Below, piece after piece: positions 1 to 32,835 of a stretch of 32,835 nt of DNA. Source of the stretch: Bacteroidales bacterium (GTDB lineage Bacteria; Bacteroidota; Bacteroidia; Bacteroidales; PWNQ01); NCBI GenBank assembly GCA_003557725.1, contig PWNQ01000115.1, positions 1 through 32,835 of the forward strand. Reading direction: 5' to 3'. Below the pieces are notes generated by a model, which saw only the letters and a program-made list of their open reading frames with translations, searched no databases and was not told the DNA's origin. A program made the translations under genes and the position numbers. How positions within the stretch are numbered: position 1 is the stretch's first letter; each line of letters begins with the position of its first letter.

Positions 1-242
1 CAGCATATACCAAAGTGCTGAATGACAGCTGCAGCCCGGTTACGGCTGTGTTTACCAATCATAGTGATGCAAAGAACGGAGAACCGCTGAATAGCATGAG
101 CTTCTTTTGGGATTTTGACAACGGAAACAATTCCCATGCTCAAAATCCATCAACCCATTATGATAGTAGCGGAACTCATACCACAACACTAATAGTCACC
201 AATGGCTATCTATTGAACCTGAATGGTTTTCATTTCTCCTGA
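1..242 (+). CDS. PKD-domain protein, C-terminal fragment (5' end outside window, abrupt 3' end)
   Basis: An open frame enters from the left edge (first full codon at base 3) and stops at 242. The stretch FFWDFDNGNNSHAQNPST followed by a beta-strand ending TLIVTN is a typical PKD repeat core (WDFDNG, then the closing TTTLIVTN strand). PKD repeats are immunoglobulin-like modules of secreted adhesins and enzymes, often in very large Bacteroidota surface proteins. Immediately after VTN the family pattern is lost, and the last 12 or so residues read through the antisense of the convergent downstream gene. No C-terminal secretion or sorting domain is present. The protein may therefore be truncated by a rearrangement or be a pseudogene remnant. 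The PKD assignment is good; whether the gene is functional is unknown. Confidence 0.6.
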   Translation, partial: AYTKVLNDSCSPVTAVFTNHSDAKNGEPLNSMSFFWDFDNGNNSHAQNPSTHYDSSGTHTTTLIVTNGYLLNLNGFHFS

Positions 243-1190
243 CGGCGTCAATAAGATAATTTGTTTTCTCTCTACAACCTCTACTTTAGTTGGTTCCGGC
301 TTTTCTTCCTTTTCTTCGGGTTTTAGTGAAAACAGGACTTTCATCTCATACATGATCTGTATTCTTGGCTCAAAAACAATGGGATTTAGAGAAAAGTCAA
401 AGTCCTTATCAAAATAGGGTTTGTAATAGTAGGTGGTTTGCTTTTGCACGGCGTTCACATTTGCCCTGTTATCAATGGATATTTTATTGGTGGAAGCCGC
501 CTGATACTGGGTATACATTTCAATGGGATACACCACAGTGAATCCATCGCTGGCTCTCCTGTTATAGTTTGTTATTTCAGTATCCAGTATTTCTGTTTGA
601 TGATTAATCTTTTTTCCCAGCACTTCACGGGCCTTATCCATCAGTTCCTGCTTTTTAGATTCCAGGTCATAAGCAAAATAGTCTACCCGGACCAGATCAT
701 AAATCTCTGACCCGGCGGCCACGTTAATTATGCCATTTAGCTTCTGCGGGTCTCCATATCGTATGTGAATGTTCTTTTTCACCTCGAAGCCTTTGGGGAC
801 TTCATTATACGTTGTTTTACTGAATATTTTGTTGACCACCTCCACCTCGTAAATGGGCACAAATGAGATCATGTCTATATAAGCTGACATGTCGGCATCT
901 TGTTCGCAATAATCGATCAGTGGTTGAAGCCTTTTGTCAATTAGTTCGTTCACTTCCCCGGCGGATTTTCCGGATTGTTTAACACTAAAGATGGCCACAT
1001 AATTTTGGGCTTTTACATTACTGATCCCTCTCACCGTGATAATAAAATCATCGCCCCGGGGATGGGGGACCTGAACTACATTTTGTGGCAAATGAATCCG
1101 GTGCTGATAGTTGGCGTTCCCCATAACCTGTCCAGACATTTTGCTGATCATCAGCATCATAATTGCTGTAAATAGAATTTGTTTTTTCAT
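210..1190 (-). CDS. secreted SIMPL (DUF541)-like protein
   Basis: The 326-residue protein starts with a signal peptide (MKKQILFTAIMMLMISKMSGQ) and should be exported. Residues about 45-100 (ITVRGISNVKAQNYVAIFSV and the following helix VNELIDKRLQPLIDYC) resemble the SIMPL/DUF541 fold: a strand with a V.G...V.A...A.....V pattern and then a helix. The rest is poorly characterised, with a lysine/glutamate/proline-rich stretch (EEKEEKPEPTKVEVVERK) near residue 300 and a hydrophobic strand at the end. SIMPL proteins are periplasmic or surface proteins of mostly unknown role. The last 33 bp overlap the 3' end of the PKD frame on the opposite strand. No neighbour gives a functional clue. Family call moderate, function not assigned. 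Confidence 0.6.
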   Translation of the reverse strand: MKKQILFTAIMMLMISKMSGQVMGNANYQHRIHLPQNVVQVPHPRGDDFIITVRGISNVKAQNYVAIFSVKQSGKSAGEVNELIDKRLQPLIDYCEQDADMSAYIDMISFVPIYEVEVVNKIFSKTTYNEVPKGFEVKKNIHIRYGDPQKLNGIINVAAGSEIYDLVRVDYFAYDLESKKQELMDKAREVLGKKINHQTEILDTEITNYNRRASDGFTVVYPIEMYTQYQAASTNKISIDNRANVNAVQKQTTYYYKPYFDKDFDFSLNPIVFEPRIQIMYEMKVLFSLKPEEKEEKPEPTKVEVVERKQIILLTPSGEMKTIQVQ

Positions 1191-1386
1191 CTTTCTTTGT
1201 TTTTAAATTTGCTGCTAAAGTATGCGCTCAAAAAAGGATACTAAATGCACAATTAGGCTAACCTCATAATGAATGAGCATGAGGCCGGATTCATTGAGGG
1301 AAGCTGCGATTTATTGAAATTTTTCTCCGGCATTTCAGGCAGCTATAATAATAATTATCGTAGCTTCGCCCATCAAAAGAAAGTGG

Positions 1387-3354
1387 ATGCAACGCATTAA
1401 AGCACTATTGGTATTCTTGTTACTGGCACTTAATCTGACGGTTGTTGCCCAGGTATCCAATACGTATGTTAGAAAAAAATTAGAGCTCTCCCCGGATGAG
1501 CTTTCTATCCCACTCCTGTTGGATTCAGCACAAAAGACCTTAGCCATCGACGGGAATACCACCTTTAAGCTTTTGGAGCAAGCCTATTTTCTGAGCCTTC
1601 AGCAAGCAGGTAAAAACCAGCAACATCTTGTCCTTAAGGCACTGGGCGATTACTACAGCTATTACGATCAGCATGATCTGGCGGCCCTTAACTATAAGAA
1701 CAGTTTAAATGCCATGCCCCGGACAAGGAATAAATCTGAACTGCTGTTGCTCGCGGTAGCCCAATATTTAAAAGCAGAGGAGTACCGGACTGCCATTGGT
1801 TTATTAACCTCCAACAGGGGCGTTTTTTCCCCCGAACAGCAGGCCACCTCATTTCAATATCTCGGAGACATCTACAAAGAACTGAGCCAGCCAGACAGTG
1901 CACTATTCTACTATAGCAAAGCACAGCCCCTTCTAAAAAATGCCGGTGAGGGGAGAAACCTATTATCATTAAATCTCAAAATGGCAGAAGTGCATGGCAT
2001 GCAAGGTAATAATAATCTACAGCAAGCATTTATCAAGTCGGTAACGGAGGTAGATACTGCCCCTTCCGACCTTATTATGAAAGCCTATGCACAGTTAGCA
2101 GACTATCATAAAGCATCCAACAACCGGGATCTTGAGATCTCCATCCGCCAAAAGTTGATAATAATGCTGGAAAAAGCAGCGAAAACCAACCGGTTTGAAG
2201 ATAAAACCATTGAAAGCAAGCTGATAAAAGAAAAAATAGCGCTTGCCGGTATTTACAATGACCTCAAGCGATACCGTCAGGCCCTGGATCTGTTAAAAAC
2301 CCTTCAGGCATCAGGAAATAATAACAGGGAGGTTCTCGAACTCCAAAAAGAGGTGGTGAAAGCCAGGTCGGAGGCCTACCTCAATATGGGCCAGAAGGAA
2401 AATGCCCTGGAGAACTATGAGCAATACACCACCATTTTAGCTCAACTATATGAAGAATCAGAAATTGAATATCAAAATATTAAAGAATTAAACCGGCAGC
2501 TACAGCAACAACAGGGGCGATTAGATTTTCTGGAAAAAGACAAAAGCATATACGATGCTGAGGTGCAAGCCATCACACAGGAGAAGAAAGTCCAGCAACA
2601 AAAGATTCAATACCAACGCTGGTCTATTTTTTCTCTTGTAATTGCACTCCTGCTTTTGGCAATAGTGCTTATTCTGCTTACCGCCAGGGCACGAATTCAG
2701 CGACAGCATAATGACTACCTGGCCTTAAAATCCTTACGATCCCAGATAAACCCCCATTTTATTTTTAATTCACTGAACTCTTTGAATCATTATTTTGTAA
2801 AAAATGATGAAGTGAGTGCCAACAAATACCTGTCCGGGTTTTCCAGGCTGATGAGAAATGTGCTGAATCAAGCTGAGCAAGACTTTATCCCGCTGGAAAA
2901 AGAACTGGATATTCTGGAAAACTATCTAAAAATGGAAAAGCTCCGGTTTCCCAAAACATTTGAGTATGCCATCGAAGTACACAAAGAAGTGAGGCCCCGC
3001 AACTTCTTCATTCCCCCCATGCTGGTCCAGCCACATATTGAGAATGCCATTTGGCACGGGTTACGTTATAAAAAAGACCTAGGAAACCTATGGGTAGATT
3101 TTTCTATGGATGATGACCTGCTGAAGGTGACCATCTGCGATAACGGAATCGGAAGGGAGCGATCGGAGATACTGAAAACGGAAAATCAGAACAGAAAAAA
3201 ATCGCACGGAATGGAAATAACACAAAAGCGCCTGGCATTATTAAGTAAAATTTATAAAAAAAGAGTGCGGCAGCAGGTGTCTGATTTATATAATAACGGC
3301 GAAGGCACCCGGGTTGAAATATGGATTCCCCGGCTTGCTCACCAAAATAACTGA
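1387..3354 (+). CDS. LytS-type sensor histidine kinase with periplasmic TPR domain
   Basis: A 655-residue inner-membrane sensor kinase. A signal peptide (residues 1-21, ending VVAQ) is followed by a periplasmic helical region to about residue 360 with TPR-like pairs (for example QYLGDIYKELSQPDSALFYY). A coiled coil follows at about 360-405, then one membrane span from about W412 to T432. The cytoplasmic part has the His_kinase (LytS/YehU) signature QINPHFIFNSLNSL with phosphoacceptor H457, and a HATPase domain with an N box (PHIENAIWHGL) and a G1 box (CDNGIGRER). There is no HAMP domain. The LytTR regulator starts 10 bp after its stop, so the two form a two-component operon. The ligand is unknown; TPR sensors of this kind are widespread in Bacteroidota. 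Confidence 0.9.
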   Translation: MQRIKALLVFLLLALNLTVVAQVSNTYVRKKLELSPDELSIPLLLDSAQKTLAIDGNTTFKLLEQAYFLSLQQAGKNQQHLVLKALGDYYSYYDQHDLAALNYKNSLNAMPRTRNKSELLLLAVAQYLKAEEYRTAIGLLTSNRGVFSPEQQATSFQYLGDIYKELSQPDSALFYYSKAQPLLKNAGEGRNLLSLNLKMAEVHGMQGNNNLQQAFIKSVTEVDTAPSDLIMKAYAQLADYHKASNNRDLEISIRQKLIIMLEKAAKTNRFEDKTIESKLIKEKIALAGIYNDLKRYRQALDLLKTLQASGNNNREVLELQKEVVKARSEAYLNMGQKENALENYEQYTTILAQLYEESEIEYQNIKELNRQLQQQQGRLDFLEKDKSIYDAEVQAITQEKKVQQQKIQYQRWSIFSLVIALLLLAIVLILLTARARIQRQHNDYLALKSLRSQINPHFIFNSLNSLNHYFVKNDEVSANKYLSGFSRLMRNVLNQAEQDFIPLEKELDILENYLKMEKLRFPKTFEYAIEVHKEVRPRNFFIPPMLVQPHIENAIWHGLRYKKDLGNLWVDFSMDDDLLKVTICDNGIGRERSEILKTENQNRKKSHGMEITQKRLALLSKIYKKRVRQQVSDLYNNGEGTRVEIWIPRLAHQNN

Positions 3355-3364
3355 TACATAGACC

Positions 3365-4117
3365 ATGGAGCAAATTAAAGCCATCATAGTAGAAGATGAA
3401 ATCCCCGCCAGGGAAACCCTGGTGCATTATCTGAAAAAGTATTGCCCTATAGTGGATGTGGTGGATACTGCTTCAGATGCTAATGAGGCCATTGAAAAAT
3501 TACGGAAACAACCTGTTGACCTGGTCTTCCTTGATGTGGAGCTTCCGTTTGGAAATGCCTTTGATGTCCTGGATAAAATCGGAGCTATTCCCTTCGAAAC
3601 CATATTTATTACAGCTTATGAACAATACGCCATCGACGCCTTAAACCATAATGTGGCGCATTATATATTGAAACCCATTGATATTGAAGAATTGATCAAA
3701 GGAGTAAACAAGGTAAAACTTCACATTAATAACCGTAAAAATCAGCTAAGAAAAGAGGAAAACAGCAATAAAGAGAGAAACTACAGGGCTATACAGAGCA
3801 GGAAGTTTGTTTTTCCCCATGTTAATGGGTTTGATCTGATAGAAATTGGAAACATTGTCAGTTGCAAAGCCGACAATAATTATACAGAGTTTATTCTGCT
3901 GGATGGAAGCAAGAAGATTATCAGCAAAACTTTAAAGACCATACAGCAACAGTTGCAGGATTATGGGTTCCTTCGGGTCCACAAAAAGTACCTGGTTAAC
4001 CTTGAGCATATTGTTTCTTATCAAAAAGGGAACCCGGGACAACTCACCATGGTTAATCAGTCCGGTATAGCGGTCACATCATCCGGCAAAGCTTTATTGC
4101 TTAATACTTTAAAATAA
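3365..4117 (+). CDS. LytTR-family response regulator
   Basis: A 250-residue cytoplasmic DNA-binding regulator, partner of the upstream LytS-type kinase. The receiver domain (residues 1-120) has acidic residues E10, D11 and E12, phosphoacceptor D57 in LVFLDVELPFG, the switch Thr in FITAYEQ, and the conserved Lys in ILKPIDIEEL. A charged linker (about 122-145) leads to a LytTR domain (about 150-250) with the usual strands, such as IVSCKADNNYTEFILLDG and the FLRVHKKYLVNLEHI helix-strand signature. LytTR proteins bind pairs of short direct repeats. Length matches the family (about 240-260). Transcription probably comes from upstream of the kinase gene. Target genes are not evident here. Confidence 0.93.
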   Translation: MEQIKAIIVEDEIPARETLVHYLKKYCPIVDVVDTASDANEAIEKLRKQPVDLVFLDVELPFGNAFDVLDKIGAIPFETIFITAYEQYAIDALNHNVAHYILKPIDIEELIKGVNKVKLHINNRKNQLRKEENSNKERNYRAIQSRKFVFPHVNGFDLIEIGNIVSCKADNNYTEFILLDGSKKIISKTLKTIQQQLQDYGFLRVHKKYLVNLEHIVSYQKGNPGQLTMVNQSGIAVTSSGKALLLNTLK

Positions 4118-4144
4118 CACCCCTGTATATTTTTACAACAGGGT

Positions 4145-4159
4145 AAACCCAATGGGTTT
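4145..4159 (+). terminator. short hairpin with T tail after the LytTR regulator
   Basis: AAACCC and GGGTTT form a 6-bp stem around AAT, followed by a short T-rich run (TTTTCC) 28 bp after the regulator stop. This fits a weak intrinsic terminator. The T tract is short, so the call is tentative. A second inverted pair, CCCTGT/ACAGGG, lies just upstream and could compete or extend it. Confidence 0.35.
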
Positions 4160-4281
4160 TCCTCCTCAGGAAATGGTAATGATAAATGCTGCACCGGAAA
4201 AGTGCAAATTGTTATTCACCGATTACAGTATTCCAGGTTGAACCAAAGACAGAAATCTTACAGTAAAGCGGTTTTTAATTG

Positions 4282-4355
<74 letters not shown>

Positions 4356-4526
4356 TATATTCCTTCCCCGCCAGCAGTGTTCTTTCAGCGCAAAAATACT
4401 GCTTTTTCCCAGCTCACACATCACTTGAGAAAAAAACTTTCTATCGCCGCCAGCAGGGATAAAGGGGGTTAGTAACAAAATGCATTTCATACCGCCGGCA
4501 CATGCGGCAGACGCATGAAAATTGAC

Positions 4527-4534
4527 TATTTTTG
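4527..4534 (+). promoter_or_regulatory. Bacteroidota -7 element (TATTTTTG) for the PHP phosphatase gene
   Basis: TATTTTTG matches the Bacteroidota sigma-70 -7 consensus TAnnTTTG and lies 78 bp before the ATG at 4613. I see no clear -33 TTG at the usual 19-20 bp spacing, so this rests on the -7 motif and its position alone. Confidence 0.45.
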
Positions 4535-4612
4535 TCCCTTGAAATACTGGTTTTTAACGTTTTTGTTATCACAAGCATCAACAAAACCGGTCATTAAACT
4601 GTTACCATAAGC

Positions 4613-5449
4613 ATGATTCCATATAATTTTCACATTCATTCTACCTTTAGCGATGGTAGCTCACCGTTGTGGCAAATCTTACAGAAAGCTGCCCGGGAAG
4701 GGTTTACACATATTGCTGCCACCGACCATGGGCCTCTGCCCTTTGAAAACGAGTGGAGCATTGGTCAATCGGACCGAAAGGACTACATCCGTGTCATTGA
4801 TGAGCAGCGGGAGTTGTTGCCGGATGTCCAAATATTTCGTGGGCTTGAGATGGATTATATCCCGGGCACTTCACGTAATTTTGATGAACTGAAAGACCTT
4901 TGGCAGTTGGATTTCAAAATGGGCAGTGTCCATCTGGTAAAGCAACCGGAAAGTGGCAAGCTGTGGTTTATCGATGGCCCGGTGGCCAACTATGACAACG
5001 GTCTGGAGCGGTTTTTCCGGTCTGATATTGTACAGGCAGTAAAAACCTATTACCATCAGATCAACCAAATGCTGCGCACTCAAAAGCCGGATATTTTGGG
5101 GCATGTAGACAAGATTCGCATGAACAACATGGACCGGTTTTTCAATGAGTCGGACAGTTGGTATCAAGACTTGCTGGAAGAGTGCTTAGACACCGCCCGC
5201 CAGTCCAAAACCATCGTAGAAGTGAACCCCAGAGGGTTTTATAAAGGCAAAACTTCCGATTTGTTCCCATCCATGCGGGGTCTGGAGATCATCAGTCACA
5301 TGGACATTCCGGTGATGATCAACACAGATGCCCATGGGCTGGACGAGTTATCCGCCGGTCAGGATGAGGCGGTAAAACAGCTAAAGGCCGTCGGCATCAG
5401 GTCGGTAAAATATCTTACCCGCTCCGGGTGGGAAGACCATGAGCTATAG
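4613..5449 (+). CDS. hisK: PHP-family histidinol-phosphatase
   Basis: A 278-residue cytoplasmic metallophosphatase of the PHP superfamily. In histidine biosynthesis the HisJ/HisK type dephosphorylates L-histidinol phosphate. All metal-binding motifs are visible: HIHSTFSDG with H7 and H9, TDHG with H39, a Glu in RGLEMDYIPG, GSVH, GHVDKIR, and the final NTDAHG. The segment EVNPRGFYKG is also characteristic of the histidinol-phosphatase branch, and length fits (about 265-280). No other his genes are nearby, so the specific substrate is inferred from family resemblance; another phosphoester is possible. It ends 6 bp from the convergent acetyltransferase gene with no terminator between. Confidence 0.82.
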   Translation: MIPYNFHIHSTFSDGSSPLWQILQKAAREGFTHIAATDHGPLPFENEWSIGQSDRKDYIRVIDEQRELLPDVQIFRGLEMDYIPGTSRNFDELKDLWQLDFKMGSVHLVKQPESGKLWFIDGPVANYDNGLERFFRSDIVQAVKTYYHQINQMLRTQKPDILGHVDKIRMNNMDRFFNESDSWYQDLLEECLDTARQSKTIVEVNPRGFYKGKTSDLFPSMRGLEIISHMDIPVMINTDAHGLDELSAGQDEAVKQLKAVGIRSVKYLTRSGWEDHEL

Positions 5450-5455
5450 GCCATA

Positions 5456-5920
5456 TCACTGTTCTCCCTTATAGTCCATCCTAAAATGCTGTATGTCTGC
5501 TTCCTCAAAGGGACCTCCCACCTTTTGGAAGCCTGCCCGTTCATAAAATGGCACTACTGCCTCTTGAGCATTCAGGTAAATCGTATGCGGATATCCTTTC
5601 AGGTCGTCCATGACCCATTTCAACAGCATGCTTCCTGCGCCCCGACTTCGGTATTGAGGTAACACGGCAAACCGTTCCAGCTTAACCCCTTCCCTGGTAT
5701 CTCGCCGCCGTGCGGTTCCTATATATTTTCCATCCAACATAAGGAGGTAGTGCAGGGCTTCCCGGTCGTGGCAGTCCTTCTCCAGTTCGGGAGGGACCTT
5801 CTGCCCTTCAATAAAAACCTTCTCCCGGATATTAAAGGCTGCTTCCAGTAGTGCCTTGTGGTCTGCCCGGAATTTTTTTACCGTCAAGTAATCCATAGGT
5901 ATAGTTATCTCAATTAACAA
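5456..5920 (-). CDS. GNAT-family N-acetyltransferase (ElaA/YjcF-like)
   Basis: A 154-residue cytoplasmic acetyl-CoA-dependent acetyltransferase. The order of motifs fits GNAT: an N-terminal segment with AFNIREKVFIEGQ, seen in YjcF/ElaA relatives; a strand DGKYIGTARRR; motif A LERFAVLPQYRSRGAGSMLLKWV with the acetyl-CoA pyrophosphate loop QYRSRGAG; and motif B LNAQEAVVPFYERAGFQKVG. A Met at 5896 (MDYLTVKKF) is an equally plausible start and would remove eight residues. It is the last gene of a run rpoN, PAP2-like, acetyltransferase, 22 bp after the membrane protein. The substrate cannot be inferred. Confidence 0.88.
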   Translation of the reverse strand: MLIEITIPMDYLTVKKFRADHKALLEAAFNIREKVFIEGQKVPPELEKDCHDREALHYLLMLDGKYIGTARRRDTREGVKLERFAVLPQYRSRGAGSMLLKWVMDDLKGYPHTIYLNAQEAVVPFYERAGFQKVGGPFEEADIQHFRMDYKGEQ

Positions 5921-5942
5921 TTAAGTGTGTCCGGGCCTGCTG

Positions 5943-6557
5943 TCAGGACACGATCTGAAACAGGCCAAACATAAATCCCAGTCCGGTAAGAAATCCGGTA
6001 TACACCTGGGCGGGTGTATGCACTTCCAGTTTGAGCCTGGCAAAGCCGGTCAGGCCGGCGGCCATGACTATCAGATAAACAAACACCGGATTGACACCCA
6101 GGCTATAAGGCGACAGGGCAATAAACATCCCGGCCAGTGCCCCCAGGGCCATCATATGGATGCTGATCTTCCAAAACTTGTTGATGATAATGGCAATTAC
6201 CACCAGCAGAGTAGCTCCCAGCAAGAACAAGTTATAGTATCCGGGTATGCCGAACGAGCGTATCATGTTGTATGTCATATAGTAAGCAAACCCTGTGCCC
6301 AGGAATGGCAGGATTCGTTCTTTCCGATTTTCCAGGCGCAGGGAGCTGATCATGTTCACGCTTCTAAGCAGCAGTATAATCAATGCGGGCACAAATACAG
6401 TCATTAGCAGAATGACCCCCACGATCACCCAGCGTGCCTGTCCGGTAAGCAGGATGGAGAAGTATCCGTCAAAGTTGAGCAGGATCAGTGTACCATAAAG
6501 TGGCATGAGCACCGGTTGGAACACCCAGGATATGATTTCCGCCAGCTTCCTTTCCAT
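5943..6557 (-). CDS. PAP2-like integral membrane protein with degenerate catalytic motifs
   Basis: A 204-residue polytopic membrane protein with about five to six hydrophobic spans. It is placed in the PAP2 (lipid phosphatase) superfamily only loosely. ENRKERILPF stands where the first phosphatase motif (K-x6-RP) is expected, KISIHMMALGALAG where PSGH is expected, and ARLKLEVHTPAQVYTG where SR-x5-H-x3-D is expected. The second-motif PSG and the last-motif Asp are missing (Gln in its place), so ordinary PAP2 catalysis is doubtful. The gene begins 10 bp after the rpoN stop and is probably cotranscribed with it. A protein of this type after rpoN recurs in Bacteroidota as far as I recall. Function unknown. 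Confidence 0.6.
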   Translation of the reverse strand: MERKLAEIISWVFQPVLMPLYGTLILLNFDGYFSILLTGQARWVIVGVILLMTVFVPALIILLLRSVNMISSLRLENRKERILPFLGTGFAYYMTYNMIRSFGIPGYYNLFLLGATLLVVIAIIINKFWKISIHMMALGALAGMFIALSPYSLGVNPVFVYLIVMAAGLTGFARLKLEVHTPAQVYTGFLTGLGFMFGLFQIVS

Positions 6558-6567
6558 ATTTACTGTT

Positions 6568-8016
6568 TCAGATTTCTTTTCTCAGGCGTGCCACGGGGAC
6601 ATTCAGTTGCTCCCGGTACTTGGCCACGGTTCGTCGTGCGATGTTATACCCTCTTTCTTTCAGCAGCTTAGACAGGTGTTCATCGGTGAGGGGTTTTTGT
6701 TTGCATTCCTCCTGTATCAGGTCTTGCATAATCTTTTTCACTTCGCGGGAGGACACTTCTTCTCCGCTTTGTGTCTGCATGGATTCGGAGAAAAAGCTTT
6801 TAAGCAGGAAGGTTCCGAAAGGGGTTTGCACGTATTTACTGTTAGCCACCCTGGAGATGGTGGATATGTCCAGGTTCACTATTTCAGCGATATCTTTCAG
6901 GATCATAGGTCTAAGCTTGGCTTCATCCCCCTGGAGGAAGTATTGTTCCTGATATTTCATTATGGCCTCCATGGTGGTGTACAGTGTATTTTGCCTTTGA
7001 CGAATGGCATCGATAAACCATTTTGCCGAGTCGATTTTTTGTTTCACAAAAAGGATGGCATCCTTATCCTTTCGGGTTTTGCTTCCCTTTTTGCCCGAGT
7101 AAGCTTTGAGCATCTCCTGATAGGTGGAGTTAATCCGCAATTCGGGCATATTTCGTTGATTTAGTTGGAGGTTTAGCCGGCCGTTATCGATGGTAATGAT
7201 AAAGTCGGGGATGATGTATTGGTTTGGTCTGGCCGTTGCGGAAAGGGAGTTCCCCGGCTTGGGGTTTAGCTTTAGTATTTCATCTATGGCCCTTTTCAGC
7301 TGTTCCTGTGTGATGCCAGCTCGTTTGATAATCTTAGAATAGTGCTTTTTAGTGAGTGCTTCAAAGTATTCATGGACGATATGGCGTGCATGTTTCACCC
7401 TTTCGTCGTGGTTTTCCTTACGCAGGAGTTGCAGGCTCAGGCATTCTTTCAGGTCTCTGGCTCCCACTCCTGGGGGATCCAGGCTTTGCACTACCGAAAG
7501 GACCTTTTCAATATCCTCCAGTTGCACCTTCATATTCAGGGAGAAGGCAAAGTCATCCACCATGGCTTCAGTGCTTCGTTTCAGGTATCCTGAGTCGTCC
7601 AGGTTTCCGATGATCATCCGGGCAATTTCAAACTCATACTCATTTAAGGCATACAATGCCAGTTGCTCTTCCAGCATTTCATGAAATGTAACCCCTGCGG
7701 CATAGGGTATCTGCTTATCCTCCTGCTCTCCCTGTCCGGAATGTTCTCCATAACCATATGCGGGGGTGTCTTCATCATCCAGATAGTCGCTAATATCAAA
7801 CTCCTCATTATCGCCCTGGTCGTTTTCTTCATAAGACTCTTCTTCCGCGTCCTGATTATTATCTTCGCTATATTCTTCCAGGGCGGGATTTTCTTCAATC
7901 TCTTGTTTGATCCGCTGCTCCATAGCTGCCGTAGGCACCTGCAACAACTTCATCAGCTGGATCTGCTGCGGCGACAACCTTTGTAATAGCTTCTGTTGTA
8001 ACTGTTGGCTTAACAT
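6568..8016 (-). CDS. rpoN: RNA polymerase sigma-54 factor
   Basis: A 482-residue sigma-54 that directs core RNA polymerase to -24/-12 promoters and needs an enhancer-binding ATPase activator. Region I is the Gln/Leu-rich N-terminus (LSPQQIQLMKLLQVP). Region II (about 50-95) is very acidic, with runs of D and E, as is typical. Region III includes the core-binding domain (about 110-300) and the helix-turn-helix IAEIVNLDISTISRVANSKY. The invariant RpoN box ARRTVAKYRE lies at about 460-469, close to the C-terminus. It follows asnS by 106 bp on the same strand and precedes the PAP2-like gene. No bacterial enhancer-binding protein is encoded in this window. Confidence 0.98.
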   Translation of the reverse strand: MLSQQLQQKLLQRLSPQQIQLMKLLQVPTAAMEQRIKQEIEENPALEEYSEDNNQDAEEESYEENDQGDNEEFDISDYLDDEDTPAYGYGEHSGQGEQEDKQIPYAAGVTFHEMLEEQLALYALNEYEFEIARMIIGNLDDSGYLKRSTEAMVDDFAFSLNMKVQLEDIEKVLSVVQSLDPPGVGARDLKECLSLQLLRKENHDERVKHARHIVHEYFEALTKKHYSKIIKRAGITQEQLKRAIDEILKLNPKPGNSLSATARPNQYIIPDFIITIDNGRLNLQLNQRNMPELRINSTYQEMLKAYSGKKGSKTRKDKDAILFVKQKIDSAKWFIDAIRQRQNTLYTTMEAIMKYQEQYFLQGDEAKLRPMILKDIAEIVNLDISTISRVANSKYVQTPFGTFLLKSFFSESMQTQSGEEVSSREVKKIMQDLIQEECKQKPLTDEHLSKLLKERGYNIARRTVAKYREQLNVPVARLRKEI

Positions 8017-8122
8017 TTAGGTTAATTAAAATCGCTAATAAATTATGGCTTAAAGATAGTTATTCTATTAACATGGCCCTGATTTTCCGCATATATTCCC
8101 TGGCCGCCGGGTGGGTATTCTG

Positions 8123-9562
<1,440 letters not shown>

Positions 9563-9582
9563 ATGATCATTATTATTCAATA

Positions 9583-9595
9583 CCCGGCATCCGGG
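9583..9595. other. small GC hairpin upstream of asnS
   Basis: CCCGG and CCGGG around CAT form a 5-bp palindrome 20 bp before the asnS ATG on the minus strand. It could fold in the leader RNA. The rest of the 236-bp asnS-rsmI spacer shows no clear promoter, terminator or T-box-like structure by eye. Confidence 0.25.
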
Positions 9596-9798
9596 AAACC
9601 CCCAAAAAGCTGATTTAAAAGCCCCGCTTCCCGGCCCTGTCCTTTCTGTCAAACAACTTATGACCGGGAAAACCACTTAGCTTACAGCCTTCTCATACCA
9701 GTATATGGTCTTTTATTTCCTTTGCAAATATCGGTATTCTTTATCAAAATACGGGGTATAAAGGCAGGAAAGAATGGTGCCCCTCAGGGCGAGGGTTA

Positions 9799-10512
9799 TC
9801 AAGAGTGCTTTTCCGTGGTGTTGTTTCCATGGATTACTATAACGATCTCTCCTTTGATGGTTGGTCTTTGGGAAAACGTTTCTATGAGGTTGTCCAGGCT
9901 TCCCCTCACATGTTCTTCATGGATTTTACTTATCTCTCTGCACACGCATGCCGGCCGTTGGCTTCCACAGTGGTGGGCCAGTTGTTCCAGTGTTTTTATC
10001 AGCCGGAAGGGAGATTCCATTAATATGGTGGTTACGCTACGTGTTCCCACCTCTTCCAGGCGTTTTTTCCGTCCTTTTTTTCTGGGCAGGAATCCTTCCA
10101 TAAAAAAGCGGTCTGCCGGCAGCCCGGAGGCAGCCAGTGCAGGGATGATGGATGTGGGGCCGGGGAGGCATTCCACCCGGATATGGTCTTTAATAGCCTG
10201 GCGCACCAGTAAAAATCCGGGGTCAGAGATGGCCGGGGTCCCGGCATCCGTGATCAAAGCTATGGTCTCTCCCTGCAATATTCTCTTTATGTGACTATTG
10301 AGCCTCTTATGCTCATTATGTTGATGGTTGGTCTCCACGGGGGTATCCACCTGGTAATGGTTTAGCAGTGTTTTACTCACACGGGTATCTTCGGCCAGGA
10401 TTAGGTCTGCCTGGCGAAGGATCTCCACTGCGCGGTAGGTGATGTCTTTAAGGTTGCCAATGGGTGTTGGCACCAGATACAGCCCCTGGGGCAATTCAGA
10501 ATGCTTTAACAT
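9799..10512 (-). CDS. rsmI: 16S rRNA (cytidine-1402-2'-O)-methyltransferase
   Basis: A 237-residue SAM-dependent methyltransferase that modifies the ribose of C1402 in 16S rRNA together with RsmH. It belongs to the tetrapyrrole-methylase fold. Diagnostic stretches are LYLVPTPIGNLKDITYRAVE near the N-terminus, LILAEDTRVSKTLLNHY, the SAM-binding LITDAGTPAISDPG, and ALAASGLPADRFFMEGFLP. The ATG overlaps the end of the M28 peptidase gene by 17 bp, so the two are probably translationally coupled. The length matches compact versions lacking a long C-terminal extension. Confidence 0.96.
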   Translation of the reverse strand: MLKHSELPQGLYLVPTPIGNLKDITYRAVEILRQADLILAEDTRVSKTLLNHYQVDTPVETNHQHNEHKRLNSHIKRILQGETIALITDAGTPAISDPGFLLVRQAIKDHIRVECLPGPTSIIPALAASGLPADRFFMEGFLPRKKGRKKRLEEVGTRSVTTILMESPFRLIKTLEQLAHHCGSQRPACVCREISKIHEEHVRGSLDNLIETFSQRPTIKGEIVIVIHGNNTTEKHS

Positions 10513-11776
10513 AGTCTCTGATTAGCCGGAACAGGCCTTCATAGGCGGTGAGGGGTAGCCCTTCAGCCCGGTCATCCGGAGTATGATACTCTCTGTATTC
10601 TTCGCCCATGGTGAAAAAGAAAAAGGCAGGCACCCCTTTCTTGTGGAACGGATAGTGGTCGCTTCTGGCCGATTCCCCCCGGGGTCTGGTTTCTGCCACA
10701 TACTGGTTTTCCTGATTAATCTGTTTGAGCAGCTCAAAGGGTTCCTCCAATAGCGTTCCGTTCACCACGGCCACCCCTTTGCTACCACTACCCAGGAGGT
10801 CCAGGTTCAGAACAAACCTTATGTTATCCAGGGCCACCGGCGGGTGATTAACAAAGTGCCTGGATCCTTTTAGCCCGGCTTCTTCTCCACTGAACAGTAC
10901 AAACATCACCGAATGGGGCGGGCGATTTTCCGGCTGGCTGAAGTAGCGCGCCAGGTCCAGCACAGCCGCCGTACCGCTGGCATTATCATGCGCCCCGCAG
11001 TAACAGGTTTCACTGCCCATGCGGCCCAGATGGTCATAATGGGCCACAATAAGAAAAAAGCTGTCGGGATGAACCGTTCCCGGAACATAACCGTAGATAT
11101 TGGAGGTTTCATAATAGGGACGGTATTCATTTTCCACGTCTACAACGACCTGGTCTGCATCGTTCCAGGAAGAAGCCAGCACATCAAAAACCACGTGGGG
11201 AACAGGGGTTTTGGTGCCGGGAGACTTAGCCCAATAAAGCTTTTCACTCTTATCAAGCACAATATATCCTCCAGCACCAAAAAAGTTTACATACACAATA
11301 TCAGGGATGTTCCCCCGTACCTGTTTACTAAAATCCTGGGGATCAATAACCATTATGTATCCACTCAGGTCTCTGTGCTGCAGATACTGAAAGTCACTCA
11401 GGCTGTTAAAGTGCTCCGGGGTTAGGCGGATGGTTTTGAAAGTGTCTGTTACTCCAGTGGAGTAGGCCCTGACCTGGTAGTCATATCCCGGCTTCATGGT
11501 TTTTTGGCCAGCCACCATTTCCATAGCACCGGGAAAGGTATTTATTGAAAAAGTATATTTTTGCTCATAAGCCCCTTTCACCGGTTTCAGTCCTATCCTT
11601 TGGAATTCTTTAAGCAGGTGTTTTGCCGCCAGCCGGTCCCCGTTATTTACATACCCTCTGCCGTGCATTGATTCAGATGCCAGCGTATCAATCTGCGCCC
11701 TTACATAGTCCAGGTCCTGGGCTGCCAGAGATACTGCAAACAGCGACCCGATAAAAAGTGCGATAATGGTTTTCAT
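10496..11776 (-). CDS. secreted M28-family metallopeptidase
   Basis: Start chosen at 11776 (MKTIIALFIGSLFAVSLAAQ), a clean signal peptide; the ORF-track extension of 32 residues is not needed. This gives a 426-residue exported zinc peptidase of the M28 type (aminopeptidase-like). Metal ligands expected for the family are visible in VAHYDHLG (His), GAHDNASGTAAVLDLA (bridging Asp), LFSGEEAGLKGS (catalytic Glu and ligand Glu), LNLDLLGSGS (Asp), and SDHYPFHKKGVPAFFF (His). The segment between the first His and bridging Asp contains CYCGAHDN, with two nearby cysteines. A PA-like insertion probably occupies residues about 115-220. It lies between a conserved cytosolic protein and rsmI on one strand. 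Confidence 0.92.
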   Translation of the reverse strand: MKTIIALFIGSLFAVSLAAQDLDYVRAQIDTLASESMHGRGYVNNGDRLAAKHLLKEFQRIGLKPVKGAYEQKYTFSINTFPGAMEMVAGQKTMKPGYDYQVRAYSTGVTDTFKTIRLTPEHFNSLSDFQYLQHRDLSGYIMVIDPQDFSKQVRGNIPDIVYVNFFGAGGYIVLDKSEKLYWAKSPGTKTPVPHVVFDVLASSWNDADQVVVDVENEYRPYYETSNIYGYVPGTVHPDSFFLIVAHYDHLGRMGSETCYCGAHDNASGTAAVLDLARYFSQPENRPPHSVMFVLFSGEEAGLKGSRHFVNHPPVALDNIRFVLNLDLLGSGSKGVAVVNGTLLEEPFELLKQINQENQYVAETRPRGESARSDHYPFHKKGVPAFFFFTMGEEYREYHTPDDRAEGLPLTAYEGLFRLIRDYVKAF

Positions 11777-11804
11777 AGGCTTATATTTATAAGATATTAT
11801 TTTC

Positions 11805-12668
11805 TTACCTCTGGCGCCGCTCCACGAAGTTAAGCAGTTGCAATGCAGCTGGCGACTCCTTTTTCCAGCCATGCTTTTCCTGTAACTTTATAAATAATTC
11901 CAGTGCTTTTTCCAGGCTTTCCGCATTATTCAGCTCCTTTATGGCGTCATTATAATCATGGACGTTACCCTGGAAAAGCTCGTTAATAAACAAGAACTTT
12001 TCATTGATCCCAATAGCCGTTTTAATATCGGCAACCGGATCCCCTTTCAGGCGCTCGCTGAGGGTGCTCCTTTTTTTGGACTGGCCCAGACGGTCGTACA
12101 GTGATGAATGTACTCCCCTTTGCAGCTTATCAGCCAGAGTGCCACTTTTGGAAGTAAACAAATCCGGTTTTTCGGGCTTCCCCTCCGGAGGCCTTTGTTT
12201 CTCCCCGGCAGATGGTCTTTTTATTTCAGGAATGGGTGGGGAAGGATTTCTCTCTTCCGGAACAGGCTGAGACTTTTCCTCTTCCGGAGTGGGTTGAGTC
12301 TTTTCCTTTTCCGGAGCGGCAAAAAACTCTTTCTCTTCCGGTGCTGGCTTTGCTTCAGGCGTTGGCTTTAGTGGGTTTCTGTTCTTTTTTTCTTCTGTTT
12401 TCACCGGCGGTTGGGGCTGTTCGCGGGGGGCGTGTGCTTTTGGTGGCATCTCCTCACCCTTTTCCTCTGGGGGAGAAACAACGCTATCCGACTGTTTATT
12501 AGCAGTATTAAGGTAGGCATAATACTGATATAGCTGCCGGATGTTATCCTGGATCAGGTCCAGTTCTATTTGAGGGATCACCCCCTTGTATTGATCAATG
12601 GTTTGTGTTTGGTCAACAATTGCTTCCAGGAGGCGAACAATTTCTTCTTTAATAATCTTTTTACTCAT
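11805..12668 (-). CDS. conserved Bacteroidota protein with Pro/Glu-rich repeat linker
   Basis: A 287-residue protein of unknown function with no signal peptide or membrane span. Residues 1-60 form a charged helical region (MSKKIIKEEIVRLLEAIVDQ). Residues 65-175 are low-complexity, rich in Pro, Glu and Lys, and include a 9-residue tandem repeat. The C-terminal part (about 210-287) is globular and conserved in style: AIGINEKFLFINELFQGN, a segment recalled from Bacteroidota hypothetical proteins, followed by NDAIKELNNAESLEKALELF and an ending NFVERRQR. The repeat linker suggests a flexible tether between two interaction modules. It heads the run towards the M28 peptidase (28-bp gap) and rsmI. 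I do not recognise a named function. Confidence 0.75.
   Translation of the reverse strand: MSKKIIKEEIVRLLEAIVDQTQTIDQYKGVIPQIELDLIQDNIRQLYQYYAYLNTANKQSDSVVSPPEEKGEEMPPKAHAPREQPQPPVKTEEKKNRNPLKPTPEAKPAPEEKEFFAAPEKEKTQPTPEEEKSQPVPEERNPSPPIPEIKRPSAGEKQRPPEGKPEKPDLFTSKSGTLADKLQRGVHSSLYDRLGQSKKRSTLSERLKGDPVADIKTAIGINEKFLFINELFQGNVHDYNDAIKELNNAESLEKALELFIKLQEKHGWKKESPAALQLLNFVERRQR
12237..12344 (-). repeat. 27-bp coding tandem repeat (four units) in the linker protein
   Basis: TTCCGG occurs at 12255, 12282, 12309 and 12336, exactly 27 bp apart. In protein it encodes 9-residue units of the type xPE(E/K)(E/K)KxxP: APEEKEFFA, APEKEKTQP, TPEEEKSQP, VPEERNPSP. A fifth, more diverged unit (PIPEIKRPS) may follow. 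Such arrays vary in copy number by replication slippage without breaking the reading frame. Confidence 0.85.
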
Positions 12669-12712
12669 AATGACATTCCCAATTAATAATTATTCCCGGT
12701 ATATAAAGGTGG

Positions 12713-12720
12713 CAAAGATA
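12713..12720 (-). promoter_or_regulatory. -7 element (TATCTTTG on minus strand) for the 12668 gene
   Basis: CAAAGATA on the plus strand reads TATCTTTG on the minus strand, matching TAnnTTTG, 44 bp upstream of the ATG at 12668. A -33 TTG at ideal spacing is not obvious. Confidence 0.45.
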
Positions 12721-12775
12721 TGCATTGTCTTGGACACTTTCAGGCCAATTTCTAAAGAAATATTCTATTTTTGGA

Positions 12776-13138
12776 TCAGTTACTAAGGTAAATGGTTTCC
12801 TCTACCTCACCCCCGTATTCCCCCATAGCGATAGTTCCCAATCCTTTAAGCGCCGGGGCATTAGTAACGGTAGAAGTGTCTTTAGTAGCGGTGACATTAA
12901 GTTTCATTTTCATTCTGAAGGTAAACTCAAACACCCCCCGGTTATCTGTATATCCCACGATTTTAATATCGTTCTGATAAAGTTCCACCCGTGCATCGGG
13001 AACCACGATTTCCGGCGTATTGGCAAATACTACTTTGATCTTCCCCACCATATCATCATCTTTATTGCATCCTGCGGAAAGCATCAGGAAGAAAAGCACG
13101 GGGAGCAATACACAATTAATTGGAGTTGGATGGCTCAT
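12776..13138 (-). CDS. small lipoprotein with surface-export signal
   Basis: Start chosen at 13138 (MSHPTPIN), which places a type II signal peptide directly at the N-terminus; the longer ORF adds 13 unlikely residues. The lipobox is LSAGC with lipidated C24. The following NKDDD fits the lipoprotein export signal (Lys followed by acidic residues) known to send Bacteroidota lipoproteins to the cell surface. The mature part (about 97 residues) resembles a single beta-sandwich of the carboxypeptidase-regulatory or transthyretin type, with VPDARVELYQND and GYTDNRGVFEFTF. Function unknown. It is divergent from the cyclophilin gene. Confidence 0.78.
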   Translation of the reverse strand: MSHPTPINCVLLPVLFFLMLSAGCNKDDDMVGKIKVVFANTPEIVVPDARVELYQNDIKIVGYTDNRGVFEFTFRMKMKLNVTATKDTSTVTNAPALKGLGTIAMGEYGGEVEETIYLSN

Positions 13139-13261
13139 GGTTTTATAGATTTTGGTATTATTGCAAACTATTTCCACAAATAAATGATTTGAGGTATTTA
13201 TGTTTAACTAATTAATTAAAGGGGTGTTACGTTTATTAGCGGTTTATTTATTGAGTAAATT

Positions 13262-13936
13262 ATGAACAAACAAAAATACAAAAATAGTATGAGAACCACA
13301 TTTTTTCTGGCCATTTTATCTCTGGCATTATTAACTGGCGGCATTTTGGCTTTTTCACCCAGTGACACCCGTCCTTTGGTACTGATCAAGACCAACAAGG
13401 GGGACATTACGGTAATGCTTTACAACGAGACGCCCATTCACCGGGATAATTTTTTAAAGCTGGCCCGGGAGGGTTTTTATGAGGGTCGCATTTTTCATCG
13501 TGTAATGAATAATTTTATGATTCAGGCGGGATGGACCCCACAGGGTGTAGACGATCCGGATTACCGTCTGGATGCTGAGATTGTGGAGGGGTTATTTCAT
13601 AAGAAGGGGGCTCTGGCAGCCGCCCGTCAAGGTGATAATGTAAACCCTCAGCGAAAATCCAGCGGTTGTCAGTTTTATATTGTGCATGGGCAACCCTTTC
13701 AGGACCATCAATTGGATAATTTCCAACAGCGCACCGGCCATACTTACACTGAAGAGCAACGGCAGGTATATAAAACCCAGGGTGGAGCACCCCATCTGGA
13801 TGGGTCTTACACTATTTTTGGTGAGGTGATTAAAGGAATGGACGTGGTAGACCAGATCGCTGCCGTAGAAACGGGCCAGGGTAACCGCCCGGCAAAGGAT
13901 ATTGTTATTTTAAAAATGGAAGTACTGGAAGAGTAA
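13262..13936 (+). CDS. cyclophilin-type peptidyl-prolyl cis-trans isomerase, exported
   Basis: A 224-residue proline isomerase acting on folding envelope proteins. The N-terminus carries a signal-like hydrophobic segment (FFLAILSLALLTGGILAF); the second Met at 13289 (MRTTFFLAIL) is an alternative start that would give a tidier signal peptide. The cyclophilin core shows NKGDITVMLY, the hallmark FHRVMNNFMIQAG, and SSGCQFYIVHG. Residues about 140-175 (LDNFQQRTGHTYTEEQRQVY) form an insertion relative to minimal PpiB, common in Bacteroidota versions. The stop is 15 bp from pheS on the same strand, so the genes are likely cotranscribed. Confidence 0.93.
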   Translation: MNKQKYKNSMRTTFFLAILSLALLTGGILAFSPSDTRPLVLIKTNKGDITVMLYNETPIHRDNFLKLAREGFYEGRIFHRVMNNFMIQAGWTPQGVDDPDYRLDAEIVEGLFHKKGALAAARQGDNVNPQRKSSGCQFYIVHGQPFQDHQLDNFQQRTGHTYTEEQRQVYKTQGGAPHLDGSYTIFGEVIKGMDVVDQIAAVETGQGNRPAKDIVILKMEVLEE

Positions 13937-13951
13937 CCGGGGGGATCTGGC

Positions 13952-14977
13952 ATGAAAGAAAAAATTGAAGAATATGTGCGCCAGGTGGAGGCATTTAATG
14001 CACAAACACTTGAGGATCTGGAGGGTTTCCGCATCAGGTTTCTTAGCAAAAAAGGGATAATCCCGGAGCTTTTTGCCCACTTTAAAGAGGTTCCCACTGA
14101 CCAGAAGAAAGAAACAGGCCAAAGCCTCAATGCACTAAAGCAATCGGTGCAGCACCGTATTGCGGAAAACAGGGAGGCATTGTCAACTGCCGGGGAGGGG
14201 GAAAAAGAGCAGTCCGACCTGTCACTGCCGGCCGACTGGCACTATCAGGGCACACGCCATCCGGTATCCATTGTTAAAAACCAGATCAATTCCATCTTTA
14301 AACGGATGGGCTTCCAAATAGCGGAAGGCCCGGAGATGGAAGACGACTTTCATAACTTTTCCGCCCTCAACTTCCCCCCGGAGCACCCTGCCCGGGACAT
14401 GCAAGACACCTTTTTTGTGTCCAAAGACCCGGATATGGCCCTGCGTACGCATACCTCATCGGTTCAGGTGCGGATAATGGAGACCCGGAAGCCGCCCATA
14501 CGGATCATTGCCCCCGGACGGGTCTTCCGTAATGAGGCCATCTCTGCCAGAGCCCACTGCATCTTTCACCAGGTGGAAGGGTTATATGTGGATAAAAACG
14601 TGTCCTTTGCCCAAATGAAGCAAACCCTGGTCCAATTTGTTAAAGAAATGTTCGGCCCCCAGGCAAAAATCCGCCTGCGACCCTCCTACTTCCCCTTTAC
14701 AGAACCTTCCGCTGAAATGGATGTGAGCTGCAACATTTGCAAGGGAAAAGGATGTAACGTGTGTAAATATACCGGCTTCCTGGAAATCATGGGCTGCGGG
14801 ATGGTAGACCCCAACGTGCTAAAAGCATGCGATATAGACCCCGATACGTATACAGGATTCGCTTTCGGGATGGGCGTGGAGCGTATCGCCATGCTGAAGT
14901 ACCAGGTCAATGACCTGCGCCTCTATTTTGAAAATGACCTGCGCTTCTTACAGCAGTTTCATTCTTCCATGGATTAA
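13952..14977 (+). CDS. pheS: phenylalanyl-tRNA synthetase alpha subunit
   Basis: Catalytic subunit of the alpha2-beta2 PheRS that charges tRNA-Phe. The 341-residue length is normal. The N-terminal coiled coil (about 1-90, with FLSKKGIIPELF) binds tRNA. The catalytic core has HTSSVQVRIME, PGRVFRNEAISARAHCIFHQVEGLY in two parts (motif 2), and GFAFGMGVERIAMLKY (motif 3). Between them is a CxxC-x4-CxxC insertion (CNICKGKGCNVC) that may bind zinc and is also known in other bacterial PheS. The partner pheT is not next to it, unlike the pheST operon of many bacteria. A tRNA-Phe gene lies elsewhere in the window. Confidence 0.98.
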   Translation: MKEKIEEYVRQVEAFNAQTLEDLEGFRIRFLSKKGIIPELFAHFKEVPTDQKKETGQSLNALKQSVQHRIAENREALSTAGEGEKEQSDLSLPADWHYQGTRHPVSIVKNQINSIFKRMGFQIAEGPEMEDDFHNFSALNFPPEHPARDMQDTFFVSKDPDMALRTHTSSVQVRIMETRKPPIRIIAPGRVFRNEAISARAHCIFHQVEGLYVDKNVSFAQMKQTLVQFVKEMFGPQAKIRLRPSYFPFTEPSAEMDVSCNICKGKGCNVCKYTGFLEIMGCGMVDPNVLKACDIDPDTYTGFAFGMGVERIAMLKYQVNDLRLYFENDLRFLQQFHSSMD

Positions 14978-15021
14978 ATACAGATAAAAGATATTAATTA
15001 ATCAGTGACAAGTAAAGCGTT

Positions 15022-16569
15022 ATGAAGAAAACAGGTTTCATTTCCAAGATGTTAGGGACTATTGAGCGCGTAGGAAATAAGCTTCCTCACCCGGCCACCT
15101 TATTTGCCATGTTTGCGGTAGCCATTGTCTTCCTTAGCGGTTTAGCCAGCCTGTTGAATGTATCCACTATTCACCCCGGTACGGGAGAGACCATCAGGCC
15201 ATTCAACTTGCTTAGTCAGGACGGGCTCCATATGATCATGGAAAATATGGTGGTGAATTTCACCTCCTTTGCTCCTTTGGGTACGGTTCTCACTGCCTTG
15301 TTGGGGATAGGCATTGCTGAATCCAGCGGACTGATGTCCACTTCATTACGCTTATTAGTGCTTTCTGCTCCCAAGAAGCTTCTCACCTTTGCCATTATTT
15401 TTGCCGGTATTCTTTCCAACACCGCCAGCGAGGTAGGCTATGTGGTGCTTGTGCCCCTCGGGGGTATGATCTTTCTGGCCGTTGGTCGTAATCCAATCGC
15501 AGGGATTGCCGCTGCTTTTGCAGGGGTCTCCGGCGGATACAGTGCCAACCTGTTGCTGGGAACCATAGACCCGCTGCTGGCCGGACTGTCAGAGGAGGCG
15601 GCACGCATTATAGATCATGATTACGTGGTAAACCCTGCTGCCAACTACTACTTTATGTTTATCAGCACCTTCTTTATCTCCATCATTGGCACATGGGTTA
15701 CTGAGAAGATTATCGTTCCTAACCTGGGAGAGTACAAAGGGGATGCCAAGCCCGAGGAGATCAAGCAGTTGACCCATCTGGAGAAACGGGGTTTACGTTT
15801 TACCCTGGCGGGGCTGATAATAATCATCATAACCATGTTTCTCAGTGTTGCACCGATTGAGGCAGGGTTTTGGAAAAACATTCCTTTTTCCGGGTTTATG
15901 CGCAACCCGGAAACCGGCGGGGTGCTTCGCTCCCCGTTCATGTCGGGGATTGTGGCCATTATCTTTCTGGTGGCCGGCGTGCTGGGAATTATCTACGGCA
16001 TTGGAGCCAAGACATTGAGAAACGATAACGATGTGATCCAGGGGATGGGTAAAGCCATGTCCACACTGGGTACATATATTGTATTGGTATTTTTTGCGGC
16101 CCAGTTTGTGGCCTATTTTAACTGGACAAACCTGGGGTTGATCTTTGCCATCCAGGGGGCCGAGCTGATTGCCACTGCCGGTTTGGGTCGTATTCCCCTA
16201 CTTATTGCCCTGGTGCTTGTCTCCGCCATTATCAACCTGGTTATCGGCAGTGCCAGTGCCAAATGGGCCATTATGGCGCCCGTGTTCATCCCCATGTTTA
16301 TGCTGCTGGGGTACTCCCCAGAGTTTACTCAACTGGCATACCGGGTGGGAGACAGCGTCACCAACATCATTGCCCCCATGATGTCCTACTTTGCCATGAT
16401 CGTGGCTTTCATTGAAAAATATGACAAAAAAGCCGGCATCGGAACCATCATTGCTACCATGTTGCCCTACTCAATTGTATTCCTTATCACCTGGCTTATT
16501 ATGCTTATAATCTGGGTGGAAGTGGGAGCCCCCATCGGACCGGGAGCACCCCTGTTTTACAGCTTGTAA
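15022..16569 (+). CDS. abgT: AbgT-family transporter
   Basis: A 515-residue inner-membrane protein with about a dozen hydrophobic spans. It belongs to the AbgT family (p-aminobenzoyl-glutamate uptake in E. coli AbgT; sulfonamide efflux reported for MtrF and YdaH). Recognisable stretches are VERVGN-like [15 protein letters not shown], the loop [42 protein letters not shown], and the C-terminal [24 protein letters not shown] with [16 protein letters not shown]. These cover both inverted-repeat halves, so the protein is complete. It begins 44 bp after pheS. Whether it takes up folate breakdown products or exports drugs cannot be told from the sequence. Confidence 0.92.
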
Positions 16570-16652
16570 AATGGCCCGACGGAATAAAATTTTTTGCACC
16601 TTTGCCATTCAAAAGGTGGCGCAACCATGCGCGGTGGCCTTCCCGATGGTTG

Positions 16653-18086
16653 CTAATCCTGCACCATTGACAGCTTAAGCATATTGGTTTTCCCGTCTTT
16701 TTCCAGAGGGGTAGTGGTAACGTTGATCACCATGTCTCCTGCACTGATAATTTCATGTTTCTTTAAGTGGAGCAGCAGTTCTTCGATAGTATGGTCTGTG
16801 GATATAAACTTATCATAATAAAACCCGGATATTCCCCAAACCAGGCTTAGTTTGCTTAAGATGGAGCGGTTGCTGGTGTATATATACACGTTGGCTTTGG
16901 GTCTTCGGGCAGCGATCTGAAAGGCGCTGTACCCGCTGTTGGTGAGCCCTGCGATGGCTTTGGCATCTATCTGTTGCGCCATCTCACAGGCATTGTAGAT
17001 CACCGAGCTGGAAATAAACCTTCGGCTTCGCTTATTGCCTTCTGCGGGAAGCTCTTTATAATAAAGGTCTTCCGTTTTTTCCACATGTTCAATAATTTTT
17101 TTCATCACCTGCACCACCCTTACCGGATTATGCCCCACGGAAGTTTCTCCGCTGAGCATTAATGCATCAGCGCCATCGATCACCGAGTTGGCCACATCAT
17201 TCACTTCGGCACGGGTAGGCGAAAAGTTTTTCACCATTCCTTCCATCATCTGCGTGGCGATAATAGATGGTTTAGCCTTTTTCATGCACTCTCTCACGAT
17301 CTTTTTTTGGATCAGGGGAACCTCCTCCAGTGGCACCTCTATACCCAGGTCTCCTCTGGCGATCATCAGCGCATCAGATTTATCTATAATATTACTCAGG
17401 TCCATCAGCGCCTCCGGTTTTTCGATCTTTGAGATAATCAATGGCGCCTTTCGCTGCAAGCGGCTGGCAATATGATGCCTGAGCTCAACAACGTCGGATG
17501 CTGAGCGCACAAAGGAAAGGGCCACCCATTGCACCTTTTGTTTTAAAATAAAATTCAGGTCCTGGTGGTCCTTTTCTGTAAGCGCCGGCAGGTTAATCCG
17601 GGTATTGGGAAGGTTTATTCCCTTACGGGGCAAAAGGTCACCCCCGTACAATACCCTGGCATTTACCTGTCCGGTAGCCTCACACGTCTCTAAAACCTCC
17701 AGCATCAGCCTTCCGTCATCGATCTGAATACGCTCTCCTTTGGATACGTCTTTGGCGAACCCCGGGTAATCTACAGGGATATGGCCCGGGTGGTCCAGCA
17801 GATCCAGGCAGTTGAAGGTAACCGTTTCCCATTTGGTAAGCAGCATGGACTCCTGCTGAAAGCGTCCAACCCGTATTTTGGGGCCCTGCAGGTCGGCCAA
17901 GATACCCGCATGACGATGATGCTTGCGGTTCAAATCATGGATATACTCCATGGTTTGCTTGTGCTCTTTGTGGGTTCCGTGCGAAAAGTTGATGCGAAAG
18001 ATGCTTACTCCTTCCAAAAGAAGCTGTTCCAAAGTATTATAATCTGAAGAAGCAGGGCCAATAGTGGTGATAATCTTAGTTTTCAT
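16653..18086 (-). CDS. pyk: pyruvate kinase
   Basis: Converts phosphoenolpyruvate and ADP to pyruvate and ATP in the last step of glycolysis. The start at 18086 (MKTKIITTIGPASS) gives 477 residues and lies 4 bp after the upstream stop; the track start adds ten atypical residues. Motifs: FRINFSHG, ILADLQGPKIRVGRF in the A domain, the active-site lysine region LIISKIEKPEAL, MIARGDLGIEVPLEEVP (metal and substrate), IIATQMMEGM and SPTRAEVNDVANSVIDGADALMLSGE. The C-terminal allosteric domain (about 350-477) is present. It is expressed with the IPExxxVDY-like gene directly upstream. Confidence 0.98.
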   Translation of the reverse strand: MKTKIITTIGPASSDYNTLEQLLLEGVSIFRINFSHGTHKEHKQTMEYIHDLNRKHHRHAGILADLQGPKIRVGRFQQESMLLTKWETVTFNCLDLLDHPGHIPVDYPGFAKDVSKGERIQIDDGRLMLEVLETCEATGQVNARVLYGGDLLPRKGINLPNTRINLPALTEKDHQDLNFILKQKVQWVALSFVRSASDVVELRHHIASRLQRKAPLIISKIEKPEALMDLSNIIDKSDALMIARGDLGIEVPLEEVPLIQKKIVRECMKKAKPSIIATQMMEGMVKNFSPTRAEVNDVANSVIDGADALMLSGETSVGHNPVRVVQVMKKIIEHVEKTEDLYYKELPAEGNKRSRRFISSSVIYNACEMAQQIDAKAIAGLTNSGYSAFQIAARRPKANVYIYTSNRSILSKLSLVWGISGFYYDKFISTDHTIEELLLHLKKHEIISAGDMVINVTTTPLEKDGKTNMLKLSMVQD

Positions 18087-18090
18087 AGGC

Positions 18091-18600
18091 TTACCTTTTA
18101 AATCGGGGGTATTCATCTGGTCTTTCTTTTTCTTGCTTGTTAAATTCGATCATTTTGATCTCCAGGGACTCCAAAATGTGTTCCATATTGCTGGCATCAT
18201 CTGAGGGGGCCGGCTGGACAAAGACAACCCCCGGAATATTTCTGATTTGATTAACCATTTGGGTCTTATCCAGAAGGTCATGATTCCCTTTAGCGATCCA
18301 TAGAAAGTCAATATTACCGGATTTTTTCAGTAAGGCCCCTGCCGGGTTTTTGTTTTCTATAAGGTAATATCTCACTCCCATCTCCCTGTCTTCCCAGCTA
18401 AAGGCCGGATAATCCACAGGTGCCGATGATTTGGCCGGTTTATATGACAGGGAAAAACAGAATCCAAGGCTCACTTCCAGGTATTTATTAAGGAAATATG
18501 CCATCCGGTATCCCCTCATACCCGAGGCGATAAGCACCACCCACTTTTCTATTTCCGGGGGGGTGTCATCCAGTTTTAGCACTAATCTTTTGGCAGTCAT
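18091..18600 (-). CDS. IPExxxVDY-family-like conserved protein
   Basis: A 169-residue cytoplasmic protein of unknown function. It resembles the Bacteroidota IPExxxVDY family by position (directly before pyk and downstream of the acpP-fabF-rnc group), by size, and by architecture. That architecture is an N-terminal KRLVLKLDD segment, a central PVDYPAFSWEDRE motif and a tail FVQPAPSDDASNMEHILE. The name-giving IPE is replaced here (SAPVDY), so the family match is partial. The family is small and unstudied as far as I know. The tight 4-bp spacing to pyk suggests coexpression. Confidence 0.7.
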   Translation of the reverse strand: MTAKRLVLKLDDTPPEIEKWVVLIASGMRGYRMAYFLNKYLEVSLGFCFSLSYKPAKSSAPVDYPAFSWEDREMGVRYYLIENKNPAGALLKKSGNIDFLWIAKGNHDLLDKTQMVNQIRNIPGVVFVQPAPSDDASNMEHILESLEIKMIEFNKQEKERPDEYPRFKR

Positions 18601-18669
18601 TAAGCAATGCTTTTTGCCGGTTTTGCCACGCTGCTAAAGCGGAGAAGCCTGGCCAGGTTTAAATCTTTT

Positions 18670-18677
18670 CAAAAATA
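18670..18677 (-). promoter_or_regulatory. -7 element (TATTTTTG on minus strand) for the IPExxxVDY-like/pyk operon
   Basis: CAAAAATA on the plus strand is TATTTTTG on the minus strand, matching TAnnTTTG, about 70 bp before the ATG at 18600 in the 183-bp spacer behind rnc. No good -33 element was seen. Confidence 0.45.
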
Positions 18678-18783
18678 CGGCAAATGAATGGAACGGGGAA
18701 GGGTAAAATATAAATCTTTCTTCGGATACTGTTTTCTCCGGTCAATGCTGACGATGAGATATTGCTGTTAAAGAGTATAATAG

Positions 18784-19524
18784 CTAAAGACTGGAGGTGT
18801 TCTGTCGCTCATCAATCACCTTAAAGGTTTTTTCTGCCGCCAGTTTTTCGGCCCCTTTAATAGAGAAATCGCAGGCCTCTTCATAGGGTCTATTATCGAT
18901 AAACACCTTAGCCACATATTGTTTATCATTTCCATGGCCCATTTCATTAACAAGTTTAAAGTCTACCTGGTAGTGGTATTTTTGTGCCCATTCGATGAGC
19001 TTGCTTTTGTAGTTAAAGTTATTTTCCAGGAGGTCCTCCAGGTCCAGGTGTACATTAATGATATGGTCCACCACGATTTTCCGGCAGAAAGCATACCCTT
19101 TATCCAGGTATATGGCCCCAATAAATGCTTCCAGTGCATCCCCGTTGATGGATTGTGCTTTCCCCGGTTTTTTGGCTTGGGTATTGACCAGTTTATTCAA
19201 GCCCAGCTTCATGGAAAGGTGGTTCAGTTGAGCCCGGCTAACGATTTTAGAGCGGGTTTCGGTAAGGAACCCTTCGTCTTTAAAGGGGAATTTTTGAAAC
19301 AAATATGCGGCCACGATGGATCCCAGGATAGCATCTCCCAGGTATTCCAGTCGTTCATTACTGTCCTTAACACCATCTTTAATCTCTTCAGCCACGGATT
19401 TATGGGTAAGAGCCAGTTTATACAAAAAAATATTTCCGGGGTAGAACCCGAAAATATTTTTTATAGACTGATAAAGTTCTTTATTATCTGAAAAGTGTGC
19501 TCTGACTGAATTAAAAGCGATCAC
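18784..19524 (-). CDS. rnc: ribonuclease III
   Basis: Endonuclease that cuts double-stranded RNA, including rRNA precursors. The 246 residues contain the catalytic domain with signature NERLEYLGDAILGSIVA, the second acidic cluster GDALEAFIGAIYLDKG (Mg2+ ligands), and a C-terminal dsRNA-binding domain (about 165-240) with KSKLIEWAQKYH and GAEKLAAEKTFKVI. It follows fabF by 4 bp. The order acpP-fabF-rnc is a very common bacterial arrangement. Confidence 0.97.
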   Translation of the reverse strand: MIAFNSVRAHFSDNKELYQSIKNIFGFYPGNIFLYKLALTHKSVAEEIKDGVKDSNERLEYLGDAILGSIVAAYLFQKFPFKDEGFLTETRSKIVSRAQLNHLSMKLGLNKLVNTQAKKPGKAQSINGDALEAFIGAIYLDKGYAFCRKIVVDHIINVHLDLEDLLENNFNYKSKLIEWAQKYHYQVDFKLVNEMGHGNDKQYVAKVFIDNRPYEEACDFSIKGAEKLAAEKTFKVIDERQNTSSL

Positions 19525-19528
19525 TGTC

Positions 19529-20782
19529 TCAGGTATTAAATTTTTTAAATATCAATGAAGCGTTGTGTCCTCCGAAGCCAAAGGTATTGGAGAGGCCGTA
19601 ATTGATGGTTCTTTTTTTCCCTTTATGGGCTGTAAAGTCCAATGAAGTATCAATTTCGGGGTCCTGGTTATCCAGGTTAATGGTTGGGGGCACAAAGTCA
19701 TTTTTCACTGCCATAATAGTAGCAATGGCTTCGATGGCACCAGCTGCACCCAGCAGGTGTCCGGTCATGGATTTGGTGGAGTTTATGCTGATTCTGGGGG
19801 CATGGTCTCCAAACAATGTAAGGATGGCTTTAGGCTCGGCCAGGTCTCCCAGAGGGGTAGAGGTTCCGTGGGTATTTATATGTTCAATGACCTCGGGTTT
19901 TAATCCTGCATCCATCAGGGCTTCCCTCATAGACCTGACCGCTCCTTCACCTTCCGGGTGAGGGGAAGTCATGTGGCTGGCATCGGCTGAAAGGCCGGTG
20001 CCCACTACTTCCGCATAGATTTCAGCTCCCCTATCCAGGGCGTGGTTCAGTTCTTCAAACACCACAGCGCCTCCTCCTTCTCCCAGCACAAAGCCGTCCC
20101 GGTCTTTATCAAAGGGCCGGGAGGCCTTTTGGGGTTGGTCGTTCTTGGTAGAGATGGCGTGCATGGCGTTGAATCCTCCGATTCCAGCCTCATTAACAGC
20201 AGCTTCAGACCCTCCGGTAACAAATGCATCAGCCTTACCCAGCCGGATAAGGTTAAAGGCATCGGAAAGGGCATGAGCGGCAGAGGCACAAGCAGAAACC
20301 GTTGAGAAGTTTGGTCCTTTCAGCCCATACTTTATGGAAATATGCCCGGAGGCAATATCCGCAATCATTTTGGGAATGAAAAAAGGACTGAAGCGGGGAG
20401 TGCCATCCCCTCTGGCAAAGGCAGAAACTTCACTAATGAAAGTCTCCAGCCCCCCGATACCAGACCCCCAGACCACTCCGGCACGATCGCCATTGAACGA
20501 TGCGTCCTTCAGACCTGAATCTGTGAGAGCCTCGTCGGCAGCAATCATGGCAAACTGAGAATACAAATCCAGTTTGCGAACCTCCTTTCGGTCGAAGTGA
20601 TTCTTTGGGTCATAACCCTTTACCTCACAGGCAAAACGGGTCTTAAACTTGCCGGCATCAAAACGGGTTATGGGTGCCGCGCCGCTTTCTCCATTGCACA
20701 ACCGCTCCCAGGTCTCTGAAAGTGTATTGCCCAATGGAGAGATAGTCCCTATTCCTGTGACAACTACGCGCTTTAATTCCAT
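19529..20782 (-). CDS. fabF: beta-ketoacyl-ACP synthase II
   Basis: Elongates acyl-ACP by condensation with malonyl-ACP in type II fatty-acid synthesis. It is 417 residues with the thiolase fold. The catalytic triad is visible: Cys in STVSACASAAHALSDAF (about residue 165), His in INTHGTSTPLGDLAE, and His in NSTKSMTGHLLGAAGAIEA. The ending NTFGFGGHNASLIF holds the GFGG loop. The partner acpP lies 17 bp upstream and rnc 4 bp downstream, all on one strand. Confidence 0.98.
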   Translation of the reverse strand: MELKRVVVTGIGTISPLGNTLSETWERLCNGESGAAPITRFDAGKFKTRFACEVKGYDPKNHFDRKEVRKLDLYSQFAMIAADEALTDSGLKDASFNGDRAGVVWGSGIGGLETFISEVSAFARGDGTPRFSPFFIPKMIADIASGHISIKYGLKGPNFSTVSACASAAHALSDAFNLIRLGKADAFVTGGSEAAVNEAGIGGFNAMHAISTKNDQPQKASRPFDKDRDGFVLGEGGGAVVFEELNHALDRGAEIYAEVVGTGLSADASHMTSPHPEGEGAVRSMREALMDAGLKPEVIEHINTHGTSTPLGDLAEPKAILTLFGDHAPRISINSTKSMTGHLLGAAGAIEAIATIMAVKNDFVPPTINLDNQDPEIDTSLDFTAHKGKKRTINYGLSNTFGFGGHNASLIFKKFNT

Positions 20783-20799
20783 AAAACTGGCTGAATTGC

Positions 20800-21036
20800 T
20801 TATTTTGAATTGTTTTCAATGTAGGAAATGGCTTCACCTACAGTGCCAATCTTTTCTGCCTGATCATCTGGAATAGCAATATTAAATTCCTTTTCAAATT
20901 CCATGATCAGCTCAACGGTATCCAGTGAGTCTGCACCCAAATCATTGGTGAAACTAGCTTCCGGAGTTACCTCACTCTCATCTACGCCAAGCTTATCAAC
21001 GATAATGGCGTTTACTCTTGTTGAAATATCAGACAT
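20800..21036 (-). CDS. acpP: acyl carrier protein
   Basis: A 78-residue acidic carrier that holds growing acyl chains on a 4'-phosphopantetheine arm. The attachment serine is S37 in [22 protein letters not shown]. The start at 21036 ([11 protein letters not shown]) matches the family; the track extension of 24 residues is a leader artefact. It is the first gene of acpP-fabF-rnc and lies behind a well-formed Bacteroidota promoter. Confidence 0.98.
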
Positions 21037-21065
21037 TGTCCTAAATTTTTGGTTAAACAGGTGTG

Positions 21066-21096
21066 CAAAGAAATATATTATACCATTCATAAACAA
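21066..21096 (-). promoter_or_regulatory. promoter of acpP-fabF-rnc
   Basis: On the minus strand a -33 TTG (21096-21094) is followed by exactly 20 bp and then TTTCTTTG (21073-21066), one base from TAnnTTTG. The predicted transcription start near 21060 leaves a leader of about 24 nt before the acpP ATG, with no Shine-Dalgarno. Confidence 0.6.
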
Positions 21097-21312
21097 GAAA
21101 AAAAACACCTTCTTGCCTAATAAACTTTTAAGCCTCTATTTTTTAGTTATTTAATTGGTCATTACCCTGACATGTTCCCGGCAGCCTCCGGCCTATTCAT
21201 TCCAATGAACCGTCAGTTCCATTAAGGAGCAAATCCCCCTTCATGCCTTCAGGAACGCAGTCTACAGCATGAATATGGTTTTGCACTGGAGCCTGTAGTG
21301 CATTTTTTCTCC

Positions 21313-21320
21313 TACCTTTG
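21313..21320 (+). promoter_or_regulatory. -7 element (TACCTTTG) for purN
   Basis: TACCTTTG matches TAnnTTTG, 25 bp upstream of the purN ATG at 21346. It lies in the divergent 309-bp acpP-purN spacer, which otherwise shows only the acpP promoter. A TTTTG lies 29 bp upstream, too far for a standard -33. Confidence 0.5.
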
Positions 21321-21345
21321 CCCCCCATTAACTTTCGTTGATATT

Positions 21346-21945
21346 ATGATACATTTTGCCATTTTAGCATCCGGGCAGGGGACAAACGCAGAAAACATCA
21401 TCCGTTATTTCCGGGACCACCGGCTGGCACACCCGGCACTGGTGATATCCAATAGACAGGATGCTCCGGTACTGGATAAAGCCAAAGCATATACCATTCC
21501 CACAGCCTATTGCCCCTCGCGTGAGTTCCGGGGTGACGGGAAGGAGGTATTAAATCTGCTGGAAAAGCATAATGTTCAGTTTATTGTTCTGGCAGGGTTC
21601 CTGCTATTGGTTCCTCCTGCGATCATTCATGCCTATAAGCACCGCATCATTAACATCCACCCGGCCCTGCTCCCATCCTACGGGGGGAAAGGGATGTATG
21701 GTGACCACGTGCACAGGGCGGTTGTTGAAAACGGGGAGAAAACCTCGGGAATAACCATTCATTATGTAGACGAGGCATATGATGCGGGTCAGGTCATCTT
21801 TCAGGCTTCCTGCCCTGTAGCCCCCGGAGACACTCCCGGGTCCCTTGCTGAAAAGATCCATCAACTGGAATACCGCCATTACCCGGTTATCATTGAGGAG
21901 GTAATAAGATCCGTGTTTTACCACCCGCCTTCCGGACCTGCATAG
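21346..21945 (+). CDS. purN: phosphoribosylglycinamide formyltransferase
   Basis: Transfers formyl from 10-formyltetrahydrofolate to GAR in de novo purine synthesis. The start at 21346 (MIHFAILASGQGTNAENI) gives 199 residues; the track ORF adds 16 residues over the promoter. The GAR-binding loop is ASGQGTNAENI. The catalytic Asn-His-Asp set appears as NIHPALLPSYGG (Asn, His) and YDAGQVIFQ (Asp), with HRAVVENGEKTSGITIHYVD between. The canonical AFKG loop is replaced by GGKGMYG. It ends only 2 bp from the pgk stop on the other strand. Confidence 0.96.
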   Translation: MIHFAILASGQGTNAENIIRYFRDHRLAHPALVISNRQDAPVLDKAKAYTIPTAYCPSREFRGDGKEVLNLLEKHNVQFIVLAGFLLLVPPAIIHAYKHRIINIHPALLPSYGGKGMYGDHVHRAVVENGEKTSGITIHYVDEAYDAGQVIFQASCPVAPGDTPGSLAEKIHQLEYRHYPVIIEEVIRSVFYHPPSGPA

Positions 21946-21947
21946 TC

Positions 21948-23234
21948 CTATATTTGATTTTTGATCAGCGCCTTCACAGGGTCCAGGCCCTCCACAGTGC
22001 CATGCTCAATGGCCTTAAGCACGGCTCCCCCTCCGGTAAAGATGTAGTATCTGGGGTGGTCCAGAGCCATAATATACAGCCCGGGTAATAGTCTCTTAAG
22101 CTCCTGCATGGTGTCACCTCCCCCATATAGTTTGGAAGCCTCTTCATTTTCGTCGATAAGTTGATCCAGGGCAATGGTTCCCTGGTTAAAGTGTGGGGTA
22201 AAGCCCATTACCGCATTGACAAATATGGTTTTTGCTTTATGGAAGATCTCTTTTATGGCTTTGTCATCAAAAGACTTTTCCGAAACATCCAGAACATAAT
22301 TAAGCTTCTCTCCTTTTTTCAGATCATGGATATGGCGAACCCTGTATTTTCCTTTCTTTTTTCCTTCCAGCGTGTCCGACTCCACGATATAAGGCAGTTC
22401 AATAAGCTTTCCATCATGTTTTCGGGCGAATTCAACAAACTCTCTGGCCATTTGCAGGTCTTCTTCTTCTACTCCTTTAATATGGACATCATACCGGGCA
22501 CTGATATAGGCGTTGTAAATTACGCCTCCCAGCACCAGGTAGTCTGCTTTTTCCATCAGGGTGTACAGGGAGTGGATTTTGGTATCGAATTTTGCTCCGG
22601 CCACTACAGCCAGCAGGGGTTTTTTCGCTTTATAGATACGGTTAAGGTTTTCTATTTCTTTCTGCATCAAGTATCCTGCATAGGACGGCAGGTACTTTGG
22701 CACTCCGGTAGTGGAGGCATGGGGCTGCCATGATCCAAAGGCGTCATTGATATAGATATCTGCCAGTCCGGCCAGTTGGTATGCCAGCCGGTCGGCGGTT
22801 TCATCATCAGCCTCTTCTCCGGCAAACCACCGGGTATTAGGCAAATAAATGCCATCAATATCTCCCTTCCGCAAGTCCCTGATAAGATGATTCACCGAAG
22901 TTTCTACCCCGTAATATCCTTTGCCGTCCCTGGCCTCAAAAGCCGGTGTTTTGAGCGTTATATGCAGCTTTTTTTCCAGATAATCCACTATGGGTTGCAC
23001 CGAAGTATCTTCGCTCACATCAATGGTTCCCTTTTTCTTGTTGGCCGGCCGACCCACGTGGGTCATCAGGATCATCTTTCCTCCCTTGGCATTTATATGA
23101 TACAAGGTGCCAATGGTTGCATCAATGCGATAAGGGTCATGAATGATCCCTTTTTTAACTACGTTGTGATCCACACGCACCAGGACGATCTTTCCGTCCA
23201 GATTGGCATCCTGAATTCTGGGTATGTCCTTCAT
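21948..23234 (-). CDS. pgk: divergent phosphoglycerate kinase
   Basis: A 428-residue protein of the PGK fold (the usual bacterial length is about 390-400), expected to interconvert 1,3-bisphosphoglycerate and 3-phosphoglycerate with ADP/ATP. Recognisable are VRVDHNVVKKG (usual VRVDFNVP), THVGRP (usual SHLGRP), NTRWFAGEEADDE, NDAFG, the catalytic-lysine strand GAKFDTK, GGGDTMQ and FTGGGAVLKAIEHG. Two family ligands appear missing. The loop NDAFG-x-AHRAHAS reads NDAFGSWQPHAST, without the 3PG-binding Arg. The nucleotide-ribose GVFE region reads GFTPHFNQG. Its ATG lies 1 bp after the pgi stop, so the two form an operon. PGK homology is certain, normal activity less so. Confidence 0.88.
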   Translation of the reverse strand: MKDIPRIQDANLDGKIVLVRVDHNVVKKGIIHDPYRIDATIGTLYHINAKGGKMILMTHVGRPANKKKGTIDVSEDTSVQPIVDYLEKKLHITLKTPAFEARDGKGYYGVETSVNHLIRDLRKGDIDGIYLPNTRWFAGEEADDETADRLAYQLAGLADIYINDAFGSWQPHASTTGVPKYLPSYAGYLMQKEIENLNRIYKAKKPLLAVVAGAKFDTKIHSLYTLMEKADYLVLGGVIYNAYISARYDVHIKGVEEEDLQMAREFVEFARKHDGKLIELPYIVESDTLEGKKKGKYRVRHIHDLKKGEKLNYVLDVSEKSFDDKAIKEIFHKAKTIFVNAVMGFTPHFNQGTIALDQLIDENEEASKLYGGGDTMQELKRLLPGLYIMALDHPRYYIFTGGGAVLKAIEHGTVEGLDPVKALIKNQI

Positions 23235-23235
23235 A

Positions 23236-24567
23236 TCAATGACGTTTCTTTAGCTTTTCCGTTTCTTTTTCATATCCCGGCTTGCCCAAAAGGGCAAACA
23301 TATTGTTTTTATAGGCCTCCACTCCCGGCTGGTCAAAAGGGTTCACCTTCAAAAGGTAGCCACTAAGGGCACACGCATATTGAAAAAAGAATATTAGCTT
23401 GCCCAGGTTATACTCGTCAGCCTGCGGTATACCTAGTTGTATAACCGGGACTCCCCCGTCCACATGAGCCATGATGGTGCCTGTTTCAGCCCGGTGGTTA
23501 ATCTCATTAACAGAAAGCCCGGTCAAATAGTTCAGTTTATCCAGATTTTGATCATCCTCCGGCACATTGACAACATGCCTGGCCTTTTCCACATGGATAA
23601 CCGTTTCAAAAAGGTTTCTTTCTCCTTCCTGGATATACTGTCCCAATGAGTGCAGGTCGGTGGTAAAAGATACCGCTGCGGGGAATATGCCTTTATGCTC
23701 TTTGCCTTCACTTTCGCCAAAAAGTTGTTTCCACCATTCGGCAAAGTAATGCCACATGGGGTCATAGCAGGCCATAATCTCTGTGGTCTTGCCCTTTTGA
23801 TACAGTGCATTTCTGGCAGCAGCGTACATAAAAGCTTCGTTATTATCCAGGGTATTATTGTTCATCAGTCGCTCCCGCATATCTTTTGCCCCCTTCAGCA
23901 GTTGGTGGATATCTTTCCCTGCCATTGCCACCGGAAACAGCCCCACGGCCGTCAACACAGAGTATCTTCCTCCCACGTCATCCGGCACCACATAGGAGCT
24001 GTACCCCTGTTCCCGGGTTAGTTTCCTGAGGGCTCCTCCTTCTTTATCGGTAATGGCCACAATACGTTTACGGGCTCCGTGCTGGCCATATTTCTTCTCC
24101 AGCTCTCCACGCAAAAGACTGAAGGCCAAAGCTGGCTCAGTGGTTGTCCCCGACTTGGAGATCACCACTAAAGCAAAGTCCTTATGACTAACCATCTCCA
24201 TAAGGTCATGGAGATAGCCGGAAGAAAGGTTATGACCTGCATAAACTATATGGGGCTTTTCTTCCGGCAGCATATGGCTGAAGTTGTGCTTCAGCACCTC
24301 TATGACCGCACGGCCCCCCAGGTAGGAGCCCCCAATCCCCACCACAATAAAGACATCCACCATGGGAACCAACCGCTCCATATCATCCCTGATGGCCGCA
24401 AGCTCACCAGTATCCATGCCAACAGGAACATCCAGCCAGCCCAAAAAATCACTGCCGGCACCCGTACCCGAATGTAACTGCTGCTGAAACTCCTTCAACG
24501 GGCCTTCAAAACGCTGAAGATCTTCCCTGGAAACCTTATTAAGAACCTGACTAACATTTATTTGCAT
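23236..24567 (-). CDS. pgi: glucose-6-phosphate isomerase
   Basis: Interconverts glucose-6-phosphate and fructose-6-phosphate. The 443-residue length matches the short bacterial type (Bacillus-like). Motifs: VVGIGGSYLGGRAVIEVL, the phosphate-binding SKSGTTTEPALAFSLLR, catalytic Glu in the LFGESEGKEHKGI region, and C-terminal SGYLLKVNPFDQPGVEAYK with the conserved Lys. The gene is preceded by a 485-bp structured spacer with a minus-strand terminator and possible promoter, so expression may be controlled in the leader. It is followed at once by the divergent pgk. Confidence 0.97.
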   Translation of the reverse strand: MQINVSQVLNKVSREDLQRFEGPLKEFQQQLHSGTGAGSDFLGWLDVPVGMDTGELAAIRDDMERLVPMVDVFIVVGIGGSYLGGRAVIEVLKHNFSHMLPEEKPHIVYAGHNLSSGYLHDLMEMVSHKDFALVVISKSGTTTEPALAFSLLRGELEKKYGQHGARKRIVAITDKEGGALRKLTREQGYSSYVVPDDVGGRYSVLTAVGLFPVAMAGKDIHQLLKGAKDMRERLMNNNTLDNNEAFMYAAARNALYQKGKTTEIMACYDPMWHYFAEWWKQLFGESEGKEHKGIFPAAVSFTTDLHSLGQYIQEGERNLFETVIHVEKARHVVNVPEDDQNLDKLNYLTGLSVNEINHRAETGTIMAHVDGGVPVIQLGIPQADEYNLGKLIFFFQYACALSGYLLKVNPFDQPGVEAYKNNMFALLGKPGYEKETEKLKKRH

Positions 24568-24646
24568 ATCGTGTGGATTTTTGTTTTCACAAGGTGAAGA
24601 TAATAATAATCACTGAGTTTGGTCTAAAAACACACATTTTTCACAT

Positions 24647-24739
24647 CCGCTGAAAATCAGCTTTGCCCCATCCCTAAAGGGTGGCTGATTTTCAGCGGCT
24701 TCACCCTTTAGGGCCGGGGCAAAAAGCCGCTGAAAATCA
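24647..24739. repeat. interlocking inverted repeats (A-B-A'-B'-A'') upstream of pgi
   Basis: The order is A (24647-24661, CCGCTGAAAATCAGC), B (24662-24683), A' (24684-24698, perfect reverse complement of A), CTT, B' (24702-24723, reverse complement of B at 20 of 22 positions), AAG, and A'' (24727-24739, first 13 bases of A). Three exclusive hairpins result. A:A' has 15 bp with B as loop. B:B' has A' as loop. A'-CTT:AAG-A'' is 15 bp perfect (GATTTTCAGCGGCTT) with B' as loop. B and B' each hold a small CCCTAAAGGG-type palindrome. Flanking TCTAAAAA (24623) and TTTTTAGA (24749) add a weak outer pair. Confidence 0.9.
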
Positions 24740-24793
24740 AAAGTAACCTTTTTAGATTGGGCTCATCACTGAATTGAGTAAATTCCCGGAAGG

Positions 24794-24825
24794 CAAAAAA
24801 AAAGGCAGATGGATCATCTGCCTTT
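24794..24825 (-). terminator. strong intrinsic terminator, minus strand, ahead of pgi
   Basis: AAAGGCAGATG and CATCTGCCTTT form an 11-bp stem with a 3-nt loop. On the minus strand it is followed by a run of nine T, whereas on the plus strand the run is broken by CCC. No minus-strand gene lies between it and the divergent plus-strand kinase gene, so it would end an RNA that starts inside the spacer. Confidence 0.85.
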
Positions 24826-24945
24826 CCCTAAAAAAACACATAAAAAAACAACATAAAAACACGAAATGTCAAACATTTAGCTGAGATAACTTCATTTTAC
24901 AGGCAGCTGTCACATTATTATGACCGTCTTTTCTGTACGACGATA

Positions 24946-24953
24946 CAAAAGTA
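24946..24953 (-). promoter_or_regulatory. possible minus-strand promoter for a leader or small RNA
   Basis: CAAAAGTA on the plus strand reads TACTTTTG on the minus strand (TAnnTTTG). With the terminator at 24825-24794 it would define an RNA of about 145 nt that could also read through to pgi. No -33 TTG was found at 20 bp, so this is tentative. Confidence 0.4.
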
Positions 24954-24971
24954 TATTAGTTACAGTGCGGG

Positions 24972-25010
24972 GTATGTTAATGATCATTAAAGTATGTTAA
25001 AATACGTTAA
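24972..25010. promoter_or_regulatory. 10-bp-phased TTAA box array, probable regulator binding region
   Basis: GTATGTTAA (24972), GATCATTAA (24982), GTATGTTAA (24992) and ATACGTTAA (25002) follow each other at exactly 10-bp intervals, with TTAA at the same place in each unit. They end directly before the -33 element of the RprX-like gene. Phased direct repeats on one DNA face are how OmpR-family regulators commonly bind; autoregulation by the RprY-like protein is an inference. Confidence 0.65.
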
Positions 25011-25012
25011 AG

Positions 25013-25045
25013 TATTGCCTGGGTATTGCGGATATTATAAATTTG
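25013..25045 (+). promoter_or_regulatory. promoter of the RprX/RprY-like operon
   Basis: TATTG (25013-25017), 20 bp, then TAAATTTG (25038-25045) matches the Bacteroidota -33/-7 promoter well. The ATG follows only 7 bp later, so the transcript should be leaderless or nearly so. Confidence 0.7.
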
Positions 25046-25052
25046 TGGCGTT

Positions 25053-26561
25053 ATGAATAAGCGTAGTATTGTTTCCATCATCATCCTTGCCGCTACCTCC
25101 ATGCTAGGGCTCATTGTTTTACAGCATCACTGGATACGTACCGGCATAGAGACCCGCCAGATCAGCTTTGAGGAATCGGTGGATGGTGCCATGAGCAATA
25201 TAACCATTGAAATTGAGAAGCAGCAGGTTATGCGACGCCTTCAGGATCGTTTTCACTCTGCCCGGGATATTTCGGATTTGGTAGACACGCTTTATGTGCT
25301 CAAGAAAGTGTTGGCCGACAATGAAGAGCAATATCCTTTTGAAGAAAAGGAGTCTGCTTTTCAGGCATCGGGTGGTTTTGGCCGGGAGTACAGCTTCGAT
25401 GAGAGCCTGTTGCGCAAGGAAGAGCTACAGCGTCTTCTTAGCCGGTCTGCCGTATTGACTAATTTGTTTCTGGACCTGATAGGCCCCGAACAAGAGGAAA
25501 TAGCCCCCCTACATGAAAGCACGGAATATCTGGACAGTCTGATAACCCACCATCTTAAGAAAAAAGGCCTGGAAACTCCCTTTGTTTTCGGCATTATGTC
25601 TCCGCCATACCGCACGTTTAGTTATCTCTCCCGGGAACAGTATGAAGAAGAAGTGAAAGAGAGTTTGTTTTCATATGATCTTTACCCCAGGGATATTTTT
25701 CGTGAACCGGTATACCTTAATATATATTTCCCAAAAAGCCATGCATATTTACTAAGCCAGATGGCTACCATGCTTATCTTATCCATATTGCTTATTGCCA
25801 TATTGGTATATGCCTTTTACTATACGGTCCATACCATCTTCCGGCAAAAGCGGCTTTCAGAGATGAAGAATGACTTTATCAACAACATGACCCATGAGTT
25901 TAAAACGCCCATATCCACCATTTCATTGGCGTGTCAAGCATTGCGTGACGATGACATTCCCCGGGATATAAGCCTTTATGACAGCTACATAGGCGTTATA
26001 GATGAAGAAAATAGCCGACTGGGCAGTATGGCAGAGAAAATACTTCAAACGGCTATTATTGACAAAGGAGCCCTGGAGCTAAAACCGGAAGTGATCAATA
26101 TGCACGAGGTGGTGAATAACGCCATCGCCAAGATCAAGATGCAGGTAGAACAGAAAGATGGAGTTATCACCCCGGTGTTTGAAGCCCATAATCCTATGGT
26201 GAAAGCGGATAAGTTTCATATGGCCAGTGTGGTATTCAACCTTCTGGATAATGCCAATAAATATAGCTTTGACCGGCCGGAAATAACCATCCGAACCCGC
26301 AACAAACCTAACGGAATACAGGTGGAAATTAGTGACAATGGCATTGGCATCAGCCAGGCCAACCAAAAAAAGATCTTTGATAAACTATACCGCGTGCCTA
26401 CGGGAAACCTGCACAATGCAAAGGGATTCGGACTTGGGCTGAGCTATGTCAAAGCCATCATTGATAAGCATAATGGCCGTATTGAGGTGCAAAGCGAAAT
26501 AAACAAAGGGGCCACCTTTATATTCTTTATCCCATTCAAACCCCAAAATAACCATGAATAG
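25053..26561 (+). CDS. RprX-like membrane sensor histidine kinase
   Basis: A 502-residue inner-membrane kinase. Membrane span 1 is at about 5-24 (IVSIIILAATSMLGLIVLQ). A periplasmic domain of about 205 residues follows, then span 2 at about 233-262 (MATMLILSILLIAILVYAF). The HisKA domain has phosphoacceptor H281 in NDFINNMTHEFKTPIS. The HATPase domain has VVFNLLDNANKY (N box), VEISDNGIGI (G1) and GFGLGLSYVKAIID (G2). Its arrangement, and the regulator that overlaps it by 8 bp, match the Bacteroides RprX/RprY pair. The ligand is unknown. The start is the first Met after a good promoter. Confidence 0.92.
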   Translation: MNKRSIVSIIILAATSMLGLIVLQHHWIRTGIETRQISFEESVDGAMSNITIEIEKQQVMRRLQDRFHSARDISDLVDTLYVLKKVLADNEEQYPFEEKESAFQASGGFGREYSFDESLLRKEELQRLLSRSAVLTNLFLDLIGPEQEEIAPLHESTEYLDSLITHHLKKKGLETPFVFGIMSPPYRTFSYLSREQYEEEVKESLFSYDLYPRDIFREPVYLNIYFPKSHAYLLSQMATMLILSILLIAILVYAFYYTVHTIFRQKRLSEMKNDFINNMTHEFKTPISTISLACQALRDDDIPRDISLYDSYIGVIDEENSRLGSMAEKILQTAIIDKGALELKPEVINMHEVVNNAIAKIKMQVEQKDGVITPVFEAHNPMVKADKFHMASVVFNLLDNANKYSFDRPEITIRTRNKPNGIQVEISDNGIGISQANQKKIFDKLYRVPTGNLHNAKGFGLGLSYVKAIIDKHNGRIEVQSEINKGATFIFFIPFKPQNNHE

Positions 26562-27252
26562 TAAAAAAAATATTCACATCCTTCTGGCAGAAGATGACCG
26601 TAACCTGAGCAAATTGCTAAAAAATTACCTGGAAGCGAAAGGGTTTAAAACCAGCCTTTACATGGACGGGCAGGAAGCTCTGAAAGGGTTTTTGATAAAC
26701 CCCTTTGACTTATGTATTCTGGATGTTATGATGCCGCTGAAAGACGGCTTCTCCCTGGCAACAGAAATACGTGGCAGGAACAAGGAAATCCCCATTATCT
26801 TTTTGACAGCAAAGTCAATGCACGATGACGTAATTAAAGGGTTCGGGGCCGGCGGGGATGACTACATCACCAAACCCTTTAATATGGATGAACTACTGGC
26901 ACGTATAGAAGCCGTTATGCGACGAACAAGGGGCGGTAATGAGCAGGAACCTGTGTACTCCATTGGCAAATTCCGGTTTGATGCCAACCAGCAAACCCTC
27001 ACCATAGACGGAAACACAAAAAAACTTACCTCCCGGGAGACTCAGCTGCTGCAATTACTGGCCCAATACAAAAACAAAGTGCTTGACCGAAGGAAAGCCC
27101 TTAAGGAAATCTGGCATCATGAAAGCCACTATAACGCCAGAAATATGGACGTGTACATCTCAAAAATACGGAAGATATTAAAACAAGACCCCGCCGTAAA
27201 GCTTCTTAACGTACACGGAACCGGATTCAAGCTACTGGTAGACAATAGCTAA
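26554..27252 (+). CDS. RprY-like OmpR-family response regulator
   Basis: A 232-residue transcription regulator phosphorylated by the upstream kinase. The receiver has acidic EDD at 13-15, phosphoacceptor D57 in LCILDVMMPLKDGF, switch Thr in IIFLTAKS and Lys in YITKPFNMDEL. The OmpR-type winged helix (about 130-228) has LTSRETQLLQLLAQYKNKVL, the recognition helix NARNMDVYISKIRKIL and the wing LLNVHGTGFKLL. The ATG lies in an 8-bp overlap with the kinase stop, giving translational coupling. The phased repeats upstream of the kinase are a plausible binding site. Confidence 0.95.
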   Translation: MNSKKNIHILLAEDDRNLSKLLKNYLEAKGFKTSLYMDGQEALKGFLINPFDLCILDVMMPLKDGFSLATEIRGRNKEIPIIFLTAKSMHDDVIKGFGAGGDDYITKPFNMDELLARIEAVMRRTRGGNEQEPVYSIGKFRFDANQQTLTIDGNTKKLTSRETQLLQLLAQYKNKVLDRRKALKEIWHHESHYNARNMDVYISKIRKILKQDPAVKLLNVHGTGFKLLVDNS

Positions 27253-27315
27253 AACAAATGATCACCTATGCCTTTCACCCCCCCTCTGGAATAGAATCAT
27301 TTTTTTAACACTTTA

Positions 27316-27348
27316 TATTGGCTATCCATATAAAATGGTGTACTTTTG
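27316..27348 (+). promoter_or_regulatory. promoter of gcvH
   Basis: TATTG (27316-27320), 20 bp, then TACTTTTG (27341-27348) fits the Bacteroidota -33/-7 consensus. The ATG of gcvH follows at 27376, leaving about 20 nt of leader. Confidence 0.7.
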
Positions 27349-27375
27349 ACGTCCAAATTTTCAAACCGAAAAGTT

Positions 27376-27753
27376 ATGAATATTCCCGAAGATTTATTGT
27401 ACACCAAGGACCATGAATGGTTAAAAGTAGAAGACAATAAAGCCTATGTGGGCATTACTCATCATGCCCAAAATGAGCTTGGCGATGTGGTATACATCGA
27501 GTGTGAGGTTGAAGGCGAGTTTCTGAACAAAGGAAACGCTTTCGGCACCATAGAAGCTGTAAAAACCGTTGCAGACATGTTTATGCCCGTAAATGGCACC
27601 GTACTGGAGTTCAATGAAGAACTGGAGGAAAACCCGGAAACCATTAATGAAGACCCTTACGGACAAGGATGGATCATTAAAATTGAAATTGAAAACACCT
27701 CCGAACTGGATGATATGATGAATGCCCAACAGTATGAAGAGTTCATCTCATAA
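27376..27753 (+). CDS. gcvH: glycine cleavage system H protein
   Basis: Lipoyl carrier of the glycine cleavage complex, shuttling the aminomethyl group between the P, T and L proteins. The start at 27376 (MNIPEDLLYTKDHEW) gives 125 residues, the usual size; the track ORF adds ten residues covering the promoter. The lipoylation lysine is K63 in FGTIEAVKTVADMFMPVNG. Other signatures are GITHHAQNELGDVVYIE and NPETINEDPYGQGWIIKIE. No gcvP, gcvT or lpd is nearby, as is normal for Bacteroidota with scattered gcv genes. Confidence 0.97.
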   Translation: MNIPEDLLYTKDHEWLKVEDNKAYVGITHHAQNELGDVVYIECEVEGEFLNKGNAFGTIEAVKTVADMFMPVNGTVLEFNEELEENPETINEDPYGQGWIIKIEIENTSELDDMMNAQQYEEFIS

Positions 27754-27813
27754 TTGCTCTGCAACAAAGGGCCCGACCTTATTCATCTTTACAATAACTC
27801 AGGAAAACAGCCG

Positions 27814-27857
27814 TTTTTTTTGTGGTTTGTCATGATTATGACCTTTCACAAAAAAAA
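27814..27857. repeat. 44-bp dyad between gcvH and tonB
   Basis: Eight T then GTG (27814-27824) is the perfect reverse complement of CAC then eight A (27847-27857). Inside lies a second dyad, GTCAT/ATGAC, around GATT (27829-27842). The T run precedes rather than follows the stem, so it is not an ordinary terminator on either strand. It may be an operator or structured DNA before tonB. Confidence 0.7.
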
Positions 27858-27919
27858 TGGCATAGTTTTTGGCTTATTTTTTTATACAATATTAACCAGA
27901 CCAAAAAAACCATATCGCT

Positions 27920-28600
27920 ATGAAGGATCCCCGGAAAACACCAAAAGCAGACCTGGAAAGCAAGCGTACGTTTTTCATTGAAATCGGGTTGATCATTACC
28001 CTGGGCTTGATTTTCCTGGCCTTTGAATGGAAACAATACGAACGCCGCGATTCCTTTTTAGACACCGAGGTGGAATATGACCTGGAAGATGACATCGTGG
28101 TGGCCACCGAACGGGATGAACCCCCACCACCACAAGAGGAACAACCGGAATCCCAAACCCTTGAGATCGTAGACGACGACGTGGAAGTGGATACGGACTT
28201 TCGTATTGATGCAGAGGTGACCGATGATACCAGGATTTACGACTTCGACCCCGTCGAAATTGGTGACGATGCGGTGGAAGAAGCCGAAATATTCCGCGTG
28301 GTGGAAGAGGAACCCCAATTCCCGGGTGGCGATGCTGCCAGAATTAAATTCCTGCGGGAAAACATTGAATACCCAACCATGGCCAGGGATGCAGGAATTG
28401 AAGGAACTGTTTATGTTAGCTTTGTGGTGGAACCCAACGGAGCCATCACCAATGTAAGGGTCCTAAGAGGAATTGGCGGAGGATGCGATGAAGAAGCCCT
28501 CCGCGTGGTCAGGAATATGCCCAACTGGGAGCCTGGAAGACAACGTGGACGACCAGTAAGAGTGCGCTTTACACTGCCCATAAGGTTTACCCTGGGATAA
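27920..28600 (+). CDS. tonB: TonB-family energy transducer
   Basis: A 226-residue inner-membrane protein that couples the ExbBD proton motor to outer-membrane receptors. A cytoplasmic N-terminus is followed by one span (about 20-40, FIEIGLIITLGLIFLAFEW). A periplasmic linker is rich in acidic residues and proline (DEPPPPQEEQPE), unlike the Lys-Pro linker of enterobacterial TonB. The C-terminal TonB domain (about 145-226) has QFPGGDAARIKFLRENIEYP, the typical Bacteroidota FPGG entry, then GIEGTVYVSFVVEPNGAITNV and the VRVRFTLPIRFTL end. It is followed by a terminator. No ExbB/ExbD or receptor gene is adjacent. Confidence 0.94.
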   Translation: MKDPRKTPKADLESKRTFFIEIGLIITLGLIFLAFEWKQYERRDSFLDTEVEYDLEDDIVVATERDEPPPPQEEQPESQTLEIVDDDVEVDTDFRIDAEVTDDTRIYDFDPVEIGDDAVEEAEIFRVVEEEPQFPGGDAARIKFLRENIEYPTMARDAGIEGTVYVSFVVEPNGAITNVRVLRGIGGGCDEEALRVVRNMPNWEPGRQRGRPVRVRFTLPIRFTLG

Positions 28601-28632
28601 TACAGCCCCCGCAAGATCTCTTAACCCTTCAA

Positions 28633-28671
28633 CAAAAAAACTTCATCAGACATTCCTGATGAAGTTTTTTT
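28633..28671. terminator. bidirectional intrinsic terminator after tonB
   Basis: CTTCATCAG (28641-28649) and CTGATGAAG (28656-28664) form a 9-bp stem, flanked by an A run on the left and a T run on the right that extend it. It lies between the convergent tonB and AhpD-like genes and can serve both strands. Confidence 0.9.
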
Positions 28672-28770
28672 GTAAAATTGAAAAATACACGCTAATCCCC
28701 CCTGCCTCCTAATGAGGAATATGCTATCCATCCACAGCCTGTTGCTTTTCCATGCAGGCAGGAAAAGCCA

Positions 28771-29112
28771 TTACTCATTATCCCGAAACTGCTTTAATGC
28801 TTCAAGCGCTTCCGCCCCATACATTACAGACGGACCTCCACCCATTAGTATGGCCACTCCTATCGTTTCAGTAATCTCCTCGTTGGTTGCTCCCGCTTCT
28901 AAAGCATCATGAACATGAAAAGCTATACAGCCATCGCAGCGAACCGTTATGGCTATACCCAAACTGATCAACTCTTTTGTTTTTGTACTTAATGCCCCTT
29001 CCGCCACACCGGCATGATGAAGCCCCTGAAAAGCCTTCATTGTTGAAGGGATCTCCTGACCCAACTCTTTCATCAACTTTTTTATCCTGTCAAAATGCTC
29101 TGGATAATTCAT
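28771..29112 (-). CDS. carboxymuconolactone decarboxylase/AhpD-family protein
   Basis: A 113-residue all-helical protein of the AhpD-like superfamily. The redox motif is CDGCIAFHVHDAL, that is CxxC followed by a His three to five residues on, which in AhpD relatives acts as a thiol-disulfide or peroxidase centre. The rest, LISLGIAITVRCDGC and EEITETIGVAILMGGGPSVM, is typical of the family. A very strong Shine-Dalgarno (AAAAGGAGG) lies 5 nt before the ATG, unlike other genes here, which may mark a transferred gene. The physiological partner is unknown. The terminator shared with tonB lies downstream. Confidence 0.92.
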   Translation of the reverse strand: MNYPEHFDRIKKLMKELGQEIPSTMKAFQGLHHAGVAEGALSTKTKELISLGIAITVRCDGCIAFHVHDALEAGATNEEITETIGVAILMGGGPSVMYGAEALEALKQFRDNE

Positions 29113-29384
29113 AATAACCTCCTTTTAATTAACAACTTATACTAAATCCTGTTCAAAAAACTTTTGTATTTCCATGGGATGTAAAAAATATGCTATTAGA
29201 ACAACCCCATTTAATACATCTCCCTAAAACAATGAAAACCTCCCTTTGTTCAGTCAGCATCCCCCTGTTGATTGCATCACCCTGCTATCAAGCTATTGCA
29301 TAAACCCAGCCATTCCAACCGGCCCCGCTCATGGAGCCGGAATACACCTGCAGAATTATTACCCGGCCTCTGTTATTTAATTTG
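29113..29384. other. intergenic region without a convincing gene
   Basis: Between the AhpD-like gene and the promoter of the orphan receiver I see only the Shine-Dalgarno of the former and a 23-codon ORF at 29232-29303 (MKTSLCSVSIPLLIASPCYQ...), which looks like a signal-peptide stub or chance. No repeat or hairpin stood out. Confidence 0.4.
29118..29126 (-). promoter_or_regulatory. strong Shine-Dalgarno (AAAAGGAGG) of the AhpD-like gene
   Basis: On the minus strand AAAAGGAGG sits 5 nt upstream of the ATG at 29112. Near-perfect anti-SD complementarity is rare in Bacteroidota, which mostly use AT-rich leaders, and I saw none comparable at the other genes in this window. Confidence 0.8.
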
Positions 29385-29392
29385 TACTTTTG
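29385..29392 (+). promoter_or_regulatory. -7 element (TACTTTTG) for the orphan receiver
   Basis: TACTTTTG matches TAnnTTTG, 117 bp before the chosen ATG at 29510. That implies a leader of about 110 nt. A -33 TTG at 20 bp is not evident. Confidence 0.45.
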
Positions 29393-29509
29393 CCAAAGTA
29401 ATAGGCATGAAATCATCATGAGCCGCCAGGGATTATCCACATACCGGAAGACCGTGTGCATGCCTGGAGAAAAGACTTAGTTTTCACAAACAGAAAGCAA
29501 GATAACAAT

Positions 29510-29926
29510 ATGGAATCAGTCCATGACAAAACAGAAGCCACCGGTGAGGCAAAATCAACATCGCAATTGAATATCCTGCTGGCTGAAGATGACAAGATAT
29601 CCGAACTACTTCTACGGCATACGCTTAAAGAGTATTACAACACCCTGACCAAAGTAAATACCGGTGCCGAGGCCGTTGCTTCAGTTAAAGAAAACCCTCA
29701 CCTGGATGTGGTACTTATGGATATCAGGATGCCTGAGATGGACGGACTGGAGGCTACAAAAAAAATCAGAGAATTCAACAAAAAGGTCATTATTATTGCA
29801 CAAACTGCCTACGGCAGCGCTGAAGATCGTGAACAAGCATTGGAGGCCGGATGTAATGACCACATTTCCAAGCCAATCAGCAAGCAGAGTCTTATGAATG
29901 CCTTTGCAAAGTTTTTTAATCAATAA
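29510..29926 (+). CDS. orphan single-domain response regulator (CheY-like receiver)
   Basis: Start chosen at 29510 (MESVHDKTEATGE); the ORF-track start at 29456 would add 18 residues. It is a 138-residue receiver with a polar N-terminal extension of about 20 residues and no output domain. Acidic residues are at 26-28 (EDD), the phosphoacceptor is D71 in VVLMDIRMPEMDGLE, the switch Thr is in IIAQTAYGS, and the Lys is in HISKPISKQ. Such receivers often serve as phosphorelay intermediates or detach from hybrid kinases. No kinase is adjacent, and the porin gene follows after 53 bp. Confidence 0.9.
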   Translation: MESVHDKTEATGEAKSTSQLNILLAEDDKISELLLRHTLKEYYNTLTKVNTGAEAVASVKENPHLDVVLMDIRMPEMDGLEATKKIREFNKKVIIIAQTAYGSAEDREQALEAGCNDHISKPISKQSLMNAFAKFFNQ

Positions 29927-29979
29927 TTGCCTTTGAGCCTTTCCCATGTATGGCCTTGAGGCAAAAAATTCTTCATTCC

Positions 29980-31260
29980 ATGAAATGTCAGGCACTTTGT
30001 ATATTTCTTTTTTTCTTCACCCTTCACTTCTCCTCCACGGCTTTTTCTATTGATGACAAGCCCGTTAGCATCCGGTGGTCCGGTTTTATAAAAAACGATT
30101 TCTTTTTTGATTCCCGGGAAGTCACTTCCGGGCGGGAGGGTCATTTTTTGCTCTATCCCCGTCCCATAGAGCGTGACCCTGTGGGCTCTGACCTTAACGC
30201 CGGGCATAGCCTCAACTTTCTGGCTGTACAGAGTCGTTTAAGAGCGTCCGTATCCGGCCCGGATGTTTGGGGAGCCAAAACATCAGCCGTCCTTGAGGGG
30301 TCCTTTTTCGGACAGACCGATCTTCATATCAATGGGTTAAGACTTCGACAGGCCTATATTCAGCTGGACTGGGGACACACCAGACTGACAACCGGTCAGT
30401 TATGGCACCTGTTGTTTGTTCCTGAAAGCTTTGCCGGCACGGTGTCTTTCAATACCGGGGTGCCGTTCCAGTTTTTTTCCAGAAATCCACAAATACGGAT
30501 CTCCCATTCCCCGGTGGACGGATTAACTATTACAGCAGCAGCTGCCACACAGCGCGACTTTAGCAGCCCCGGAGGCCCACAAACCCTTTCCAATAGCTCC
30601 CTCCCTGACATACAGGCAAGGGTATCCTATGCCATAAATAACCGGCTGCTCACCGGAATAACTGCCGGATATAAAAAATTACTGCCCCGAAGGGTAACGG
30701 AAAAAGGATATAAAGCACATAATACCGTGGCCGGAATGACCATAAATGCCTTTTTTCACCTGAAAACAAACCCGATCACCTTCAAAGCACAAGGTACCTA
30801 CGCTCAAAATGCCTTCGACGGAATGATGCTTGGAGGATACGCAGTTCGGCAAATTACAGATACGATAACCGACTACCGTGAATATACTTCTGTAAACGCT
30901 ATCAGCAGCTGGATGGATATTCATACCAACGGAAACCGGTTTCAGGCGGGCTTATTTGCCGGTTATACACAAAACCTGGGAACCCGGGAGGCCCTGCATA
31001 AAGACATCCTCGATCCCGGCAACCCAAACTATGGCATGTATGTGAGGGGAGAAAATATCCGACACGTATACCGGGTATCCCCGAGGGTGGTCTATAATAA
31101 TGGGAGCTTCCGGATTGCCGGTGAAGTGGAGTTCACCACCGCAGCCTACGCCCAAACGGATGATTCAGGAAATCTTATGATCAACGATAAAGCACAAATC
31201 ACCCAGACCAGTGAAGTAACCAATATGCGTATAATCCTGGCCACTTATTACTTCTTCTGA
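29980..31260 (+). CDS. DcaP-like outer-membrane porin
   Basis: The likely start at 29980 (MKCQALCIFLFFFTLHFSSTAFS) gives a signal peptide and about 426 residues; the track start at 29950 adds ten. The mature protein is a beta-barrel with alternating polar and hydrophobic strands and ends in aromatic residues (ATYYFF), the usual outer-membrane C-terminal signal. The first part, IRWSGFIKNDFFFDSRE, with RLRASVSGPDVWGAKTSAVLEGSFFG and LRLRQAYIQLDWGHTRLTTGQ, resembles DcaP-type trimeric porins. Substrate unknown. A terminator follows at 31310. Confidence 0.8.
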   Translation: MKCQALCIFLFFFTLHFSSTAFSIDDKPVSIRWSGFIKNDFFFDSREVTSGREGHFLLYPRPIERDPVGSDLNAGHSLNFLAVQSRLRASVSGPDVWGAKTSAVLEGSFFGQTDLHINGLRLRQAYIQLDWGHTRLTTGQLWHLLFVPESFAGTVSFNTGVPFQFFSRNPQIRISHSPVDGLTITAAAATQRDFSSPGGPQTLSNSSLPDIQARVSYAINNRLLTGITAGYKKLLPRRVTEKGYKAHNTVAGMTINAFFHLKTNPITFKAQGTYAQNAFDGMMLGGYAVRQITDTITDYREYTSVNAISSWMDIHTNGNRFQAGLFAGYTQNLGTREALHKDILDPGNPNYGMYVRGENIRHVYRVSPRVVYNNGSFRIAGEVEFTTAAYAQTDDSGNLMINDKAQITQTSEVTNMRIILATYYFF

Positions 31261-31309
31261 TAATAGCAGAAGCAATTGCGGCTGAATCCGGCATACCCCC
31301 CATAATGAT

Positions 31310-31337
31310 AAAAGCCCGCTTTTTGCGGGCTTTTATT
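31310..31337. terminator. bidirectional terminator between porin gene and tRNA-Phe
   Basis: AAAAGCCCGC and GCGGGCTTTT form a 10-bp stem with a T loop. A T tail follows on the plus strand (end of the porin gene), and T-rich sequence is read on the minus strand (end of tRNA-Phe). Confidence 0.92.
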
Positions 31338-31338
31338 G

Positions 31339-31411
<73 letters not shown>

Positions 31412-31499
31412 CTTTGGAAAATGTGCTGCAAATATACTACATTTTTAATATCTGCTGTCTTTATCTAAAAAAAAATCATCCTTTTTCCATTTTTTATTA

Positions 31500-31507
31500 T
31501 AATTTTG
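31500..31507 (+). promoter_or_regulatory. -7 element (TAATTTTG) for coaX
   Basis: TAATTTTG matches TAnnTTTG, 20 bp before the coaX ATG at 31528, in an AT-rich stretch right after the tRNA. The predicted leader is about 15 nt. A -33 TTG is not clear. Confidence 0.55.
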
Positions 31508-31527
31508 CGCTTCAATTATAACCACTT

Positions 31528-32250
31528 ATGAATCTGGTCATTGACATAGGCAATTCCCTGGTCAAGCTTGGGGTATTTAACAACAGGGAACTCCAGTTCC
31601 ACTGGAGTACTGAATCATTAACCCCGGGGGCCCTGACAAAGCTTCATGACCAGTACACCTTTCACCACTGTATTGTGTCCACCGTTTCGGATTTACCAGC
31701 CTGGTTGCGTCTGTTTATTTCCCGTTTTGATAAGTCCATTGTATTGGACGGCTCCACCCGTTTACCCGTAACCATTAATTACGCCACTCCCCAGACACTG
31801 GGGAACGACCGGCGCGCACTGGCATGTGCCGGGCACAAACGCTTTCCGGGAAGCAACGTATTAATTATTGGCCTGGGAACAGCCATAACCTATGATCTGG
31901 TGGATTTAAAAGGGCACTATTATGGGGGAGGGATTTCTCCCGGTTTAACCATGCGCTATAATGCTTTGCATACTTTTACGAAAAATCTGCCGTTAATTAC
32001 GTGCAGAAAGCCGGTGGATCATTATCTTGGAAAGTCAACGCATGACTCCGTTACCGCAGGTGTAACCGGGGGGATACGGGGGGAGCTGGATCATTTTATT
32101 GACCTGTACCAGAGCGATTTTAGCCCGCTTACTATTGTTTTAACGGGAGGTGATGCAAGCCTGTTTGATAAATCTCTAAAAAATAACATCTTTGCAATCC
32201 CAAATATGGTATTGCACGGATTAAATGAAATACTTGATTTTAATGCATAG
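31528..32250 (+). CDS. coaX: type III pantothenate kinase
   Basis: Phosphorylates pantothenate, the first step of coenzyme A synthesis. The 240-residue length and the ASKHA-fold motifs fit CoaX: N-terminal phosphate loop MNLVIDIGNSLVKLGVF with catalytic D6, central LGNDRRALACAGH, GLGTAITYDLVDLKGHYYGG with the second Asp, GGISPGLTMRYNALH, and TAGVTGGIRGELDHFID. A promoter motif lies just upstream. The last 8 bp (ATGCATAG) contain the start of the next gene, so the two are coupled. Confidence 0.96.
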   Translation: MNLVIDIGNSLVKLGVFNNRELQFHWSTESLTPGALTKLHDQYTFHHCIVSTVSDLPAWLRLFISRFDKSIVLDGSTRLPVTINYATPQTLGNDRRALACAGHKRFPGSNVLIIGLGTAITYDLVDLKGHYYGGGISPGLTMRYNALHTFTKNLPLITCRKPVDHYLGKSTHDSVTAGVTGGIRGELDHFIDLYQSDFSPLTIVLTGGDASLFDKSLKNNIFAIPNMVLHGLNEILDFNA

Positions 32251-32835
32251 AAACCAGACAATCAACCTTTGGGCCACAATAGCCGTTGCTTTGGCCTTTT
32301 TAACCGCAGAGTCCCTTTACGGGCAAACCCGGATTTCGTCGCCCTATTCACGGTATGGAGTAGGCACCCTGACACAACCGCTCAACGCACGAATACTGGG
32401 GATGGGCGGTGCAAGCCTGGCTATGGCCGGCAACCGGTATATCAATTTTAATAACCCGGCCACATATAGTGCATTTGAAAACCGCTCTTTTGTGTTTAAC
32501 GGGGGGATCCACTCCTATCAGGCGGAACAAAAAACCTCATCACAAACAGGACATTCCAATTATACCTCCCTGGGATATCTTCAGTTTGGGTTTCCTGTTT
32601 CACAGCGAATAGGGGTTTCTTTTGGCCTTATCCCTTACAGCAACGTTGGATACAGCATTGGTGACGAGCAGTTTGTCAACCGTATTGGCCGTGTGGTTTA
32701 CCAGTATGAGGGAAGTGGGGGCATCAACCAGACTTATCTGGGGGCCGGAGTGGCCATCACTTCCAATTTATCCCTGGGTGTAAACGCCATATATTATTTC
32801 GGCAGGATGGACTTTACACGCAGCAGCCTGTTCCC
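32243..32835 (+). CDS. outer-membrane beta-barrel protein (SPYSRYG type), 5' part
   Basis: Not in the ORF track because it runs off the right edge. From ATG 32243 the frame stays open for 197 codons. A signal peptide (MHRNQTINLWATIAVALAFL, cleavage near LYGQ) is followed by TRISSPYSRYGVGTL, a recurring start in Bacteroidota barrel proteins. Then come GMGGASLAMAGNRYINFNNPATYS and alternating barrel strands (LGAGVAITSNLSLGVNAIYYF). The GMGG-A plus NPA-Y pattern resembles FadL/OmpP1 or PorV-like barrels. As I recall, the gene commonly follows coaX in this phylum, next to lipopolysaccharide-export genes. It overlaps coaX by 8 bp. Function unassigned. Confidence 0.82.
   Translation, partial: MHRNQTINLWATIAVALAFLTAESLYGQTRISSPYSRYGVGTLTQPLNARILGMGGASLAMAGNRYINFNNPATYSAFENRSFVFNGGIHSYQAEQKTSSQTGHSNYTSLGYLQFGFPVSQRIGVSFGLIPYSNVGYSIGDEQFVNRIGRVVYQYEGSGGINQTYLGAGVAITSNLSLGVNAIYYFGRMDFTRSSLF

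Follow-up and report, generated by a model that had tools for sequence, protein, structure and literature searches.

Interlocked hairpins upstream of pgi in a Bacteroidales genome as the core of a dispersed MITE

The window analyzed here is a stretch of 32,835 nucleotides (contig PWNQ01000115.1, assembly GCA_003557725.1) from a Bacteroidales bacterium. It includes an open reading frame at 23236-24567 on the minus strand that encodes glucose-6-phosphate isomerase (pgi), with a pgi-sense intrinsic terminator upstream of it at about 24795-24829 (minus strand), and the spacer between this terminator and the pgi start is non-coding, as the first-pass annotation had described it. No sense gene precedes the terminator, the neighbor being a divergent histidine kinase at 25053. 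When the whole window was searched against Rfam, two tRNAs were the only hits at gathering score, and the spacer gave sub-threshold matches only.

Within this spacer, five segments in the order A-B-A'-B'-A'' had been proposed to form three long hairpins. An inverted-repeat search recovered A:A' as a perfect pairing of 15 bp (24647-24661/24684-24698, 100%) and B:B' with 20 of 22 positions paired (24662-24683/24702-24723). The third pairing, A'CTT:AAGA'', is perfect as claimed but is 16 bp long (24686-24701/24724-24739) rather than 15 bp. Neighboring pairings are mutually exclusive, and the alternative hairpins arise from the segment order itself. Folding of 24647-24739 gave a z-score of about -6 on each strand, including the minus-strand RNA for which such a check had been suggested, and on neither strand was any of 200 shuffled sequences equally stable. 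All three of the interlocked inverted repeats exist, and they go far beyond what chance would give. In the predicted single-strand fold, a long B:B' hairpin with A' in its loop is dominant.

The repeated unit was located correctly by the first-pass annotation, but its limits of 24647-24739 (93 bp) are too narrow: the true unit spans 24615-24764, with a 6-bp duplication on each side (Table 1). When copies are laid side by side, similarity ends sharply at GAGTCC..GGACTC and the flanks are unrelated. The terminal inverted repeats are near-perfect over 16 bp, with the consensus GAGTCC[A/G][A/G]TCTAAAAA... The unit carries no gene, and at 150-151 or 70 bp, the two sizes in which it occurs, it is too short for a transposase.

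Table 1. Features of the element and its flanks (positions in the window; the orientation of the element is arbitrary)
Feature	Position	Strand	Remarks
Left target-site duplication, ATCACT	24609-24614		Same as 24765-24770
Complete MITE, long form, 150 bp; left end ...CACACATTTTTCACATC	24615-24764	+	Limits from copies with unrelated flanks
Left terminal inverted repeat, GAGTTTGGTCTAAAAA	24615-24630	+	Family consensus GAGTCCRRTCTAAAAA; 280 genome ends vs. 7 in the control
Arm A	24647-24661	+	Begins with the 13-bp left direct repeat, CCGCTGAAAATCA, that bounds the 81-bp segment absent from the short form
Arm B, TTTGCCCCATCCCTAAAGGGTG	24662-24683	+	
Arm A' plus CTT	24684-24701	+	Inverted copy of A
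Arm B'	24702-24723	+	Complement of B, 20/22 in the window copy
Arm A''	24724-24739	+	Repeats A in direct orientation; 24727-24739 match 24647-24659 exactly
Right terminal inverted repeat, TTTTTAGATTGGGCTC on the plus strand	24749-24764	-	
Right target-site duplication, ATCACT	24765-24770		Perfect 6-bp match to the left one

The genome to which the window belongs (2.8 Mb, 236 contigs) contains at least 40 scored long copies, that of the window included, in both orientations and with 93-100% identity across the matched stretch; 206 candidates had passed the first look. Allowing two mismatches at most, the terminal repeat is matched about 280 times in the genome, as against 7 times for a reversed-pattern control. 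Among 43 complete copies, 21 have identical 6-mers on either side of the element and 30 have 6-mers that agree in at least five of six positions, whereas in a control of mismatched pairs identity was found in 18 of 1806 (1%). Most of the duplications are AT-rich and have the form ANNNNT, although most sites are fitted equally well by an alternative description, in which the element extends one base further on either side (TGAGTCC..GGACTCA) and a 4-bp duplication lies inside an A....T target. Almost all of the elements examined are intergenic; among the 20 long copies with both neighbors callable, 10 lie between divergent, nine between tandem and one between convergent genes. Copies mostly differ from the consensus at only 2-5 of 151 positions, which points to recent amplification. 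Many long copies run into contig ends and many contigs break inside a copy, so that the assembly probably owes part of its fragmentation to the repeat. A search for further copies of the 93-bp unit had been proposed as a test, many dispersed ones being the mark of a repeat element, and the near-identical copies with target-site duplications bear out the dispersed intergenic repeat family that had been named as the main alternative to a switch. With terminal inverted repeats and a target-site duplication, a short length (within the 50-1000 bp range of such elements) without a transposase gene, and multiple dispersed, mostly intergenic copies, as is characteristic of MITEs, 24615-24764 is almost certainly a MITE that has the hairpins as its core and is dispersed across the genome.

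This assignment has to be weighed against two other explanations of the palindromes. The mutually exclusive hairpins might control pgi expression in cis from the minus-strand leader, as an RNA attenuator or as the switch first suggested; the element lies 47 bp 5' of the pgi ATG, a position within the 5' leader provided that transcription begins further upstream, and the minus-strand RNA fold is very stable. Such a role is nevertheless very improbable, as the same sequence occurs in both orientations at about 40 unrelated loci, is assigned to no Rfam family at gathering score, and is missing from the pgi leaders of the two congeneric genomes, G001 and G002, and of the other relatives that were read. 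The MITE family is present in G001 and G002 at other sites. The distance from the terminator to the pgi ATG is 261 bp in the window as compared with 101 bp in G001 and 99 bp in G002, and subtraction of 156 bp (the 150-bp element plus a 6-bp duplication) leaves 105 bp; this agreement indicates that the element inserted between pgi and a terminator that was already in place. The idea of an ancestral pgi regulator is already contradicted by these observations, and a false riboswitch candidate is thereby removed. Could the repeats instead be palindromes of the REP/BIME type, whose hairpins are the substrate of a mobilizing Y1 (RAYT) transposase? They are indeed palindromic, intergenic and dispersed, and the genome encodes two Y1_Tnp proteins. 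The REP/RAYT mechanism involves single-stranded DNA and HUH enzymes and yields no duplication. A Y1/RAYT origin was rejected because the long terminal inverted repeats are accompanied by 6-bp target-site duplications; in addition, a 70-bp form without most of the palindromes has its own duplications, so that this origin is exceedingly improbable.

The terminator itself is a separate matter. It is found about 100 bp before pgi in the three congeneric genomes (-105 in the window after subtraction of the MITE, -101 and -99), with hairpin sequences that all differ; in the window, where no sense gene precedes it, it is possibly an attenuator or the source of a short leader RNA. Strong terminators are situated 54-117 bp before pgi in three further genomes of this order as well (loci L243, L242 and L246), where they may simply end an upstream gene.

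The MITE family comprises two size classes, of 150-151 bp and 70 bp, both with their own target-site duplications. The 70-bp form corresponds to the long form minus exactly 81 bp between the direct repeats in A (24647-24659) and A'' (24727-24739). In the congeneric G001 and G002, elements of about 71 bp have the same ends, and G001 also has long elements of about 157-162 bp that contain the core. The two classes are most simply linked if replication slippage across the hairpin deleted the segment between A and A'', after which the 70-bp product would have spread by itself. The direction from long to short is our inference, and a reverse route, from short to long by template switching, is a possible alternative. 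G002 (L173, contig C72, 14322-14761) also holds an element of 440 bp, in which these terminal repeats enclose an interior that is longer and unrelated.

How would such an element without a gene be mobilized? Presumably a DDE-type transposase supplied in trans was responsible, one that would recognize the GAGTCCRRTCTAAAAA ends and cut AT-rich ANNNNT targets. As a rule, a MITE has its ends in common with the autonomous insertion sequence that mobilizes it. A survey of the ends of candidate parent transposases, which covered the PF01609 family only and was made in MAG assemblies, which drop repeated insertion sequences, found one protein in the own genome, a member of the IS1634 family whose terminal repeats differ from those of the MITE, and 15 loci in nine relatives, none of them with MITE ends. 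Nor was a transposase reading frame recognized by eye next to single-sided terminal-repeat matches in the relatives. The IS1634-family protein, the one PF01609 member found in the own genome, has 594 amino acids and is encoded at 316-2100 of locus L136 (G000, contig C148), where it is flanked by the inverted repeats CTAGCGTGAGTTTATTA.

The terminal repeat, with at most one mismatch, is present in 23 of 60 relatives across the order, and four of these are rich in matches (181 in G057, 71 in G015, 47 in G037 and 17 in G012); in those of their elements that were read, the interiors differ. One stretch of 1172 bp between inverted repeats of the GAGGCTGTCTCAAAA type (L211 in G048, 1501-2672) may be a relative of larger size or an autonomous element carrying such ends. 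The core is also found in other Bacteroidetes MAGs (NC_groundwater_1710, Go_SlDig_bin_165, HGW-Bacteroidetes-21 and UR.bin227), where the enclosing elements have ends of type GAGTCCACTCCGAAAA or GAGGCTGTC(T)CAAAA; on visual inspection, several GAGGCTG elements lack an obvious duplication. Relative to the window family, four of the cores from other MAGs are 78-88% identical and their terminal repeats 71-76%, the core value being inflated by a contig scan that demanded exact matches to CCCTAAAGGG and GCTGATTTTCAGC. The invariance of these 23 core letters is thus largely due to construction, and the informative parts are the outer part of B, B', A and A'' only. In 12 cores, 91% of the paired cells hold standard pairs, as compared with 47-63% when the partners are slid. 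Compensatory changes in the arms, which had been named as a further check, were found at four doubly changed pairs; three of these belong to the outer A':A'' stem and the fourth is B position 4, at which three sequences carry A-U in place of G-C. The shuffle control was mixed, with a covariation score as high in 0 of 500 shuffles and as many doubly changed pairs in 107 of 500, and the core is partly fixed by the search pattern. The alignment lends modest support, short of proof, to maintenance of the core structure.

As a point against the simple MITE reading, conservation of the core between genera exceeds what a passively carried interior would require. One explanation sees in the 81 bp of the core a palindromic cassette in its own right, with its own means of spread or its own function, that was taken up by MITEs with different ends. 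The same core within elements ending in GAGTCCRGTCTAAAAA, GAGTCCACTCCGAAAA and GAGGCTGTCTCAAAA, the existence of GAGTCCRGTCTAAAAA- or GAGGCTGTCTCAAAA-ended elements with other interiors, and the exact equivalence of the short form to the long form minus the core would all suit a cassette. However, the terminal repeats look related at their 71-76% identity, so that a common ancestry of whole elements whose ends diverged fits too, and no free-standing intact core was seen in a non-systematic look; a separate cassette seems rather unlikely. In a similar vein, and as a tentative suggestion to which we give low credence, the A-B-A'-B'-A'' core may be a functional, separable module that is gained and lost as an exact 81-bp unit between direct repeats and is kept, with compensatory changes, in MITEs from several Bacteroidetes lineages with diverged ends, since its alternative hairpins aid spread, for example through single-strand exposure or template switching in replication.

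This high-copy MITE family, which extends across a bacterial order, probably contributes to the fragmentation of metagenome assemblies. Its two exact size classes, together with a core common to different ends, make it well suited to testing ideas on the origin, deletion and retention of palindromic MITE interiors. A literature search with the terminal-repeat sequence gave no match. BrickBuilt of Porphyromonas gingivalis is likewise a Bacteroidetes MITE with a repetitive interior and loosely similar GAG..C...AAAA ends, and its terminal repeats have been matched to IS5-family ISPg elements; its interior is a 23-nt tandem repeat instead of an inverted-repeat core, and its duplications vary from 2 to several bp, whereas those of the window family are of 6 bp (PMC4596501). 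MITECca01 of Cardinium is also abundant in a member of the Bacteroidetes and was derived from an insertion sequence, the IS982-family ISCca4; it differs in its length of about 240 bp, and nested palindromes are not described in the parts of the source consulted (PMC9769881). REP/BIME sequences share the dispersed, intergenic palindromes but lack the terminal inverted repeats and target duplications, both of which the window element has (PMC3733652). Prokaryotic MITEs as reviewed, with Chunjie, MITEAba12, Correia and ERIC as examples (PMC10969869), are like the window element short, non-coding and intergenic, with terminal inverted repeats and target duplications, and they too insert at AT-rich targets, reach high copy numbers, occur in size variants with common ends and form strong secondary structures; what sets the window element apart from them is its core, a nested palindrome of five segments.
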